Assembly: GCF_947495275.1 (NCBI RefSeq)
Contig: NZ_CANLYL010000003.1
Location: forward strand, 186,001-250,000
Direction of reading: 5' to 3'
Length of the DNA: 64,000 nucleotides
Source of the DNA: an uncultured Roseobacter sp.
Lineage (GTDB): Bacteria > Pseudomonadota > Alphaproteobacteria > Rhodobacterales > Rhodobacteraceae
Below, one piece after another: positions 1 through 64,000 of this stretch. The notes under the pieces were generated by a model that did not search any database, was not told the origin of the DNA, and saw nothing but the letters and a program-made list of their open reading frames with translations. The position numbers were made by a program, and so were the translations under genes. Position 1 is the first letter of the stretch; every line of letters begins with the position of its first letter.

Positions 1-1
1 A

Positions 2-934
2 CTACCAAACTTGCGAAACCTGATTACTGTTGGGACCCCTTTCATCCATCTACATCCGCAAAAATTGTTTGTCAGGCGATCAGACATCGTCAAATTCCTT
101 CTCAAAGCCCTTTTCTGGGTGCCAGTTTTCATTGGCATTGCATTTCTTGCCTCAAAACTGCAGGCAGACATTGGCCAAAATAGGGTATTCGGTTTTTGGA
201 CGTTCGCAGGTGTGTTTGTCATTTCGATCTTGGCCTGGATCCTGTTTGCGGTTTCCAATCTGAGAGTACTGCCCAGACAGCAAGCTATAATCGATGGCCA
301 TCTGCAAAGAGTTCTCGATTTGCACGGTCAAAAATGGTCGGGTCTGTGGTCTCAGGATGATGAGGCCATCGCGTTATTAAGAGCTGCCCAACGCTTGTCT
401 CAAACGCCGCAAATCTTAAATGGTGTGCAGTTGGATATCCCCGACGAGCTACTTGGGATCAAACCGGGAGTTCTTTCGCTCCCTTCCCGGTTAATTTTCA
501 GAGTGTTTTTCTTACCGACACGGATCGCTGTGCGCCTGTGGATCGGGTTCTTTCTACCGCTATTGGACCGCCTGCTGAAGGCACGGCTTGCTGGTATCTT
601 GCTCGGAATGAGTCAATTGAACATCGTGAAATCCGTCGAACCCTGGCCGCATGAAAGCTTGGAACGGGAGAGCCCCTTGCCCGAAGCGGTTCAGGCCGAA
701 TTGCGCGCAACCTGCGATGTAACCCTTGCCAACTCGTCGTCGGGTGCCCGACCCGCCTTGCGTCATCTCTCCGTCGGCTCGGTCAATGATGCCATGAAGG
801 CTTTTGGAGATACGGATAATGTGCTGATCCACAACAGCTACTTTGCCAATCCATCCGTTGTAGACATCATCGCCGGGATCATTTCTGCGGATCGGGGCGC
901 GCGCGGTACAAAAAAACCCGCCAGTTTGACCTGA
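2..934 (+). CDS. Alpha/beta hydrolase-like protein, C-terminal part (5' end outside window)
   Basis: The frame is open from the first bases of the window, so the gene starts upstream and only its 3' part is seen. The first residues, NLITVGTPF, resemble the segment after the nucleophile elbow in lipase-like alpha/beta hydrolases, so the catalytic Ser would lie outside the window. Two hydrophobic segments follow (about residues 26-50 and 59-84 of the visible part) and may be membrane helices or an inserted lid. Near the end, IHNSYFANPSVVDII sits where these enzymes carry the catalytic His. The stop codon lies inside an inverted repeat shared with the convergent asd gene. The family assignment is an inference from short motifs. 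An unrelated membrane protein is the alternative. Confidence 0.5.
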   Translation, partial: LPNLRNLITVGTPFIHLHPQKLFVRRSDIVKFLLKALFWVPVFIGIAFLASKLQADIGQNRVFGFWTFAGVFVISILAWILFAVSNLRVLPRQQAIIDGHLQRVLDLHGQKWSGLWSQDDEAIALLRAAQRLSQTPQILNGVQLDIPDELLGIKPGVLSLPSRLIFRVFFLPTRIAVRLWIGFFLPLLDRLLKARLAGILLGMSQLNIVKSVEPWPHESLERESPLPEAVQAELRATCDVTLANSSSGARPALRHLSVGSVNDAMKAFGDTDNVLIHNSYFANPSVVDIIAGIISADRGARGTKKPASLT

Positions 935-940
935 CGGGTT
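910..940 (-). terminator. Intrinsic terminator of asd, probably bidirectional
   Basis: On the minus strand AACCCG-T-CAG, a 6-base loop, then CTG-G-CGGGTT is followed by a run of T (complement of the A run at 910-916). The stem is 9 bp with one mismatch and lies about 20 bases past the asd stop. It overlaps the stop codon of the convergent hydrolase gene, so it may end both transcripts. Confidence 0.75.
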
Positions 941-961
941 CATGTTTCGATTGGCGCAGGA

Positions 962-1984
962 TCACCCTTTTTTCAGCACCCGGTTGCCCAGCAGTTCCGC
1001 GATCTGCACCGCGTTCAGCGCGGCCCCTTTACGCAGGTTGTCCGACACACACCACAGGTTCAACCCGTTATCAATCGTGCTGTCCTGACGGATGCGGCTG
1101 ATGAATGTGGCGAAATCACCAACGCATTCAACCGGTGTGACGTAGCCGCCGTCTTCGCGCTTGTCGATCACCATGACGCCCGGGGCTTCGCGCAGAATTT
1201 CGCGGGCCTCGTCTTCGTCCAGATGATCCTCGAACTCGATGTTCACGGCCTCGGAATGGCCCACGAAAACCGGCACGCGCACGCAGGTAGCTGTGACCTT
1301 GATCTTTGGATCGACGATTTTTTTCGTCTCCGCGACCATCTTCCACTCTTCTTTCGTAGAGCCATCTTCCATGAAGACATCAATGTGCGGGATCACGTTG
1401 AAAGCGATCTGCTTGGTAAACTTCTTGGCGGGTTTGTCATCAACCGGGTTGTAGATGGATTTGGTCTGATCCCAAAGCTCATCAATCCCTTCCTTGCCCG
1501 CGCCCGATACCGATTGGTAGGTCGAGACGACAACACGTTTGATCGTCGCACGGTCATGCAGTGGCTTCAGGGCCACAACCATTTGCGCGGTCGAGCAGTT
1601 GGGATTGGCAATGATGTTTTTCTTGGCGTACCCCTCAATCGCATCCGCGTTCACTTCGGGCACGATCAGCGGCACATCGGGGTCATAGCGATAGAGCGAC
1701 GAGTTATCGATCACGACGCAGCCCGCCTTGGCAGCCTTGGGTGCGTATTGCTTGGTCGCCTCGGAGCCCACGGCAAAGAGCGCGATGTCCCAGCCGGTGA
1801 AGTCAAACGTATCGAGATCCTTCGTCTTGAGCGTCGTCTCGCCAAAGCTGACTTCCGTACCCAGAGACTTGCGCGAGGCAAGCACCGTGATCTCGTCCAC
1901 AGGGAAGTGACGTTCGGACAGAATGTTCAGCATTTCGCGGCCCACATTACCTGTGGCACCCGCAACAACGACGCGGTAACCCAT
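962..1984 (-). CDS. asd: Aspartate-semialdehyde dehydrogenase
   Basis: This enzyme reduces aspartyl-4-phosphate with NADPH to aspartate semialdehyde, the branch point to lysine, diaminopimelate, threonine and methionine, in the cytoplasm. The 340-residue product has the usual length. It opens with the nucleotide-binding motif GATGNVGREML, carries the active-site Cys in ANPNCSTAQM (about residue 130) and the GHSEAV segment of the substrate site (about residue 240). The ATG at 1984 is chosen because GGAG lies 8 bases upstream. A TTG seven codons earlier has no such support. It is followed by a good terminator and appears monocistronic or the last gene of its unit. Confidence 0.96.
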   Translation of the reverse strand: MGYRVVVAGATGNVGREMLNILSERHFPVDEITVLASRKSLGTEVSFGETTLKTKDLDTFDFTGWDIALFAVGSEATKQYAPKAAKAGCVVIDNSSLYRYDPDVPLIVPEVNADAIEGYAKKNIIANPNCSTAQMVVALKPLHDRATIKRVVVSTYQSVSGAGKEGIDELWDQTKSIYNPVDDKPAKKFTKQIAFNVIPHIDVFMEDGSTKEEWKMVAETKKIVDPKIKVTATCVRVPVFVGHSEAVNIEFEDHLDEDEAREILREAPGVMVIDKREDGGYVTPVECVGDFATFISRIRQDSTIDNGLNLWCVSDNLRKGAALNAVQIAELLGNRVLKKG

Positions 1985-2053
1985 CTGTTTTACTCCAATG
2001 TTCAAGTGATGGTGGGCGCCTCTTATACCCCTATTGCCTTGGGGGAAAGGGCC

Positions 2054-2830
2054 TCACGCGCTGTTGTTCTTCCATTTGGCCGCTGTTTTCTTGGCCGTTT
2101 GCAACAACATGTCGATATCCAGTGCCACCGCGACGAATCGCGCACCGGCTTTGAGGCTGTCGTTGATCATTGTTTCATTGGTGGTGAGAATACCTGCGGC
2201 TTTGCCAGATGCGGCGATTGTCGCCAAGGTGTCCATGACGGTCTTTTGCACATCGGGGTGAAAAATATCCTCCAGATGCCCCAGATCGGCGGCGAGATCT
2301 GCCGGGCCAACAAACACGCCGTCAATCCCGTCAATTTCCAATATCTCATCCAGAGCAGCCAGCCCCTTGCGGCTTTCCACCTGTACCAGCAGGCACATCT
2401 GCGCGTCGGCCGTGGGGCCATAGTTCTTGAGCGTACCGAATTTAGACGCCCGGGCGAGCGAGTAGCCCACGCCCCGATCTCCGCCCGGCGGATACCTTAC
2501 CGCCCGCACCAGCCGCCGGGCCTGTTCCGCGCTCTCCACCATGGGGACCAGAACCGTCTGTGCCCCGGCATCGAGCACCTGTTTGATGATCCACGTCTCG
2601 CCAATCGGCACGCGTACCACCGGATGGCTGTCCGACGCCTCGAGCACCATCAGCTGGTCACGAATGGTACGCAGGTCATTGGGAGAGTGCTCGCTGTCTA
2701 TGACAAGCCAGTCGAACCCAGCTTTTCCCATAACTTCCGCCGGGTAGCGATCGGAGAGGCCCATCCAGCAGCCAAACAGGGTCTTGCCATCCGCAAGCGC
2801 TTTTTTGAAAGGGTTGATCGGGGCAGGCAT
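2054..2830 (-). CDS. HpcH/HpaI family class II aldolase
   Basis: A 258-residue aldolase of the HpcH/HpaI/citrate-lyase-like TIM-barrel family. Relatives are 4-hydroxy-2-oxoheptanedioate aldolase and 2-dehydro-3-deoxyglucarate aldolase, which make or split pyruvate-derived 2-keto acids with a divalent metal. Visible signatures are LFGCWMGL near the start, DWLVIDSEHSPND (residues 38-50; the DxEH type motif), QTVLVPMVESAEQA (about 95), the metal-ligand region LLVQVESRKGL (about 145) and DGVFVGPADLAADLG (about 170). A GAGGAA sits 8 bases before the ATG. It reads in the same direction as asd, but with a 69-base gap and no pathway link visible, so the physiological substrate is not known. Confidence 0.9.
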   Translation of the reverse strand: MPAPINPFKKALADGKTLFGCWMGLSDRYPAEVMGKAGFDWLVIDSEHSPNDLRTIRDQLMVLEASDSHPVVRVPIGETWIIKQVLDAGAQTVLVPMVESAEQARRLVRAVRYPPGGDRGVGYSLARASKFGTLKNYGPTADAQMCLLVQVESRKGLAALDEILEIDGIDGVFVGPADLAADLGHLEDIFHPDVQKTVMDTLATIAASGKAAGILTTNETMINDSLKAGARFVAVALDIDMLLQTAKKTAAKWKNNSA

Positions 2831-2931
2831 AATAGGTTTCCTCGGCTCAGTTGTTTGCCGACACTAGGCGAAGAACCCCGGGAAACACCAGAGCCGAGGC
2901 GAACCTGCCAAACGGCGCTCCGGGTACCCCG

Positions 2932-3696
2932 CTAGTGGCTCTTTTCCAGATCGAGGCTCAGTTCGTGCGCCAACCGGAAAAATTGCCGCCTGACATCCTG
3001 CGCATAGGGATTCAAATTCTCTATGGCGTCAAAAACTTCGGGCGCGTCGTTTTGGACCATGGAAATTGAGGTGATCAGCAGATCAAAGCTCCGAGTTGTC
3101 ATACGGGAGGGCAATGGTCCCATGCTGAGCAAAACCTTGGCAATCAAATGGGTCAGCCCCTGGACCGTTGCCGCCTCGCGGTCATGCGCGTGCGGCGTGG
3201 TCATGATGACATCCAGCCCAAGGTATTTGCGAAGGAAGGCCCCGAGACGCCAATGGCAGGCACCCCGGATTGGACACAGGGCGATCTTCAAACCTCTAAA
3301 ACCATCGCGCGCGCTTTGCGGGCCAAAGAGCGGATGCGTGGCAACAACGTCTACATCCTCCGGGAGCGTTCTCGCCATGATGTCGGCAGGCTGCACTTTG
3401 ACAGATCCGACATCAACGATCAGTGCACCGGGGCGGCAGGCTTTGGCCACCGACGCCACCACATCCTCGAAGCTCGAAACCGGTGACGCGATGACCACAA
3501 CGTCACATTGCGCGACCCTCTCCAATGAAACGAAGGTGGTTCCGAGCGCCGTGGCGCCACCCTGCGGCTCCGGCAAAGGGTCATAGGCAAAAATCTCGAA
3601 ATACGCCTTCAGGCTTTGGGCAATCAGTTTTCCAAAGGCGCCAAACCCAATGATCCCAAGGGTTTCTTTTGAAGTTTTTTGTATGTCGTTTTTCAT
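2932..3696 (-). CDS. Prephenate/arogenate dehydrogenase family protein
   Basis: Likely an NAD(P)-dependent dehydrogenase of the TyrA family acting in tyrosine synthesis, converting prephenate or arogenate by oxidative decarboxylation. The N-terminus has a Rossmann motif GIIGFGAFGKLIAQSL, followed by DVVVIASPV (about residue 65), the VDVGSVK motif (about 95), and THPLFGPQS (about 120) with the His expected to bind or activate the substrate. The C-terminal helical dimerisation part follows. The length of about 254 residues fits a monofunctional enzyme without chorismate mutase or ACT domains. The ATG at 3696 has GAGG 8 bases upstream and is preferred over a GTG eight codons earlier. Whether prephenate or arogenate is the substrate cannot be told. 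Confidence 0.82.
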   Translation of the reverse strand: MKNDIQKTSKETLGIIGFGAFGKLIAQSLKAYFEIFAYDPLPEPQGGATALGTTFVSLERVAQCDVVVIASPVSSFEDVVASVAKACRPGALIVDVGSVKVQPADIMARTLPEDVDVVATHPLFGPQSARDGFRGLKIALCPIRGACHWRLGAFLRKYLGLDVIMTTPHAHDREAATVQGLTHLIAKVLLSMGPLPSRMTTRSFDLLITSISMVQNDAPEVFDAIENLNPYAQDVRRQFFRLAHELSLDLEKSH

Positions 3697-4007
3697 TTCA
3701 ATGACCTCGTTAGGTGCCACCCGGGCAAGGTCATATTTTGAATGCAGACCGCTGTCAGGGCAGCGGATAATTCACGATAAAGCGTCCGCAGCTATCAAAG
3801 CTGAGGATAATAGACGTCTTTTGAGAACAGCGGCTTCATCATGATGCCCTGCCTAAGGCAGGTTGCAGCACCATGTCAACGCTGTGTTTTGCCGGATGCC
3901 GGAGCGGTTTGGCACATCGGTCGATGCAGGTTCTTGACCGGAACGTTGAGACAAAAATGCCCCGCCGGTTGATGGGCGAGGCACCTTCACATCGACCCCG
4001 AGGGGGG
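3697..4007. other. 311-base gene-free gap with a palindrome and the ctpA terminator
   Basis: This gap lies upstream of the dehydrogenase and downstream of ctpA, both on the minus strand. It holds a perfect CCTGCC-TAA-GGCAGG palindrome at 3848-3862 with no T-run, and the ctpA terminator at 3953-3983. The promoter of the dehydrogenase should be at its left end, but I see no convincing -35/-10 pair and no credible small gene. Confidence 0.6.
3953..3983 (-). terminator. Intrinsic terminator downstream of the gpmI-envC-ctpA operon
   Basis: On the minus strand TGCCTCGCC, an 8-base loop, then GGCGGGGCA form a 9-bp stem with one G-T pair, directly followed by five T. It lies 25 bases after the ctpA stop codon and is a textbook rho-independent terminator. 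Confidence 0.85.
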
Positions 4008-5345
4008 TTATTCGACGGGCACCAGGGCGTTCAGCCCCTTGAGAATATCAATGGCGTAGGCCAGCTGATAATCTTCCTCCCGCAGGGCCGCTGCGGCTTC
4101 GGCCTTGGCACGGTCCGCTTCGATCTGCTTGATTTCATCTTCGGACAAGCTGTCGTTGTTCAGGCTCCCGCGCAGGTCCGCTTCAGACCGTGAACCGCGG
4201 GCGGGTGTTTCCTCTTCATTCTCCGCATCCGGCCGGCGGCGCGGCTGAGCAACCACGATATCCGGCGAGACGCCCAGCGCCTGAATGGACCGGCCCGAAG
4301 GCGTATAGTAACGCGCCGTGGTCAGACGCATTGCGCCATCGCCACGCAGGGGCATCACCGTCTGGACCGAACCTTTGCCAAAACTCTTGGTGCCAACGAC
4401 GATGGCACGACGGTGATCCTGAAGCGCACCGGCCACGATCTCCGAGGCCGACGCTGATCCGCCATTGATCAGCACAACAATGGGCTTACCCTCTGCCAGA
4501 TCACCAGCGGTTGCATTGAACCGCTCGCCATCCTGAATTTCGCGGCCCCGCGTGCTGACGATCTCTCCCTCTTCAAGGAAGGCATCTGACACGCGGATCG
4601 CTTGTGTCAGCAATCCACCGGGGTTGTTGCGCAGGTCGACAACGATGCCGTTGATTTTGTCCATACCGCCCGCAGCCTCGACCTGTTCCTTAAGGCCGGC
4701 CTCCAGATTGCCATAGGTCTGATCGTTGAAGGTCGTAATCCGCAGGACAACCGTGTCGCCTTCGGTACGTGTGCGCACTGCCGTCAGCTTGATGGTATCG
4801 CGGATGATCGAGACATCGAACGGCTCGGTTTCACCTTCGCGCACAATGGTGATCAGAATTTCGGAGCCAACGGGCCCGCGCATCATTTCAACCGCTTCAT
4901 CGAGGGTCAGTCCCAAGACGGAATCGCCATTGACGTGGGTGATGAAATCACCCGCCTCGACACCGGCCTCATCGGCAGGGGTACCGTCAATAGGTGACAC
5001 AACTTTGACGAAGCCTTCTTCCTGCGTCACCTCGATACCCAAACCCCCAAATTCGCCACGGGTCTGAACACGCATTTGCGCAGCATCATCGGGCGACAGA
5101 TAGCTGGAATGCGGGTCAAGCGACGTCAGCATGCCGTCAATGGCAGCTTCGATCAGTTCCCCGGCCTCAACCTCTTCGACATATTGCGCGCGGATGCGTT
5201 CAAAAATGTCCCCGAATAAATCCAGCTGTTCATAAACATTGCTCGACTTTGCCGCTTCCTGCGCCAGCAGGGGGCCGGCGATCTGCGTCGTGGCGATGAC
5301 GCCTGCGAGGGTGCCACCCAACGCCGCCATGGCAAACTTTTTCAT
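4008..5345 (-). CDS. ctpA: Carboxy-terminal processing peptidase, S41 family
   Basis: A secreted serine protease of the CtpA/Prc family that trims or degrades periplasmic and envelope proteins, often peptidoglycan hydrolases. The 445-residue product starts with a signal peptide (MKKFAMAALGG up to about residue 29). A PDZ domain lies at about residues 85-170 with GGLGIEVTQEEG. The S41 domain carries VVDLRNNPGGLL, the nucleophile in NGGSASASE (about residue 300) and the general-base Lys in SFGKGSVQT about 25 residues later. The C-terminal tail is acidic and low in complexity. It is the third gene after gpmI and the EnvC-like gene, separated by 6 bases, and ends at a strong terminator. The neighbour suggests a role in cell-wall turnover at division. 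Confidence 0.93.
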   Translation of the reverse strand: MKKFAMAALGGTLAGVIATTQIAGPLLAQEAAKSSNVYEQLDLFGDIFERIRAQYVEEVEAGELIEAAIDGMLTSLDPHSSYLSPDDAAQMRVQTRGEFGGLGIEVTQEEGFVKVVSPIDGTPADEAGVEAGDFITHVNGDSVLGLTLDEAVEMMRGPVGSEILITIVREGETEPFDVSIIRDTIKLTAVRTRTEGDTVVLRITTFNDQTYGNLEAGLKEQVEAAGGMDKINGIVVDLRNNPGGLLTQAIRVSDAFLEEGEIVSTRGREIQDGERFNATAGDLAEGKPIVVLINGGSASASEIVAGALQDHRRAIVVGTKSFGKGSVQTVMPLRGDGAMRLTTARYYTPSGRSIQALGVSPDIVVAQPRRRPDAENEEETPARGSRSEADLRGSLNNDSLSEDEIKQIEADRAKAEAAAALREEDYQLAYAIDILKGLNALVPVE

Positions 5346-5351
5346 TGTTTT

Positions 5352-6482
5352 CTATCCATCCTTATCGGTTCGGAACCAGAGGCTCGGGTCCTCGGGCGCA
5401 TTATCCTGTCTTACCTCTATATAGAGCGTTTCTGATCGCTCCGCGCCAGTGTCATCACCATCTGTTGACAACTCTGATCGATTTTTCGCCGCAGCGTCGC
5501 CCATAAGCCCCAGTGGCGCGCCTGCGTCAATGACCTGTCCGGCAGTACCGTAAACGGTGTCTAAACCGGCAAGAACGAAAAGCACCTGCGCCTGAGGCTC
5601 CAGAATGACCACCTGCCCAAGATCCAGCAGGGGGCCGGTATACCGAATGGTCGCGGCCACAGGACTGGTCACAATCGCCTGAGGACGGGTCGCCAGAATG
5701 ATGCCCGGGCGCTTGATGCCGGCAGCATCTGCTTCACCGGCGCCACGTAGCAAAATGCCCTGAACCGGCAGAGGCAGATCACCTTTCTGGCCCCCCAGCG
5801 TTTCGGGCGCAGCACCGGTTTCTTCAACACTGATCCGTTCAAGACCACGCGCGAAACCTTCCAGCGTGTCGGCGGAGGCAATCAGGATCGCCTCGCGCAC
5901 AGGGTCATTCACGAAACGTGTCGGCAGCTCTGTCCGCTCTGCGATGGCCTGATTCAACGCCGTGCGCGCCGCCTGAACCTCCTGCAATCCTGTGGCAAGC
6001 CTGTCGGCAGCATCGGTCTGCATCCCGCGCAGGATTTGCAGGTCCTCAAGATCACGGCGCAGGGACGTCGCCCGCGCATTGAGCGCCGGGGTCATTTCGG
6101 CCAGCAGCATTCCTGCGCGCGCCGTGCCTGTCGGCCCACCGGGATGCAGAAGGGCCACCGGCGAGGGCTTGTTTCCCATGCGTTGCAACACGGTCAGAAG
6201 TGCCGCGATCTCCTCATCGCGGACCAGCAATTGAGCACTCAGTTGCTCTTCGCGAATGGAGGCTTGCCGCAATCCGCCGCGCAAAGCACTCAACCCTGCC
6301 TCGAAAGCCTGGATGGTTTCCGTCAGCGCACGCACCCTGTCCCGGGCAGACTCCGCCTCCGCCAACTGCGTCGAGGCCTCTTCCAACATGACAAGTGCTG
6401 CCCGCGCCCGTTCCGCGCTCTCCTGCTGCGCGCAAACCAGGCCTGGAAACAGAAGGCATATGCCGAAAACCAACCACCTCAT
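5352..6482 (-). CDS. EnvC-like murein hydrolase activator (degenerate LytM/M23 domain)
   Basis: A 376-residue exported protein with a signal peptide (first 18 residues, ending VCAQQ), a long predicted coiled coil rich in Glu, Ala and Arg (about 20-240) and a C-terminal LytM-like domain (about 245-370). The LytM part lacks the HxxxD and HxH zinc ligands of active M23 peptidases. That matches EnvC, which does not cut murein but activates division amidases. Its start overlaps the gpmI stop by the ATGA arrangement, and ctpA follows 6 bases later. The gpmI-envC order is also found in E. coli, which supports the assignment. The amidase partner is not in the window. Confidence 0.88.
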   Translation of the reverse strand: MRWLVFGICLLFPGLVCAQQESAERARAALVMLEEASTQLAEAESARDRVRALTETIQAFEAGLSALRGGLRQASIREEQLSAQLLVRDEEIAALLTVLQRMGNKPSPVALLHPGGPTGTARAGMLLAEMTPALNARATSLRRDLEDLQILRGMQTDAADRLATGLQEVQAARTALNQAIAERTELPTRFVNDPVREAILIASADTLEGFARGLERISVEETGAAPETLGGQKGDLPLPVQGILLRGAGEADAAGIKRPGIILATRPQAIVTSPVAATIRYTGPLLDLGQVVILEPQAQVLFVLAGLDTVYGTAGQVIDAGAPLGLMGDAAAKNRSELSTDGDDTGAERSETLYIEVRQDNAPEDPSLWFRTDKDG

Positions 6483-7996
6483 GACAGCAAACAGGACCCC
6501 GTCATTTCAGGCGGTGTCTCCAACCCCATCAGGTGCAAAACCGTGGGTGCAAGGTCTGCCAGACGGCCCGAATTGAGGCTGGCCCCATCGGGTGCGCCCA
6601 CAACGGCGACCGGTACCGGGTTCAGCGTATGTGCCGTATGCGCCCCGCCCGTTTCCGGGTCGATCATGACGTCGCAATTGCCGTGATCCGCCGTGACGAT
6701 CATGGCACCCCCTGCGTTTTGCAGGGCCGTCAATGCTTGCCCCAATCCCTGATCGACGGCTTCGCAGGCTTTGATCGCGGCCTGCAAGTCGCCGGTATGG
6801 CCGACCATATCCGGATTGGCATAGTTGACGACAATCAGATCGTATCCGCTTTCGATGGCCCCCACCAATGCCTCGGTGACCTCACTGGCCGACATTTCCG
6901 GTTGCAGATCATAGGTCGCAACATCGGGTGATTTGGGCATTTTGCGGTCTTCACCAGTGAAAGAGACCTCTTCGCCGCCGTTTAGAAAGAACGTCACATG
7001 CGGGTATTTTTCGGTCTCCGCCAGCCGGAACTGACGCAGGCCTTTTTGCGCCACCCAATCGCCCAGCGTGTTCACGATCTCAGGCTTTGGATACATGACC
7101 GACATATAGGTGTTGTGCTGCTCGGAATAGGGCGCCATGCCCATCAAAGCGGCCCATTCGGGGCGCTTGCCGGTTTCAAAAGCGTCGAAGTCCGGCGCGC
7201 CGATGGCCGCCATGATCTCACGCGCGCGGTCGGCCCGGAAATTGAGGCAGAACACGCCGTCACCATCCTGAGCGCCAGCATATCCTTCAATGACCGTTGG
7301 CGCGATAAACTCGTCCGTTTCGCCCCGCGTATAAGCCGCCGCGACCGCCGCCTCGGGGGAGGCAGCGGCATCCCCATCCGCACGGATGATTGCACCATAG
7401 GCTTTTGCGACACGATCCCAGCGGTTGTCGCGATCCATCGCGAAATAGCGCCCCGTGATCGTGCCGATCCGAACAGAAGCGGGCAGCCCGGTCTTCAGCG
7501 TGGCAAGATACCCCTTCAGCGAGGACGGCGGCACATCGCGCCCGTCCCCCAATGCATGGATGACCACTGGCACGCCCGCGGCATCCAGCGCTTTGGCGGC
7601 GGCGATCATGTGGTTCAGATGCCCATGCACACCGCCGTCAGACACCACGCCCAACAGATGTGCGGTTCCACCCGTCGCGATCAGCTTTCCAGCAAATTCG
7701 ACAAGGCGCGCGTTCCTCTCGAACGTTCCCTCTTCGATGGCCAGATCAATCTGACCCAAATCCATGGCGACCACGCGACCGGCCCCGATGTTGGTATGAC
7801 CCACTTCGGAATTGCCCATCTGCCCTTTTGGCAGGCCGACGTCCGGCCCGAAGGTGGTGAGCGTTGCATTGGGACAGGTCGCCATGATGTGATCCATCGT
7901 CGGTGTCTGTGCCAGCAGGGGCGCATTGCCTTCGCGCCGATCGCTGATGCCCCATCCGTCCAGAATGCATAGCACCACCGGTTTGCCTGTGCTCAT
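6479..7996 (-). CDS. gpmI: 2,3-bisphosphoglycerate-independent phosphoglycerate mutase
   Basis: This cytoplasmic glycolytic enzyme interconverts 3- and 2-phosphoglycerate through a phosphoserine intermediate with two Mn ions. The 505-residue product begins VVLCILDGWG, with the first metal ligands, and carries the phosphoserine in MGNSEVGHTNIGAG (about residue 60). DGRDVPP (about 150), the FRADRAR stretch (about 260) and TADHGNCD (about 440) hold further substrate and metal ligands. The ATG at 7996 is chosen because GGAGG lies 9 bases upstream. Upstream in-frame codons do not fit the family. It heads the gpmI-envC-ctpA operon. Confidence 0.97.
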   Translation of the reverse strand: MSTGKPVVLCILDGWGISDRREGNAPLLAQTPTMDHIMATCPNATLTTFGPDVGLPKGQMGNSEVGHTNIGAGRVVAMDLGQIDLAIEEGTFERNARLVEFAGKLIATGGTAHLLGVVSDGGVHGHLNHMIAAAKALDAAGVPVVIHALGDGRDVPPSSLKGYLATLKTGLPASVRIGTITGRYFAMDRDNRWDRVAKAYGAIIRADGDAAASPEAAVAAAYTRGETDEFIAPTVIEGYAGAQDGDGVFCLNFRADRAREIMAAIGAPDFDAFETGKRPEWAALMGMAPYSEQHNTYMSVMYPKPEIVNTLGDWVAQKGLRQFRLAETEKYPHVTFFLNGGEEVSFTGEDRKMPKSPDVATYDLQPEMSASEVTEALVGAIESGYDLIVVNYANPDMVGHTGDLQAAIKACEAVDQGLGQALTALQNAGGAMIVTADHGNCDVMIDPETGGAHTAHTLNPVPVAVVGAPDGASLNSGRLADLAPTVLHLMGLETPPEMTGSCLLS

Positions 7997-8242
7997 CTGC
8001 CTATGCCTCCTCGCAAGGGTTTTGCGGCGTTGTAACCGGTGCAGCACGCGGCGTGAACCTCTTCTTTCCCCACTTCTTGTGCAGATGGTGCCCGCAACCC
8101 TCTGAACCCCGAAGCGGAAGCGCCTTGCTTCGATGAGGGTTCACCAGATTTTACCGTCGGTCGAAAGCGCAACATTCGGTTCGATGAGCGCCCCTGCAAG
8201 CAGCTAGACCGACAGCGGATCAACACCAAGAAAGGAAAACTC

Positions 8243-8707
8243 ATGCCGACTTTCATTGCCCTTGAAACTGACATCGTGCGCCGCTTGCAAAATGGCGGTA
8301 CCGACGCGAACGGCCAAAAGCCCGAGCGCGCGCGTTCTGATGGTCTGGGAACACCCTGCCGCCATTGCCTGAAGAATGTGCCCGCCGGGGACGACATGCT
8401 GATTCTCGCACACAGGCCGTTTGACACCCTGCACGCCTATGCCGAAACCGGGCCGATCTTCCTGTGTGCTGACGCCTGCGAACGAAAGGACCCTTCCGAT
8501 GTGATCCCGGAAATCCTCGAAGCCCCGGACTATCTGGTCAAAGGCTATTCGGCAGATGAACGCATCGTCTATGGCACGGGCGAAGTGGTCGCGACGGATG
8601 CAATACCAAAGAAGGCCAGCGAGGTATTTCGCGATCCAAATGTCGCCTTCGCCCACGTTCGCTCTGCCCGCAACAACTGTTATCTAGCGCGGATCGAACG
8701 GGACTGA
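8243..8707 (+). CDS. DUF1203 family protein
   Basis: A 154-residue soluble protein of the DUF1203 family, function unknown. Typical features are the early segment [10 protein letters not shown] (residues 40-49, two Cys), [22 protein letters not shown] (about 75) and the YGTGEVV segment (about 110). The Cys pairs could form a metal site, but that is an inference. AAAGGA lies 8 bases before the ATG. The gene stands alone, divergent from gpmI across a 246-base gap in which I saw no convincing regulatory site. Confidence 0.85.
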
Positions 8708-8787
8708 CGGCAATTGGCCTGCATGGGCTTGCTCCAGGCCTGCGCTTTGGTCATAACAACAGCGCAGAGCCAGAGGACACGCCCACC

Positions 8788-8964
8788 ATGCAGCAACCGC
8801 CCGAGACAAAAATTGTTGAGAGTTTCCGCATCGCCTGTGATGGTGGCGAAGGGGCCTTGGGTCATCCGCGCGTCTGGCTGCAAATCCCCAAGGATACCGG
8901 CTGGGTCGAATGTGGCTATTGCGACTGCAAATATGTCCACAAGGCTTTCGAAGGCAAAGCCTAA
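8788..8964 (+). CDS. Zinc-finger domain-containing protein (zf-CHCC type), 58 residues
   Basis: A very small gene with the zf-CHCC domain. The product keeps the family pattern [18 protein letters not shown] followed by [12 protein letters not shown], giving one Cys, one His and a CxxC pair for one zinc ion. The family is the bacterial counterpart of the mitochondrial complex I subunit NDUFS6, and many alphaproteobacteria keep it as a short stand-alone protein. No strong ribosome binding site is visible, only a purine-rich CAGAGGAC stretch upstream. Coding is supported by the near-complete domain match over the whole length. A role in complex I assembly or iron-sulfur handling is inferred. Confidence 0.88.
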
Positions 8965-9019
8965 ATCCCGCCCAATTTCCGCCCTCATGCCACTGTAGCA
9001 ATGCCAAAAGCACAGTGGA

Positions 9020-9493
9020 ATGATCGAAAGCGCGGATATGACGGCGACACCTGCCCCTGAACACCTTCATGCCCCCTTTGCGCTGACTGCGATCATACTG
9101 GCAGCACTCGGCATGGCGATTGCGCTCATTCACACCTTCGCGGGCCCGTTTGCCCCAACACAAAGCATTGAAGTCTCCATCGGAGAAATGGCAGCCGGTA
9201 TTCGCGAGGCAGCACAACGCGCCATGTTGGGACAGGAACAACCGGCCCCCACCGTGCGGGCCTGGGATATCGACCGCATTCTCCAGGTTGTTGCCCCTGC
9301 CGCTGGCGTTTTTGCAATTGTTCTGGCTTTTGTTGGCATGCTGCGCCGCGAACCGACCAGGCTTGTTCTTTTCGGCGTCGCCTTTGGTGCAATGGCTGTG
9401 ATGGTGCAGGTTGTGCTTTTCGTCGCCTTGCTGATCGCGGGCGTCATCCTGCTGTGCCATATTCTGACAAACCTCGACAGCATACTGGGGTAA
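9020..9493 (+). CDS. Hypothetical inner-membrane protein
   Basis: I do not recognise this family. The 157-residue product has one hydrophobic helix near the N-terminus (about residues 20-42), a soluble stretch of about 45 residues with a possible amphipathic helix (SIGEMAAGIREAAQRAML), then two or three helices (about 90-108 and 115-150). This suggests a three- or four-pass membrane protein with a short loop in the middle. An internal ATG at 9038 is an equally good start. No cofactor or transport motif is visible. It follows the zinc-finger gene in the same direction with a 55-base gap. Confidence 0.6.
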   Translation: MIESADMTATPAPEHLHAPFALTAIILAALGMAIALIHTFAGPFAPTQSIEVSIGEMAAGIREAAQRAMLGQEQPAPTVRAWDIDRILQVVAPAAGVFAIVLAFVGMLRREPTRLVLFGVAFGAMAVMVQVVLFVALLIAGVILLCHILTNLDSILG

Positions 9494-9544
9494 TCCGAAT
9501 CCTCTGCTGATCACGCCTTGAACCTCCGGGCGCGCAGGCAACGA

Positions 9545-10021
9545 TCAGCCGATGGGCACGACAGAATTGGCGCAAGTCAGATTACCGTCAGGATTGTTCG
9601 GATCAATTGCCAGAAACTGGCGGATGTTGTTACCCGACCAGACCAGCAGTTTTGATCCATCCGACAGCAACCCGTTTCCTGTGGCGGTACCTGTTCGGGG
9701 GTCTTGATAGGTGAAATAGGCTATGCCGGTCTTGCCATCGTCGCATGTAAAATTGGCCTGCCCCACGCCCAGAAAATTCCGCGGGATCCAATCACCGGAG
9801 CATATGACACCGCCGCTCGTTTCCACGGCCAGCGTGCCTTCCGTGCGCCCCAGTGCGCGGCCCGTGAAAAAATCACCCTGCTCGCCGACACAGCCGACAA
9901 ATGGCACGCAAACCTCCGAAGCGCCAACATCCGACTGGCACCCGAACCCCGCCGCCTGAGCGTCATTTGCCATTGTTGCACAATGGATGATTGCAGCGCC
10001 TGCCGCGATACGGGATAACAT
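9545..10021 (-). CDS. Hypothetical secreted protein
   Basis: A 158-residue protein with a signal peptide (about residues 1-24, ending NDAQA-AGFG). The mature part contains six Cys (GFGCQSD, SEVCVPFVGC, GVICSGD, NFTCDDG, LTCANS), consistent with disulfide bonds in the periplasm or outside the cell. The sequence is rich in Gly, Asp and Asn and looks like a beta-sheet protein. No enzymatic motif is visible and I do not recognise the family. It is divergent from polA, with only 39 bases between the two start codons, so the promoters must overlap. Confidence 0.62.
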   Translation of the reverse strand: MLSRIAAGAAIIHCATMANDAQAAGFGCQSDVGASEVCVPFVGCVGEQGDFFTGRALGRTEGTLAVETSGGVICSGDWIPRNFLGVGQANFTCDDGKTGIAYFTYQDPRTGTATGNGLLSDGSKLLVWSGNNIRQFLAIDPNNPDGNLTCANSVVPIG

Positions 10022-10060
10022 CTGCGAACTTTCAATGATCGATGATGAGGGCACCCTATT

Positions 10061-12862
10061 ATGAGCACGACATTTGGCAAGGGGCATCATCTTCACCTGA
10101 TCGACGGATCGGCCTTTATCTTTCGTGCCTATCACGCCTTGCCGCCCCTGACGCGCAAATCAGACGGGCTGCCAATTGGCGCGGTCTCCGGCTTTTGCAA
10201 CATGCTGCAACGCTATGTAGAGACGAATACCGGCCCCGACGCACCCACCCATGTGGCGGTGATCTTCGACAAGGGCAGTCACACATTTCGCAATGAAATG
10301 TACGACCAGTACAAGGCCAACCGCGAGGCCATGCCCGAAGACCTGCGCCCGCAGATTCCGTTGACCCGCCGGGCCACCATCGCCTTCAACATCGCCTGCG
10401 AGGAAAAAGAAGGGTTTGAGGCGGACGACATCATCGCCACGCTGGCCGTACAGGCGCGTGCCGCGGGCGGCCGCTGCACCATCATCAGTTCCGACAAGGA
10501 CCTGATGCAGCTTGTCGGCGACGGCGTGGAAATGCTGGATGCGATGAAAAACAAGCGCATTGACCGTGACGGCGTTTTCGAGAAATTCGGCGTCTATCCT
10601 GACCGTGTGGTCGATGTGCAGGCATTGGCGGGTGACAGTGTTGACAACGTCCCCGGCGCCCCCGGTATCGGCATCAAGACCGCAGCTCTGCTGATCAATG
10701 AATATGGTGATCTGGATGCACTGCTGGAGCGCGCCGAAGAGATCAAGCAACCCAAGCGCCGCCAGACGCTGATTGACCACGCCGAGCAAATTCGCCTGTC
10801 CCGCAGGCTGGTGCTGCTGGATGAGAACACGCCGCTCGACTTCACGCTGGACGATCTGGAAGTACGCGCACCGGACCCCGATCAACTGATGCCGTTTCTG
10901 GCGGAGATGGAGTTCCGCACGCTGACCAAGCGCATCGCAACTCAGCTTGATGTGGAACCACCCGTGATCGAGGACACGCCCGCAGAGGCACCTGATGCGC
11001 CCCAGGTTGAGGATATCCCCTTTGACCGCGCGGGCTACAACAAGGTTGGCGCCGCCGAAGAGTTGCAGGTCTGGATCGACCGGATTTACGAGCGCGGCTA
11101 TGTGGCGGTGGACACCGAAACCACCGGCCTGAATGAAATGACAGCTGATCTTGTGGGCATTTCGCTCTGTGTCGAGGCCGGGCAGGCCTGCTATATCCCG
11201 TTGATCCACAAGGCGCATCAGGGGGACGATCTCTTTGGCTCCGATGATCTGGCCGAGGGGCAAATGGCCGTTGAGGAGGCGCTGGCGATGCTGAAGCCAG
11301 TGCTGGAGGATCCCTCGATCCTCAAGATCGGGCAGAACATGAAATACGATCTCAAGATCTTTGCCCGCGCCAACATCACCGTTGCCCCCATCGACGACAC
11401 CATGCTGATGTCCTACGCGATGCACGGCGGGTTGCATGGGCACGGTATGGACACGCTGTCTGAGCGCTATCTGAACCACACGCCGATCCCGATAAAACCC
11501 CTGTTAGGCTCTGGTAAATCGGCCATCACCTTTGACAAGGTGCCCATGGACGACGCGGTGCCCTATGCGGCGGAGGATGCAGACATCACCCTGCGGCTCT
11601 GGCAGCAGTTCAAGCCGTCGCTGCACCGGGCGCAGGTCACACGGGTCTATGAAACGCTGGAACGGCCCCTGGTGCCGGTGCTGGCGCAAATGGAACGCAC
11701 GGGCATCAAGGTAGACCGCGATACGCTCAGCCGCATGTCCAATGCCTTCAGCCAGAAGATGGCCGGTCTGGAGGACGAAATCTACCAGCTTGCCGGGCGC
11801 AAGTTCAATGTGGGCTCGCCCAAGCAGTTGGGCGAAATCCTCTTTGATGAGATGTCACTGCCGGGTGGCAAGAAGGGCAAGACCGGGGCCTATGCGACCG
11901 GGGCGGATGTGCTCGAAGACCTTGCCACCGAACATGAACTGCCCGCACGGGTGCTGGACTGGCGGCAACTCAGCAAGCTGAAATCGACCTACACGGATGC
12001 GCTGCAGGACCATATCAATGCGGAGACGGGCCGCGTGCACACTTCTTATTCGATTGCCGGGGCGTCCACGGGGCGGCTTGCCTCCACCGATCCGAACCTG
12101 CAGAATATCCCGATCCGCACCGAGGAAGGCCGCCGCATCCGCGAGGCTTTTGTGGCCGAGGAAGGCAAGACGCTGGTGGCGCTGGACTATAGCCAGATTG
12201 AGCTGCGCATTCTGGCCCATATCGCGGATATTGAAGCCCTCAAGGAGGCTTTCAAACGCGGCGATGACATCCACGCAATGACTGCCTCCGAGATGTTCGA
12301 TGTACCCATGGAGGAGATGACACCAGAGATCAGACGCCGCGCCAAGGCGATCAACTTCGGTGTGATCTATGGCATCTCGGGGTTTGGTCTGGCGCGCAAC
12401 CTGCGCATTCCGCGCAGCGAGGCGCAGGGGTTCATCGACCGCTATTTCGAGAGGTTCCCCGGCATTCGCACCTATATGGACGACACCAAGGCCTTTGCCA
12501 AAGAGCACGGGTTTGTGCAGACCCTCTTTGGTCGGCGCATCCACACGCCCAACATCACTGCCAAGGGCCCGCATGCCGGGTTTGCCGCCCGTGCCGCGAT
12601 CAACGCGCCCATCCAAGGGACCGCAGCGGATGTGATCCGGCGCGCCATGGTGCGCATGCCGGGGGCCATCGCGGGCCTGCCCGCAAAGATGCTTCTGCAG
12701 GTTCATGACGAGCTGCTTTTCGAGGTTGAGGATGGCGCCGAAGACGATTTGATCGGAGCGGCCCGCAAGGTCATGGAATCAGCCGCCGACCCGGTGGTCA
12801 AGCTGGACGTCACCCTGAATGTCGATGCGGGCCAGGGTCCAAATTGGGCTGTGGCGCACTGA
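10061..12862 (+). CDS. polA: DNA polymerase I
   Basis: This polymerase fills gaps after excision repair and replaces RNA primers with DNA. The 933-residue protein has all three modules. The 5'-3' nuclease occupies about residues 1-290, with DNVPGAPGIGIKTA. The 3'-5' exonuclease is at about 320-520, with the intact AVDTETTGL motif (about 349) and KIGQNMKYD. The polymerase is at about 545-930, with motif A LDYSQIELRILAH (about 708), motif B RRRAKAINFGVIYG and motif C VHDELLFEV (about 882). Proofreading residues are present, unlike in Taq polymerase. GAGGG lies upstream of the ATG. It appears to be a single-gene unit. Confidence 0.98.
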   Translation: MSTTFGKGHHLHLIDGSAFIFRAYHALPPLTRKSDGLPIGAVSGFCNMLQRYVETNTGPDAPTHVAVIFDKGSHTFRNEMYDQYKANREAMPEDLRPQIPLTRRATIAFNIACEEKEGFEADDIIATLAVQARAAGGRCTIISSDKDLMQLVGDGVEMLDAMKNKRIDRDGVFEKFGVYPDRVVDVQALAGDSVDNVPGAPGIGIKTAALLINEYGDLDALLERAEEIKQPKRRQTLIDHAEQIRLSRRLVLLDENTPLDFTLDDLEVRAPDPDQLMPFLAEMEFRTLTKRIATQLDVEPPVIEDTPAEAPDAPQVEDIPFDRAGYNKVGAAEELQVWIDRIYERGYVAVDTETTGLNEMTADLVGISLCVEAGQACYIPLIHKAHQGDDLFGSDDLAEGQMAVEEALAMLKPVLEDPSILKIGQNMKYDLKIFARANITVAPIDDTMLMSYAMHGGLHGHGMDTLSERYLNHTPIPIKPLLGSGKSAITFDKVPMDDAVPYAAEDADITLRLWQQFKPSLHRAQVTRVYETLERPLVPVLAQMERTGIKVDRDTLSRMSNAFSQKMAGLEDEIYQLAGRKFNVGSPKQLGEILFDEMSLPGGKKGKTGAYATGADVLEDLATEHELPARVLDWRQLSKLKSTYTDALQDHINAETGRVHTSYSIAGASTGRLASTDPNLQNIPIRTEEGRRIREAFVAEEGKTLVALDYSQIELRILAHIADIEALKEAFKRGDDIHAMTASEMFDVPMEEMTPEIRRRAKAINFGVIYGISGFGLARNLRIPRSEAQGFIDRYFERFPGIRTYMDDTKAFAKEHGFVQTLFGRRIHTPNITAKGPHAGFAARAAINAPIQGTAADVIRRAMVRMPGAIAGLPAKMLLQVHDELLFEVEDGAEDDLIGAARKVMESAADPVVKLDVTLNVDAGQGPNWAVAH

Positions 12863-12892
12863 GATCATTGTCAGGATCGCGCGGCCTTACCT

Positions 12893-13123
12893 TCAGGCGT
12901 CAACGCGGGTGAATTTTGCCACGATCCGACGCGCAACAGGCGATACACATAGCAGCGTGGGATAGGCCACCGACCAGCTTGGCAACCAATTGCCCAGCCA
13001 GAGCGTCACAAAGCCGTCGATCATCCCGACGGTTCGGAACGTGGCAATGCCCGACACCATCATCGACATCAGTCCGGACAGGATGAACCCATAGGCAAAA
13101 TGTGCGTAGCGGGCGGGAATCAT
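12893..13123 (-). CDS. DUF2798 family small membrane protein
   Basis: A 76-residue protein with two hydrophobic helices (about residues 8-28 and 40-60) and the family pattern YGFILSGLMSMMVSGIAT and WLGNWLPSWSVAYPT. DUF2798 proteins are two-helix inner-membrane proteins without a known function. The gene is convergent with polA (30 bases between stops). No regulatory site is evident. Confidence 0.82.
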   Translation of the reverse strand: MIPARYAHFAYGFILSGLMSMMVSGIATFRTVGMIDGFVTLWLGNWLPSWSVAYPTLLCVSPVARRIVAKFTRVDA

Positions 13124-13214
13124 CGCGCACCTCCATTGACGATCCTGACCATGAAAGATGCACAGATTTGCATTTCAAGCAGGTTAATCTGAACCTGACA
13201 GGCCCTGCCGCCGG

Positions 13215-13979
13215 TCACTTTTGCGACATCTGCATCCATCCCAGACTATCCTCCGTCTGGAGGGTCGGCGTGTATTCGGCACTGACCCAGCGGTCATATC
13301 CGCTGTCTTTGAGCACCTCGAAAAACCTGGCAAAGTCAATTTCACCCGTCCCGGGCACGCAACGACCGGGGGCATCACCGATCTGGATGTGACGGATAAT
13401 ATCCTTGTGGGCGTCAAAAACCGCAAGGCAATCCCCATGGATGGTTTGCGCGTGGTATGTATCGAATTGCAGCCCCAGATTGGGCGCGTCAATTTCCTGC
13501 AGGATGTCCGCGGCCAGATCATAGTCCCCCAGAAAATATCCGGGCATGTCGATGGCGTTCAGGGGTTCCAGCGTCAGGGTCAGACCCTCGGGGATGTTTT
13601 GCACCGCCCAGCTGAGGTTCTCGATCAATACCTCCCGTGCATGCTGCCCCTCAGCCGCACCCGTCATGATGTGCAGCATTGGCACATGAAGCGCATCGCA
13701 GTACCGCAACGCGCGTCTCAGATCGAAACGAAAACGGTCCTGTGCCTCAGGCACCGCCGCGAAACCGCGGGGGCCGCCTGTATAATTGGGCGGCGGCGCG
13801 TTCATCAGAACCATCGGCAAGCCGCTGCGCAACAACGCGCGCTGAGTGTCCTTGGCGGGCATATCGTAGGGAAAGAGCACCTCAACCCCTTCGAAACCCG
13901 CCTCGGCAGCGGCCTCAAATCGATCCAGATAGGGTAGTTCAGGCCATAAATGGCTCAGGTTTGCTGCGATTTTGAACAT
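13215..13979 (-). CDS. hyi: Hydroxypyruvate isomerase family protein
   Basis: A 254-residue TIM-barrel enzyme of the xylose-isomerase-like superfamily, most like hydroxypyruvate isomerase, which interconverts hydroxypyruvate and tartronate semialdehyde in glyoxylate metabolism. Visible signs are the start MFKIAANLSHLWPELPYLDR, AAEAGFEGVEVLFPYD, the catalytic-base region TLEPLNAIDMPGYF (about residue 140), QFDTYHAQ (about 180), HIQIGDAPGR (about 205) and GEIDFARFF. These Glu, Asp and His residues bind the metal and substrate in the family. No other glyoxylate genes are adjacent, so related sugar-acid isomerisation is possible. An inverted repeat at 13988-14017 sits just upstream of the start. 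Confidence 0.87.
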   Translation of the reverse strand: MFKIAANLSHLWPELPYLDRFEAAAEAGFEGVEVLFPYDMPAKDTQRALLRSGLPMVLMNAPPPNYTGGPRGFAAVPEAQDRFRFDLRRALRYCDALHVPMLHIMTGAAEGQHAREVLIENLSWAVQNIPEGLTLTLEPLNAIDMPGYFLGDYDLAADILQEIDAPNLGLQFDTYHAQTIHGDCLAVFDAHKDIIRHIQIGDAPGRCVPGTGEIDFARFFEVLKDSGYDRWVSAEYTPTLQTEDSLGWMQMSQK

Positions 13980-13987
13980 TGGTCCCC

Positions 13988-14017
13988 ACCCCTGTACATC
14001 GAAAGTACACTAGGGGT
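13988..14017. promoter_or_regulatory. Inverted repeat upstream of hyi, possible operator
   Basis: ACCCC-TGTAC, a 7-base loop, then GTACA-CTA-GGGGT form two matching arms separated by a 3-base bulge. The repeat ends 9 bases before the hyi start codon, so it overlaps where the ribosome and possibly the promoter sit. It could be a repressor site or an RNA hairpin covering the GGGG ribosome binding site. No regulator is identified. Confidence 0.4.
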
Positions 14018-14114
14018 CTTCGTCGGTACGCCCAAGCTTTCCGGGACCCTGCGGATGCTGATGCACATCAACGCGTTGCTCTCAAGCCACGATGCCGCGC
14101 GCAAACGGCAAGGG

Positions 14115-14690
14115 TCAGGGCAGTTCGCGGCTCGGGATGATCCGGAAAAACGTGCCCTTGGACCAGACGCCAAACCAGTCGTCAAAATGAACGCCCAGAT
14201 CGACCAGGCGATAAAAACTCTTGCGGTCGATCAGCGCTTCAAGGTCCGCGCGGATCAGAATATAGGGCGAAGGCTCGCCCGTTTCGGCATCGCGCACCAC
14301 GCGGATTGGCAGATCGCTGCCCGCAACAGCCTTGTCGCCCACATTGGTTTCAAAGGTCAGGATCTGATCCTGCCCGCTACCCTGCGCCTCGAAATCGACC
14401 GCCACAAAAGGGGCGTCATCCACCGTGATCCCCACCTTCTCCACCGGCGTCACGAGATAGAATTTGCCCGCCTCGCGCTTGAGAATCGACGCGAATAGCT
14501 TGACCAACCCGGGCCGTCCAATGGGTGTGCCCTGATAAAACCACGTCCCGTCGCGCGCGATGCGCATGTCCAGATCGCCGCAAAACGGCGGATTCCACAG
14601 GTGGACGGGCGGCAAACCGCGTGTTTTTGCGGCTGTTAAGGAAGCCGCAAGGCTTTCTGCCGAGGGTGTAACGGTTTTTTGTCCACTCAT
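14115..14690 (-). CDS. DUF1285 domain-containing protein
   Basis: A 191-residue soluble protein of the DUF1285 family, function unknown. The family signature is well kept: PPVHLWNPPFCGDLDMRIARD (in two parts), then DGTWFYQGTPIGRPGLVKLFAS, KFYLVTPVEKVGI, FVAVDFE and a C-terminal DWFGVWSKGTFFRI. An upstream ATG at 14702 gives four more residues and cannot be excluded. It is divergent from the MoxR operon with about 70 bases between the starts. The shared promoter region suggests, but does not prove, a functional link to that operon. Confidence 0.9.
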   Translation of the reverse strand: MSGQKTVTPSAESLAASLTAAKTRGLPPVHLWNPPFCGDLDMRIARDGTWFYQGTPIGRPGLVKLFASILKREAGKFYLVTPVEKVGITVDDAPFVAVDFEAQGSGQDQILTFETNVGDKAVAGSDLPIRVVRDAETGEPSPYILIRADLEALIDRKSFYRLVDLGVHFDDWFGVWSKGTFFRIIPSRELP

Positions 14691-14760
14691 TGCTTTTGCC
14701 ATTTCCCTCACGCGCGATAGAGTTACATCTAACACATATATTTCTTTGGAGTGGCTTGTC

Positions 14761-15768
14761 ATGAGTAATGCAGAAGATTTGGTTGCCGAGATCGAAGCGC
14801 TGGGCGAAAAACTCACCCAGGCCAAAACATCGGTGACCAAGCGCTTTATCGGACAGGAGCGTGTGGTTGAGCTGACGCTGACTGCTCTGCTGTGTGGCGG
14901 CCATGGGTTGCTCATCGGATTGCCGGGGCTGGGCAAGACGCGACTGGTCGAAACGCTCTCGACCGTCATGGGGCTCAACGGCAATCGCGTGCAGTTCACG
15001 CCGGACCTGATGCCCGCGGATATTCTGGGCTCCGAAGTGCTCGATACCTCTGCGGACGGCAGCCGCGCCTTTCGTTTCATTCAGGGGCCGATCTTCTGTC
15101 AGCTTCTGATGGCTGATGAAATCAACCGCGCCAGCCCACGGACCCAATCTGCCCTGTTGCAGGCGATGCAGGAAAAAACCGTGACCGTTGCGGGCGAGGA
15201 CCGCGCCCTGGGTATGCCTTTCCACGTGCTGGCCACGCAAAACCCGATTGAGCAGGAAGGCACCTACCCGCTGCCCGAAGCGCAGCTTGACCGGTTCCTC
15301 GTGCAGATCGACGTGGATTATCCCGACCGCGATACCGAGCGCGATATCCTGCTGGCCACCACCGGCGATACGGAAGCGGAATCGACCGAAGTCTTTACCG
15401 CCGCCGAACTGCTGGCAGCCCAACAGGTGCTGCGACGGATGCCCGTGGGCGACAGCGTGGTCGAGATGATCCTCGATCTGGTGCGCGCCTTCCGCCCCGA
15501 AGAAGACGGCGCTTCCGAGCGGGTGCGCGAGACCGTTGCCTGGGGTCCGGGACCGCGTGCCGCACAGGCCCTGATGATGACCGTCAGGGCGCGCGCGCTC
15601 CTGCAAGGGCGGCTCGCACCCTCGGCCGAAGATGTGCTGGACATGGCACGACCGGTTCTCAGCCACCGCATGGCGCTGAATTTTGCAGCCCGCGCGCGCG
15701 GCGACAGCCTCTCTGATCTGATTGACACCACCGCAAGCGATCTGGCCGGGGCGAAAGCAGCCGCGTGA
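14761..15768 (+). CDS. MoxR family AAA+ ATPase
   Basis: A 335-residue AAA+ ATPase of the MoxR type, thought to act as a chaperone that activates partner proteins with von Willebrand factor A domains. Walker A is GLPGLGKTRLVE (about residues 50-61), Walker B is LLMADEINRASPRTQSAL (about 115-132), and sensor and arginine-finger regions follow (ATQNPIEQEGTYPLPEAQLD). The C-terminal lid is at about 230-330. GGAG lies upstream of the ATG at 14761. It is the first of four overlapping plus-strand genes with DUF58, DUF4159 and membrane proteins, the standard MoxR partnership. Confidence 0.95.
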   Translation: MSNAEDLVAEIEALGEKLTQAKTSVTKRFIGQERVVELTLTALLCGGHGLLIGLPGLGKTRLVETLSTVMGLNGNRVQFTPDLMPADILGSEVLDTSADGSRAFRFIQGPIFCQLLMADEINRASPRTQSALLQAMQEKTVTVAGEDRALGMPFHVLATQNPIEQEGTYPLPEAQLDRFLVQIDVDYPDRDTERDILLATTGDTEAESTEVFTAAELLAAQQVLRRMPVGDSVVEMILDLVRAFRPEEDGASERVRETVAWGPGPRAAQALMMTVRARALLQGRLAPSAEDVLDMARPVLSHRMALNFAARARGDSLSDLIDTTASDLAGAKAAA

Positions 15769-16670
15769 CACCGCTCAGCGCCTCTCAGGATATTTCCAGA
15801 CCCACGGCCCTGCGCGCGGACGCCGAAGCGCAGGCGGCTTCCCTGCCGGCCCTTCTGGCGCGCGCCGATCATCTGGCGGGCGCTGTCCTTCTGGGCGATC
15901 ACGGGCGGCGACGCGCGGGCATGGGCGATGATTTCTGGCAGTACCGACCGGCGCAGACCGGCGACAGCAAGCGGCTGATCGACCACCGGCGCTCCGCCCG
16001 GGGCGACACCGAATTCGTGCGTGAACGCGAATGGCAGATCGCGCAATCGGTCATGCTTTGGGTCGATCAGGGGGCCTCGATGCGCTTTGCCAGCACCAAA
16101 GACCTGGCGCAGAAAGCCGACCGCGCCCGATTGTTGGGATTGGCCGTTGCAATCCTGCTGGTGCGCGGCGGCGAACGGGTCGGGCTGACAGGTACGGCCC
16201 TGCCGCCGCGACGCGGGAATGCCCAGATTCTGCGGCTGGCGGAAATGTTCACCACCGATGCCGCCGAAGACTATGCCCCCCCCGAACACCGCGCGATGAT
16301 CCCCTCGGCCCGCGCGCTTTTCATCTCCGATTTCATGGGGGACGTGGCGGAGGCCAAACTGGCGCTGACCAAGGCTGCTGACCGGGGCGTACGGGGCGTG
16401 CTGATGCATGTGCTGGACCCTTCTGAGGAGGCCTTTCCTTTTCGCGGACGCACCATTTTCGAAAGTGTTGGCGGCTCTCTGAGCCATGAAACCCTGAAGG
16501 CCAATGACTTGCGCGACCGCTATCTTGACCGCCTCGCTGCACGCAAATCCGAGCTGCAGAAACTCTGTGCGCTGACCGGCTGGCAATACGGGCTGCATCA
16601 CACGGATGCCTCGGCGCAATCCGCCCTGCTCTGGCTTTACAGAGCACTTGATACAGGGGGGATGCGATGA
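15765..16670 (+). CDS. DUF58 domain-containing protein
   Basis: A 301-residue protein of the DUF58 family, which carries a vWA-like fold and works next to MoxR ATPases. The core motif FWQYRPAQTGDSKRLIDHR is followed by REREWQIAQSVMLWVDQGASM, the degenerate metal-site strand DxSxSM seen here as VDQGASM. Unlike many members it has no N-terminal transmembrane helices, so it is probably cytoplasmic. The start is a GTG that overlaps the moxR stop by four bases, and the stop overlaps the next ATG, so translation is likely coupled through the operon. Confidence 0.9.
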   Translation: MTPLSASQDISRPTALRADAEAQAASLPALLARADHLAGAVLLGDHGRRRAGMGDDFWQYRPAQTGDSKRLIDHRRSARGDTEFVREREWQIAQSVMLWVDQGASMRFASTKDLAQKADRARLLGLAVAILLVRGGERVGLTGTALPPRRGNAQILRLAEMFTTDAAEDYAPPEHRAMIPSARALFISDFMGDVAEAKLALTKAADRGVRGVLMHVLDPSEEAFPFRGRTIFESVGGSLSHETLKANDLRDRYLDRLAARKSELQKLCALTGWQYGLHHTDASAQSALLWLYRALDTGGMR

Positions 16671-19444
16671 CCGTTCTGGGCGGCATAGGCTTCACCTCAC
16701 CCTGGTTGCTGTTGGCCCTGCTGACGCTACCGATCCTCTGGCTGATCCTGCGCGCCGTACCCCCTGCGCCCATCCGCAGGCGGTTTCCCGGAGTGGCCCT
16801 GCTTTTGGGGCTCACGGACGATGAAACCGTCTCCGACCGCACGCCCTGGTGGCTGTTGCTGCTGCGCATGCTGGCGATCGCGGCGATCATTCTGGGTCTG
16901 GCAGGGCCGGTTCTGAACCCCAGCGAAGATCAGGCGCAGGGCGATGGTCCCTTGCTGATCGTGCTTGATGGCAGTTGGGCCGGGGCGACGCGCTGGTCCG
17001 ATCAGGAAGAAGCCATCGCAGCACAGCTGACCCGCGCCAGCCGCGCCGGGCGCACCGTTGCCTTCCTCGACATGGCGCGCCCGCAGCCCCCCGTTTTCCA
17101 GACCGCTGATGCCTGGCGCAGCCGCCTGCCCGGGTTCCGGCCGGCCCCGTGGCAACCCAGTGCCGCACATGCTGCTCAGGCGGTTTCCTTCGCCGCGACA
17201 GAGGGCGGTTTCGACACGCTCTGGTTCAGTGACGGGCTCGATTACCCCGGGCGCGAGGCGGCATTGGACGCCTTTGAGGCCAAAGGCGGGGTCGAGGTTT
17301 ATCAGACCGCGGCAAATGTCCTGGCGCTCAGCCCCGCCGGGTTTGAGGATGGCGCGGTACAGCTTACGGCCATTCGTGCAGCCGCCGGGCCGGAACGCGA
17401 AGTGACGTTTCAGGCCAACGGACGCGATCCCGCTGGCAACGCCAGCATTCTGGCCACAGCAACGGCAAGTTTTGCAGCGGGTGAGACAACCGCCAGCACT
17501 GCCCTGTCGATACCCTCCGAAATGCGCGCGCGGGTCACGCGTTTTGACCTGCAAGGCCAACGCTCGGCAGGGACAACAACCCTTGCGGATGACGGTCTGA
17601 GACGCCGGGAAGTCGCCCTGATCTCGGGCACAGAGAACCGCGAAGGCCTGCCGCTTCTGTCACCGATGCACTATATCGAACAGGCGCTTCTGCCGACGGC
17701 GGACCTTATCCGCGGCGATCTGCGCGACGTGTTGCCTGCCAACCCCGATGTGATCGTTCTGGCGGATGTGGCCACGCTGGCCCCGGCCGAGGCCGAGGAG
17801 CTTGGGGCGTGGATCGACGAGGGCGGCATGCTGGTGCGCTTTGCCGGCCCGCGCATTGCCGCCAGCGATGTCAGTCGCATTGACGAGGACCCGATGATGC
17901 CCGTGCGGCTACGTTCGGGCGGGCGCACGGTGGGCGGCGCAATGAGCTGGGGCGCGCCCAAGAAACTGGCACCCTTCCGCGAAACCTCTCCCTTCTTTGG
18001 TCTGCAAATTCCCGACGATGTGCAGATCACCAGTCAGGTCATGGCGCAACCCGACCCCACGCTGGCAGCCCGCGTCATTGCCGAACTGACCGACGGCACG
18101 CCGCTGGTCACGCGCAAGACCCGCGAACAGGGGCAGATCGTGCTTTTCCACATCACTGCGACGGCGGATTGGTCGACCCTGCCGCTCTCCGGATTGTTCG
18201 TGCAGATGCTGGAACGCCTCGCTGTGTCGACCTCCGCCACCCGCCCCGACGCGGTTCAGCTTGAAGGCACCACCTGGACGCCGGAACTGGTGATGGATGG
18301 GTTCGGCACGCTCAGTGATGCGGGAACCTTACCCGGCGTGCCGGGACCAGACCTGCTGAACGCGCCGCCCGGTCCGGACATGCAACCCGGCATCTATGCC
18401 TCGGGTGACCGGCGATTGGCGCGCAATGTCATTGAGGCAGAAACAACGATCACCCCGGTGTCCTGGCCCGCGCGCATCCCCGTCAAGGGCTTCGCGGTAC
18501 CTCCGGAACAACCCGTTGCCGGATGGCTTCTGAGCCTCGCCATACTTCTGCTTCTGGCGGATGTCGTGGCCTCCCTGTCCCTGTCCGGACGGCTGCTTGG
18601 CAACGTCAACCGCGCCGCGATGATGGCGCTGATGCTGGCGGTGCCTTTGGCGCTCCCGGACCGGGCAAGCGCCCAGAGCGCCGAAGAAGATATCTTTGCC
18701 CTTGATGCCACCGCCGAACTGACCCTGGCCTACGTCAAAACCGGTAATGACCGGGTGGATGAGATATCCCAAGCCGGGTTGCGCGGGCTGTCGGATACGC
18801 TGTTTTTCCGTACCTCTGTCGAGCCTGCCGCGCCCACCGGCGTTGATCTGGAAATGGATGAGTTGGCTTTCTTCCCGATCCTCTACTGGCCAATTACACC
18901 GGATCAGCCGCGCCCATCTTCCGAAGCTTACGTAAAGCTCAACGAATACCTGCGCTCCGGCGGGTTGATCCTGTTCGACACCCGTGACGCGGATATTGCG
19001 CGTTTTGGCGCATCCAGCCCCAATGGGCGCAAACTGCAGGATTTGGCCGCACCGCTCGACATTCCGCCACTGGAACCCCTGCCAGCCGATCATGTTCTGA
19101 CCCGCACCTTCTATCTGCTTCAGGATTTTCCCGGACGCCACGCCAGCCGCGATGTCTGGGTCGAAGCAGCACCCCCCGATGCCGAACAGGTTGAGGGCAT
19201 GCCCTTCCGCAACCTCAACGACGGGGTCACACCCGTGGTGATCGGCGGCAATGACTGGGCCGCCGCCTGGGCCGTGGCGTCGAACGGTGCGCCGCTGGTG
19301 CCCATCGGGCGGGGGTTTACTGGCGAAAGGCAACGCGAAATCGCCTTCCGCTTCGGGGTCAATCTGGTGATGCATGTGCTGACCGGCAACTATAAGTCCG
19401 ATCAGGTGCATGTGCCTGCACTGCTCGACAGGTTGGGCCAATGA
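16667..19444 (+). CDS. BatA-like/DUF4159 membrane protein
   Basis: A 925-residue membrane protein with three parts. The N-terminal BatA-type region has two helices (about residues 8-28 and 58-80, beginning FTSPWLLLALLTLPILWLIL). A long periplasmic or cytosolic vWA-like middle holds LLIVLDGSWAG. Helices at about 615-635 and 645-662 precede the C-terminal DUF4159 domain (about 675-920) with FFPILYWPI and GGLILFDTRDAD. DUF4159 belongs to the class-I-glutamine-amidotransferase-like fold. The residues of a working vWA metal site are not all visible. Overlaps with both neighbours indicate a tightly coupled operon. The role is inferred to be envelope homeostasis or stress tolerance, as proposed for Bat operons. 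Confidence 0.88.
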   Translation: MTVLGGIGFTSPWLLLALLTLPILWLILRAVPPAPIRRRFPGVALLLGLTDDETVSDRTPWWLLLLRMLAIAAIILGLAGPVLNPSEDQAQGDGPLLIVLDGSWAGATRWSDQEEAIAAQLTRASRAGRTVAFLDMARPQPPVFQTADAWRSRLPGFRPAPWQPSAAHAAQAVSFAATEGGFDTLWFSDGLDYPGREAALDAFEAKGGVEVYQTAANVLALSPAGFEDGAVQLTAIRAAAGPEREVTFQANGRDPAGNASILATATASFAAGETTASTALSIPSEMRARVTRFDLQGQRSAGTTTLADDGLRRREVALISGTENREGLPLLSPMHYIEQALLPTADLIRGDLRDVLPANPDVIVLADVATLAPAEAEELGAWIDEGGMLVRFAGPRIAASDVSRIDEDPMMPVRLRSGGRTVGGAMSWGAPKKLAPFRETSPFFGLQIPDDVQITSQVMAQPDPTLAARVIAELTDGTPLVTRKTREQGQIVLFHITATADWSTLPLSGLFVQMLERLAVSTSATRPDAVQLEGTTWTPELVMDGFGTLSDAGTLPGVPGPDLLNAPPGPDMQPGIYASGDRRLARNVIEAETTITPVSWPARIPVKGFAVPPEQPVAGWLLSLAILLLLADVVASLSLSGRLLGNVNRAAMMALMLAVPLALPDRASAQSAEEDIFALDATAELTLAYVKTGNDRVDEISQAGLRGLSDTLFFRTSVEPAAPTGVDLEMDELAFFPILYWPITPDQPRPSSEAYVKLNEYLRSGGLILFDTRDADIARFGASSPNGRKLQDLAAPLDIPPLEPLPADHVLTRTFYLLQDFPGRHASRDVWVEAAPPDAEQVEGMPFRNLNDGVTPVVIGGNDWAAAWAVASNGAPLVPIGRGFTGERQREIAFRFGVNLVMHVLTGNYKSDQVHVPALLDRLGQ

Positions 19445-21483
19445 CCGGCAGCATCGTCTTTGATCCGCTCATCCCCTGGCCGCTGCTGGTCATGGTAGGT
19501 GTCATTGCGGCCATCGGCGTGATGCTGGCCATTGTCCGGCGGCTGAACGGCTGGGCCCTGCGCGCGCTGGCGGCACTGGTGATCCTGGGCGCGCTGACCG
19601 GCCCCTCCTACCAGCAGGAGGATCGCGCGCCACTCACCGACATCGTGATCCTGCTCGAAGATGAAAGCGCCAGCCAGCAACTCTCCGACCGCGCCGAACA
19701 GGTCGCCACCTCCGCTGAAACACTGGCCGCCCGCATCGCCGCCCGTCCCAACACCGAGGTGCGCCGCGTAACGGTTCCGGATGGCGAAGGTGACGCGGGC
19801 ACCCAGCTCATGACCGCGCTCTCAAAGGCACTTGCCGAAGAACCCCGCGCACGGATCGCCGGCATTCTGGCGCTCAGCGATGGCCGCGTGCATGACGCCG
19901 ATCTGCCGGTCGATCTGCCTGCCCCGATGCATCTGTTGATGACAGGCAAACAAAGCGATTGGGATCGCCGCCTGAGCATCCGCAATGCCCCCGCCTTTGC
20001 CATCATTGGCGAACCTGTGACGCTCACGCTGCGTATCGAGGATATGGGCGCGGCCCCGCAAGGCAGCGGACTGGCGCCCCTTGAAATCTCCGTCGATGGC
20101 GACCCGCCGCAACGTTTTGACGTCCCACTTGGGCAGGATATCGAATTGCCTGTGACTCTACCGCATGGCGGACGTAACGTGATCCAGTTCACAGTACCCA
20201 TGGCCGAGGGTGAATTGACGGATCGCAACAACACGGCCCTCATCCAAATGAACGGGGTACGTGACCGCCTGCGTGTGCTTCTGGTCAGTGGCGAGCCGCA
20301 TCCGGGCGGCCGCACCTGGCGTAACCTGCTGAAATCAGACAGTTCCGTCGATCTGGTGCACTTCACCATTCTAAGGCCCCCCGAAAAGCAAGACGGTGTG
20401 CCGGTCAATGAACTCTCGCTCATCGCTTTCCCGACCCGCGAGCTTTTTCTGGAAAAGATCACTGATTTCGACCTGATCATTTTTGACCGCTACAAGCGCC
20501 GTGGCATCCTGCCGGCGCTCTATCTGGACAATGTCGCCAATTACATTCAGCAGGGCGGCGCGGTTCTGGTGGCGGCGGGCGAGGATTTCGCCGGTGCCGA
20601 CAGCATATTCCGCTCGCCGCTTGGCACGGTGCTACCAGCCGCACCCACTGCCCGCGTTCTTGAACAGCCTTATCTGCCGACGATCACCGACCTTGGCGCG
20701 CGTCATCCCGTGACAACCGATCTTCCGATGAACGGGGACTGGGGGCGCTGGTTGCGGCAGATCGATGTGACCGAAGCCAAAGGCAACGTTGTCATGTCAG
20801 GTGTGGGCGAACGCCCGCTCCTCGTGCTGGACCGGGTCGGCGAGGGACGCGTTGCCTTGCTGGCCTCTGATCACGCGTGGCTGTGGAACCGCGGATACGA
20901 AGGCGGCGGACCGCAACTGGAACTGCTGCGGCGTCTTGCGCATTGGATGATGAAAGAACCCGAGCTCGAAGAGGAATCACTGACTGCAGAGGCGACCGGG
21001 CAGACGATGCGCATCCGGCGGCGCACGCTTGAGGACAGCGTCCCCCCGCTGACCCTCACAGATCCCTCCGGCAATCAATCCGAAATGACCCTCGACGAGG
21101 TGAGCCCCGGTGTTTTTGAAGGTATGTTCGAAGGCCCCGAAATCGGTCTCTACCGGCTGGAGAATGGCGATCAGCTTGCAGTTATCGGCCTTGGCCCTGC
21201 CGCCCCGCGCGAATTTGAACAGACGATTGCAACCGCCGATATTCTAACCCCGGTACTGGCAGGATTGCGCGGCGGCACCACGCGCATCGAAGACGGGTTA
21301 CCAAGGATTCGCAACGTCCGCGCAGGCCGCCCCGCTGCCGGGCGTGGATGGGTGGGCCTCACGCCCCGCGATGCCTTTGAAACCCGGGACGTGCGGCAAA
21401 CCAACCTGTTGCCGGGGTGGCTTGTCCTGCTGTTGTCCGCTGCATTCATCACCGCGGCCTGGCTGCGCGAAGGCCGCAGATAA
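19441..21483 (+). CDS. Large membrane protein of the MoxR operon, glutamine-amidotransferase-like fold
   Basis: A 680-residue membrane protein, last of the MoxR operon, starting inside the stop of the DUF4159 gene. Three hydrophobic helices lie at the N-terminus (about residues 12-32, 38-50 and 48-58) and one at the very end (LLPGWLVLLLSAAFITAAWL). Between them is a large extracytoplasmic region with a vWA-like start (DIVILLEDESASQQL), an immunoglobulin-like stretch, and an amidotransferase-like fold (RVLLVSGEPHPGGRTWRNLL, then GGAVLVAAGEDFAG). The Cys-His catalytic pair of true amidotransferases is not visible, so it is probably structural or regulatory. It has no known function beyond the association with MoxR. 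Confidence 0.82.
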   Translation: MTGSIVFDPLIPWPLLVMVGVIAAIGVMLAIVRRLNGWALRALAALVILGALTGPSYQQEDRAPLTDIVILLEDESASQQLSDRAEQVATSAETLAARIAARPNTEVRRVTVPDGEGDAGTQLMTALSKALAEEPRARIAGILALSDGRVHDADLPVDLPAPMHLLMTGKQSDWDRRLSIRNAPAFAIIGEPVTLTLRIEDMGAAPQGSGLAPLEISVDGDPPQRFDVPLGQDIELPVTLPHGGRNVIQFTVPMAEGELTDRNNTALIQMNGVRDRLRVLLVSGEPHPGGRTWRNLLKSDSSVDLVHFTILRPPEKQDGVPVNELSLIAFPTRELFLEKITDFDLIIFDRYKRRGILPALYLDNVANYIQQGGAVLVAAGEDFAGADSIFRSPLGTVLPAAPTARVLEQPYLPTITDLGARHPVTTDLPMNGDWGRWLRQIDVTEAKGNVVMSGVGERPLLVLDRVGEGRVALLASDHAWLWNRGYEGGGPQLELLRRLAHWMMKEPELEEESLTAEATGQTMRIRRRTLEDSVPPLTLTDPSGNQSEMTLDEVSPGVFEGMFEGPEIGLYRLENGDQLAVIGLGPAAPREFEQTIATADILTPVLAGLRGGTTRIEDGLPRIRNVRAGRPAAGRGWVGLTPRDAFETRDVRQTNLLPGWLVLLLSAAFITAAWLREGRR

Positions 21484-21609
21484 CCCGCATGATCAGGCCA
21501 AAACTGTTGGTTTGGCACGGGCTCTCTACTTTCACCGCCATGAATTAAACAGATATTCACGACATTTGTGAAAAACTGCCGCAATTGGAACGAAATTGCC
21601 GGTGATCGG

Positions 21610-23922
21610 ATGAGTCTCGCCAACAAACTGGCTGAGGAACGACGTGGCAGATTGGCTGCTGAACGCCTGCTTGAACTCAAGCAGGCAGAGCTTTTTGCTG
21701 CCAATCGCAAACTTGGCGCCCATGCCAAGGCCTTGTCGCATCAGATCGTCGAAACCCAGGCCGAAGTGGCCAACGTCCGCGATGAGAACCAGCGCGTCAA
21801 ATCCGACCTTTCAGCGGCCCATGAAAAGATCGAGCTTGTCGAAAGGCGGCTGTGGCATTCGATTGAGACCATCAATGACGGTTTTGCCTTCTTCACGCCA
21901 GATCTGGAAATGATCATGGCAAACCGCTCGTATCTTGCGGTTTTCGACAAGCTTGAGGAGATCAAACCCGGTGTCAGCTATGTCACCATCCTGCAGGTTC
22001 TGACAGACGAGGGGATCGTCAACACCGGGGACATGACGCCCGACGCCTGGCGTCAGATGATGATTGAACGGGTGCAATCCCCTGAGCCCGAACCGGTGGT
22101 CATCCGCCTGTGGAACGGCGAGTATATCAAGATCATCGACCAGCGTGGCCCGGACGGCGACATCATTTCGTTGGGTCTGAACATCACCGCCACCGTCAAA
22201 TACGAAGAGAAGTTGAAAGCCGCCCGCGAAAGTGCCGAGATTGCCAACCGGGCGAAATCGGCCTTCCTCGCCAATATGAGCCATGAGATTCGCACGCCCA
22301 TGAATGGTGTTGTCGGCATGGCGGATGTTCTGGTCGATACACCGCTGACCGAAGAGCAGCGTCTCTATGTAGACACGATCAAGAATTCGGGCGAAGCGCT
22401 GCTGGTGATCATCAACGACGTGCTCGATTACTCCAAGATCGAGGCGGAACGTCTCGATCTGCACCCTGAACCCTTTGATCTCGAACGATCAATTCTTGAA
22501 ATCATCATGCTGTTGCAATCAACCGCAAGGGACAAGGGGCTGGACCTGCTTCTGGATTACGATTTGTTCCTGCCATCGCAGTTTGTGGGGGATCCCGGGC
22601 GGATACGCCAGATCCTGACCAATCTGATGGGCAATGCAGTCAAATTCACACAAGAAGGTCACGTCACGGTAAAAGTGCGCGGTAAACCGGATGCCGAGGC
22701 CAAGAAAATGGCGCTCAGCGTGACGGTAGAAGATACCGGGATCGGCATTCCGGAAAATATGATCGACCATGTGTTCGGGGAATTCAATCAGGTCGAAAAT
22801 GAACGAAATCGCCAGTTTGACGGCACCGGTCTGGGCCTCGCCATCACCAAACGTTTGATCAAGATGATGGGCGGGCGTATCTGGCTGACCTCCGAAGAAG
22901 GGGTCGGGTCCTGCTTTGGCTTTGAAATTTCCTTTGATGTGGCGGACGCAATGGAGGCCGAACACCCGACCCTGCCCCCGGCGCTGCGGCACGTGATGGT
23001 CATCGACGATTTTGAACCCAACCGGTTGATCATGGGCCGCCAGATCGAAGAGCTTGGTCTCAAGGTCACGCTTTGTGAGGACGCGGCCTGCGGGTTGGCG
23101 CTTTTGGACCGGACAGTTGACGTTGTGTTGGTGGATCATATCATGGCCGATATGAACGGTATTCAGTTTGCTGAAACCGCGCGTCATGCCGGGCATAAAA
23201 TGCCCATTTTTCTGCTGAGTTCAAATGTCGGTCATGCCCATGCCGATCCGGCAAAAGGCGCGGTCGATGCGATTGCGCAAAAGCCCTATCCGCGGCATGA
23301 AATCCTGCAACGCCTGGCCGCCTTTGAGGCCAAAGCGGCGGAGCCGGAGGAGGACGCGCTCCCCAATCTTCCAATGCCAACATTCTCACGTCGCAGGGCA
23401 GATGCCAGCGCCCCGCCGACGGACGCGCCCGATGCTGTGATCGAGCCCTTGGTCGACACGGAAAGCCCCGCCGAGATCGAAGAACCCGCTGTCGACGCCC
23501 CGCGTCAGATGCGCATTCTGGCCGCAGAAGACAACAAAACCAACCAGCTTGTTCTGCGTAAAATGCTCAAGGATTTCGACATAGACCTGAAGTTTGCCAA
23601 CGACGGCATCGAAGCGGTCGAAGCCTACGACAGCTTTGAACCCGATCTGATCTTCATGGATATTTCCATGCCGCGAATGGATGGCAAGGAGGCCACCCAG
23701 ACGATCCGCAAAAAAGAGGAAACCTCAGGTCGGCATGTGCCCATCATCGCGCTCACCGCCCATGCCATGCAGGGCGACAACAAGGAAATCCTCGCCGTCG
23801 GGCTCGACCACTACATGTCAAAACCTGTCCGCAAGGCGGAAATGCACGCACATATCCTGGATTACTGCCCCGAAGAGGCGCTAAACCCGCGCCCCGATGT
23901 TCCCGATCAGGAAGCCGGGTAG
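21610..23922 (+). CDS. Hybrid sensor histidine kinase with two receiver domains
   Basis: A 770-residue cytoplasmic signalling protein. Order: N-terminal coiled coil (1-75), PAS-like domain (about 80-205, [15 protein letters not shown]), dimerisation and phosphotransfer helix with [14 protein letters not shown] (His about 225), ATPase domain with DTGIGIP and [14 protein letters not shown] (about 330-450), receiver 1 (about 462-575, phospho-Asp about 509 in VLVDHI), linker rich in Pro and Glu, receiver 2 (about 634-760, phospho-Asp about 684 in LIFMDISMP). It has no transmembrane helices and no HPt domain, so a separate phosphotransfer protein must act downstream. The ATG at 21610 is chosen by the coiled-coil start; its ribosome site is weak. 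Signal and target are not known. Confidence 0.93.
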
Positions 23923-24686
23923 GGCCGCACAAAGACGGGGCGGTCCGGTTGTGACAGTGCCGCGTCATGGCGGTAACCGCCGGTGGTGAAACCCAGCACC
24001 TCTTCCGGGTCGTCAAGCCGCTGCTGAATGACAAAACGCGCCATAGACCCGCGTGCCTTCTTGGCAAAGAAACTGACAATTTTCGGACCTTTGCCATCCT
24101 CCTTGTCTTCCATGAAGCTCGGCGTAATGACCCGCAGTTTCAGCGCTTTGCGCGCAACTGCGCCAAAATATTCCTGACTGGCACAATTGATCAGAACGTC
24201 CGACCCCAATGCCTCGGCCTGCACGTTGAGCGCTTTGGAAAGCCCGTCGCGCCAATAGTCATAGAGGGAGTTGCCGCGCCGCGTCTTCAGACGGCTGCCC
24301 ATTTCCAGACGGTAGGGCTGGATCGCGTCCAATGGCCGCAACAGCCCGTAGAGCCCCGACAGAATGCGCAGGTGATCCTGCGCCCAGGCCATTTCATCCG
24401 CATCAAGGCTCTGCGCCTCCAATCCCTGATAGGTGTCACCTGCAAAAGCCAGCGCTGCGGGCCGCGTGATCTGGGGTGCCGGGTCATCGGCAAAGGCGGC
24501 GAACCGGTCGCGGTTCAGCCGGGCCAGATCATCGGAGAGATCCATCAGCCCCTTGAGCTTGCCAAGCGTCAGGTTGCGCGCCGTTTTGACCAGCCGCCGG
24601 GCATCTTCGTGAAACGCGGGCTCTGTCATCGTGACATCCCGCTCTGCCCAATCCAGCCGTTTGGCCGGTGAAATCACCACCAACAT
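23907..24686 (-). CDS. yaaA: Peroxide stress protein YaaA
   Basis: A 259-residue member of the YaaA/DUF328 family, which in E. coli lowers free iron during peroxide stress and binds DNA. The family signature is complete: MLVVISPAKRLDW at the start, AFAGDTYQGL (about residue 78), LRILSGLYGLLRPLD (about 105) with the conserved helix-hairpin region, PYRLEMGSRL, NCASQEYF and the C-terminal KARGSMARFVI. The gene is convergent with the hybrid kinase and the two coding regions overlap by 16 bases at their ends, so antisense effects between the transcripts are possible. Confidence 0.95.
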   Translation of the reverse strand: MLVVISPAKRLDWAERDVTMTEPAFHEDARRLVKTARNLTLGKLKGLMDLSDDLARLNRDRFAAFADDPAPQITRPAALAFAGDTYQGLEAQSLDADEMAWAQDHLRILSGLYGLLRPLDAIQPYRLEMGSRLKTRRGNSLYDYWRDGLSKALNVQAEALGSDVLINCASQEYFGAVARKALKLRVITPSFMEDKEDGKGPKIVSFFAKKARGSMARFVIQQRLDDPEEVLGFTTGGYRHDAALSQPDRPVFVRPYPAS

Positions 24687-24740
24687 ATTGTCATCCCCAT
24701 TCTCATTTGCGCGGAGGGCAACGCCCCCTCGCTGCGCGAC

Positions 24741-26786
24741 TTAGCTCGCCTCCCGCAGGACGTCCAGAAAGGCCGGGCCAAATCTTTGCGCCCGACGATC
24801 CCCTAACAGCCGTTGAAGGGCGGTGGAATCCGCATCACGCAATTGTGCCACCTTCGCCAGCAGAGAGGCCGAGCAGCTCAGCGGTTTGTCTGTCCCTTCC
24901 GCGCCACGCGACAGATCGGCCTGAACGGCCAGCAACTGGTCATAGATTGAGCCCGCCTCGCGCCCCGCCAGCTTGCGCCGCGTGGGATGCATATGGGTCA
25001 CCTCGCCGCTGATCACCTCCAGAAATGCAGCGCCGTAGCGTTCCAGCTTCTTGGCCCCCACGCCGGAAACCTGTGCCATCGCGTCCAGCGACTGCGGCCT
25101 GGTTTGCGCCATTTCGATCAGGGTGCGGTCATTGAAAATCACATAGGCCGGAACCTTGGCGGCTTCGGCAAAAGCCCGGCGTTTGGCCTTCAGCGCGGAC
25201 AGAAGCGGCGCGTCTTCGTCAGAAACCATCGCCTTGACGGCCGGCCTGCGGTTGGAGGCCGCCGCGCGGATGCTGTCGCGCCGCAGCATGATCTGGGCTT
25301 CATCCCGCAGGATCGGCAAGGCGGCGTCGGTCATTCGAAGTGCACCATGGCGATCCGGATCGGGCCGCACCAGATCATATCCCATCATCTGACGGAAAAT
25401 CGCCTGCCACTGGCGACGGTCGTATTCAGCACCCACGCCATAAGTGGGCAAAGACTGATGACCCCGTTGGCGGATCTTGTCTGTCTCGTTACCGATCAGA
25501 ATGTCGATCAGATGGCCCGCACCGAACCACTCTTCCGTGCGCAAAATGGCCGACAGGGCCTTGCGCACCGCGGTGGTTCCGTCAAAGACCTCCGCTGGCT
25601 GGTCGCAAAGATCGCAATGACCACAGGTCACATCCCGTTCGCCAAAATATTCCAGCAGGGTTTTGCGGCGGCATGTCAGCGCTTCGGCCAGACCCAGAAG
25701 CGCGTTCAGACGCCCGTGATCCGCCGCACGTCTTTCCGGCGGGGCGAGGCCCTCGTCAATCTGGGCGCGGCGCAGCCGGATGTCTTCGGGACCAAAAAAC
25801 GTCAGGGTTTCGGCAGGTGCCCCGTCGCGACCGGCGCGTCCGATCTCCTGATAATAGGCCTCGATGGATTTCGGCAGGTCCGCATGCGCCACCCAACGGA
25901 TGTCCGGCTTGTCGATGCCCATGCCAAACGCCACAGTCGCCGCCACGATCAACCCGTCCTCGCGCTGAAAACGGGTCTCGGCGATGCGGCGGTCGTCAGC
26001 CTCCATGCCACCATGGTAATGCATCGCCGCATGGCCTGCCTCGCGCAGCGCCCCGGCAAGGCTTTCGGTCTTGGCGCGCGTGCCGCAATAGACGATGCCG
26101 GATTGCCCCTTGCGGGCAGCGGCGAAATCCAAAATTTGTCGACGCGGCCCGTCCTTGGCGGCAAACCCAAGATGAATATTGGGCCGGTCGAACCCTTGCA
26201 AAAATTCCCGGGGGGCCTGCCCGTCAAACAGCTTTTCGACAATCTCCACCCGCGTTTCGCGATCCGCCGTTGCCGTGAACGCCGCCAGCGGAACGTTCAA
26301 TGCCTGCCGCAAGGCCCCTATGCGCAGGTAATCGGGGCGAAAATCATGGCCCCACTGGCTGACACAGTGGGCTTCATCCACGGCGATCAGCGATACGCCC
26401 ACACGTTGCAGCAACCCCATGGCAGCCCCGGCCGCCAAACGCTCCGGGGCCATATAAAGCAGTTTGAGCCTGCCCACCTCCAGCGCCTCAAAGACCGCAT
26501 CGGTTTCTTCCGGCGTGTTGCCGGAGGTCAGCGCCCCGGCACTGACACCGGCTTCCTGCAAGGCGCGCACCTGATCGCGCATCAGGGCAATCAGGGGGGA
26601 TATGACAACCGTTACCCCCTCGCGCAGCAGCGCAGGCAGTTGAAAACAAAGAGATTTCCCGCCCCCCGTGGGCATGATCGCAAGGGTGTTTTCACCAGCG
26701 CTCACCGCCTCGACAATCTCCGCCTGACCGGGGCGAAAATCATCAAAACCAAACACATCCTGCAACAGAGTGGCAGCGCCTGTCAT
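24741..26786 (-). CDS. recQ: ATP-dependent DNA helicase RecQ
   Basis: A 681-residue 3'-5' DNA helicase for recombination and replication-fork repair. Helicase motifs are clear: FRPGQAEIVEAV, Walker A PTGGGKSLCF (residues 39-48), DEAHCVSQWGHDFRPDY (about 135), and in domain 2 GRAGRDGAPAETLTFF. The RQC domain has the zinc-binding Cys set (CRRKTLLEYFGERDVTCGHC then CDQ, about 365-390). The HRDC domain follows (about 520-600, LPAYVIF-like PAYVIFNDRTLIEMA). It is followed by yaaA in the same direction after 54 bases, possibly as one transcript. Confidence 0.97.
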   Translation of the reverse strand: MTGAATLLQDVFGFDDFRPGQAEIVEAVSAGENTLAIMPTGGGKSLCFQLPALLREGVTVVISPLIALMRDQVRALQEAGVSAGALTSGNTPEETDAVFEALEVGRLKLLYMAPERLAAGAAMGLLQRVGVSLIAVDEAHCVSQWGHDFRPDYLRIGALRQALNVPLAAFTATADRETRVEIVEKLFDGQAPREFLQGFDRPNIHLGFAAKDGPRRQILDFAAARKGQSGIVYCGTRAKTESLAGALREAGHAAMHYHGGMEADDRRIAETRFQREDGLIVAATVAFGMGIDKPDIRWVAHADLPKSIEAYYQEIGRAGRDGAPAETLTFFGPEDIRLRRAQIDEGLAPPERRAADHGRLNALLGLAEALTCRRKTLLEYFGERDVTCGHCDLCDQPAEVFDGTTAVRKALSAILRTEEWFGAGHLIDILIGNETDKIRQRGHQSLPTYGVGAEYDRRQWQAIFRQMMGYDLVRPDPDRHGALRMTDAALPILRDEAQIMLRRDSIRAAASNRRPAVKAMVSDEDAPLLSALKAKRRAFAEAAKVPAYVIFNDRTLIEMAQTRPQSLDAMAQVSGVGAKKLERYGAAFLEVISGEVTHMHPTRRKLAGREAGSIYDQLLAVQADLSRGAEGTDKPLSCSASLLAKVAQLRDADSTALQRLLGDRRAQRFGPAFLDVLREAS

Positions 26787-26899
26787 CGGAAACCCTTATT
26801 GAAATCTGCTCTTTTGCCGCAGACTCCCACACTAAGGATTCGTGAACAAGCCTTCAGGCCTCGCCCAGGCCCAAAAAATCACCGCTCAGGGCAATTTGG

Positions 26900-27187
26900 C
26901 TAGAGAAAGAGCGCGTAGTTGTTGACCAGAACGATCCGCAGCACCGCCACCCCGATCAGAACCGCCAATGGGGCAAGATCAATCCCACCCATCGGAGGCA
27001 GAATGCGGCGCACCGGGCCATAGAGCGGCTCCAGAATGCGGTTCAGGCTATACCAGATCTGCGCCACCAGTTGTTGGCGGGTGTTGAGCACCTGAAAATT
27101 GATCAGCCAGCTCATGATCACATGGGCGATGATGAAAAACCACACCACGTTCAGCAGCAGCATCAGGATTTGGAACAGCGATTGCAT
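26900..27187 (-). CDS. YggT family membrane protein
   Basis: A 95-residue inner-membrane protein with two helices (about residues 5-25 and 70-92) flanking the conserved segment LNRILEPLYGPVRRILPPMGGIDLAPL. YggT proteins are widespread and have been linked to osmotic shock tolerance and to chloroplast thylakoid and nucleoid factors, but the biochemical role is open. The gene stands alone between recQ and the MFS gene, without a terminator that I could see. Confidence 0.92.
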   Translation of the reverse strand: MQSLFQILMLLLNVVWFFIIAHVIMSWLINFQVLNTRQQLVAQIWYSLNRILEPLYGPVRRILPPMGGIDLAPLAVLIGVAVLRIVLVNNYALFL

Positions 27188-27219
27188 CGGCAGACCTCTT
27201 TTTCGTATCGATGCTCAGT

Positions 27220-27249
27220 TAAGCAAGGCCGCCCCAATAAGCAAGGCCG
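27220..27249. repeat. Short tandem direct repeat, two copies of TAAGCAAGGCCG
   Basis: The 12-base unit occurs at 27220-27231 and 27238-27249, starting 18 bases apart, in the divergent promoter region between the YggT and MFS genes. It could be a regulator binding pair or a replication-slippage product. Confidence 0.45.
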
Positions 27250-27343
27250 GTGGTGCTGCATGGTTGATGGCTCCCAAAGCTTTACTTGCCTCCTCCGTCC
27301 CGGACTGATCTAACTTTTTCAAAGCAGTGATACAGGCACATCC

Positions 27344-28711
27344 ATGATCAGCCCGCGAAAACGCATCTGGGGGTGGTACTTTTTCGACTGGGCCAGCCAG
27401 CCCTATAATACCCTGTTGCTGACCTTCATCTTCGGGCCCTATTTCGCACAGACCGCGACCGCAGCCCTTGTCGCGGACGGTATGACAGCGGAGGCCGCCA
27501 AAGCACAGGCACAGGCCTATTGGGGCTACGGGCTGACAGCGGCAGGCATCGCCATCGCCCTTCTGGCCCCGGTGCTTGGCGCGGTGGCCGACAGTTCCGG
27601 CAGACGCCTGCCGTGGATCTGGCTTTTCTCGACCCTCTACGTGATCGGCGCGGCTGGATTGTGGTGGACGACGCCTGCGGATTTCTCCGTGCTCCGGGCG
27701 CTTTTCTTCTTCGGTCTGGGCCTCATCGGGATGGAATTTGCCACCATCTTCACCAATTCCTACCTGCCGGAACTGGACGCCAGCAAAGAGGAACGTGGCC
27801 GCATATCAGGCTCTGGCTGGGCTTTTGGCTATCTGGGCGGGGTGATCGCGCTGATCGTGATGATCGGGTTTTTTCAGGCAGGCGACAGCGGGCGCACCAT
27901 GATCGGGCTGACACCGCTCTTCGGGCTCGACCCGGCAACAGGGGCCGATACGCGCATCGTTGGCCCGCTCACCGCGCTGTGGTTCGCCCTCTTCATGATC
28001 CCCTTCTTTCTCTACATCCGCGACAGGCCCGGCCCGCAAAAAAGCCCCTACAGGCTCGGCAAGGGGATGCGCGATCTGCTGCAAACGCTCAAAGGGCTGC
28101 CGCAACACCCCTCGCTTCTGGCCTATCTCGGCTCGTCGATGTTCTACCGCGACGCGCTCAACGGGCTTTACACTTTCGGCGGCATTTATGCGCTGGGTGT
28201 GCTGAACTGGTCGATCATCGACATTGGCATTTTCGGGATTGTCGCGGCGATCAGTGGCGCGGTTTTCTGTTGGGTGGGGGGCCGTATCGACCGGCGCATC
28301 GGCCCCATGCCGGTGATCGTGACCTGTTGCATCCTCCTGATCCTGACGTCCGGGCTGATCATCTCGCTCACGCCCACTTCCGTGCTGGGCATCGGGCTGG
28401 CCGATGGCTCACCGGTCCCGGACATCACCTTCTTCGTGGCGGGCGCGCTGATCGGGGCGGCAGGCGGCGTGCTGCAGGCGTCTTCACGCAACATGCTCAC
28501 CCATCAGGCCAATCCCGAACGCATGACCGAAGCTTTCGGGCTTTATGCGCTCTCCGGCAAAGCCACCTCTTTCATCGCACCGGCCCTCATCGCCCTGGCC
28601 AGCGATTTGAGCGGCAGTCAGCGGATGGGCATCACCCCCGTCGCAGGGCTGTTTATTCTCGGCCTCATCCTGTTAGCATGGGTCAAACCGAAAGGGGATT
28701 TTGTGACATGA
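27344..28711 (+). CDS. MFS transporter, UMF1/Atg22-like family
   Basis: A 455-residue permease with about 12 predicted transmembrane helices. The opening WGWYFFDWASQPYNTLLLTF is typical of the UMF1 (Atg22-like) branch of the major facilitator superfamily, as are the APVLGAVADSSGRRLPW loop between helices 2 and 3 and GGVLQASSRNMLTHQ in the second half. Members in yeast export amino acids from vacuoles. Bacterial substrates are unknown. Its stop overlaps the ATG of mepA by four bases, so both are likely co-transcribed and translationally coupled. Confidence 0.9.
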   Translation: MISPRKRIWGWYFFDWASQPYNTLLLTFIFGPYFAQTATAALVADGMTAEAAKAQAQAYWGYGLTAAGIAIALLAPVLGAVADSSGRRLPWIWLFSTLYVIGAAGLWWTTPADFSVLRALFFFGLGLIGMEFATIFTNSYLPELDASKEERGRISGSGWAFGYLGGVIALIVMIGFFQAGDSGRTMIGLTPLFGLDPATGADTRIVGPLTALWFALFMIPFFLYIRDRPGPQKSPYRLGKGMRDLLQTLKGLPQHPSLLAYLGSSMFYRDALNGLYTFGGIYALGVLNWSIIDIGIFGIVAAISGAVFCWVGGRIDRRIGPMPVIVTCCILLILTSGLIISLTPTSVLGIGLADGSPVPDITFFVAGALIGAAGGVLQASSRNMLTHQANPERMTEAFGLYALSGKATSFIAPALIALASDLSGSQRMGITPVAGLFILGLILLAWVKPKGDFVT

Positions 28712-29637
28712 AACTCCGCCAGTTAGCCACCGCCGTTGTCCTGGGTCTGGGTCTTGCCGCTTGTTCGGACGGCACACCACAGTCTCAGCAGACGGCATCG
28801 GTGATCCTGCCGACCATCGGCACCTCCGGTCACACGAAAAGCAAGCAACCGGCGCGACAGCTTTTCGGGGCGGAAACCTCGGGCTCGCCCAGCGCGCCCG
28901 CCCCCTTTGGCAGCTATGCAAAAGGGTGTCTTGCTGGATCAGAGCGTCTGGCAGAATCCGGGCCCACATGGCAGGCGATGCGGCTGTCGCGCAATCGCAA
29001 CTGGGCACATCCGGAAACGGTGGATTTTGTCCGCAGGCTCAGCGCCAAGGCTGCCCGGCAACCGGGCTGGAACGGTCTCTACGTAGGGGATTTGAGCCAG
29101 CCGCGCGGGGGGCCGATGCTGACTGGGCACGCCAGTCACCAGATCGGTCTGGATGCCGATATCTGGCTGCGCCCGGCGGACAATCTGTCGCTTTCTGCCG
29201 CCCAACGCGAAAGCATTTCGTCCATCTCCATGCGGCGCAACAAGGGGGCCTTCGTGAATGAAAACTGGACGCCCGCGCATCATGAAATCCTCAAAGCTGC
29301 CGCTTCCGACCCACGCGTGGCGCGGATATTCATCTTTCCCGGTGCCAAAGTGCAGATGTGCAAGGACGCCAAAGGGGACCGCAGCTGGCTGCGCAAGATC
29401 AGGCCCTGGTACGGACATCACTATCATTTCCACGTGCGGCTCTCTTGCCCGGCCGGCGCGAAAGGCTGCGTCAACCAAAACCCGCCCCCTGCGGGTGACG
29501 GCTGTGCCGATGCGCAGGCCTGGGTCAACAATATCCTGAACCCACCACCACCCGATCCGAACGCGCCGAAACCCAAACCCAAACGCGAAATCCTGCTGGC
29601 GGACCTGCCCCAACAATGCGCCGCAGTCTTGCAGTAG
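28708..29637 (+). CDS. mepA: Penicillin-insensitive murein DD-endopeptidase MepA
   Basis: A 309-residue envelope metallopeptidase of the LAS family that cuts peptide cross-links in peptidoglycan. The N-terminus is a lipoprotein-like signal with GLGLAACSDG, so the mature protein probably carries a lipid on Cys near residue 19. The zinc site is complete: GHASHQIGLDADIWL (His and Asp, about residue 148) and HHYHFHVRLSC (about 240). Six further Cys suggest the disulfides known for MepA. The start ATG overlaps the MFS stop. An open frame continues upstream through the MFS gene but lacks a signal peptide and is not used. The 3' end overlaps the next gene by 22 bases. Confidence 0.95.
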   Translation: MKLRQLATAVVLGLGLAACSDGTPQSQQTASVILPTIGTSGHTKSKQPARQLFGAETSGSPSAPAPFGSYAKGCLAGSERLAESGPTWQAMRLSRNRNWAHPETVDFVRRLSAKAARQPGWNGLYVGDLSQPRGGPMLTGHASHQIGLDADIWLRPADNLSLSAAQRESISSISMRRNKGAFVNENWTPAHHEILKAAASDPRVARIFIFPGAKVQMCKDAKGDRSWLRKIRPWYGHHYHFHVRLSCPAGAKGCVNQNPPPAGDGCADAQAWVNNILNPPPPDPNAPKPKPKREILLADLPQQCAAVLQ

Positions 29638-30533
29638 CCGCAATCGGCCTTCTGGCCATCGCCCCGATCTTCGCATTCCACCCGCTGCCTCAGCCGCCAG
29701 ATGTGGCGCCCTCAGCCCAGCCCGCCCAACATCTTTCAACGCACAGGTGGCGCCATGATGCCCCGTGGTTTGGAGGATTTTCGGGCTTCGAGCTGAGCGC
29801 TGACGGCCGGGACTTCTTTGCTGTGACCGACAGAGGGTTTCTCGCGCGGGGGACTCTAACCCGCAAAAACGATCAAATTACCGACGCCCAGGTTACTACC
29901 GCCAAGCCACTTGTCGATCGCTTTGGGGAAACGCGCGACGGACCCTACAACGACGCCGAAGGGTTGGCGCTCGATCACAAAGGTAGGTTGTTCGTATCCT
30001 TTGAATTCGCGGATAGAATCCTGCGCTACAATACATGGGACAGCCCCGCGGAATGGCCCTCCTATACCCGTGCATGGCGGGCGTTGGGCAGCAACAAGGG
30101 GCTCGAACTCGTCGCCATTGACGCTCAGGGAACACTGTTCTCGATCCCCGAAGGTGTGGCGCGCGGTGCCCGCGAAGCCCTCGTCTACCGCCGCCACGAG
30201 AAAGGGCGCTGGTCTCAGGCATTCACATTGCCGCTGGACGAGGGCTACCTGCCCGTTGGGGGCGATTTTGGGCCGGACGGGCAGTTTTATCTGCTGGAAC
30301 GGTCCTTTGTCTGGTTAGGATTTCGCAGCCGCATCCGCCGCATGACCGTGACCGACGCGGGCTTTGAGAATATCGAGACGCTGCTGGAAACACCTCATCG
30401 GCATCACGGCAATCTCGAAGGGCTATCAGTTTGGCAGGATGATACAGGTCGGACGCGGCTGACCATGATATCGGACGACAATTTTCTGCCCATTCTGCAC
30501 ACCGATATCGTTGAGTACGTCCTCAAGGATTGA
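29616..30533 (+). CDS. Secreted esterase-like protein of the phytase-like beta-propeller family
   Basis: A 305-residue exported protein with an N-terminal signal (residues 1-20, LAVAAIGLLAIAPIFAF). The rest matches the 'esterase-like activity of phytase' family: GGFSGFELSADGRDFFAVTDRG, DAEGLALDHKGRLFVSFEF, NKGLELVAID, GDFGPDGQFYLLERSF and the end HHGNLEGLSVWQDD. This family folds as a beta-propeller and some members hydrolyse phosphoesters. The true substrate is unknown. The start lies inside mepA with a 22-base overlap, which points to co-translation with the MFS-mepA pair. Confidence 0.85.
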   Translation: MRRSLAVAAIGLLAIAPIFAFHPLPQPPDVAPSAQPAQHLSTHRWRHDAPWFGGFSGFELSADGRDFFAVTDRGFLARGTLTRKNDQITDAQVTTAKPLVDRFGETRDGPYNDAEGLALDHKGRLFVSFEFADRILRYNTWDSPAEWPSYTRAWRALGSNKGLELVAIDAQGTLFSIPEGVARGAREALVYRRHEKGRWSQAFTLPLDEGYLPVGGDFGPDGQFYLLERSFVWLGFRSRIRRMTVTDAGFENIETLLETPHRHHGNLEGLSVWQDDTGRTRLTMISDDNFLPILHTDIVEYVLKD

Positions 30534-30620
30534 CTTGCACAGGCCCGATTTTAGGCCTAAAGAGCGCCCGTCTGGCCTCGTCAGACCAAGTGCCGCACCC
30601 TTGCCAAAACGGATTATCTT

Positions 30621-31241
30621 ATGACACGCGCTTACCTTCCCGGCATTCTTGCCATGGCTGCCATTGTGGTTGCCTCCAACATTCTTGTGCAGTTTCTCTT
30701 CGGCCAATGGCTGACCTGGGGGGCTTTCACCTATCCGCTGGCCTTTCTGGTCACGGATGTAATGAACCGTGTCTACGGCGCCTCCGCCGCGCGCCGTGTT
30801 GTATTCGTGGGCTTTGTGGTGGGCATCATTTGTTCGCTTATCGGCACACAGATCATCGGCGAATTCGGCCCGCTTGTGACCCTGCGCATTGCGATAGGCT
30901 CTGGTCTGGCCTTCCTGATCGCGCAACTGATCGACGTATCGGTCTTTGCAGCCCTCAGGGATGGCAAATGGTGGCGCGCGCCGCTGGCCTCAACGCTGAT
31001 CGGCAGCACGCTCGACACCGCCCTTTTCTTCACCATCGCCTTTTCCGCGAGCCTGATGTGGATCGAGCCCGGCAATGACGTGTCCTGGGCCGGTGACATC
31101 CTGCCCCTCCTCGGCTTTGGCCCTGCCGCGCCCTTGTGGGTCTCGCTGGCTGTGGCCGACTGGATGGTCAAACTGTCGCTGGCGCTTCTGGCTCTCATCC
31201 CCTTCCGCGTGATTACAGCCCGGCTCACACCCGCGCATTGA
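30621..31241 (+). CDS. yhhQ: Queuosine precursor transporter (VUT/DUF165 family)
   Basis: A 206-residue inner-membrane protein with about six helices. Family motifs are ASNILVQF in helix 1, TYPLAFLVTDVMNRVYG (about residues 37-53), RIAIGSGLAFLIAQLIDVSVFAALR and STLIGSTLDTALFF. In E. coli the homologue YhhQ takes up the queuosine precursors preQ0 and preQ1 for tRNA modification at position 34. No queuosine synthesis gene is adjacent. An 87-base gap with a weak hairpin (AGGCC/GGCCT) precedes it. Confidence 0.93.
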   Translation: MTRAYLPGILAMAAIVVASNILVQFLFGQWLTWGAFTYPLAFLVTDVMNRVYGASAARRVVFVGFVVGIICSLIGTQIIGEFGPLVTLRIAIGSGLAFLIAQLIDVSVFAALRDGKWWRAPLASTLIGSTLDTALFFTIAFSASLMWIEPGNDVSWAGDILPLLGFGPAAPLWVSLAVADWMVKLSLALLALIPFRVITARLTPAH

Positions 31242-31330
31242 CCCTGCGTTAACGAAAAAAAGCTTGGTGATTTTCGAAACCTGTGCGACGATTCCTGCAA
31301 CGTCAACAGATAGGTAAAGGAGGTGATCCA

Positions 31331-31387
31331 GTGTCAAGAAAGGTATTGGAGCGAGGTGTCGGAACAGCTTTGGAGGTCGCCTGCTGA
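31331..31387 (+). CDS. 18-residue leader peptide or mini-protein
   Basis: A GTG-started ORF with product MSRKVLERGVGTALEVAC. The GGAGG core lies 7 bases upstream, the ideal spacing, within an extended 14-base match to the 16S rRNA tail. The peptide is basic at the front and ends in Ala-Cys. It has no runs of a single amino acid of the kind used by amino-acid attenuators, and is too short for a signal sequence or domain. Coding is supported only by the ribosome site and the intact frame; the act of translation may matter more than the product. Confidence 0.5.
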   Translation: MSRKVLERGVGTALEVAC

Positions 31388-31459
31388 GGCAGCCCTTGAC
31401 GGGCAGAACTCCTGAGTGGATTTCGGTCTAACCGATCCCCCTCCTAAAACCATTCGATT

Positions 31460-31488
31460 GGGCCGCATGTCACCGTGCGGCCCTTTTT
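31460..31488 (+). terminator. Strong intrinsic terminator ahead of the VOC-arfB genes
   Basis: GGGCCGCA at 31460-31467 pairs perfectly with TGCGGCCC at 31476-31483 (8 bp, extended by a G-T and a G-C pair inside the loop), followed by TTTTT. It lies 21 bases before the VOC start codon, which leaves no room for a separate promoter. Confidence 0.88.
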
Positions 31489-31509
31489 CGTAGTCAATTG
31501 GGAAAGACC

Positions 31510-31869
31510 ATGCCGGAACTCACCAGCCTGATCCTCTACACATCAAAGATCGATGAAACTGTCGCGTTCTATAGCACCCATTTCGGCTATGCGCGGCACG
31601 ACACTGACGGCGACCGCATCGTCGAATTGCGGCCTCCGGGCACCGGTACGCGCTTGCTCCTGCACAAAGCAGCGAAGGGTCAAAGGCAAGGTCAGACCAC
31701 GGTCAAACTGGTGTTCACCGTCGCAGATGTCGAAGCCTTTTGCGCGCAGAGCAAAGAACGCGGCCTGACATTCGGCCCCTTGCACAGCGGCGATGGCTAT
31801 GTTTTTGCCAATGCAAAGGACCCATCAGGCAATTCCGTCAGTGTTTCGGGGCGCTTTTCAACGGAGTAG
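31510..31869 (+). CDS. VOC family (glyoxalase/bleomycin-resistance fold) protein
   Basis: A 119-residue single-domain protein with the vicinal-oxygen-chelate fold: SLILYTSKIDETVAFYSTHF at the start, RIVELRPPGTGTRLLLHKA in the middle, VKLVFTVADVEAFC and a C-terminal YVFANAKDPSGNSVSVSGRF. Such proteins bind a metal at a His/Glu site and include glyoxalases, dioxygenases and antibiotic-binding proteins. The metal ligands are incomplete here (the usual early His is replaced by Tyr in ILYTS), so it may be non-catalytic or use other residues. The ATG at 31510 is preceded by GGGAAAG. arfB follows 9 bases after the stop. Confidence 0.85.
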   Translation: MPELTSLILYTSKIDETVAFYSTHFGYARHDTDGDRIVELRPPGTGTRLLLHKAAKGQRQGQTTVKLVFTVADVEAFCAQSKERGLTFGPLHSGDGYVFANAKDPSGNSVSVSGRFSTE

Positions 31870-31878
31870 GATCGGCGC

Positions 31879-32301
31879 ATGTTGCAGATCAACGATGATA
31901 TCGCACTCCAGGACTGGGAACTGACCGAGAGCTTCATGCGTGCTTCCGGCCCCGGCGGTCAGAACGTGAACAAAGTGTCCTCAGCGGTGGAATTGCGGTT
32001 CGAAGCGGCCCGCTCGCCGTCCTTGCCCGGCCCGGTGAAAACCCGGCTGAAACGTCTGGCCGGGCGCCGCTGGACTACCGATGGCGCGCTGGTTCTGCAA
32101 TGCGATGAGACCCGCAGTCAGGCGCGCAACCGTGATATCGTGCGGACACGTCTGGCGGAACTGATCCGAAAGGCATTGGTTGCCCCCAAGCGACGGATCG
32201 CGACAAAGCCCACGTTAGGGTCGAAAAAGCGGCGTCTCAAAGCCAAGAAAGTGCGTGGAGAGGTCAAGGCAATGCGCGGGCGCGTAGACCCGGAAAACTG
32301 A
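31879..32301 (+). CDS. arfB: Alternative ribosome-rescue factor ArfB (peptidyl-tRNA hydrolase)
   Basis: A 140-residue release-factor-like protein that frees ribosomes stalled at the end of broken messages, independently of tmRNA. The catalytic loop SGPGGQNVNKVSSAVELRF (about residues 23-41) has the essential GGQ, and the basic C-terminal tail (KPTLGSKKRRLKAKKVRGE) fits the part that probes the empty mRNA channel. There is no stop-codon recognition domain, as expected. It forms a pair with the VOC gene and so comes under the control of the upstream leader element, which is interesting because that leader resembles a ribosome-binding decoy. Confidence 0.95.
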   Translation: MLQINDDIALQDWELTESFMRASGPGGQNVNKVSSAVELRFEAARSPSLPGPVKTRLKRLAGRRWTTDGALVLQCDETRSQARNRDIVRTRLAELIRKALVAPKRRIATKPTLGSKKRRLKAKKVRGEVKAMRGRVDPEN

Positions 32302-32383
32302 AGCCCGCGAGGCCGGTTTCCCCGAAAGGGCTGGTGAGTGCCGCGCTTTTGGCTAGGGTGCCGGTCATCAGAACCGAGGTTTC

Positions 32384-33277
32384 ATGCTCCCCAACCGCAC
32401 CACATTGGCCATCGTTTACTCACTGGTTGCCCTGTTGCTGTTCGATCTGATGGGGTTGGTCATCAAGTATTTGTCTGCGGATTATTCGGCCGCAGAGCTT
32501 TCTGCTTATCGTAATATCTGCGGCCTGATCCCGTCGGCAATTGCCCTTTGGTCGTCATCGGCCTGGCGTGCTGCGGGGCGGCGGATGCGCCTGCGTCAAT
32601 GGCCGCTTGCCATGGCGCGCGGTGTCATTCTGACCTTTGCGCAGTTCACCTTTTACATGTCGCTGGGGTTGCTCAGCTTTGCCACGGCCAGTTCGATCAC
32701 CTATGCCAATGCCCTGTTCATGACCGCCCTTGCCGTGCCACTGCTGGGCGAAAAGGTGGGCATGTTGCGCTGGGGAGCGGTGCTCATCGGGTTTGCGGGC
32801 GTCATGCTGATCGTCAAGCCCGGCAGCGATGCCTTTACGCCCGCGGCGCTCTTGCCGCTGATCTCCGCCCTGCTTTACGCATTGGCCGGTGTCACGGCGC
32901 GGATGATGGATGACGACGTGCCATCGGCGCTGATCAATCTCTACTCCACCGGCGTGGCGGCAATCGGCGCGTTGGGTCTTGTGTTTGTAACCGGCGGGTT
33001 CAGCCCGCTGGCACAGATCAGCGACATCGCATGGATCCTCGCAATGGGCGGATTTGGCGGCACGGCGGTGCTGTTTCTGGTGGTTTCCTACCGCATGACC
33101 GAACAAAGCAACCTGGCCCCGTTCAGCTATTTCGGCATCCCCATGGCCTTTGTTCTGGGCTGGATTTTCTTTGACGAAGCGCCCTGGGAGGAGCTCTTTC
33201 CCGGCGCCATTCTGGTGGCATTTGGTGGGTTGATGATTGTCTGGCGCGAGCGGCGTTTGCGGCACGTCAACGTGTGA
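32384..33277 (+). CDS. DMT superfamily (EamA-type) transporter
   Basis: A 297-residue membrane protein with ten predicted helices made of two EamA repeats. Characteristic pieces are SAYRNICGLIPSAIAL, the repeat-1 end ASSITYANALFMTALAVPLL with GEKVG, MLIVKPGSDAF and the repeat-2 end APFSYFGIPMAFVLGWIFF with DEAPW. DMT/EamA members export metabolites or amino acids. The substrate is not predictable. It stands alone between arfB and the ABC cluster. An imperfect hairpin (CTGAAAA/TTTTCAG at 33296-33317) after the stop could end transcription. Confidence 0.9.
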   Translation: MLPNRTTLAIVYSLVALLLFDLMGLVIKYLSADYSAAELSAYRNICGLIPSAIALWSSSAWRAAGRRMRLRQWPLAMARGVILTFAQFTFYMSLGLLSFATASSITYANALFMTALAVPLLGEKVGMLRWGAVLIGFAGVMLIVKPGSDAFTPAALLPLISALLYALAGVTARMMDDDVPSALINLYSTGVAAIGALGLVFVTGGFSPLAQISDIAWILAMGGFGGTAVLFLVVSYRMTEQSNLAPFSYFGIPMAFVLGWIFFDEAPWEELFPGAILVAFGGLMIVWRERRLRHVNV

Positions 33278-33366
33278 ACCGGCCATTACGGGGGACTGAA
33301 AACCACTTGATTTTCAGGCCGTAGAAGAAATTTTTCCATAATAATTCAAGCCATTGCGTGTGTTTC

Positions 33367-33412
33367 CGAGGTACGCCCCTCAAAAATCGGTCGACATGAG
33401 GTACGCCCCTCA
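33367..33412. promoter_or_regulatory. Two LacI-type operator candidates 30 bases apart
   Basis: The 15-base sequence GAGGTACGCCCCTCA occurs at 33368-33382 and 33398-33412. Each 16-base site is an imperfect palindrome TGAGG-N2-CG-N2-CCTCA (the first copy has C for the first T) with the central CG usual for LacI-family operators. The 30-base spacing places both on about the same face of the helix. They sit about 70-110 bases before the start of the solute-binding protein gene, and a LacI-family gene lies in the same cluster. Confidence 0.6.
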
Positions 33413-33479
33413 TTTAGCCTTCACTTGTCTGAAATCCGAATCGTTTCAACCGGTCGGAGGACACTTAAGGAGGAATCAC

Positions 33480-34799
33480 ATGACATATTCGAAACTGACA
33501 ACGGTCAGCGCATTGAGCCTTGTCGCCGCGGGTTTTGGCGCCTCGGCGCAGGCGGATGATCTGACGCTCTGCTGGGCCGCATGGGACCCGGCGAACGCGC
33601 TGGTCGAGCTCAGCAAGGAATTTGAGGCCCAGTCCGGGCACACGATGAGCTTTGAATTTATTCCATGGCCGAATTTTGCGGACCGCATGCTCAACGAATT
33701 GAACTCCGGCGGCAAGCTTTGCGACCTGCTGATCGGCGACAGCCAGTGGATCGGCGGCGGGGCGGAGAACGGGCATTACGTAAAGCTCAACGATTTCTTC
33801 GACAGCGCGGGCATCTCCATGGATGATTTCGCCGATGCGACCGTCTACGCCTATTCGACATGGCCCAAGGGGACGCCAAATTACTATGCGCTGCCCGCCA
33901 TGGGGGACGCCAATGGCTGGTTCTATCGCAAGGACTGGTTTGGCCGTGACGACATCAAGGCCGCTTTCAAGGAAGCCACGGGCCGCGATCTGGCAGAACC
34001 CAAGTCGCAAAAGGAACTGCTGGAGATTGCGCAGTTTTTCCAGGGACGCGAGATCGACGGACAGACCGTTTATGGCGCGGCCATTTTCACCGAACGGGGT
34101 TCCGAAGGCATCACCATGGGGGTGACGGGGGCGCTTTATCCCTGGGGTTTCAAATATGAAAACACGCCCGGGTCTTACGACATGGAAGGCGCTGTGAATT
34201 CGCCAGAGGCTGTGGAAGCACTTGAATTCTATAAGAAATTCTATCAAACGGCGACGCCGCCAGGCTATACGAACTCCTATATGGGGGAATCGCTCGACGC
34301 GTTCAAATCCGGTCAGGTCGCCATGGCGATGAACTGGTTCGCCTTTTTCCCAGGTCTTTACGCGGACCCTGACACGGGCGGCGAAAAGATCGATTTCTTC
34401 GTCAACCCGCCGCAAAATCAGGAAGGCTCCACACTGGGCGGGCAGGGTATTTCCGTTGTGGCCTATTCCGACAAGCAGGATGCGGCGCTTGAGTACATCA
34501 AGTGGTTCGCGGACCCGGCGGTCCAGCAGAAATGGTGGGATCTGGGCGGCTATTCCGCGCATAAGGCCGTGCTGGAAAGCCCGGATTTTCCGGCATCCGC
34601 ACCCTTTGCCGGTGACTTCCTCGAAGCCATGGGGGCCGTGCAGGATTTCTGGCAGGAGCCAGCCTATGCGGAACTTCTGATCGCCATGCAGAAACGCATG
34701 CACGACTACATCGTGGCCGATCAGGGCACCGCCAAGGAAGCGCTGGACAAGCTGATTGAGGATTGGACCGAAGTCTTCGAGGACGAAGGCAAGCTCTGA
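33480..34799 (+). CDS. Carbohydrate ABC transporter substrate-binding protein
   Basis: A 439-residue periplasmic family-1 solute-binding protein. The signal peptide ends near residue 23 (FGASAQADD). The mature part begins LTLCWAAWDPANALVELSKEFEAQ and includes the typical PNFADRMLNELNSGG, YALPAMGDANGWFYRKDWF, GQVAMAMNWFAFFPGL and QKWWDLGGYSAHK segments. It captures the sugar or polyol and passes it to the permeases encoded downstream. A strong AAGGAGG ribosome site lies 7 bases before the ATG. Two operator-like palindromes precede the gene and a stable hairpin follows it, which usually keeps binding-protein expression higher than that of the membrane parts. Confidence 0.94.
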   Translation: MTYSKLTTVSALSLVAAGFGASAQADDLTLCWAAWDPANALVELSKEFEAQSGHTMSFEFIPWPNFADRMLNELNSGGKLCDLLIGDSQWIGGGAENGHYVKLNDFFDSAGISMDDFADATVYAYSTWPKGTPNYYALPAMGDANGWFYRKDWFGRDDIKAAFKEATGRDLAEPKSQKELLEIAQFFQGREIDGQTVYGAAIFTERGSEGITMGVTGALYPWGFKYENTPGSYDMEGAVNSPEAVEALEFYKKFYQTATPPGYTNSYMGESLDAFKSGQVAMAMNWFAFFPGLYADPDTGGEKIDFFVNPPQNQEGSTLGGQGISVVAYSDKQDAALEYIKWFADPAVQQKWWDLGGYSAHKAVLESPDFPASAPFAGDFLEAMGAVQDFWQEPAYAELLIAMQKRMHDYIVADQGTAKEALDKLIEDWTEVFEDEGKL

Positions 34800-34805
34800 A
34801 CCCAT

Positions 34806-34836
34806 CCGGTAAGGTGGCCTGAAGCCCACCTTACGG
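34806..34836 (+). promoter_or_regulatory. Stable intercistronic hairpin after the binding-protein gene
   Basis: GTAAGGTGG (34809-34817) pairs perfectly with CCACCTTAC (34826-34834), extended by CC/GG with one bulge. There is no T-run. Such hairpins between a binding-protein gene and its permease genes commonly stabilise the upstream message or act as partial terminators. Confidence 0.6.
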
Positions 34837-34894
34837 AAATCTCACACCGCAAGGCGTGCCTTCGGGCCGTCTTGCGTCAGGAAAGCTGCGCCTG

Positions 34895-35842
34895 ATGACC
34901 GAGACCCCTCTTTCCCGAGCCGCGCAGGCCACACCGCCCGGCGTTGCGCGCAAGATCCGCGGGCTGAGTGACCGCGCCATTGCCTGGATATTTGTCGGGC
35001 CGACGATCTTTTTGCTGTTGGCGATCAACATCTTTCCGCTGATCTGGACGATCAGGCTCAGCTTCACCGACTTCAAGGCCAATCGCGCCGGGCGCGAAAT
35101 CAAGAACGTGGGCCTGCGCAATTACGAACGCATCCTGACGGACAGCGACATCTGGCTGAACATGCAGGCCACGGCGCATTTCCTCTTCTGGACGATCTTC
35201 TTTCAGGTGCTCATCGGCTTCGCCTTGGCCTATCTGATCAACAAGAAATTCAGGGGTAATGACCTTTGGACCACCATCATCGTGCTGCCGATGATGCTGT
35301 CGCCTGCGGTGGTCGGTAACTTCTGGAAGTTTCTCTATCAACCGCAGATCGGGCTTTTCAACTACATCGTGGCCTTTTTCACCGGCAAGGATCCTTCCAG
35401 CTTTGAGATGCTGGGATCGGTGGATCTGGCCCCCTGGTCCATCGTGATCGTGGATACCTGGATGTGGACGCCCTTTGTTATGCTCATTTGTCTCGCCGGG
35501 CTGCGAAGCATCCCCGATTATATCTATGAGGCCGCCGAGATCGACCGCGCCTCCAAGCTGCGGCAGTTCTTTACCATCACCATTCCTATGGTGCTGCCCT
35601 TTCTGATGCTGGCGGTGCTTTTTCGCGGCATCGAGAATTTCAAGATGTTCGATCTGGTGGTTCAACTGACGGGCGGCGGGCCGGGGTCGACGACGGAACT
35701 GACCTCGATCAACCTCAAACGCGAGGCTTTCGAGAAATGGCGCACGGGCTATGCCTCGGCCTACGCCATCATCCTCTTTGTGACGGTGTTCGGTCTGGCC
35801 AGCATCTATGTGAAAGCACTGAACAAGGTGAAGGAGCGGTGA
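34895..35842 (+). CDS. Sugar ABC transporter permease (first)
   Basis: A 315-residue inner-membrane subunit with six helices, of the MalF/UgpA type. The start of helix 1 is WIFVGPTIFLLLAINIFPLI, and the coupling loop that docks the ATPase is YIYEAAEIDRASKLRQFFTI (EAA motif, about residues 208-227). The ATG at 34895 is preceded by AGGAAAG. The stop overlaps the ATG of a 50-codon reading frame (TGATG) built from a palindromic element, which in turn runs into the second permease gene. Confidence 0.94.
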   Translation: MTETPLSRAAQATPPGVARKIRGLSDRAIAWIFVGPTIFLLLAINIFPLIWTIRLSFTDFKANRAGREIKNVGLRNYERILTDSDIWLNMQATAHFLFWTIFFQVLIGFALAYLINKKFRGNDLWTTIIVLPMMLSPAVVGNFWKFLYQPQIGLFNYIVAFFTGKDPSSFEMLGSVDLAPWSIVIVDTWMWTPFVMLICLAGLRSIPDYIYEAAEIDRASKLRQFFTITIPMVLPFLMLAVLFRGIENFKMFDLVVQLTGGGPGSTTELTSINLKREAFEKWRTGYASAYAIILFVTVFGLASIYVKALNKVKER

Positions 35843-35994
35843 TGATGAACGACTGGCTTTGCACCGAAATCGCCTGCGCTGAGGGCAGCGCCCGAGCCTG
35901 CGGGGGCGTGAAGCGCCCTCCCGTGGGGAGGGTCGGGCGCTGCCCGGCGGTTCCCACCGGGCCGATGCCTTGGAAACAGGGTGCCGCCTCATGA
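35842..35994 (+). CDS. 50-codon bridging ORF across a palindromic element
   Basis: An open frame of 50 codons starts in the stop of the first permease (TGATG) with AAGGAG five bases upstream, and ends in the ATGA overlap with the second permease. Its product, MMNDWLCTEIACAEG then a Gly-Pro-Arg-rich tail, has no recognisable domain, and most of it is encoded by the palindromic repeat at 35883-35962. The likely value is not the peptide but keeping ribosomes moving between the two permease genes. It could equally be chance. It is listed because the start and stop are both exactly coupled. Confidence 0.35.
   Translation: MMNDWLCTEIACAEGSARACGGVKRPPVGRVGRCPAVPTGPMPWKQGAAS
35883..35962. repeat. 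REP-like palindromic element between two permease genes
   Basis: A perfect 13-base inverted repeat, GGGCAGCGCCCGA (35883-35895) and TCGGGCGCTGCCC (35933-35945), encloses two smaller palindromes: GGGCG/CGCCC (35904-35918) and CCCTCCC/GGGAGGG (35916-35932). A third hairpin GCCCGG/CCGGGC lies at 35942-35962. The composition is much richer in GC than the flanking genes, and the layout resembles dispersed intergenic palindromes of Rhodobacteraceae genomes. Confidence 0.7.
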
Positions 35995-36932
35995 GCAGCT
36001 TTTCCGTCACCGAACCCAGCCAGCGCAGCAAGTGGTTTGCCGGCACATTGGTCATCCTCTACGCGCTCATCACCATGGTGCCGCTGGCATGGATCATGCT
36101 CACCGGGTTCAAGACCCCGCCCGACAGCATCTCCTACCCGCCCAAGGTGTTCTTTGAGCCCTCGCTCGAAGGCTACGTGAACCTCTTCACCACCCGCACG
36201 CGCATTGGTCAGGAAGCGCTCGACGCCCTGCCACCGCCCGATACCTGGTACGAAGAGATCGTGCGCGAACGCGACATGGTCATCGCCGGCCCCTCGAAAT
36301 TCGGCGAGCGGTTCCTGAATTCGGTGATCATCGGCTTTGGCTCCACCTTCCTCAGCATCGTGCTCGGCACCCTCGCGGCCTATGCGTTTTCACGCTTCAA
36401 AATCCCGCTGGCCGATGACCTGCTGTTCTTCATCCTCAGCACAAGGATGATGCCCCCCATCGCTGTGGCCATCCCGATCTTCCTGATGTACCGGCAGCTG
36501 GGCCTCTCGGACACACATCTGGGCATGATCCTGCTCTATACGGCGGTCAATATTTCGCTGGCCGTCTGGCTGCTCAAAGGCTTCATCGACGAAATCCCCC
36601 GCGAGTATGAAGAGGCCGCGCTGATCGACGGCTACACAAGGTTTCAGGCCTTCTACAAGGTCGTGCTGCCCCAGGCCGCCACCGGCATCGCGTCGACCGC
36701 GATCTTCTGTCTGATCTTTGCCTGGAACGAATATGCCTTTGCGGTGCTGCTGACCTCCGGCACGGCGCAAACCGCCCCGCCCTTCATCCCGACCATCATC
36801 GGCGTCGGCGGCCTCGACTGGCCCGCCGTCGCGGCAGGGGCCACGATCTTCCTGCTGCCGGTGATGATCTTCACCGTCGCCCTGCGCAAACACCTGTTGC
36901 GCGGCATTACCTTCGGAGCGGTGCGCAAATGA
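35991..36932 (+). CDS. Carbohydrate ABC transporter permease (second)
   Basis: A 313-residue inner-membrane subunit of the MalG/UgpE type with six helices. After the first helix (WFAGTLVILYALITMVPLAW) comes an extended periplasmic loop (about residues 45-95). The EAA loop is EYEEAALIDGYTRFQAFYKV (about 205-224), followed by the usual LPQAATGIASTAIFCLIFAW. The ATG at 35991 overlaps the stop of the bridging ORF. It pairs with the permease upstream and the two ATPases downstream to form one importer. Confidence 0.94.
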   Translation: MSSFSVTEPSQRSKWFAGTLVILYALITMVPLAWIMLTGFKTPPDSISYPPKVFFEPSLEGYVNLFTTRTRIGQEALDALPPPDTWYEEIVRERDMVIAGPSKFGERFLNSVIIGFGSTFLSIVLGTLAAYAFSRFKIPLADDLLFFILSTRMMPPIAVAIPIFLMYRQLGLSDTHLGMILLYTAVNISLAVWLLKGFIDEIPREYEEAALIDGYTRFQAFYKVVLPQAATGIASTAIFCLIFAWNEYAFAVLLTSGTAQTAPPFIPTIIGVGGLDWPAVAAGATIFLLPVMIFTVALRKHLLRGITFGAVRK

Positions 36933-36967
36933 TCCTGCCTCGCGATTTTCCCATATGCACCAAAGCG

Positions 36968-36995
36968 GTGCACAGACGGTGCACAGGTTGTGCAC
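36968..36995. promoter_or_regulatory. Three GTGCAC palindromes at exact 11-base spacing
   Basis: GTGCAC occurs at 36968, 36979 and 36990, each start 11 bases after the last, with a related ATGCAC at 36955. The array lies in the 94-base gap between the second permease gene and the small membrane protein gene. The helical-turn spacing is suggestive of cooperative protein binding; the block could also be a small repeat expansion. Confidence 0.5.
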
Positions 36996-37026
36996 GCGGA
37001 TCATACCGGCCTTTGGAGGGTCCGAG

Positions 37027-37215
37027 ATGAGCAATTTCTTCTCCGGTCTGTTACGCCTCAGACGCGGCCCCTGGGAGATGGTCGCCACCATTCTCATCGC
37101 GCTTGGGGTCTTCATGCTGATGCAGCCTTTCGTGATGTGGGCCTTCACCTATTCCTTCATCACCACACTTGTCGGCACGGTGATGTTCATCATCGTCAGT
37201 CACTTTCCGGAGTAG
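37027..37215 (+). CDS. Small membrane protein of the ABC cluster, 62 residues
   Basis: A 62-residue protein with two hydrophobic helices (MVATILIALGVFMLMQPFVM and SFITTLVGTVMFIIVS) and short polar ends. GGAGG lies 9 bases before the ATG, and the next gene begins 4 bases after its stop, so it belongs to the operon. It resembles in size and place the small membrane protein found in the rhizobial glycerol ABC operon (between permease and ATPase genes), but I cannot confirm homology. It may be an accessory part of the importer. Confidence 0.75.
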   Translation: MSNFFSGLLRLRRGPWEMVATILIALGVFMLMQPFVMWAFTYSFITTLVGTVMFIIVSHFPE

Positions 37216-37219
37216 CCCA

Positions 37220-38317
37220 GTGGCTCAGATCATCATCAAAAATCTGCGCAAGGAATTCGGCGATTTCACGGCTGTGAGGGAGTCGAGTTTCACCATCGAG
37301 GACGGCGAATTTTTCATGTTGCTGGGTCCGTCTGGCTGCGGCAAGACCACCACCCTGCGGATGATCGCGGGGCTTGAGCTGCCCACCTCAGGCGAGATCT
37401 ACCTCGACGGTGAAGAGATCAGCCAGCGCCCGCCCAGCCAGCGCGACATCGCCTTCGTTTTCCAGATGTTCGCGCTCTATCCGCATATGAACGTGCGCAA
37501 GAACCTCAGCTACCCGCTGGTCTCTCAAGGCATGGCGCGTGCCGCCGTCAAGGCCAAGGTCGAGGAGGTCGCGGGCATCCTCGGGATCACCGATATTCTG
37601 AACAAACCCGTGGGCGGTCTGTCGGGTGGCGACCGTCAGCGGGTCGCTCTGGGCCGGGCCATCGTGCGTGACCCCAAGGCCTTCATGATGGACGAACCCT
37701 TAGGTGCGCTGGATGCAGAGTTCCGCGAGCACATGTCCGAAGAGCTGCGCGCCCTGCACGACCGCATGGGCGCCACCACCGTCTACGTGACCCATGACCA
37801 GTTGGAAGCCATGCAGATGGGCGACAAGATCGTGGTGATGAACAATGCCGTGGTCGAACAGTTCGGCACCCCGCAGGAGATCTATGACAAGCCCGCCTCG
37901 ATGTTTGTCGCCGACTTCATCGGCTCGCCGTCGATGAACTTTCTGCGCTTTGACGGATCCGTTGCGAAAGGGGCGCAAACCGTTGATTTGAATGGCCAAC
38001 CCATGACCGTACCGCGCCAGATCGACGGGGCGTCCGGCAAGCTGGTTTTTGGCGTGCGGCCAGAACATGTGCGTCTGAGCGATGCGGGCGCATACCGGGG
38101 GGAAGTGCTGGCCACCGAGTATCTGGGCACCACCCAGATCATCACGCTGGAGACACCCGACGGCGATCTGAAGGCCCGCGTCCCTGCCGGGCAGATGGCC
38201 ACTGTGGGAGAGAAAATCGGTCTGGATTTCCGGCCCGACACCATCACGCTTTTTGACGAAACCTCCGGCCGCGCGTTGCGGTCCGAGTTGAACGAAGGGG
38301 TGCTCGCCCATGGCTGA
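37220..38317 (+). CDS. ABC transporter ATP-binding protein (first of two)
   Basis: A 365-residue MalK-type ATPase. Walker A is GPSGCGKTTTLRMIAG (about residues 36-51), the Q-loop is VFQMFALYPHM, the signature is LSGGDRQRVALGRAI (Asp where most have Gln), Walker B is AFMMDEPLGALDAE, and the switch His is in YVTHDQLEAM. The C-terminal TOBE regulatory domain covers about 240-360. The start is a GTG. The stop overlaps the next gene by 8 bases. Two different ATPase genes in one importer suggest a heterodimer, as in glycerol ABC systems. Confidence 0.95.
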   Translation: MAQIIIKNLRKEFGDFTAVRESSFTIEDGEFFMLLGPSGCGKTTTLRMIAGLELPTSGEIYLDGEEISQRPPSQRDIAFVFQMFALYPHMNVRKNLSYPLVSQGMARAAVKAKVEEVAGILGITDILNKPVGGLSGGDRQRVALGRAIVRDPKAFMMDEPLGALDAEFREHMSEELRALHDRMGATTVYVTHDQLEAMQMGDKIVVMNNAVVEQFGTPQEIYDKPASMFVADFIGSPSMNFLRFDGSVAKGAQTVDLNGQPMTVPRQIDGASGKLVFGVRPEHVRLSDAGAYRGEVLATEYLGTTQIITLETPDGDLKARVPAGQMATVGEKIGLDFRPDTITLFDETSGRALRSELNEGVLAHG

Positions 38318-39305
38318 AGTTGTCCTCAAGGATGTGTCCAAATCCTTCGGCAGCACGGTTGGTGTCGCAGGCATCGACATGACCATCCCCGATGGCGCAT
38401 TTGTCGTGCTGTTGGGCCCAACGGGTGCCGGAAAGACAACAACCCTGCGTCTGATTTCCGGGTTGGAAAAGCTCGACCGGGGGGAGGTTTTCATCGGCGG
38501 GCGCAGAGTCAATGATGAAACCCCGGCGCAGCGTGACGTGGCCATGGTCTTCCAGCAATATTCGCTTTATCCGCATCTGTCAGTGCGCGAAAATCTGGCC
38601 TTTCCGCTGAAATCCCCGATCCTCAACACACCCGCCGAAGAGATCACCCGCAAGGTGGCAGAGGTGGCGCGCGTGCTTCAGATCACCCACAAACTGGACA
38701 ACAAGGCCACCGAATTATCGGGGGGCGAAATGCAGCGCGTTTCCATCGGGCGGGCCTTGGTGCGGGAACCGCAGGTCTATCTGATGGACGAACCGCTGAG
38801 TTCTCTGGACGCCAAGCTTCGCACCGATCTGCGTATTGAACTCAAACGCATTCAGGCCAGCCTTGGCGCGACCATCCTCTATGTGACGCACGATCAGATC
38901 GAGGCGATGACCATGGCCACCCATGTGGGCGTGTTGGATCAGGGCAAGCTGGTGCAGTTCGGCACCCCGCGTGACATCTACGAGAACCCCAATTCCGTCT
39001 ATGTCGCTTCGCGCCTTGGCCAGCCGCGCATCAATATCTTGCCGGGTGATCTCTTTGGCACAGCCCCCAAGGGCGCACATCAGATCGGGCTCAGACCGGA
39101 ACATGTCACGCAGGGCGAAGGGCGTGCCGCGCAGGTGGGCCGCGTTGAGCATTTGGGCGATCATACGCGACTGCACCTGCGACTTGACGGGCACGAAATC
39201 ATCACGCTGGCAGACCCGCACGCGGACTATCAGCCGGGACATGAGGTCGACATAGCACCGCGTGATCCGCTGTGTTTTGACGCCTCCGGCGACAGAATTT
39301 ACTGA
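38310..39305 (+). CDS. ABC transporter ATP-binding protein (second of two)
   Basis: A 331-residue MalK-type ATPase. Walker A is GPTGAGKTTTLRLISG (about residues 36-51), the Q-loop is VFQQYSLYPHL, the signature is LSGGEMQRVSIGRAL, Walker B is VYLMDEPLSSLDAK, and the switch is YVTHDQIEAM. The C-terminal TOBE part is shorter than in its partner (about 240-330). It starts within the end of the first ATPase gene. The two proteins are clearly paralogous but well diverged, consistent with distinct positions in one ATPase pair. Confidence 0.95.
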   Translation: MAEVVLKDVSKSFGSTVGVAGIDMTIPDGAFVVLLGPTGAGKTTTLRLISGLEKLDRGEVFIGGRRVNDETPAQRDVAMVFQQYSLYPHLSVRENLAFPLKSPILNTPAEEITRKVAEVARVLQITHKLDNKATELSGGEMQRVSIGRALVREPQVYLMDEPLSSLDAKLRTDLRIELKRIQASLGATILYVTHDQIEAMTMATHVGVLDQGKLVQFGTPRDIYENPNSVYVASRLGQPRINILPGDLFGTAPKGAHQIGLRPEHVTQGEGRAAQVGRVEHLGDHTRLHLRLDGHEIITLADPHADYQPGHEVDIAPRDPLCFDASGDRIY

Positions 39306-39318
39306 AAAGGGGAGAGAC

Positions 39319-40950
39319 ATGGCGCAATTCATCAATGGCAAGGACACGCTGGTCACAGATGCAATCGACGGGCTGCTGGCCTGCTCCGGAGGCAGGCTCT
39401 ACCGCCTTGATGGCTACCCCCACATCAAGGTCGTGTGCCGCAGCGATTGGGGCAAGTCACGTGTCGCACTGATCTCGGGCGGCGGGTCCGGCCATGAACC
39501 GGCCCATGCGGGTTTCGTGGGCGAGGGCATGTTGACGGCGGCCGTCTGCGGCGAAGTTTTCGCGTCGCCATCGGTGGACGCAGTGCTCGCGGGTATCCTT
39601 GCCGTCACCGGCGAAGCGGGCTGTCTGCTGATCGTGAAAAACTACACTGGCGACCGGCTGAATTTTGGTCTGGCTGCGGAACGCGCGCGCGCCTTCGGGC
39701 TCAAGGTCGCCATGGTCGTGGTAGACGATGACATTGCCCTGCCCGATCTGCCGCAGGCGCGTGGTGTCGCGGGGACACTCTTCGTGCACAAGATCGCGGG
39801 CGCTCTGGCCGAAGACGGGGCCGATCTGGATACCGTATCCAACGCCGCCGAAACCGCGGTGCGGGATATGGCCTCTATCGGGATGTCGCTGGACACCTGC
39901 ACCGTTCCCGGCTCGACAAAAGAAGACCGGATCGCGGCTGGCATGGCGGAATTGGGGCTTGGGATTCACGGCGAAGCGGGCGTGCAACAAGTAGCGCTCG
40001 AAGGGGCGGTATCGGCCATGGACATGGTGCTCGACAAGTTGGTGCCTCATGTCACAGGTCAAGACTGCGTGGCCTTGCTGAACAATCTGGGCTCCACCAC
40101 ACCGCTTGAAATGGCGGTGCTGGCACAGGCTCTGGCAACTTCGGAAAAAGCCAAAGGGATCAAAGCGATCATCGGACCGGCACCGCTGATGACATCACTG
40201 GATATGCATGGATTCTCGGTGTCCCTGCTGCCCTTGACAGAGGGCAGAGAAGCCGCATTGGCGCGGGACATTCCCTTGCCGGACTGGCCGGGCATGACGC
40301 TGTTGTCGCCGGTTTCGGTCAAGCCCTTGCCGGATGGGTTGAGCCCAATCAAGCCGATCCCGTCGGAAAATCCCAAAACCCGCGCGCTGATCGACACCTG
40401 TTGCGATCTGCTGATTGCGGCGGAAAGTGACCTCAATGTGTTGGATGCAAAATCCGGTGACGGTGACACTGGCAGCACGCTGGCCACCGCTGCGCGTGCG
40501 TTGAAAGGGTCGATGGACCGTATGCCACTGGCTGATCTGACGCAGCTTTTCCGCGCGATCGGGAATGAACTCGGTCAGACCATGGGGGGATCTTCGGGTG
40601 TGATCCTCGCGATCTTTTTTAGCGCAACCGGCGATGCCTGCGCCAATGGAACGCCCACACCAGAGGCTCTGCTGGCCGGGTTGCAACGCATCAGCGAGGT
40701 GGGTGGCGCGCAACAGGGTGACCGCACAATGATCGATGCGCTGAAACCAGCTTTGGAAGCCCTGCCCCAAGGCGTCGATGCCGCAGCATTGGCAGCCCGG
40801 CAGGGCGCTGACGGTACAGCGGCCATGGGCCGGGCCAAGGCCGGTCGGGCCTCCTATGTGCCGGAGGAAAATCTGATCGGTCACAATGATCCCGGAGCCG
40901 AAGCGGTGGCGCGGCTCTTTGAGGGGCTGGCCTCTGCGTTGAAAGGATAA
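39319..40950 (+). CDS. Fused dihydroxyacetone kinase (DhaK-DhaL), ketose kinase
   Basis: A 543-residue ATP-type kinase joining DhaK (about residues 1-330) and DhaL (about 355-543). DhaK has SGGGSGHEPAHAGFVG and the His that binds the ketone covalently in GLGIHGEAGVQQ (about residue 218). DhaL has the ADP-Mg loop DAKSGDGDTGSTLATAA and TMGGSSGVI. Such fusions phosphorylate dihydroxyacetone, and family members act on D- or L-erythrulose. Being in a sugar/polyol import operon favours a keto-triose or keto-tetrose made from the imported compound. GGGGAGAG lies before the ATG at 39319; an in-frame extension upstream is not needed. Confidence 0.92.
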   Translation: MAQFINGKDTLVTDAIDGLLACSGGRLYRLDGYPHIKVVCRSDWGKSRVALISGGGSGHEPAHAGFVGEGMLTAAVCGEVFASPSVDAVLAGILAVTGEAGCLLIVKNYTGDRLNFGLAAERARAFGLKVAMVVVDDDIALPDLPQARGVAGTLFVHKIAGALAEDGADLDTVSNAAETAVRDMASIGMSLDTCTVPGSTKEDRIAAGMAELGLGIHGEAGVQQVALEGAVSAMDMVLDKLVPHVTGQDCVALLNNLGSTTPLEMAVLAQALATSEKAKGIKAIIGPAPLMTSLDMHGFSVSLLPLTEGREAALARDIPLPDWPGMTLLSPVSVKPLPDGLSPIKPIPSENPKTRALIDTCCDLLIAAESDLNVLDAKSGDGDTGSTLATAARALKGSMDRMPLADLTQLFRAIGNELGQTMGGSSGVILAIFFSATGDACANGTPTPEALLAGLQRISEVGGAQQGDRTMIDALKPALEALPQGVDAAALAARQGADGTAAMGRAKAGRASYVPEENLIGHNDPGAEAVARLFEGLASALKG

Positions 40951-40961
40951 CGACCCCCGAA

Positions 40962-42038
40962 ATGAAGGTCAGTCGCGACACCCCGTTGAACCCAACCGTA
41001 AACGACATTGCCCGTGTCGCGCAGGTCAGCCTTGCGACCGTGGACCGGGTTCTGAATGAACGTCCGGGTGTGCGCAAAGTGACCGTCGAAAAGGTGAACC
41101 GCGCCATCGCGCATCTGGGATATGTGCGCGACACCGCTGCCGCCAATCTTGCCCGTGGCCGTATCTACCGGTTCCTCTTTATTCTGCCTGCGACCAACAA
41201 TGAATTCGTCGAACTGCTGCAGGAACAGATCGCCGACCTGTCGCAGGGCCTGAAGCGCGAGCGCACGCGGATTTCGCATATACGTGTGCCGGCCTTCGAC
41301 CCGATGGCGCTGGCGGATGCCATTGACGCGATTGACCCCGGTGATGTTGATGGCGTTGCAATTTTCGGCCCGGAAACGCCGTCCGTGCGGGACAGCATAT
41401 CGAAACTTCGCGGCCACGGGGTATCGGTTGTCTCGCTGGTGGCGGACATTCCAAGCTCTGAACGCAACACCTACGTGGGCATCGACAATATCGCCGCCGG
41501 GCGGACCGCCGCACAGCTGATGGGTCGTTTTCTGGGGCCAGTAACCGGTGAGGTCCTCGTGCTGACCGGCTCCATGCTCGCGCGCGATCACCTCGAACGC
41601 AGGCTGGGTTTTGATGAGGTCATGGCGCGTGATTTTCCCAATCTCAACATCATGGCGTCGCTCGAAGGGCGCGACGATCCTGATCTGATCGAGCGCCTGT
41701 TGCCCCGCGCCTTTGATACCGACCGCAACATTCTGGGCATCTATTCGTCAGCCGCAGGCAATGCCGGTCTGGTGCGGCACCTGCAGAACCATCCGCAGGC
41801 ACAGCCGCCCGTGATCATCGCGCATGAACTGACACCCCTGTCGCGCGCCGCTCTGAAAGACGAACGCTTTGACGCGGTGATCAGTCAGGATTCCGGTCAT
41901 TTGATCCGCAGCGCTGTCCGCATCATGCGGGCGCATAGCGACAACGTGCCGATCAATCCGGCACAGGAACGCATTCGGATCGACGTTTACCTCAAAGAAA
42001 ATCTGCCGCCAGATCGCGGCGGCCAACAGGGAGATTAA
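40962..42038 (+). CDS. LacI family transcriptional regulator
   Basis: A 358-residue regulator. The N-terminal LacI helix-turn-helix is TVNDIARVAQVSLATVDRVL (about residues 9-28), with the hinge helix DTAAANLARGR (about 55-65). The rest is a periplasmic-binding-protein-like effector domain: FLFILPATNNEFVELLQEQ, VDGVAIFGPETPS and YVGIDNIAAGRTAAQLMGR. It likely senses the imported sugar or its product and controls the operon through the two palindromes near 33390. The gene lies inside the operon, so it would regulate its own expression. It begins 11 bases after the kinase stop and ends one base before the next ATG. Confidence 0.94.
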   Translation: MKVSRDTPLNPTVNDIARVAQVSLATVDRVLNERPGVRKVTVEKVNRAIAHLGYVRDTAAANLARGRIYRFLFILPATNNEFVELLQEQIADLSQGLKRERTRISHIRVPAFDPMALADAIDAIDPGDVDGVAIFGPETPSVRDSISKLRGHGVSVVSLVADIPSSERNTYVGIDNIAAGRTAAQLMGRFLGPVTGEVLVLTGSMLARDHLERRLGFDEVMARDFPNLNIMASLEGRDDPDLIERLLPRAFDTDRNILGIYSSAAGNAGLVRHLQNHPQAQPPVIIAHELTPLSRAALKDERFDAVISQDSGHLIRSAVRIMRAHSDNVPINPAQERIRIDVYLKENLPPDRGGQQGD

Positions 42039-42039
42039 G

Positions 42040-43092
42040 ATGAAGACGATCAAGGGACCGGCGCTCTTTCTGGCGCAATTCGCAGGCGATGACGCGCCTT
42101 TCAATTCATGGGACGCGATTACGAAATGGGCCGCAGACTGCGGTTACAAAGGAGTTCAGGTGCCCAGTTGGGATGCGCGTCTTTTCGATCTGGAAAAGGC
42201 CGCCGACTCTAAAACCTATTGCGACGAGTTCAAAGGGCAGGCGGCGGCCAATGGCATTGAGGTCACGGAGCTTTCAACCCATTTGCAGGGCCAGCTTGTG
42301 GCCGTTCACCCCGCTTATGATGCCGGATTTGACGGCTTTGCTGATCCGTCGGTGCATGGTGATCCGCAGGCGCGTCAGGCATGGGCCGTCGATCAGGTCA
42401 TGAAGGCAATTTCCGCCTCTGCCAACATGGGGATCAAGAACCACGTGTCTTTCTCCGGCGCGCTCGCATGGCCCTATATCTACCCCTGGCCGCAACGCCC
42501 TGCGGGTCTGGTTGAGACCGCCTTTGACGAATTGGCGAAACGGTGGCGCCCAATCCTGGATCATGCAGACGCCAATGATGTGAACATCTGTTATGAAATC
42601 CACCCCGGCGAAGACCTGCACGACGGGGTCACCTTCGAGATGTTTCTGGAGCGTGTCGACAATCATGCCCGCTGCAACATGCTCTATGATCCTTCGCATT
42701 TCGTGCTGCAATGTCTTGATTACCTCGATCACATCGACATCTACGCCGAACGCATCAAGATGTTTCACGTCAAGGATGCGGAGTTCAATCCGACGGGCCG
42801 TCAGGGCGTTTATGGGGGCTACCAGCCCTGGGTGGACCGCGCGGGGCGTTTCCGCTCGCTGGGCGATGGACAGGTGGATTTCGCGGCGATCTTCTCCAAA
42901 ATGGCGGCCAATGATTTTGACGGATGGGCCGTGGTCGAATGGGAATGCTGCCTGAAGCACCCCGAAGACGGCGCTCGGGAAGGCGCAGAGTTCGTGAAGG
43001 ATCACATCATCCGAGTGACCGAACGCGCCTTTGACGACTTCGCAGATGGCGGCACGGATGAGGCCGCAAACCGCAAGATGCTGGGGATATAA
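42040..43092 (+). CDS. Sugar phosphate isomerase/epimerase (xylose-isomerase-like TIM barrel)
   Basis: A 350-residue enzyme of the AP-endonuclease/xylose-isomerase-like TIM-barrel family. Metal and acid-base residues appear in VTELSTHLQGQL, NICYEIHPGEDLHDGVTFEM (Glu about residue 185), MLYDPSHFVLQ, IKMFHVKDAEF (about 245) and GQVDFAAIF, and EWECCLK near the end. These barrel enzymes interconvert ketoses, aldoses or epimers, often of an inositol or keto-sugar type. The next gene is an oxidoreductase of the kind that oxidises such sugars, so the two probably act in sequence. Substrate unknown. Confidence 0.9.
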   Translation: MKTIKGPALFLAQFAGDDAPFNSWDAITKWAADCGYKGVQVPSWDARLFDLEKAADSKTYCDEFKGQAAANGIEVTELSTHLQGQLVAVHPAYDAGFDGFADPSVHGDPQARQAWAVDQVMKAISASANMGIKNHVSFSGALAWPYIYPWPQRPAGLVETAFDELAKRWRPILDHADANDVNICYEIHPGEDLHDGVTFEMFLERVDNHARCNMLYDPSHFVLQCLDYLDHIDIYAERIKMFHVKDAEFNPTGRQGVYGGYQPWVDRAGRFRSLGDGQVDFAAIFSKMAANDFDGWAVVEWECCLKHPEDGAREGAEFVKDHIIRVTERAFDDFADGGTDEAANRKMLGI

Positions 43093-43094
43093 AT

Positions 43095-44234
43095 ATGAGC
43101 AATCGCATTCGTTTGGGCATGGTTGGCGGCGGCAATGACGCCTTTATTGGAGCCGTACACCGCATCGCCGCGCGGCTCGATGACCGCTATGAGCTTGTGG
43201 CAGGGGCCTTGTCCTCGACCCCGGAAAAAGCCCGTGCATCGGGTGAGGCGCTCGGTCTGCCCGAGGACCGCATCTATGACGATTTCAAACAAATGGCGAT
43301 CCGCGAAGCCCGCCTGAAAAACGGCATTGAAGCGGTGGCGATCGTGACGCCGAACCATGTCCATTTTGCCGCGGCGCGCGAGTTTCTCAAACGCGGCATC
43401 CATGTGATCTGCGACAAGCCGCTCACGTCCTCAATGGCCGATGCGCGCAAGATGGTGAAAGCCGCCGAAGCGTCCGATGCGCTGTTTGTCCTGACCCATA
43501 ATTACACCGGCTATCCGCTGGTCCGGCAGGCGCGCGAAATGGTGGCGCAGGGTGAACTTGGGGCCATTCGTGTCGTGCAGGTGGAGTATCCGCAGGACTG
43601 GCTGACCAAACATGAGGATTTCAAGCAAGCCGCCTGGCGAACCGACCCGGCACAGTCCGGCGCGGGCGGATCAACGGGCGATATCGGCACTCATGCCCAT
43701 AATCTTGCCTGTTTTGTGACCGGTCTGACGGTCGAAAGCCTTGCTGCGGATTTGCAGGCGTTTGTGTCGGGCCGTCAGTTGGATGACAATGCGCATGTCA
43801 TGCTGCGGTTCAAGGGCGGCGCGCGCGGCATGTTGTGGTCCAGTCAGGTCGCACCCGGAAATGAAAATGCGCTGCGCCTACGGGTTTACGGCGAAAAAGG
43901 CGGGCTGGAATGGGCTCAGGAAAATCCGAACCAGTTATGGCACAGCCCGTTCGGAGAGCCCAAACGTCTGATCACCCGGAACGGAGCTGGGGCCGGAGAC
44001 GCCGCTGCACGCATGAGCCGCGTCCCGCCCGGCCATCCGGAAGGATACCTTGAAGGCTTCGCGAATATTTACAGCGAAGCGGCAGACGCCATCGTGGCGC
44101 ACCGCTCAGGAACGACGCCAGCGTCCGAGGTGACATACCCAACTGTGTATGATGGGTTGCGCGGCATGCATTTTGTCGACGCCTGCGTGCGCTCGTCCGC
44201 GCGAAACGCGGCATGGGTGCTCTTGCCGGAATAA
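43095..44234 (+). CDS. Gfo/Idh/MocA family oxidoreductase
   Basis: A 379-residue NAD(P)-dependent dehydrogenase. The Rossmann motif LGMVGGGNDAFIGAVHRIA is at the N-terminus, followed by EAVAIVTPNHVHFAAAREFL and the conserved CDKPLTSSMADARKM (Lys about residue 101, the catalytic EKP-type motif). The C-terminal substrate domain has STGDIGTHAHNLACFVTG with the catalytic Asp and His (about residue 195-200). It oxidises or reduces a hydroxyl of a cyclic sugar or polyol. It closes the cluster, starting 2 bases after the isomerase stop, and is followed by a strong symmetric hairpin. Confidence 0.94.
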   Translation: MSNRIRLGMVGGGNDAFIGAVHRIAARLDDRYELVAGALSSTPEKARASGEALGLPEDRIYDDFKQMAIREARLKNGIEAVAIVTPNHVHFAAAREFLKRGIHVICDKPLTSSMADARKMVKAAEASDALFVLTHNYTGYPLVRQAREMVAQGELGAIRVVQVEYPQDWLTKHEDFKQAAWRTDPAQSGAGGSTGDIGTHAHNLACFVTGLTVESLAADLQAFVSGRQLDDNAHVMLRFKGGARGMLWSSQVAPGNENALRLRVYGEKGGLEWAQENPNQLWHSPFGEPKRLITRNGAGAGDAAARMSRVPPGHPEGYLEGFANIYSEAADAIVAHRSGTTPASEVTYPTVYDGLRGMHFVDACVRSSARNAAWVLLPE

Positions 44235-44280
44235 CACGCTGCCTTCATGCCAGGTCATGAACAAACTGTTTACAAATCGG

Positions 44281-44323
44281 AAAATGTTGCCCGTCATGGA
44301 AACGCCATGGCCGGCAACATTTT
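44281..44323 (+). terminator. Symmetric hairpin ending the carbohydrate cluster
   Basis: AAAATGTTGCC (44281-44291) pairs perfectly with GGCAACATTTT (44313-44323), and inside it CATGG (44295-44299) pairs with CCATG (44305-44309). The A-run on one side and T-run on the other make it a candidate bidirectional intrinsic terminator, about 45 bases after the oxidoreductase stop. Confidence 0.7.
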
Positions 44324-44471
44324 GAATATATTATGATAATTTTGAAAACGACGACGTATTCACCTAACCGGCCAAGATGAACCTATAAAACTCTCTTAAA
44401 AACCCCATTTTTCCAGAAACCTCTTCGAAAGAGACATCAGGCATTTTCCTCTTTTAACTTGGTGAGGTAAA

Positions 44472-45191
44472 ATGTTTGATACTCATTCCGCAGATCAACT
44501 TGCGGCTCTTTTTGACCAGTTTTCTGTGCCGATGTTTGCGGCAGAGCGCAGCAGCGCCCAAGATGACTTTAAAATAATTTGTACCAACGAGGCGCATGCC
44601 AAGGCATCAGGGCTTTCCACTGCCAGCATGCGCGATATTGAAATTCGCGAACTCTTGCCACAATCCGAAGCGCAAAGCGTCATTGGAAAATACGCTCAAT
44701 GCGCTGACATGCATCGTGACCTGCGCTATTTTGAAACCCTGACGATGCCAAAGGGTCTTCAGCATTGGGATACATCGCTGCAGCATGTTCCGCTTGGCTC
44801 AGGCGGTGACCGAGTGATTGGCACCGCGTTCCAGATTACCAGCGACCGTTACGCCGAAGGCAACCGCATCACTTTCGACAATATCCGCTTCTTTTCATCG
44901 CTGGCCGACATGCAGTTGCAAAATCTGGTTTCCATGTTTGAAGCGGCGCGGGATCAAGGGCTGTTTACCGATGACAGCGCAGGTCGTGTCACGCGGCTCT
45001 GCGGTATCTGTCGCACCGTGCAAAGATCGGTTGAAGATATCAAAGCAGCAGTGCGCAATGCAGACACCATTCGAATATCTGAAAATCAGAAGTCATTGCT
45101 GTCAGAAGCAAACACCGCAGATGACCTGATGCAGGAATTGGGCGGCAAAACGCTTCGCGCTCTGTTCGAAAGCGCCCGGGAAAAAACCTGA
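44472..45191 (+). CDS. PAS-like domain protein of unknown function
   Basis: A 239-residue soluble protein with a PAS-like N-terminal half (about residues 5-125: DQFSVPMFAAERS, IICTNEAHAKASGLS, QHWDTSLQHVPLG) and a helical C-terminal half (about 130-239) that starts ITFDNIRFFSSLADMQLQNLV and ends ELGGKTLRALFESAREKT. There is no kinase, GGDEF or DNA-binding signature. Its AT content is higher than that of its neighbours, and the 237-base region before it is AT-rich too, so it may have a separate history. A GGTGAGG lies 8 bases before the ATG. A role as a one-component or two-component partner sensor is possible but not shown. Confidence 0.7.
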   Translation: MFDTHSADQLAALFDQFSVPMFAAERSSAQDDFKIICTNEAHAKASGLSTASMRDIEIRELLPQSEAQSVIGKYAQCADMHRDLRYFETLTMPKGLQHWDTSLQHVPLGSGGDRVIGTAFQITSDRYAEGNRITFDNIRFFSSLADMQLQNLVSMFEAARDQGLFTDDSAGRVTRLCGICRTVQRSVEDIKAAVRNADTIRISENQKSLLSEANTADDLMQELGGKTLRALFESAREKT

Positions 45192-45200
45192 ACCAGAAAG

Positions 45201-45238
45201 CGTTACGAGAATTTGATAGCATCCTATCGTTCGTAACG
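45201..45238. promoter_or_regulatory. Nested inverted repeat upstream of the phenylacetate genes
   Basis: CGTTACGA (45201-45208) and TCGTAACG (45231-45238) are perfect complements and enclose GATAG-CATC-CTATC (45215-45228). The repeat lies between the PAS gene and the thiolase gene. It may be the operator for the PaaX-type repressor encoded at the end of the cluster, or part of the PAS gene terminator. Confidence 0.45.
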
Positions 45239-45270
45239 TTTCTGTTGAAACGAATCCCGCCATGAAATAA

Positions 45271-45293
45271 TGTCCTCCAAACCCCGGAGGACA
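45271..45293 (+). promoter_or_regulatory. Hairpin sequestering the thiolase ribosome binding site
   Basis: TGTCCTCC (45271-45278) pairs perfectly with GGAGGACA (45286-45293) across a 7-base loop. The right arm contains the GGAGG of the gene starting at 45301, so the folded RNA would block ribosome access, while melting or protein binding would open it. Confidence 0.6.
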
Positions 45294-45300
45294 CTCATAC

Positions 45301-46503
45301 ATGCAGGCTTTCATTTGCGATGCACAGCGGACACCTATTGGACGCTACGGTGGCAGCCTGTCTTCTGCGCGCGCCGATGACCTTGCAGCGATTCCAATAG
45401 CCGCTCTGATGTCACGCAACCCATCGGTCGATTGGGCCCGCGTCGATGACGTTATTCTGGGCTGTGCCAATCAAGCGGGCGAAGACAACCGGAACGTTGC
45501 GCGCATGGCCGCACTGCTGGCCGGACTGCCCATCGAGGTGCCGGGATCAACCATCAACCGTCTCTGCGCCTCCGGCATGGATGCTGTGGGACAGGCAGCA
45601 CGTGCCATCCGGGCCGGAGACATGGACCTCGCAATCGCTGGCGGCGTCGAAAGCATGAGCCGCGCACCCTTTGTAATGCCTAAAGCCGACACCGCGTTTT
45701 CCCGCAGTAATGAGGTTTTCGACACAACCATCGGATGGCGGTTCGTCAACCCGAAGATGAAAGCGGCCTATGGCATCGATTCCATGCCGCAGACAGCTGA
45801 TAATGTGGCCGATGATCATCAGATCAGCCGGGCGGATCAGGACGCCTTTGCCGCGCGCAGTCAGGCGCGATGGGCGGCGGCGGATCAAGCGGGCGTTTTT
45901 GCCGAAGAGATCACACCGGTCACCATCCCCCAACGCAAGGGGGATGCGATTGTCGTGGACCGCGACGAGCACCCGCGACCGGGCACCAACATTGAAAAGC
46001 TGGAAAAACTACGTGGCATAAACGGCCCCGATCATACAGTTACGGCGGGAAACGCCTCAGGCGTGAACGACGGAGCGGCCGCATTGTTGATCGCCTCTGA
46101 AGAGGCCGCGCAAGAACACGGGCTGACGCCGATGGCCCGCATTGTTGCGATGTCAGCAGCCGGTGTGGCCCCTCGGGTCATGGGTATCGGCCCGGTCCCC
46201 GCATGCCAAAAAGTGCTGTCTCGCGCCAATCTGAGCATTGATCAGATGGATGTGATAGAATTGAACGAGGCTTTCGCCTCGCAGGGCCTGGCAACCTTAC
46301 GCGCGCTTGGTGTTCCTGACGACGCGGCCCATGTGAATGCTAACGGTGGCGCCATTGCTATCGGCCATCCCCTGGGCATGTCCGGCGCGCGATTGGTCAT
46401 GACCGCCGCCTATCAGTTGAAACGCTCGGGCGGACGCTATGCGCTTTGCACCATGTGCGTCGGTGTCGGGCAAGGTGTCGCGCTCATCCTTGAAAGGGTT
46501 TGA
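45301..46503 (+). CDS. pcaF: 3-oxoadipyl-CoA thiolase
   Basis: A 400-residue thiolase that splits 3-oxoadipyl-CoA into succinyl-CoA and acetyl-CoA, the last step of phenylacetate and of protocatechuate breakdown. The active-site Cys is in [12 protein letters not shown] (about residue 90). His and the second Cys are in [16 protein letters not shown] (about 350) and [11 protein letters not shown] (about 380). The reading frame is complete and of usual length. In this context it belongs to the phenylacetate pathway (the paaJ position). It starts the cluster, with its ribosome site inside a hairpin, and paaA follows 3 bases later. Confidence 0.95.
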
Positions 46504-46506
46504 ACC

Positions 46507-47499
46507 ATGTATGCACAGATGATCAAATCGACCGGAAAAGGCGTGAAATCGCTTGATGAAATGGACCCGGAAGAGCGCGCGTTTCAGGAGCGCATCAACG
46601 CAGGCGGCAAGATCGAACCCAAGGATTGGATGCCCGAAGGCTACCGCAAAACGCTGATCCGTCAGATCGGCCAACACGCACATTCGGAAATCGTCGGGCA
46701 ACTCCCGGAAGGCAACTGGATCACCCGTGCGCCGACTTTGGAACGTAAAGCAATTTTGCTGGCCAAGGTTCAGGATGAAGCGGGCCACGGTCTCTACCTT
46801 TACTGCGCCGCTGAAACGCTGGGCGTGAGCCGCGATCAACTGACGCGCGACCTGCTGACCGGTAAGATGAAATACTCATCGATCTTCAACTATCCGACCC
46901 TGACATGGGCGGATATGGGCGCGGTTGGCTGGCTGGTCGACGGGGCCGCGATCATGAATCAGGTGCCCTTGCAACGGACGTCATACGGGCCTTACGCCCG
47001 CGCCATGGTGCGCATTTGCAAAGAGGAATCGTTCCACCAGCGTCAGGGCTTCGACATCATGATGAAGATGGCAAATGGGACGCAAGCGCAGCGCGAGATG
47101 GCGCAGGATGCGCTCAATCGTTTCTGGTATCCGTCCTTGATGATGTTCGGCCCGTCAGACGCGGAATCCGTTCATTCGGCTCAGTCGATGGCGTGGAAGA
47201 TCAAGATGAACACAAACGATGAGCTGCGCCAGAAATTCGTAGACCAGACCGTGCCGCAAGCGGAGTATCTGGGCCTGAAAATCCCCGACGAACACCTGAA
47301 ATGGAACGAAGATCGCGGGTCTTATGACTTTTCCGAACCGGATTGGGATGAGTTTTTTGATGTGCTGCAAGGCAATGGTCCGTGTTCTCGCGACCGGATG
47401 GAGGCGCGCAACAAAGCCTGGGATGACGGGCGTTGGGTGCGGGAGGGTCTTCTGGCCCACGCGCAGAAAAAACGATCACGCAACATGGCGGCGGAGTAG
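46507..47499 (+). CDS. paaA: Phenylacetyl-CoA 1,2-epoxidase subunit PaaA (catalytic)
   Basis: A 330-residue catalytic subunit of the multicomponent monooxygenase that epoxidises the ring of phenylacetyl-CoA. The diiron carboxylate ligands are visible in [18 protein letters not shown] (Glu and His, about residue 90-100) and [12 protein letters not shown] (Glu and His, about 175). The signature at the start is [20 protein letters not shown]. It forms a complex with PaaB and PaaC, encoded immediately downstream, and receives electrons from PaaE. Confidence 0.97.
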
Positions 47500-47504
47500 G
47501 TGAC

Positions 47505-47849
47505 ATGAGCAGCCCGGAATCCGGATCATATGATGCAACCGAAGCCGCGCCGCATGGCAAGCCCAGGGCAATTGAATGGCCCCTGTGGGAAGTTTTCATT
47601 CGCGGCCAACATGGGTTAAGCCACCGACATGTGGGCTCGCTCCATGCGGCTGACGCGCAAAGTGCCATCAAAAACGCTCGGGACGTCTATACCCGGCGCA
47701 ACGAAGGGGTCAGCATCTGGGTCGTTGAGGCCAGCGCAATCGCCGCTTCCAGACCGGAGGAAAAAGGTCCGCTCTACGACCCCTCCAATGACAAAGTGTA
47801 CCGCCATCCGACGTTCTTTGACATTCCCGATGACGTAGGTGCGATGTGA
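47505..47849 (+). CDS. paaB: Phenylacetyl-CoA epoxidase subunit PaaB
   Basis: A 114-residue small subunit of the epoxidase. The conserved core is EWPLWEVFIRGQHGLSHRHVG and SLHAADAQSAIKNARDVYTR, then the short C-terminal KVYRHPTFFDIPD. PaaB is thought to hold the PaaA-PaaC complexes together. The ATG at 47505 is 5 bases after the paaA stop, and the stop overlaps the GTG of paaC by four bases. Confidence 0.96.
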   Translation: MSSPESGSYDATEAAPHGKPRAIEWPLWEVFIRGQHGLSHRHVGSLHAADAQSAIKNARDVYTRRNEGVSIWVVEASAIAASRPEEKGPLYDPSNDKVYRHPTFFDIPDDVGAM

Positions 47850-48601
47850 GCGACCCTCTGTTCGAATTCCTTTGCCGCATGGGCGACAACACGCTGGTGC
47901 TCGGGCACCGCGTGTCGGAATGGTGTGGGGTGGCGCCGGTGCTCGAAGAAGACATTGCCTTGGCTAACACGGCATTGGACCTGATAGGGCAAACGACACT
48001 GTGGCTGAATCTGGCCGGTGAGGTCGAAGGAAAAGGGCGCAACGCTGACGCCCTCGCCTTTCGGCGCGACATCTGGGATTTTCGGAACGTCCTGCTTGTC
48101 GAGCAGCCAAACGGTGATTTCGGTCAGACTATGATGCGCCAGTTCCTGTTTGATGCGTGGCACAAAGCTTACCTGACAGCCCTGCAATCGAGCAGCAATG
48201 CGCAAATTGCAGCGATCGCTGAAAAGTCACTCAAGGAGGTAACCTACCATCTGGAACGAACCACGGACACGGTGATTGGCCTCGGCGACGGGACCGATGA
48301 AAGCCATGACCGCATGCAGAATGCCCTTGATAGGCTCTATCCTTACGTGGGTGAAATGTTCACATCGGATACTGTCGACGCGGCACTTTCGGCGGAAGGG
48401 ATAGCACCCGACCCTGCGTCGCTCCGACCTCAATATGATACGCTGTTGCGGGACGTTTTTTCGCAAGCAACGCTCACAATACCGGCAAGTGATTTTGCGC
48501 ACAAAGGCGGAAAGTCCGGGCAGCGCCACTCCGAACACCTCGGCCATATGCTGGCGCAGATGCAATGGCTGCAACGTGCCTATCCGGATGCGATATGGTA
48601 A
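47846..48601 (+). CDS. paaC: Phenylacetyl-CoA epoxidase subunit PaaC (structural)
   Basis: A 251-residue paralogue of PaaA that lacks a working diiron site and acts as a structural partner. Family signs are FEFLCRMGDNTLVLGHRVSEW at the start, APVLEEDIALANTALDLIGQ, LLVEQPNGDFGQTMMRQFLF and RTTDTVIGLGDGTDESHDR. The start is a GTG overlapping the paaB stop, and its end overlaps the paaD start by 7 bases, so the operon is tightly coupled. Confidence 0.96.
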   Translation: MSDPLFEFLCRMGDNTLVLGHRVSEWCGVAPVLEEDIALANTALDLIGQTTLWLNLAGEVEGKGRNADALAFRRDIWDFRNVLLVEQPNGDFGQTMMRQFLFDAWHKAYLTALQSSSNAQIAAIAEKSLKEVTYHLERTTDTVIGLGDGTDESHDRMQNALDRLYPYVGEMFTSDTVDAALSAEGIAPDPASLRPQYDTLLRDVFSQATLTIPASDFAHKGGKSGQRHSEHLGHMLAQMQWLQRAYPDAIW

Positions 48602-49062
48602 TCGAAAAGCCTGCGTTAGAGACGATTTGGCAATGGCTGGATGGGGTTCCTGATCCAGAAATCCCGGTCATCAGCCTGACGGACCTGGGGATCATTCGGG
48701 ACGTGGAATGGCAAAACGACACGTTGGAAGTGACCGTCACCCCCACTTATTCCGGCTGTCCGGCCACAAGGATCATCAACCTGGATATCGAGACGGCGTT
48801 GAGGGATCGCGGGATCAAAAATCTGACGCTCAAAACGCAATTGTCGCCTGCCTGGACAACCGATTGGCTATCGGACCGCGGCAGGCGACGTCTGGAGGAA
48901 TATGGCATCGCCCCACCGCAAGCTGCGGGCGGACCCTCTCAATGCCCCCACTGCAAATCCCAAAGTCTGGAACGGATCAGCCAATTCGGATCGACCCCGT
49001 GCAAGGCGCAATGGCGCTGCCAAGACTGTCTGGAACCTTTTGACTATTTTAAGTGCATCTGA
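48595..49062 (+). CDS. paaD: Phenylacetate degradation protein PaaD (iron-sulfur assembly type)
   Basis: A 155-residue protein of the MIP18/DUF59 type with a C-terminal Cys-rich domain. The N-terminal part has PDPEIPVISLTDLGIIRDV and TPTYSGCPATRIINLDI. The end has four Cys in two pairs, SQCPHCKSQS and WRCQDCLEPF, suited to zinc or an iron-sulfur cluster. In E. coli PaaD is needed for epoxidase maturation, probably to assemble metal or Fe-S centres in PaaE and PaaA. The ATG at 48595 lies within paaC. Confidence 0.95.
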   Translation: MVIEKPALETIWQWLDGVPDPEIPVISLTDLGIIRDVEWQNDTLEVTVTPTYSGCPATRIINLDIETALRDRGIKNLTLKTQLSPAWTTDWLSDRGRRRLEEYGIAPPQAAGGPSQCPHCKSQSLERISQFGSTPCKAQWRCQDCLEPFDYFKCI

Positions 49063-49067
49063 AAAAT

Positions 49068-50132
49068 ATGGCCCAGTTTCATCCCCTTACAGTCACCAAT
49101 ATTCATCACACGATCCGCGATGCGGTCGTCTTGACCCTGAAACCGGAAAACCCGGACGTTTTTGACTTCACTCAAGGCCAATATCTGACGTTTAAACAGG
49201 ATTTCGACGGCATTGAGCTGCGGCGTAATTATTCGATTTGCGCGGGCCTTGACGATGGTGTGCTGCAAGTGGGGATCAAACGGGTTGACGGCGGTGCCTT
49301 TTCGACCTTCGCCAATACAGAAATCAAAATCGGTGATACGCTTCATGCCACACCGCCAAATGGCACATTCTTCGCCAAAATAGAGCCTAATGAAGCAAAA
49401 AACTACCTTGGCTTTGCGGGCGGGTCAGGCATCACGCCGGTGTTGTCTATCCTGAAAACCGTTCTGAGCCGCGAACCACTGTCATCTTTCACGCTGGTCT
49501 ATGCCAACCGAGCGGTCAACACGATCATGTTCCGCGAAGAACTTGAAGACCTCAAGAACCGCTTCATGGGCCGGTTGACCATCATTCACATTCTGGAATC
49601 CGGTCAGGATATGGACCTTTTCACCGGGCGGGTCGATCAAGCCAAATGCGAAAATCTTTTCAGGCATTGGGTGGATGTCAGGTCGATTGATGTTGCCTTC
49701 ATCTGCGGGCCAGAACCAATGATGCTGGCCATTGCCGAAAGCCTGAAATCACACGGGTTAGAGCCTGATCAGATCAAGTTCGAACTCTTTACCGAAAGCC
49801 AGCAGGGCAGGCTAGCGAAACAGGCTATCACGGATCGTGCGAAAGATCAGAACGGAACACAGGCCCATGTGACGGTCGAAGGGGTGACGCGCAGTTTCAC
49901 CATGCCCAAGGATCAATCGGTGCTGGAGGCCGCTTTGGACAACGCTCTGGACGCCCCATTTGCCTGTAAGGCGGGTGTGTGTTCGACCTGCAAGGCACGC
50001 GTGCTGGACGGCGAATACGAGATGCTGACCAACCATGCTCTGGAAGACTATGAGGTCGAACAGGGCATGGTTCTGACCTGCCAATGCTACCCGCTGAGTG
50101 ACACGATCACCGTCGAATACGACACACATTAA
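49068..50132 (+). CDS. paaE: Phenylacetyl-CoA epoxidase reductase PaaE
   Basis: A 354-residue electron-transfer protein that passes electrons from NADPH to the epoxidase. The order is an FAD-binding domain (about 1-100, RRNYSICAG), an NAD(P)-binding domain (about 105-230, GFAGGSGITPVLSILKT and CGPEPMMLAIAESL), and a C-terminal plant-type ferredoxin (about 265-354) with the 2Fe-2S Cys ligands CKAGVCSTCK and a fourth in LTCQCYP. The ATG at 49068 follows paaD by 5 bases. Confidence 0.96.
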   Translation: MAQFHPLTVTNIHHTIRDAVVLTLKPENPDVFDFTQGQYLTFKQDFDGIELRRNYSICAGLDDGVLQVGIKRVDGGAFSTFANTEIKIGDTLHATPPNGTFFAKIEPNEAKNYLGFAGGSGITPVLSILKTVLSREPLSSFTLVYANRAVNTIMFREELEDLKNRFMGRLTIIHILESGQDMDLFTGRVDQAKCENLFRHWVDVRSIDVAFICGPEPMMLAIAESLKSHGLEPDQIKFELFTESQQGRLAKQAITDRAKDQNGTQAHVTVEGVTRSFTMPKDQSVLEAALDNALDAPFACKAGVCSTCKARVLDGEYEMLTNHALEDYEVEQGMVLTCQCYPLSDTITVEYDTH

Positions 50133-50141
50133 GGACAGATC

Positions 50142-52184
50142 ATGCCCAAGGACGCAGCCTTTCGTGACATTCACAGTTTTGCGGCCGGGCAGTGGGTCGC
50201 GCCGGCTGCCGGTGCGCGTCGTATCGCCAGTGCGATTGACGGTGAGGTTATTGCCTGCGCCGGAAATGACGCACTCGACGTACAAAGCATGTTGGCATAT
50301 GCGCGCGAACGTGGCGGACCAGCGCTGCGAAAGCTGACGTTTCACGACCGTGCGCGCATGCTCAAGGCGCTGGCCCTGCACCTCAAAGAACATCGGCAAG
50401 CGCTTTATGATCTCAGCTTTGACACCGGGGCCATACAATCCGATCACTTGATCGACGTTGATGGTGGCATTGGCACGATGCTGGTTATTGCCTCCAAGGG
50501 CCGTCGCGAGATGCCCGATGGACATGCCTATCTGGACGGTCCTGTCGAACAATTGGGTCGGCACGGGCACTTCATGGGACGCCACATCGCAACGCCGCTG
50601 CAGGGTGCTGCTGTTCACATTAACGCCTTTAATTTTCCGGTCTGGGGTATGTTGGAAAAACTGGCACCAACGCTGCTAGCGGGTGTACCGGCAATCGTGA
50701 AACCGGCCACGGCCACATGTTATGTGACCGAAGCCTGCGTGCGCATCATGCTGGACAGCGGATTGCTTCCCGAAGGTGCGCTGCAGCTTGTCACTGGTGG
50801 TCTGGGCGACATGCTCGACCATCTGGACTGTCAGGATGTGGTCAGCTTCACAGGGTCAGCGGAAACCGCTCTGAAGCTGCGCGCAAACCCGCTTCTGCTG
50901 GAACGCTCGACGCGGTTCATGGCCGAACAGGACAGTCTGAACGCCTCTGTCCTCGGGCCAGATGCCACGCCGGGCACACCCGAATTCGACCTGTTCGTGA
51001 AGGAAGTACACCGAGAAATGACCGCCAAGGCAGGACAGAAGTGCACGGCGATCCGACGGATCATGGTGCCTCAGGCGTCCGTGGATGCGGTCATCGCAGC
51101 TGTCAAAGAACGCCTCTCGAAAATCCAAATCGGCGATCCGAGGCGAGAGACTACGCAGATGGGTGCGCTTGTCTCCATTGGGCAGAAAAGAGACGTACTG
51201 AAAAAAGCCGCCTTGATCGAAACAGAGGCCGAAAGGGTCTTTGGCGATCCCGACGCCTTCGCGGTGGACGGCGCTGACACCACCAAGGGCGCATTCCTGC
51301 CGCCGATGCTGTTTCACTGTCCGGAACCGGATACAGCGCTGCGCGTGCATGACACCGAGGCATTTGGACCCGTAGCGACCGTCATGGGATATCGCGATCT
51401 CGATCATGCGATTGCACTATTGAACCGCGGGCAAGGATCGCTTGTTGCTTCGATCATAACCAATAGCGGCGACGTTGCCCGCGAAGTGGCGATGAGCTCT
51501 GCCGCCTTCCACGGACGGCTCTATTTCAACAACCGCACGTCGATGAAAGAAGCAACGGGTCACGGCGCGCCCTTGCCGCATATGGTCCACGGCGGACCCG
51601 GTCGCGCCGGTGGCGGCGAGGAACTCGGAGGTGTGCGCGGCGTTTTACATTACATGCAACGCACTGCAATTCAGGGCAGCCCTGACATTCTGACCGCAAT
51701 TTCCAACCACTGGGTTCCCGGCGCGCAAGAGAAATCCGACAAACCACATCCATTTGCGCGCAGCTTCGCGAAAATTGATATCGGAGACACGTTGCATGCG
51801 GGGCCGCGGACGATCACACTCGAGGACATCGAAACCTTTGCGCATTTCACCGGAGATACATTCTACGCGCACATGGACGACAAGGCCGCGGCGGCCAACC
51901 CCTTCTTTCCCGGTCGGGTCGCCCATGGTTACCTGCTGTTGAGCTTTGCGGCTGGTCTGTTCGTGCAACCCGATCCGGGACCCGTTTTGGCCAACACGGG
52001 CCTTGATAACCTGCGTTTCATGGCACCGGTGCAACCTGGCGATGCCATTTCTGTCCGTCTGACGGTCAAAGCCAAGACCCCGCGCAATGAGGAATATGGT
52101 GAAGTACGCTGGCATGTAACGCTCACCAATCAGGAGGGGGCGGCAGTTGCAGAATATGAATTGCTGACGATGAATGCCTTCTGA
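50142..52184 (+). CDS. paaZ: PaaZ, bifunctional oxepin-CoA hydrolase/aldehyde dehydrogenase
   Basis: A 680-residue fusion that opens the oxepin-CoA ring and oxidises the resulting aldehyde to 3-oxo-5,6-dehydrosuberyl-CoA. The N-terminal part (about 1-520) is an aldehyde dehydrogenase with FNFPVWGMLEKLAPTLLAG, VSFTGSAETA, and the nucleophile Cys in AGQKCTAIRR (about residue 300). The C-terminal part (about 545-680) is a MaoC-type hydratase with FYAHMDDKAAAANPFFPGRV. Both catalytic regions look intact. It overlaps paaX by 11 bases. Confidence 0.96.
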   Translation: MPKDAAFRDIHSFAAGQWVAPAAGARRIASAIDGEVIACAGNDALDVQSMLAYARERGGPALRKLTFHDRARMLKALALHLKEHRQALYDLSFDTGAIQSDHLIDVDGGIGTMLVIASKGRREMPDGHAYLDGPVEQLGRHGHFMGRHIATPLQGAAVHINAFNFPVWGMLEKLAPTLLAGVPAIVKPATATCYVTEACVRIMLDSGLLPEGALQLVTGGLGDMLDHLDCQDVVSFTGSAETALKLRANPLLLERSTRFMAEQDSLNASVLGPDATPGTPEFDLFVKEVHREMTAKAGQKCTAIRRIMVPQASVDAVIAAVKERLSKIQIGDPRRETTQMGALVSIGQKRDVLKKAALIETEAERVFGDPDAFAVDGADTTKGAFLPPMLFHCPEPDTALRVHDTEAFGPVATVMGYRDLDHAIALLNRGQGSLVASIITNSGDVAREVAMSSAAFHGRLYFNNRTSMKEATGHGAPLPHMVHGGPGRAGGGEELGGVRGVLHYMQRTAIQGSPDILTAISNHWVPGAQEKSDKPHPFARSFAKIDIGDTLHAGPRTITLEDIETFAHFTGDTFYAHMDDKAAAANPFFPGRVAHGYLLLSFAAGLFVQPDPGPVLANTGLDNLRFMAPVQPGDAISVRLTVKAKTPRNEEYGEVRWHVTLTNQEGAAVAEYELLTMNAF

Positions 52185-52950
52185 GGGCCTTCGCGATCTC
52201 ACGGCCAAACTGACGGAACTGGGGGGGCAACGCGTCTGGTCGCTGCTGATCAGCGTGTTTGGCGATCTTGCGCAGGAAGAAGACGCCGGTATCAATGGCC
52301 CGGTCCTCTCAGAAATAGTGGCCGCGATGAATGTGCGCCCCGAAGCAACGCGGGTGGCGTTGCACAGATTGCGCAATGACGGCTGGATCACCTCGCAAAA
52401 GTCGGGACGCACCAGCCAGCATAGCCTGACCGACCACGGACGTCGCGAAACCCTCACGGCCGCCAAACGTATCTACGCGCACCCTGATGACATGCCGACC
52501 GATTGGCAAATCGTGATCTTGGATGGCACGGATACCGATCAGCGCGGTCAGATGATGGCCAAAGGCTATACACCGCTTTTGCCGCGCGTGATGATCGGCG
52601 CTGCAGCTCTTGCGGTGCCGGGCGATGCTCTTTGTCTGCGCGGAGAGACAATTCCAAAATGGCTGCGCGTCCAGCTCACGCCCGACGGGCTTTGGCAAGA
52701 CTATCGAGACCTTTACAGAATCCTGACGGAAACCGACCAGCTATTGCCGGATGGCACCGTGCTTACGCCTTTGCAGGTGGCGGTTTTACGCTGCCTGATC
52801 GTCCACAACTGGCGGCGGCTGGTGCTTAAACACCCCGACTTGCCGACAGCCCTTTACACTGACGGCTGGCGCGAGAATGACTGCCGCAAACTAGTCGGCA
52901 CGCTCTTGCACCGGTTCCCGCGTCCAAAATTGACGGAGCTTTCTAATTAA
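52174..52950 (+). CDS. paaX: PaaX family transcriptional repressor
   Basis: A 258-residue GntR-like repressor, known in other bacteria to release DNA on binding phenylacetyl-CoA. The N-terminal winged-helix region is VWSLLISVFGDLAQEEDAG and NVRPEATRVALHRLRNDGWI (about residues 20-75), followed by SHSLTDHGRRET-like TSQHSLTDHGRRE. The C-terminal PaaX domain has the usual end RLVLKHPDLPTALYTDGWR. It is the last gene of the cluster and likely controls it from the inverted repeat at 45201-45238, although no binding consensus for this group is known to me. Confidence 0.94.
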   Translation: MPSEGLRDLTAKLTELGGQRVWSLLISVFGDLAQEEDAGINGPVLSEIVAAMNVRPEATRVALHRLRNDGWITSQKSGRTSQHSLTDHGRRETLTAAKRIYAHPDDMPTDWQIVILDGTDTDQRGQMMAKGYTPLLPRVMIGAAALAVPGDALCLRGETIPKWLRVQLTPDGLWQDYRDLYRILTETDQLLPDGTVLTPLQVAVLRCLIVHNWRRLVLKHPDLPTALYTDGWRENDCRKLVGTLLHRFPRPKLTELSN

Positions 52951-52992
52951 CCCGTGCTTCCACAAGGCAAAAAGGCAGGATATAGGAAGCGC

Positions 52993-53607
52993 ATGACTCA
53001 CACCGTTTACAAAAATGACCTGCCTGATGGTCTTGATCTTGGCCCCGTAGTTGCGATCGACTGCGAAACCATGGGGCTTAACCCGCACCGTGACCGACTG
53101 TGTGTGGTGCAGTTATCGGGCGGCGATGGCAAGGCCCATCTGGTGCAGATGGCCCAGGGCCAGACCGAGGCGCCCAACCTCTGTGCATTGCTGGAAGACC
53201 CGAATGTGTTGAAGCTCTTTCACTTCGGTCGGTTCGACATCGCGGCACTGCTGAATACGTTCGGCGCGACGACTTCGCCGGTCTACTGCACCAAGATAGC
53301 CAGCCGCCTTGTGCGCACGTTCACGGATCGTCACGGATTGGCGAAGCTACTACAAGAAATGCTCGACATCGACATTTCCAAACAGCAGCAATCCAGCGAC
53401 TGGGGTGCGGATACGCTGACCGACGCGCAGGTCGATTATGCCGCGTCCGATGTGCTCTATCTGCACCAACTGCGCGAAGCCCTGAACAAAATGCTCGTGC
53501 GTGAAAACCGGATGGAGATCGCTCAGTCCTGTTTTGACTTTCTGCCAATGCGCGCGCGGCTTGACCTTGAGGGCTGGCCTGACACGGACATCTTTGCACA
53601 TTCATGA
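52993..53607 (+). CDS. Ribonuclease D-like 3'-5' exonuclease
   Basis: A 204-residue DEDD exonuclease of the RNase D type but without the HRDC domains of the full-length enzyme. The three motifs are VAIDCETMGLNPHRDRL (residues 18-34), KLFHFGRFDIAALLNTFG (about 76) and VDYAASDVLYLHQLREAL (about 155). It likely trims RNA 3' ends. The ATG at 52993 follows the paaX stop by 42 bases. The stop overlaps the kdsD start, so the gene belongs to the lipopolysaccharide operon by position, an arrangement common in alphaproteobacteria. Confidence 0.9.
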   Translation: MTHTVYKNDLPDGLDLGPVVAIDCETMGLNPHRDRLCVVQLSGGDGKAHLVQMAQGQTEAPNLCALLEDPNVLKLFHFGRFDIAALLNTFGATTSPVYCTKIASRLVRTFTDRHGLAKLLQEMLDIDISKQQQSSDWGADTLTDAQVDYAASDVLYLHQLREALNKMLVRENRMEIAQSCFDFLPMRARLDLEGWPDTDIFAHS

Positions 53608-54566
53608 GCACGCCCTTTATCGATACAGCCCGGCGTGTGATCCGCGCAGAAGCCGACGCGCTCAAGACGCTGGCAGACGGGCTGGATGGTCGGTTTAGAG
53701 AAGCAATTGACCTGCTGCTCAACAGTAAGGGTCGCGTGATCGTCACCGGTATCGGTAAATCCGGCCACATCGCCCGGAAAATCGCGGCGACGCTGGCCAG
53801 TACCGGCACCCCGGCCCAATTTGTACATCCGGCAGAGGCCAGTCACGGCGACCTGGGAATGATCACCAATGCGGACGTCGTTCTGGCGATCTCCAACTCC
53901 GGTGAAGCGCCCGAGCTTGCCAACCTGATCGCTTACGCGCGGCGTTTTGATATTCCACTCTTGGGGATCACCAGCGTCGAAGGCTCCAGCCTCGGGCGCG
54001 AATGCGATGTCGTGCTGCTGCTGCCACGGTTAGGGGAGGCCTGCGGTACGGGCGTTGTGCCATCTTCGTCAACGACCATGACCCTGGCTTTGGGCGATGC
54101 ATTGGCCATCGCACTGATGGAGCACCGTTCCTTCACGCCCGAGAACTTCCGTGATTTTCACCCGGGCGGAAAATTGGGCGCGCAACTCAGCCGCGTCTCT
54201 GACCTGATGCACAGCGGCGATCAACTGCCGCTGGTGTCGCCAACAACGCCAATGTCCGAAGCGCTGATCGAGATCAGTCAAAAGGGGTTTGGAGTGGTCG
54301 GTGTTACCGGCAATGACGGCACCCTTGCAGGCATCATCACCGATGGCGACTTGCGACGGCACATGGATGGTCTTTTGTCGCTCACGGCTCAAGACGTCAT
54401 GACCGCATCACCGGTCACAATTGAACCTGGGGCACTTGCAGAAAAAGCCGTTGCGATGATGCAGGGGCGTCAGATCACAAGCCTGTTCGTTGTCGACAAT
54501 GAAGGGCCGCCAGTTCCTCGTGGTCTGATCCGCATTCACGATTGCCTGCGGGTCGGGTTGGGCTGA
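53604..54566 (+). CDS. kdsD: D-arabinose 5-phosphate isomerase (KpsF/GutQ family)
   Basis: A 320-residue enzyme that makes arabinose 5-phosphate for Kdo synthesis in lipopolysaccharide. The N-terminal SIS domain (about 30-180) holds VTGIGKSGHIARKIAATLAS, and ISNSGEAPELANLIAYA. Two CBS domains follow (about 200-320), with GVVGVTGNDGTLAGIITDGD and ALAEKAVAMMQGRQITSLFV. GCGTGVVPSSSTT is the active-site loop. The ATG overlaps the stop of the RNase D gene. It is followed by lptC with 6 bases between. Confidence 0.96.
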   Translation: MSTPFIDTARRVIRAEADALKTLADGLDGRFREAIDLLLNSKGRVIVTGIGKSGHIARKIAATLASTGTPAQFVHPAEASHGDLGMITNADVVLAISNSGEAPELANLIAYARRFDIPLLGITSVEGSSLGRECDVVLLLPRLGEACGTGVVPSSSTTMTLALGDALAIALMEHRSFTPENFRDFHPGGKLGAQLSRVSDLMHSGDQLPLVSPTTPMSEALIEISQKGFGVVGVTGNDGTLAGIITDGDLRRHMDGLLSLTAQDVMTASPVTIEPGALAEKAVAMMQGRQITSLFVVDNEGPPVPRGLIRIHDCLRVGLG

Positions 54567-54572
54567 AGCGCC

Positions 54573-55181
54573 ATGCAGGGAGATCGCTATTCACGCATGG
54601 TGGCATGGCTTAAAGTGGCGCTGCCGCTTGCCGCACTTGGATTACTGTCCACCTTGTTCTTGCTGGCCCGCGTAGTCGATCCCGCCAATTCGATTCCTTT
54701 CGCAGACACCGAAGTCCAGGACCGCCTGCTGAACCAGAAAGTTTCCGGACCCTACTACTCTGGGACGACCTCAAATGGTGATCAAATCGCCTTTATCGCC
54801 GAGACGGTCACATCTCCGAATGGAGTCACCGGTGCCACACAGGCGAATGACGTTTTTGTCAAATTCGACCTGGCAAATGGGACGCGGTTGACGGTCACCT
54901 CCCTGAAAGGCGCTGTTGACGTTGCCAATGATACGTCCAATCTGACCGGGAATGTCGTGATCACCACCTCGCAGGGATACAGAATCACGACAGAGGCTCT
55001 TGTTGCCCGGATATCCTCGCTCAACGTCGTATCCCCCGATACGGTTTTGGCCACGACGCCCGGGGGAGAGCTGATCGCTGGCAGTATGGAACTGAAATCG
55101 CCCAAAGCAGATGCCCCCGCCCAATTGATTTTCACAAATGGCGTGAAGCTGTTATATCAACCCAAACAGGTGAAAGACTGA
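54573..55181 (+). CDS. lptC: Lipopolysaccharide export protein LptC
   Basis: A 202-residue bitopic inner-membrane protein that passes lipopolysaccharide from LptB2FG to LptA. One helix near the N-terminus (VALPLAALGLLSTLFLLA, about residues 13-30) anchors a periplasmic beta-jellyroll domain with repeated short strands (GDQIAFIAETVTSPNG, ALVARISSLNVVSPDTV). The position between kdsD and lptA and the length fit LptC despite low sequence conservation of the family. Confidence 0.9.
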   Translation: MQGDRYSRMVAWLKVALPLAALGLLSTLFLLARVVDPANSIPFADTEVQDRLLNQKVSGPYYSGTTSNGDQIAFIAETVTSPNGVTGATQANDVFVKFDLANGTRLTVTSLKGAVDVANDTSNLTGNVVITTSQGYRITTEALVARISSLNVVSPDTVLATTPGGELIAGSMELKSPKADAPAQLIFTNGVKLLYQPKQVKD

Positions 55182-55184
55182 CGC

Positions 55185-55676
55185 GTGAATTTGTTAAAAA
55201 TACTGACCCTCCCCCTGTTCATCTTGCTCGCTTCTCAGGCGCTCTGGGCGCAGGGGACGCAGGTCGCATTTGGTGCCTTGCAGCAAGATAAGAGCCTCCC
55301 TGTGGAAGTGACTGCCGAAAACCTGTCCGTCGATCAGGCGACCGGAGAGGCCGTCTTCACGGGAAATGTGGTTGTTGGTCAGGGGGAGATGCGCCTTTCG
55401 GCGAAGCGGGTATTGGTTGTTTACCGCGAGGAGACCGATGGCATCGAACGCATGGAGGCCACAGGAGATGTACTATTGGTTTCCGGCCCGGATGCCGCCG
55501 AATCGGAAAAAGCCAACTACAATATTGATGACGGCACCATCGTGATGACGGGTAACGTGCTTTTGACCCAAGGGCCATCTGCGATCACGGCTGACCGAAT
55601 GACCGTGCAGCTCGATAGCGGTACGGCACAGATGTCGGGGTCAGTCAAAACCATCCTGCGGACGGGCGACAACTGA
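55185..55676 (+). CDS. lptA: Lipopolysaccharide transport periplasmic protein LptA
   Basis: A 163-residue periplasmic bridge protein of the OstA type. A signal peptide (LLKILTLPLFILLASQALWA) is followed by a single jellyroll domain with the usual pattern VEVTAENLSVDQATGEAVFTG and GNVVVGQGEMRLSAKRVLVV, then EMGNVLL-like TGNVLLTQGPSAITADRMTV. The start is GTG, 4 bases after the lptC stop. The stop overlaps the lptB ATG by one base (TGATG). Confidence 0.92.
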   Translation: MNLLKILTLPLFILLASQALWAQGTQVAFGALQQDKSLPVEVTAENLSVDQATGEAVFTGNVVVGQGEMRLSAKRVLVVYREETDGIERMEATGDVLLVSGPDAAESEKANYNIDDGTIVMTGNVLLTQGPSAITADRMTVQLDSGTAQMSGSVKTILRTGDN

Positions 55677-56434
55677 TGGCGCGTCCTGTGCTTACGGTTT
55701 CAGAAGGGTCCGCAGGTCTCCACGTCGAACATCTGCGCAAATCCTATCGAAAAAAGACAGTCATCCGTGACTTTTCGATGTATTTGGAACGTGGCGAAGT
55801 CGTTGCGCTTCTTGGTCCCAACGGATCAGGAAAAACCACGACATTCTATGCTGTTGCGGGATTGGTCACGCCTGAAGGCGGTGTGGTGCGCATTGATGGG
55901 CAAGAGGTGACACATTTGCCGATGTATCGTCGTGCCCGGCTCGGGATTGGCTATCTGCCGCAGGAAATGAGCATCTTCAGAGGGCTGTCGGTTCAGGATA
56001 ACATCAGCGCCATTCTGGACATCAGCGAAGCAGACCGCCACAAGCGTCGTGAAAGGCTGGAAGAACTGCTCAGCGAGTTCTCCATTGAACATCTCCGCCG
56101 CGCGCCGGCTCTGGCCCTGTCCGGTGGTGAACGGCGTCGGGTCGAGATCGCCCGTTGCCTCGCTGCAAGCCCAAAATACCTGTTGTTGGATGAACCTTTT
56201 GCGGGCGTTGACCCCATCTCCGTCGGGGATATCAGACATCTGGTCGCGGATCTGAAAAAACGCGGCATTGGCGTTTTGATCACCGATCACAACGTCCGAG
56301 AAACGCTCGAAATCGTTGATCGCGCTTATATTCTGCACGAAGGCCGTGTGCTGATGTCGGGCTCCCCTGACGAAGTCGTACAAAACGAAAACGTGCGCCG
56401 GGTCTACCTCGGTGACAACTTCAAAATCTCCTGA
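55676..56434 (+). CDS. lptB: Lipopolysaccharide export ATP-binding protein LptB
   Basis: A 252-residue ABC ATPase that powers lipopolysaccharide extraction from the inner membrane. Walker A is LLGPNGSGKTTTFYAVAG (about residues 43-60), the signature is LSGGERRRVEIARCL, Walker B is YLLLDEPFAGVDPISV, and the switch is ITDHNVRETLEI. The LptB-specific ending VYLGDNFKI is present. It closes the kdsD-lptCAB run. In many proteobacteria rpoN follows lptB. Here a 249-base gap leads directly to hpf, so rpoN is missing from this place. Confidence 0.96.
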   Translation: MARPVLTVSEGSAGLHVEHLRKSYRKKTVIRDFSMYLERGEVVALLGPNGSGKTTTFYAVAGLVTPEGGVVRIDGQEVTHLPMYRRARLGIGYLPQEMSIFRGLSVQDNISAILDISEADRHKRRERLEELLSEFSIEHLRRAPALALSGGERRRVEIARCLAASPKYLLLDEPFAGVDPISVGDIRHLVADLKKRGIGVLITDHNVRETLEIVDRAYILHEGRVLMSGSPDEVVQNENVRRVYLGDNFKIS

Positions 56435-56683
56435 TGGTTGTAAGCGAGCGTTAACCATTTTTCTGCTTAGAAAGCCCGCTTTCGTTTGACTCCGGTACGG
56501 TTTTTCGGGCTCAATGACAGCATGGCACTTACCAGTTCCTGTCTGACCACGCATTGGCCTGCTTGCCAGGGCCCGAAGGACAACAATCCAAAGGAATGCC
56601 ATTTTCCGTGATTCTCTGGCCTGACATCTGGCGCTCTGGCGTCATCGAACGGGCTGTTGGATCGACCATAATTAGGAGAGACT

Positions 56684-57250
56684 ATGCGGTATCAAATCAG
56701 CGGCAAACAGATCGACATCGGTGAAGCACTTCAAACCCACGTAAAGGAAGAACTGGGCGAAGCTGTAAAGAAATATGCCGAGCGTCCAACTGAAGCGGTT
56801 GTTGTGTTTTCCAAATCGGCCCACGAGTTTGTCTGCGAGGCGACTGTACATCTGTCTACCGGCCTGACCGCACAGGCAAAGGCACATCAGACCGAAATCT
56901 ATGCGGCTTTTGATTCGTGCTGCGACAAGATGGAAAAGCAGCTCCGTCGATACAAGCGTAGGTTGAAAGATCATCACAAAGATCGAGCTGAACCTGTTGA
57001 AATCTACGGCGCGTCCTCCTATATCCTCGCATCAGACGCCGACTCAGAGTCGCAGGAACCAGAGACGCTGCAACCGATCATCGTCGCCGAAATGGAAACA
57101 AAGATACCCTCTTTGTCTGTCGGTGAGGCTGTGATGCAAATGGAGCTTGCTGGTGCCCCGATTTTGGTCTTTAGAAACGAAGGCAAAGAGGGCTTGAACG
57201 TCGTATACCGTCGCGATGACGGAAACATTGGCTGGATAGACCCGCAATAG
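56684..57250 (+). CDS. hpf: Long-form ribosome hibernation promoting factor
   Basis: A 188-residue ribosome-dimerising protein. The N-terminal S30AE domain is at about residues 1-105 (MRYQISGKQIDIGEALQTHV, AVVVFSKSAHEFVCEATV). After a flexible acidic linker the C-terminal domain (about 130-188) has the dimerisation pattern SVGEAVMQMELAGAPILVF and YRRDDGNIGWIDP. Long HPF alone makes 100S particles in slow growth. AGGAGA lies 5 bases before the ATG. The upstream gap shows no clear sigma-70 or sigma-54 promoter. The stop is one base before the ptsN start. Confidence 0.95.
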   Translation: MRYQISGKQIDIGEALQTHVKEELGEAVKKYAERPTEAVVVFSKSAHEFVCEATVHLSTGLTAQAKAHQTEIYAAFDSCCDKMEKQLRRYKRRLKDHHKDRAEPVEIYGASSYILASDADSESQEPETLQPIIVAEMETKIPSLSVGEAVMQMELAGAPILVFRNEGKEGLNVVYRRDDGNIGWIDPQ

Positions 57251-57251
57251 G

Positions 57252-57758
57252 ATGTCCGAGAGGCAAAGCCGCCTCCAGAAAAGTGCGAGCAGTATGGATT
57301 TTGATAAACTCCTCAAGCCTGAGGCGGTGAAGGTTTCGACCGCCGCCTCAAGCAAGAAACGGTTGATGCATGATCTCAGCGATCTTGCAGAAGAGGCCTA
57401 TGGGCTAAGTGCTGGTGCAGTTCTTGATGCGCTTTTGGAGCGTGAAGCGCTTGGTCCGACCGGCGTCGGGCATGGTGTCGCCCTACCGCATGCACGTCTT
57501 AGTGGTCTGGAAGATGTCGTTGGGGCCTTTGTGCTTTTGGAGAAACCCATCGATTTCAATGCAGTTGACCGTCAACCTGTGGATATCGCCTTTGCGCTGT
57601 TTGCGCCGGAAGACGCTGGCGTAGAACACCTCAAGGCGCTGGCGCTGGTTTCCCGGACGCTGCGGGACCAGAATATCTGCAGCAAGCTGAGAGCAAATCC
57701 AAATCCCGCTACCTTGCACACGATCCTGACATCGACGGAATCCGAGCAGGCGGCGTAG
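57252..57758 (+). CDS. ptsN: PTS IIA-like nitrogen regulatory protein PtsN
   Basis: A 168-residue EIIA-Ntr protein that receives phosphate in the nitrogen phosphotransfer chain and modulates potassium transport and nitrogen genes. The phospho-His is in GHGVALPHARLSGLEDVVGAFVLL (about residue 82, split by the motif PHARL). Other parts are KLLKPEAVKV near the start and APEDAGVEHLKALALVSR. The ATG at 57252 is one base after the hpf stop, suggesting coupling. An internal ATG at 57294 gives the usual 154 residues and is an alternative. It is convergent with the sulfotransferase gene, only 4 bases apart. Confidence 0.93.
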   Translation: MSERQSRLQKSASSMDFDKLLKPEAVKVSTAASSKKRLMHDLSDLAEEAYGLSAGAVLDALLEREALGPTGVGHGVALPHARLSGLEDVVGAFVLLEKPIDFNAVDRQPVDIAFALFAPEDAGVEHLKALALVSRTLRDQNICSKLRANPNPATLHTILTSTESEQAA

Positions 57759-57762
57759 ATCT

Positions 57763-59193
57763 TTACGCCCAGCGCTCAAATCCAAACATCATATAGTCGC
57801 GCTGATAGGCCTGGGACACGGCACGCTCGATCTCTTCGTCATATATATCTGCAAGCCGGAATGGCGCCTCATGCTGACGCTGTTCAAATCTTGGCGCATT
57901 GGTGTGCCCAGCGCGCATGGCAATCGCATCAAGATCGTCTCCCATAGCGCCATCTTCGCGGATCAAAACATCCGGCAAGGCGAATTGAGCAAAGCCCTGA
58001 ACCACCTCTGACTGCGAGCACCATGCGGCATCGACCCTGATCGCCGTCTGCCCTGCCAGGTTTTTTCTCAGAAATTCGACAAAGCCGAGAAATGCTGCCT
58101 TGTGACGCTCCAGATCATAACCTCCTTCGTCGGGGGTTGCAGGAATATCCAACCCATATCGTTTGATCAAAGTCCGTCGAACGGCGTCAAAAACTGGCGC
58201 TCCGTAGCCCAGAATATGGTCACAGAAAACACCGTGCGCACGCGCCACGGGGTGTCGAAGCACCGAAAAGCTGCGGTGCCCCTGGTGCCGTCGCTTCCAC
58301 TGCCGCAACTCTTTTTGTGACATCCCAGTTATCAGGTCTTCGGGACGAACATTGTCCAGGTTGGCCATCCAATTGGTCAAATCCGCACGCGGCCCTCCTT
58401 TGATAGGAAGATACAAGAGAGCTGTTTCCGCACATGCCACATAGGTCGGAACGGCTGCGAGGCGTCGTGGCTCAAAGTTTGGCGCATGTGCAAGATCAAA
58501 GCAGTCCAGCTTTGCCAACGCCTCTTCCATCTCTGAAAAATTGCTTACCTTGCACGAAACTGGCGCGGGATTCTGCACCTTCAAACTGGTATCGAGCTTT
58601 TCCAGATGGCCGGACGCTCCAAGAAATTTGATCAGGCCATTCACGACATCGATCGATTGCAAATCCTCATAGGTCAGAAAAAATGCACTTTGTCCGCTCG
58701 TCTGCAGACGGCTTTGCAACATGTTCTGGAAGCGCTGCAAATCATTGCGATAAATCTCAAACTCGTCAGCGTCGAACTTGACTTTGGCGTCTTTGCGCCT
58801 TTTGACATCCGTCAATTTCCACTGTCCGGTTGCCTGCGCAATCTTCCAGCTGACATAGCTATCAACTGGATTTCGGGTCAGGATGATTTTTGCGCATTCC
58901 CGGTTTTCCAGAATTAAATCCAGCACGCGCGGGTCGTGATCGTGGAAGTACCTGAAACCTGACAAACCCGCGCTGCTTGTATTGATCTTGTTCAGAAGTT
59001 TTGTGGGATTACCTTCGCGTTCATCCATCGTGATGCCCAAGAGCTCTTCGCGGTTGGGGTAGCCGATGAAATGCGGGTTAAACGCCTCGCCACAACAGGC
59101 AATGCCCTCAACGGCATTCAGATTTGCCTCCAGAAGGTTCGATCCGGTACGCATCTCTGCAAAGATGACAAAAGACGCAAAGGGCGCAGCCAT
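57763..59193 (-). CDS. Tandem double-domain sulfotransferase
   Basis: A 476-residue protein that appears to join two sulfotransferase domains. The first (about 1-245) begins SFVIFAEMRTGSNLLEANL, the 5'-phosphosulfate loop of the NodH/Stf0 type, and has a ILTRNPVDSYVSWKIA segment (3'-phosphate site). The second (about 255-476) has PIKGGPRADLTN and the 3'-phosphate motif SFSVLRHPVARAHGVFCDHIL in two parts, but a clear 5' loop is replaced by VACAETALLYLPIKGG. So the second half may be weakened or use another start. The target is probably a surface polysaccharide made by the neighbouring glycosyltransferases. It is cytoplasmic and PAPS-dependent by family. Confidence 0.82.
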   Translation of the reverse strand: MAAPFASFVIFAEMRTGSNLLEANLNAVEGIACCGEAFNPHFIGYPNREELLGITMDEREGNPTKLLNKINTSSAGLSGFRYFHDHDPRVLDLILENRECAKIILTRNPVDSYVSWKIAQATGQWKLTDVKRRKDAKVKFDADEFEIYRNDLQRFQNMLQSRLQTSGQSAFFLTYEDLQSIDVVNGLIKFLGASGHLEKLDTSLKVQNPAPVSCKVSNFSEMEEALAKLDCFDLAHAPNFEPRRLAAVPTYVACAETALLYLPIKGGPRADLTNWMANLDNVRPEDLITGMSQKELRQWKRRHQGHRSFSVLRHPVARAHGVFCDHILGYGAPVFDAVRRTLIKRYGLDIPATPDEGGYDLERHKAAFLGFVEFLRKNLAGQTAIRVDAAWCSQSEVVQGFAQFALPDVLIREDGAMGDDLDAIAMRAGHTNAPRFEQRQHEAPFRLADIYDEEIERAVSQAYQRDYMMFGFERWA

Positions 59194-59196
59194 GAC

Positions 59197-60897
59197 CTAA
59201 CGCACCAGATAGGGTTTACTTGGCCTGTCCTGAGCGCCCGTCGTGCCCATGGTGTCAACGGGGAAATCGCCCATTAGGTAGGGGTGCATACCCTGGTTCT
59301 TCAGATTCTGAAGGAACTGACCAAAGCCTTTCAAATCCACCATACGCGGAACTTCCGACAATCGGCGCGGAGTCGTGGGGCCGATCTCGTCCAGTATTCC
59401 CTGCAAAGGCTCCATCGGTGCTTCGATGAATTCGGCCATTGTCCAAATTCGAACCCTTGCTTTCACCCAAGTTGAGCGAAGGACATCAAGATGTTCACTT
59501 TCGGTTTTTTGCAAATGAGCTGCCAACCTGCGCAAATCGACAAAATTCGCGTTTGTACGAAAGAGCGGCACCGCCCAAGCACCGCTGATGACCGAAATCT
59601 GGGCGTTCGGATCCTTTGCAACGCGCCAATTGATCGCCTGATTGTCACCGGGTCCGAACTGAAAGCACTGACGCTCCCCTCGGGTGTTCCATATCAGATT
59701 GGTCAGGAAGGCGTGAGGATTATAGTCGCGCAGGGTCGCACTGCTGCTGAGTGCGCCATTCATGGCGGTATGGCCATCAGCGAAATGAGCGCCGTCAGGC
59801 GCAAAGAGATGGCCGTGCACCCGGGCACCCGTTGATTTGGCCAACCAAGGTTCAAAATTTTCAAAGAGTTCAGCAAACCCCTGAAACATGGAATAAGGTG
59901 CTGCGGTCACACCGTTTTCCCAATCCTCACGCGGGTGCCGGCTCTGCATGTAAAGACCTGCACGACCGCGCGTACGGCGTTCAACCGCCTTGGCGAAAAT
60001 TCTGTCAATCTTGCCGGGGTTCGGCTCGGTCTTTTTCATTGCCCCTTCCGCATCGGTAAGGAACGCATCGTACAGACGGTTGGCGTAGGGCCAGATTTTC
60101 CGAGCAACAAAGCAGTCGGAGCGCCGCAGCAATTGCAAGTGATCGTCGTAGAAGATGTGCGGCTTGCCCTGATAGTCGAATTTCGAAAGGGTCAGGGAAC
60201 GGCTTTCAATGTTGATTGCATACTGCCGGGCCAAGGTCTGGAAATAGCTTTCGTCCGGAATCCAGACCCGGCGAAAGTAGCGGTCATATTCATCTCGCGC
60301 GGGGTCTTGCAAAATGGCAGAAAGTGTCTGTCGGGTGAGGCACCACCATTGCGACCCCATATGAGGCACCAACCCGCCTGGTACTTTGCGTTTGACCCTC
60401 AGTGCGCGCTGCAAGGCCACATATCGATCGAAAAGGTATCGACGCCGCTTCCATGGGAAGGGGAAACGTAATGTGAACCGTTCCGCATCAAGGCCGCCCA
60501 TGGTCCACGGCACGTCAGCAGTCGTGGCGCTTTCGATAAAATCAGTCTGCGGACGTTCCTCAAGATAGTCGATCAGCTCGTCCACGGGGCGCAGTGGCAA
60601 ACAGGACCCCGAGGCCAGATAGACATGGCGCACATGAGGAAAATCGGACAACATCCGCTCTGATGCTGTTTGGGTTGCCGCCACAATGCCCCACGTCCCC
60701 CATTCGCATCGGTAGCGTGCCGTAAACGTGATGTCGGGCAAATCGGCAAGTTCTGCCACGAAGGCATCATAAGTCTTGCGCGGCACACTCTTGTCCACAT
60801 GGATCGCAACGGGGCACCCCGCAGCCGACCAATGGCGCACCACCTGCCGGGCCCGGTCCAGCGCCGTATGCACCAGAATGACAATGCCAACGCTCAT
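59197..60897 (-). CDS. DUF5927-type beta-1,6-N-acetylglucosaminyltransferase-like protein
   Basis: A 566-residue protein with an N-terminal core-2/I-branching-type glycosyltransferase domain (about 1-290) and a C-terminal DUF5927 domain (about 300-566). Motifs are VGIVILVHTALDRARQVVRH, HVYLASGSCLPLRPVDELI (the SGxCLP donor region), MGSQWWCLTRQTLSAIL and IPDESYFQTLARQ (Asp-Glu acid region). The end includes FHGHLF-like ARVHGHLFAPDGAHFADG. The ATG at 60897 overlaps the stop of the upstream gene (ATGA). A TTG two codons earlier is the alternative. It likely adds sugar branches to an exopolysaccharide. Confidence 0.88.
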   Translation of the reverse strand: MSVGIVILVHTALDRARQVVRHWSAAGCPVAIHVDKSVPRKTYDAFVAELADLPDITFTARYRCEWGTWGIVAATQTASERMLSDFPHVRHVYLASGSCLPLRPVDELIDYLEERPQTDFIESATTADVPWTMGGLDAERFTLRFPFPWKRRRYLFDRYVALQRALRVKRKVPGGLVPHMGSQWWCLTRQTLSAILQDPARDEYDRYFRRVWIPDESYFQTLARQYAINIESRSLTLSKFDYQGKPHIFYDDHLQLLRRSDCFVARKIWPYANRLYDAFLTDAEGAMKKTEPNPGKIDRIFAKAVERRTRGRAGLYMQSRHPREDWENGVTAAPYSMFQGFAELFENFEPWLAKSTGARVHGHLFAPDGAHFADGHTAMNGALSSSATLRDYNPHAFLTNLIWNTRGERQCFQFGPGDNQAINWRVAKDPNAQISVISGAWAVPLFRTNANFVDLRRLAAHLQKTESEHLDVLRSTWVKARVRIWTMAEFIEAPMEPLQGILDEIGPTTPRRLSEVPRMVDLKGFGQFLQNLKNQGMHPYLMGDFPVDTMGTTGAQDRPSKPYLVR

Positions 60898-61904
60898 GCC
60901 CAATTTCCCTTGGACATCAAACCCAGTATTTCAAGCTGCCGCCAATTTATGTATTTTTCTGACCACTTGCACCACAGCTGCGAATCTTCAGACAGATGAT
61001 CCGCGTAGGCTCGATACTCGTAAGACTCCGCATAATGCTGCTGACGTTTGATTTCCTCGGTAGCCTTATCAGCGAACGTATCAATGAACTTGGCATGAAG
61101 AAGAACGCCTGAGGCCTTTTCGCCACCCCACTCGTCATAAACGAGGTTCAGCCCGCGTGGCAGCAGCATGTGTGTCGAATTCACGTAAGTATACCGCTTG
61201 TCCCATTTGACCAATGGCACCTTGTTCAGCGCAGGCGCGCGTTCGGGTTCTTCGGGAAAAAAGACACGGCTGCGCGGGCCCCCTTGTATCCACAGGTTGC
61301 CGTAGAGGTGATTGCGAGAGATCGTGTAGTTCCCGCTGTCAAACCAGCAGGCGATGTCGATCGGATTTTGCCCGGGCAGATAGGGTTGTTCTTCCAGACG
61401 TCCTTTGGGATACATATCCAGCAACATGGCCGAAAATGCCCGGATCGAGCAGCTGTCAAGCCAGTCTGTGAGAGCCCGCAAAGGGCGCGTATCGCAAAAC
61501 GGGTAGAGCAGGAATTCATCAGGATCGACGACGACACACCAATGACCGTCAGCGTATTTGCCCTGCAAATAGTTCAGCCAGTCGACACCAAACCGCGCGC
61601 GCTTGTAACTGCCCCTGGTCTGCCACAAGGATACATCCGGCTGATCCACAAGATAGTCTGCCGTGCCGTCGGTGCTGTCATTGTCGACGATAAAGAAATG
61701 GGTCACACCCATTTCACGGTAGTACTCCAGAAAATAAGGCAGTCGTACCTTCTCGTTTCTCTGGGTTGAGAAAAGCAGGATGTCACCATCCCGGATTTGC
61801 GAGGTTCGATCCACAACACGACGTAATTCGAAGCTCTTTCGCTGGGCGCGCAAACGCAGCCGCTTTCGCGCCAAACGCATCCGGTAGGATCCCAGAACAC
61901 TCAA
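60894..61904 (-). CDS. Glycosyltransferase family 2-like protein (first of two paralogues)
   Basis: A 336-residue soluble glycosyltransferase of the GT2/GT92-like fold. Motifs are ILLFSTQRNEKVRLPYFLEY (nucleotide-sugar start), VTHFFIVDNDSTDGTADYLV, the metal-binding VVVDPDEFLLYPF (DxD-type DPDE, about residue 128) and GNLWIQGGPRSRVFFPEE with KVPLVKWDKRYTYVNSTHM downstream. It shares all these blocks with the protein encoded at 62083-63099, so the two arose by duplication. An AT-rich 178-base gap with a bulged inverted repeat (62018-62051) lies upstream. Confidence 0.9.
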   Translation of the reverse strand: MSVLGSYRMRLARKRLRLRAQRKSFELRRVVDRTSQIRDGDILLFSTQRNEKVRLPYFLEYYREMGVTHFFIVDNDSTDGTADYLVDQPDVSLWQTRGSYKRARFGVDWLNYLQGKYADGHWCVVVDPDEFLLYPFCDTRPLRALTDWLDSCSIRAFSAMLLDMYPKGRLEEQPYLPGQNPIDIACWFDSGNYTISRNHLYGNLWIQGGPRSRVFFPEEPERAPALNKVPLVKWDKRYTYVNSTHMLLPRGLNLVYDEWGGEKASGVLLHAKFIDTFADKATEEIKRQQHYAESYEYRAYADHLSEDSQLWCKWSEKYINWRQLEILGLMSKGNWA

Positions 61905-62017
61905 ACCTCAGCCCTTCTTCACCGCCTCTACCGTAGATTTCTGGGGAAACGTCCCGGTCTCGCCCACGGTCGATCTTGTATCGCTTATGTTAATTCGCGA
62001 CTTATTGATATTTTATT

Positions 62018-62051
62018 GCTTAAAATGCGTTTTTTCGCAATGTTTTAAAGC
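62018..62051. repeat. AT-rich bulged inverted repeat between the two glycosyltransferase genes
   Basis: GCTTAAAA-TGCG, a T6 loop, CGCA, a 3-base bulge, then TTTTAA-A-GC form a 12-bp stem with two bulges. It lies in the most AT-rich stretch of this part of the window. No T-run follows on either strand, so a regulator site or local DNA melting element is as likely as a terminator. Confidence 0.4.
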
Positions 62052-62082
62052 GTTCTGGTCAATTCGAGCATTTGGGGCGGGT

Positions 62083-63099
62083 TCACCACTGGCCTCTTGC
62101 CATCAAGCCGAGCTCGACAAGCTGCTCCCAACCGGAATAAGGCGTCGAATTCACGTCCCATAAATCAGGATTTTCGATCAGCGACTGATAATAGGCATCA
62201 TAGAGCTTTGAGTTTGAAAAATGCTGCTTGCGGTTCTGCTCAGCGCGGGCGCGGTCTGCGACGCCCGGCAGAAACTTAGTGTGCAGCAAGACACCTGTTA
62301 CCTTCTCTTGCCCCGGCTCATCGTAGGTGCGGTTCAACTGCGGTGGCAGCGCGTTATGAGTGGAATTGACAAAGGTGTAGCGACGGCTCCATTTCACCAG
62401 TGGAATCTTGTTGAGCGTCGGAGCCCGCCGGGGGTCTTCGGCAAAAAAGCACCGTGCGCGCGGCCCTCCCTGAAGCCACAGATTCCCCATTCTGGACTGG
62501 CGCTGCGCCCAATATCCGTATGCGTCAAACCATTTCAGCACTTCGCAAGGATTTTGATTTCGCTTGTAAGACTGCTCATCGGCGGGCCCTTTTGCATAGA
62601 GGTCGAGCATCATCGCGCCCATCGCACGTTGGCCATGTTGATCCAGCCAGGTGGTCAGTTCAGGCAGTTTTCGTGTTTCATGATCGGGATAAATCAGTAA
62701 TTCGTCGGCATCGACAGTGACCGTCCAGTGCCCGTGCCCGTATCGGATCAGCAACCAGGTCAACCAATCCATGCCGAAGCGAGCATTCTTGTACCCCGCA
62801 TTCGTATGCCAAAGCGATACGTCAGGAGCGGCCGCCAATAGCGCCGCCGTGTCATCCGTACTGTCGTTATCCACGATCAGGAAATGAGACACGCCCAATT
62901 CTCTGTAGTGTTCCAAAAAATACGGCAACCGCATTGCTTCGTTCCGAACGGTTGCAAAAAGCAGGATTTGCGCAGGGTCAATCCGGGCGGTTTTGTCTGA
63001 TGTCAATTTGAGAGCGTGGCGGCTGCGAAACCCGCGCCATAACAGGCGTTTACGTTTGAGTCTGAGTTTGTATCTGGTCCAGGGACCCGGGCCCGACAT
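62083..63099 (-). CDS. Glycosyltransferase family 2-like protein (second of two paralogues)
   Basis: A 338-residue paralogue of the protein encoded at 60894-61904. The blocks ILLFATVRNEAMRLPYFLEH, VSHFLIVDNDSTDDTAALL, the metal-binding TVDADELLIYPD (DADE, about residue 130), GNLWLQGGPRARCFFAED and KIPLVKWSRRYTFVNSTHN match closely and in the same order. The ATG at 63099 is chosen because AAAGGA lies 7 bases upstream; in-frame codons further up lack support. It likely uses a different acceptor or linkage from its partner. A perfect 8-bp inverted repeat precedes it at 63171-63192. Confidence 0.9.
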   Translation of the reverse strand: MSGPGPWTRYKLRLKRKRLLWRGFRSRHALKLTSDKTARIDPAQILLFATVRNEAMRLPYFLEHYRELGVSHFLIVDNDSTDDTAALLAAAPDVSLWHTNAGYKNARFGMDWLTWLLIRYGHGHWTVTVDADELLIYPDHETRKLPELTTWLDQHGQRAMGAMMLDLYAKGPADEQSYKRNQNPCEVLKWFDAYGYWAQRQSRMGNLWLQGGPRARCFFAEDPRRAPTLNKIPLVKWSRRYTFVNSTHNALPPQLNRTYDEPGQEKVTGVLLHTKFLPGVADRARAEQNRKQHFSNSKLYDAYYQSLIENPDLWDVNSTPYSGWEQLVELGLMARGQW

Positions 63100-63170
63100 C
63101 TGACGTCCTTTCTCCTCCTCGTTGGAAGAGTGAAGGTTGGAGATATCTTCTAACTGGCACATTGAGCGAG

Positions 63171-63192
63171 GTGATACCAGTATAGGTATCAC
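63171..63192. promoter_or_regulatory. Perfect inverted repeat upstream of the glycosyltransferase gene
   Basis: GTGATACC (63171-63178), a 6-base spacer, and GGTATCAC (63185-63192) are exact complements. The site ends about 72 bases before the start codon at 63099, a usual operator or activator position for a minus-strand gene. The regulator is unknown. Confidence 0.5.
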
Positions 63193-63266
63193 GTACCCAA
63201 AAAAATGGACCGCACAAGGGCTAGCCCATGACGATCATCCATATCCCGACGGCACTGAAAGCGGGC

Positions 63267-64000
63267 TCACTCAGCCGCTTTTCCCATGTTTACAACATCA
63301 TGCAGGTAGGCAGACAAGTCAGCTCGCAGTTCTTCGCGCTCAAGTCCGAAGGCCACGGTCGCTTGCAAAAACCCCGATTTCGACCCGCAGTCAAAACGCT
63401 GACCACGAAAACGGTAGCCGTAGACACCATTGCCGCTACCGATCTCCGCCGCAATCGCATCGGTCAGTTGAATTTCGCCGCCTGCTCCCGATTTGATTTT
63501 GTTTAAATTCGTCAGAACCGATGGTGACAAGATATAGCGGCCAATCACGGCGAGATTGGAGGGTGCATCTTCCGCCTTTGGCTTCTCAACCATGCCCTTG
63601 ACCCGAACCATTGAGCCCATGTCTTCGGATACAGCCAACATGCCGTAAGAAGACGCTTTCTCAGGCGCAACTTCCATCGCGGCAACCATATTGCCGCCTG
63701 TTTCCGAATAGGCTTCGACCATTTGTTGCAAACAAGGTTTATCCGCCGCGATCACATCGTCTGGCAGGATCACGGCAAAGGGTTCATCCGCGATGAGCCT
63801 GCGCGCGCACCAGACAGCGTGGCCAAGACCAAGTGCCTTGTGCTGGCGAATATAGGCGATTGCGCCGCTTTCCATATTCGTGCTGCACAACGTTTCGAGA
63901 AGCTCGGTCTTGCCTTTCTTGCGCAATTCCTGCTCGAGCTGTGGCGCGTGATCAAAGTAGTCCTCAAGCGCGCCCTTGCCGCGCGAGGTCACAAAGATGA
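63267..64000 (-). CDS. galU: UTP-glucose-1-phosphate uridylyltransferase, C-terminal part
   Basis: The frame stays open to the window edge, so the N-terminal nucleotide-binding motif is outside. The visible 244 residues start IFVTSRGKGALEDYFD, the family block after the first domain, and continue with RQHKALGLGHAVWCAR, FAVILPDDVIAAD (uridine and sugar contact), GMLAVSEDMGSMVRVKGMVEKP (Lys contact) and GGEIQLTDAIA. The enzyme makes UDP-glucose for surface polysaccharides, matching the glycosyltransferase and sulfotransferase genes that follow on the same strand. Confidence 0.96.
   Translation of the reverse strand, partial: IFVTSRGKGALEDYFDHAPQLEQELRKKGKTELLETLCSTNMESGAIAYIRQHKALGLGHAVWCARRLIADEPFAVILPDDVIAADKPCLQQMVEAYSETGGNMVAAMEVAPEKASSYGMLAVSEDMGSMVRVKGMVEKPKAEDAPSNLAVIGRYILSPSVLTNLNKIKSGAGGEIQLTDAIAAEIGSGNGVYGYRFRGQRFDCGSKSGFLQATVAFGLEREELRADLSAYLHDVVNMGKAAE

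Follow-up and report, generated by a model that had tools for sequence, protein, structure and literature searches.

The 64,000-nt window analysed here (NZ_CANLYL010000003.1, positions 186,001–250,000, forward strand, from an uncultured Roseobacter sp.; all coordinates below are positions in this window) carries, between a transporter gene and the gene pair VOC-arfB, a Shine-Dalgarno sequence (SD) with an unusually long match to the 3' tail of 16S rRNA. It is followed by an ORF of only 18 codons, a segment that mimics the rRNA tail itself, and a terminator. This locus raises the question of whether the arrangement arose by chance, whether it serves the ribosome-rescue gene arfB downstream, or whether it belongs to an RNA with a role of its own. 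The features of the locus are as follows.

30621–31241, plus strand: yhhQ-like queuosine precursor transporter (yhhQ/VUT), upstream of the RNA (PF02592, 5e-29; TIGR00697, 6e-27)
31302–31488, plus strand: predicted autonomous RNA of ~170–185 nt, relative of RF01867 (CC2171) (cmscan and our own family model)
31316–31331, plus strand: SD, 16-nt complement of the 16S rRNA 3' tail, with the conserved core AAAGGAGGTG at 31316–31325
31331–31387, plus strand: 18-codon ORF, GTG start at 31331, TGA stop at 31385–31387, VSRKVLERGVGTALEVAC
31327–31350, plus strand: start-codon hairpin, UCCAGUGUC (31327–31335) with GGUAUUGGA (31342–31350), covering the GTG (MFE, RNAalifold, pair counts)
31358–31362, plus strand: 5' strand of helix H4, GUCGG (codons 10–11), partner CCGAT at 31432–31436 (RNAalifold, pair counts)
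31365–31419, plus strand: arm made of helix H2 (codons 12–15 with ~31408–31419) and the stop-codon hairpin H3 (~31381–31408) (swap test, MFE)
31434–31445, plus strand: internal anti-SD GATCCCCCTCCT, mimic of the 16S tail, pairing with the SD core (pair counts, MFE)
31450–31455, plus strand: CCATTC, candidate 3' strand of helix H1, partner GAAAGG at 31338–31343 (codons 3–5)
31460–31488, plus strand: intrinsic terminator, 10-pair stem at 31460–31483, T5 to 31488 (terminator scan, MFE)
31510–31869, plus strand: VOC/glyoxalase-fold protein, between the RNA and arfB (PF00903, 5e-9)
31879–32301, plus strand: arfB, alternative ribosome-rescue hydrolase (NF006718, 1e-54)

The 5' end of the RNA at 31302 was inferred from a promoter-like stretch that is conserved in relatives. 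A preliminary description of this DNA had drawn attention to a 14-base complement of the 16S tail, AAAGGAGGTGATCC, at 31316–31329; those coordinates were right, and the match proved even longer, at 16 nt (AAAGGAGGTGATCCAG, 31316–31331). The 18-codon GTG ORF that it described was likewise found intact. Its account of the terminator held for the T5 and for the 21 bases between this and the VOC ATG at 31510, and the stem of 8 bp was replaced by one of 10 pairs in the terminator scan.

Distribution of the RNA and its relationship to RF01867

With at most one mismatch, the 18-mer AAAGGAGGTGATCCAGTG was found in 210 of the 295 family genomes searched, once per matching genome, and not at all in the control. 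Of 385 genomes from the class Alphaproteobacteria, 20 contained exact AAAGGAGGTGATCCAGTG (reversed control, 0). A covariance model of the whole RNA, built from 48 sequences, was run on 80 of the 85 family genomes that were negative for the 18-mer and matched 54 of these 80 at E ≤ 1e-3, with E below 1e-10 in 43 cases; the other 26 gave no match at E ≤ 1e-3 under strict filters, some genomes being incomplete. Our own family covariance model R1 scored 148.6 bits on the window locus (L018), which is itself part of that model. Taken alone, the window could also be read as an ordinary strong ribosome site with a short ORF and a complementarity that both arose by chance, and a single sequence without relatives could not exclude such a coincidence. 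However, this reading is contradicted by the conservation and by the covariation described below, and we give it a negligible probability. To judge from its recurrence among these genomes, the pattern is real and conserved.

The preliminary description knew of no element with this layout. That view has to be given up, as a cmscan search placed RF01867 (CC2171) over 31307–31484 with 33.8 bits (E = 2.2e-5). Because this score falls under the gathering cut-off of 75 bits, the window RNA is, on the evidence of the covariance model, a diverged relative of RF01867/CC2171 and is not filed here as a member. Searched against 142 class genomes, the RF01867 model gave a match at E ≤ 1e-3 in 26, five of the 142 passing the 75-bit cut-off, and in 14 control genomes it matched only Caulobacter vibrioides. 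Two RF01867-like matches, one strong and one weak, were observed within a single genome in two cases (G012 and G039).

In Rfam, RF01867 has the type Gene; sRNA. CC2171 was reportedly presented as a Caulobacter sRNA by Landt et al. in 2008. A table in PMC5596092 gives MH_s33 of Mesorhizobium huakuii, assigned to RF01867, a length of 215 nt and what appear to be RNA-seq coordinates. The portions of PMC5596092 and PMC11701678 that name CC2171/RF01867 do not describe an ORF or an SD mask.

Towards the 5' end, the window RNA and RF01867 share the 20-nt block AAAGGAGGUGAUCCAGUGUC without a single difference, and both have a 3' intrinsic terminator and a similar length. They differ in their ORFs, which are of the 18-codon VSRKVLE type in the window and of the VSHCH type in RF01867, and the window RNA, unlike RF01867, has a 3' anti-SD near the terminator. 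The RF01867 consensus contains a long-range helix that joins the codons after the start with the stretch before the terminator; the window counterpart of this helix, H1, has one mismatch.

Four ORF types were observed in the class: VSRKVLE (18 codons), VSHCH (20–26 codons in 74 of 77 ORFs), VSYLKRCHLAGIAR (14 codons) and VSSE...EQPL. Among the matches listed, named records of the VSRKVLE type include Ruegeria, Salipiger, Gemmobacter and Roseobacter, and on this basis we take the family to be Rhodobacteraceae. The exact 20-mer AAAGGAGGTGATCCAGTGTC was found in Bradyrhizobium, Methylobacterium, Bosea, Ancylobacter, Devosia, Brevundimonas, Phenylobacterium and others, among 80 listed of at least 119 stretches. 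We propose that the window RNA represents the Rhodobacteraceae branch of a group of RNAs that extends through the class and is related to RF01867; this is one component of the overall explanation developed below, which we hold, as a whole and not part by part, to have about an even chance.

Two further observations concern the margins of this group. The fourth ORF type (VSSE...VEQPLP at L050, L142 and L220) has GGAGCAGCCTCTGCC near the end of the ORF. In L155 and L181, which are labelled as gammaproteobacterial (record titles SAR92 cluster and Cellvibrionales), an exact AAAGGAGGTGATCCAGTGTC opens a short ORF, and in L155 CCAGTG can pair with the CACTGG that follows, with a terminator-like repeat directly after. 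These are possibly a minimal version outside the Alphaproteobacteria, or possibly mislabelled records.

The Shine-Dalgarno sequence and the 18-codon ORF

AAAGGAGGTGATCC occurs as a single copy in the genome of the window, a 60-contig assembly in which neither the GGCTGGATCACCTCCTTT pattern nor a reverse-strand match of this 14-mer was found. We counted the complement as 16 nt, not 14, because two of the 19 same-genus genomes searched carry GGCTGGATCACCTCCTTT. The preliminary description had called the SD far longer than usual. A long SD is present, but conservation does not extend over its full 14 bases. All 30 diverged relatives keep the core AAAGGAGGTG and the GATCC after it varies (GCTTC, GCTCT, GCCC, etc.). 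With the core kept while the rest changes, the extra complement is therefore not the selected trait, and a 14- to 16-nt complement as the feature under selection was ruled out. The same observation weighs on the idea that the RNA is a ribosome decoy whose long complement of the 16S tail traps 30S subunits. A decoy would suit a complement that reaches 16 nt in the window, as well as the many relatives that carry the 18-mer unchanged, but it does not suit the changes outside the core in diverged relatives, nor an RNA that appears to hide its own SD, and we consider it very unlikely.

At 86 of the 93 family loci the ORF is exactly 18 codons long, and the stop codons of all 93 are TGA (38), TAG (32) and TAA (23). 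By script, 18 codons were also counted in 23 of 30 diverged relatives, whose starts were scored as GTG (21), TTG (5) and ATG (4), counts in which L247 was wrongly anchored and L271 was scored as GTG with 15 codons although by eye it has ATG and 13. The spacer between SD and start in these relatives is 6–8 nt, except in two rows that the script mis-anchored. In the family loci the N-terminal half of the peptide, V-S-x-x-x-L-E-R-G-V-G-T, is conserved, and over codons 13–18 the residues vary while the position of the stop is constant. Several codons are near-invariant among the 86 loci (AGA at codon 3 in 79, TTG at codon 6 in 77, GTC at codon 10 in 75, and ACA at codon 12 in 80). The peptides of related ORF types have little in common beyond VS.

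Judged by these patterns, the ORF is under selection. Since the stop position is held and some sites keep a single codon, translation of a set length appears to be retained, and part of the constraint looks to act at the level of the RNA. An alternative is that the RNA is a mini-mRNA for a functional 18-residue micropeptide and that its fold merely sets the dose. The conserved ORF, the frame and mostly the length of which survive changes of the spacer, would follow from this, as would the conserved N-terminal half, and given the conserved codons 3, 6, 10 and 12 the first half of the peptide may have a role. However, codons 13–18 vary freely, several conserved sites keep one codon, as an RNA constraint predicts, and the related types share so little past VS. 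On the first two of these grounds we lowered our estimate of the peptide as the sole product, and we regard the micropeptide reading as unlikely.

Promoter and terminator

Of 118 family loci, 74 have TTGAC between −65 and −38, 73 of these within −52 to −48, compared with no more than 9 after shuffling; a conserved ACACAAAATCTGTG-CA--CT stretch comes after it. A sigma-70 scan of the window gave no hit. A terminator was found in 66 of the 67 loci scanned. Bounded in this way, the RNA would be an autonomous unit, a point that falls under the same evenly balanced estimate as the rest of the explanation, with which it was judged jointly.

Conservation was also observed in the promoter spacer (TTGACA-ACACAAAATCTGTG-CA--CT), ~48–52 bases before the SD (e.g., L023 and L033), and exceeds what sigma-70 needs. 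This spacer is possibly a regulator site or the mark of an unusual promoter class.

Fold of the RNA

Folding of the window RNA gave z = −3.2 against 200 dinucleotide shuffles, none of which was equally stable, and in the MFE structure AGGAGG pairs with CCTCCT. When 118 family sequences were folded by partition function, GGAGG paired with the anti-SD segment at a probability of at least 0.9 in 89 and at least 0.5 in 103 (mean 0.85). For 15 of the 118 the SD core:anti-SD probability was below 0.5, and it was near 0 in some (L106, L115 and L077); the folded stretch here reaches +190, beyond the terminator. In a shorter fold of 59 of these sequences, the mean unpaired value of the SD was 0.13. An anti-SD-like motif was scored in 92 of 93 family loci (missing in L050) by a loose script pattern, which alone admitted L017 and L066 (as CTGCCTT) and which misplaced L069.

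From 48 sequences RNAalifold returned, unprompted, four helices: SD:anti-SD, the start hairpin UCCAG:UUGGA, H4 (GUCGG:CYGRC) and the terminator. In a model alignment of 100 sequences, which is fitted to the very structure on which it was scored, 97.1% of cells pair, compared with 92.3% when shuffled and at most 61% when slid. The SD:anti-SD helix is paired in 99.0% of cells, and its changes are one-sided only, the SD side hardly varying. The start hairpin (5 pairs in RNAalifold) is paired in 95.5% of cells, with two-sided changes in three of its five pairs, and H4, which is absent from the window's own MFE structure, is paired in 94.5%, with two-sided changes in three of four. In the terminator, two-sided changes were seen among relatives in all 10 pairs.

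We also compared, for 118 sequences, the duplex energy of each strand with its own and with swapped partners. None of 40 swaps was as good as the natural pairing for H2 (z −15.1), H3 (z −12.6) or SD:anti-SD (z −3.3); H4 gave z −3.2, and the start hairpin was weak (z −2.1). H1 reached z −1.8 in the family, with two of 40 swaps as good, and z −6.0 in the VSHCH type. Control pairs gave z values of +0.9, −0.5 and +3.0, and both the swap and the shuffle controls leave the relatedness of the sequences in. H2 and H1 were judged by this alignment-free test only, as the model alignment has H2 in two registers and H1 unaligned. H1 shows sequence variants and one covarying pair and is weak in the window; alongside the SD lock it would make a pseudoknot. 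Mutual information was used for single pairs only, because terminator pairs ranked near the top but so did clade signatures that do not pair, and the top-ranking pair forms in 7% of sequences. Four of 122 rows were left out of that calculation (L031, L036, L046 and L089), as were, earlier, two of 124 in which no anti-SD was found (L017 and L066); a further eight loci had been skipped beforehand, six for ORF length and two as duplicates.

The preliminary description had proposed that the anti-SD at 31434–31445 forms 10 bp with the SD segment. The site and its pairing with the SD core are borne out, but the GATC:GATC part of the proposed helix competes with the start hairpin and with the family helix GUCGG:CYGRC, so the conserved lock consists of the SD core and the anti-SD. 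It had also asked whether the SD/anti-SD pairing, the ORF and the terminator are conserved together; in the family they are. The free RNA appears to keep its SD hidden by an internal mimic of the 16S tail. A different partner for the anti-SD, GAGGU at codons 8–9, was considered and rejected by eye, as the pairing looks disrupted in those clades whose codon 9 is TGT or CGT.

Other ORF types appear to realise the lock differently, the SD finding its partner elsewhere. In all 11 Bradyrhizobium-type loci the SD pairs mainly with a segment of the ORF, and the GTG is in a paired state as well. In the VSHCH type, CTGGATC (as in the 16S tail) is present in 19 of 77 ORFs, whereas codon-shuffled sets had 0.99 on average and never more than 5; CTGG is present in 75 of 77, a count without a chance rate. 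The SD-to-ORF duplex energy in this type is −15.9 kcal/mol compared with −12.1 kcal/mol for shuffled sequences. In a plain fold the VSHCH SD is partly open (mean unpaired 0.34, n = 78), and a lock there would therefore need a pseudoknot.

arfB and the neighbouring genes

The RNA is preceded by yhhQ at 87 of the 93 family loci and followed by arfB at 81 (by cluster; 79 by motif); further out, a phytase-like gene is present in 77 and an SDR gene in 69. Twelve loci have no arfB within ~1.5 kb downstream, or 11 if L050, which is of another ORF type, is omitted. The arfB motif was found on neither strand in any of 93 loci of the VSHCH, Bradyrhizobium or VSSE types, of which 15 have less than 1 kb and 52 less than 2.6 kb of downstream sequence and one, L050, comes from a family genome. 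The largest cluster of neighbours at these other-type loci spans 21 of 93, which favours an autonomous RNA. An arfB frame lying at least 554 bases after the SD is seen in only three of the 81 arfB-bearing family loci, the window (L018), L027 and L104. By script, the median distance between terminator and arfB is 42 nt (taken over the 97 loci where it is below 400 nt, of 110 with arfB found), and so read-through into arfB stays possible; in the window, such read-through would possibly extend into VOC-arfB.

The claim that the element exists for arfB is not supported by these counts. On gene order, the arfB neighbourhood follows the general arrangement and arfB is not singled out; with yhhQ equally constant and arfB not found at the other types in the stretches examined, we lowered the case for an arfB-specific role. 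A specific form of this claim is a cis attenuator, in which translation or the state of the ribosome alters terminator read-through into VOC-arfB and so tunes ribosome rescue. It would draw on the presence of arfB in most family loci and on the short gap, which at ~2–16 nt in some loci leaves scant room for a promoter of its own. It is opposed by the constancy of yhhQ and by the loci without arfB, within the stretches examined, in the family and among the other types. Furthermore, the terminator is strong and local, and the candidate antiterminator GGCAGCCC, located after the stop codon, fits the stop hairpin better by eye and was rejected, as variants keep this hairpin with changing stem letters. 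We consider an attenuator of arfB to be quite unlikely.

At five loci (L026, L029, L053, L067 and L070), the script placed arfB ~2–16 nt past the terminator, and no clear SD was seen by eye before arfB. A leaderless arfB, or read-through, would fit these starts.

Proposed mechanism and significance

The explanation we favour, with a confidence that stands midway between belief and doubt, is that the RNA is an autonomous riboregulator that is translated, masks its own SD and is gated by the binding of ribosomes; its output is an inference. In the free RNA, the SD would be held by the internal mimic of the 16S tail, leaving the RNA locked. To initiate, a 30S subunit would have to swap this mimic for its own 16S tail. 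What matters about the ORF would be that it is translated, more than the C-terminal part of its peptide, and the translating ribosome would open the fold, freeing the anti-SD and the 3' strand. The freed 3' strand may act in trans, for example on the SDs of other mRNAs, or may set the stability of the RNA.

A broader and more tentative version is that the RNA is a class-wide sensor of free, initiation-competent 30S subunits, and so of translation capacity, in which only a genuine 16S tail could displace the internal copy, reading of the ORF would release the anti-SD onto other mRNAs and a self-competing mimic of the 16S tail would be realised in at least three designs across the groups. We view this as a possibility worth entertaining, short of an expectation.

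An sRNA filed in Rfam from Caulobacter thus has relatives in the majority of the genomes sampled from one family, and also in several orders of the class. It carries a tiny ORF that is under selection, and a copy of the 16S tail apparently locks the start of this ORF. This anatomy bears on whether bacteria use such RNAs to gauge the availability of ribosomes.

Comparison with known systems

The riboregulator proposed here resembles three known kinds of RNA in part. The rnTrpL RNA of Sinorhizobium, as described in part of PMC10117765, is a short RNA with a tiny translated ORF that is leaderless and tied to trpE. Leader-peptide attenuators and released sRNAs of this type share with the window RNA the combination of a short RNA and a tiny ORF, but the window RNA has a very strong SD that is covered by a lock, and across the class it was not found with any one downstream gene throughout.

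Small RNAs with CCUCCUCCC loops go by the name cuckoo-type. Such aSD-loop sRNAs (the SmelA075/RS0680a type) occur in Rhizobiales and Rhodobacter, according to the relevant part of PMC3927594. They and the window RNA both carry a CCUCC anti-SD, but in the window RNA the anti-SD has its partner in the SD of the same molecule and an ORF is present. CCUCCUCCC is absent from the window; GATCCCCCTCCT is found instead, as the strand of a stem (in the MFE structure and RNAalifold) and not as a loop.

Masking of an SD by pairing is also the principle of RNA thermometers and SD-sequestering riboswitches, where it is usually found ahead of a long gene. The window RNA has such a mask in common with them, but the ORF that it gates is 18 codons long and has a terminator after it.
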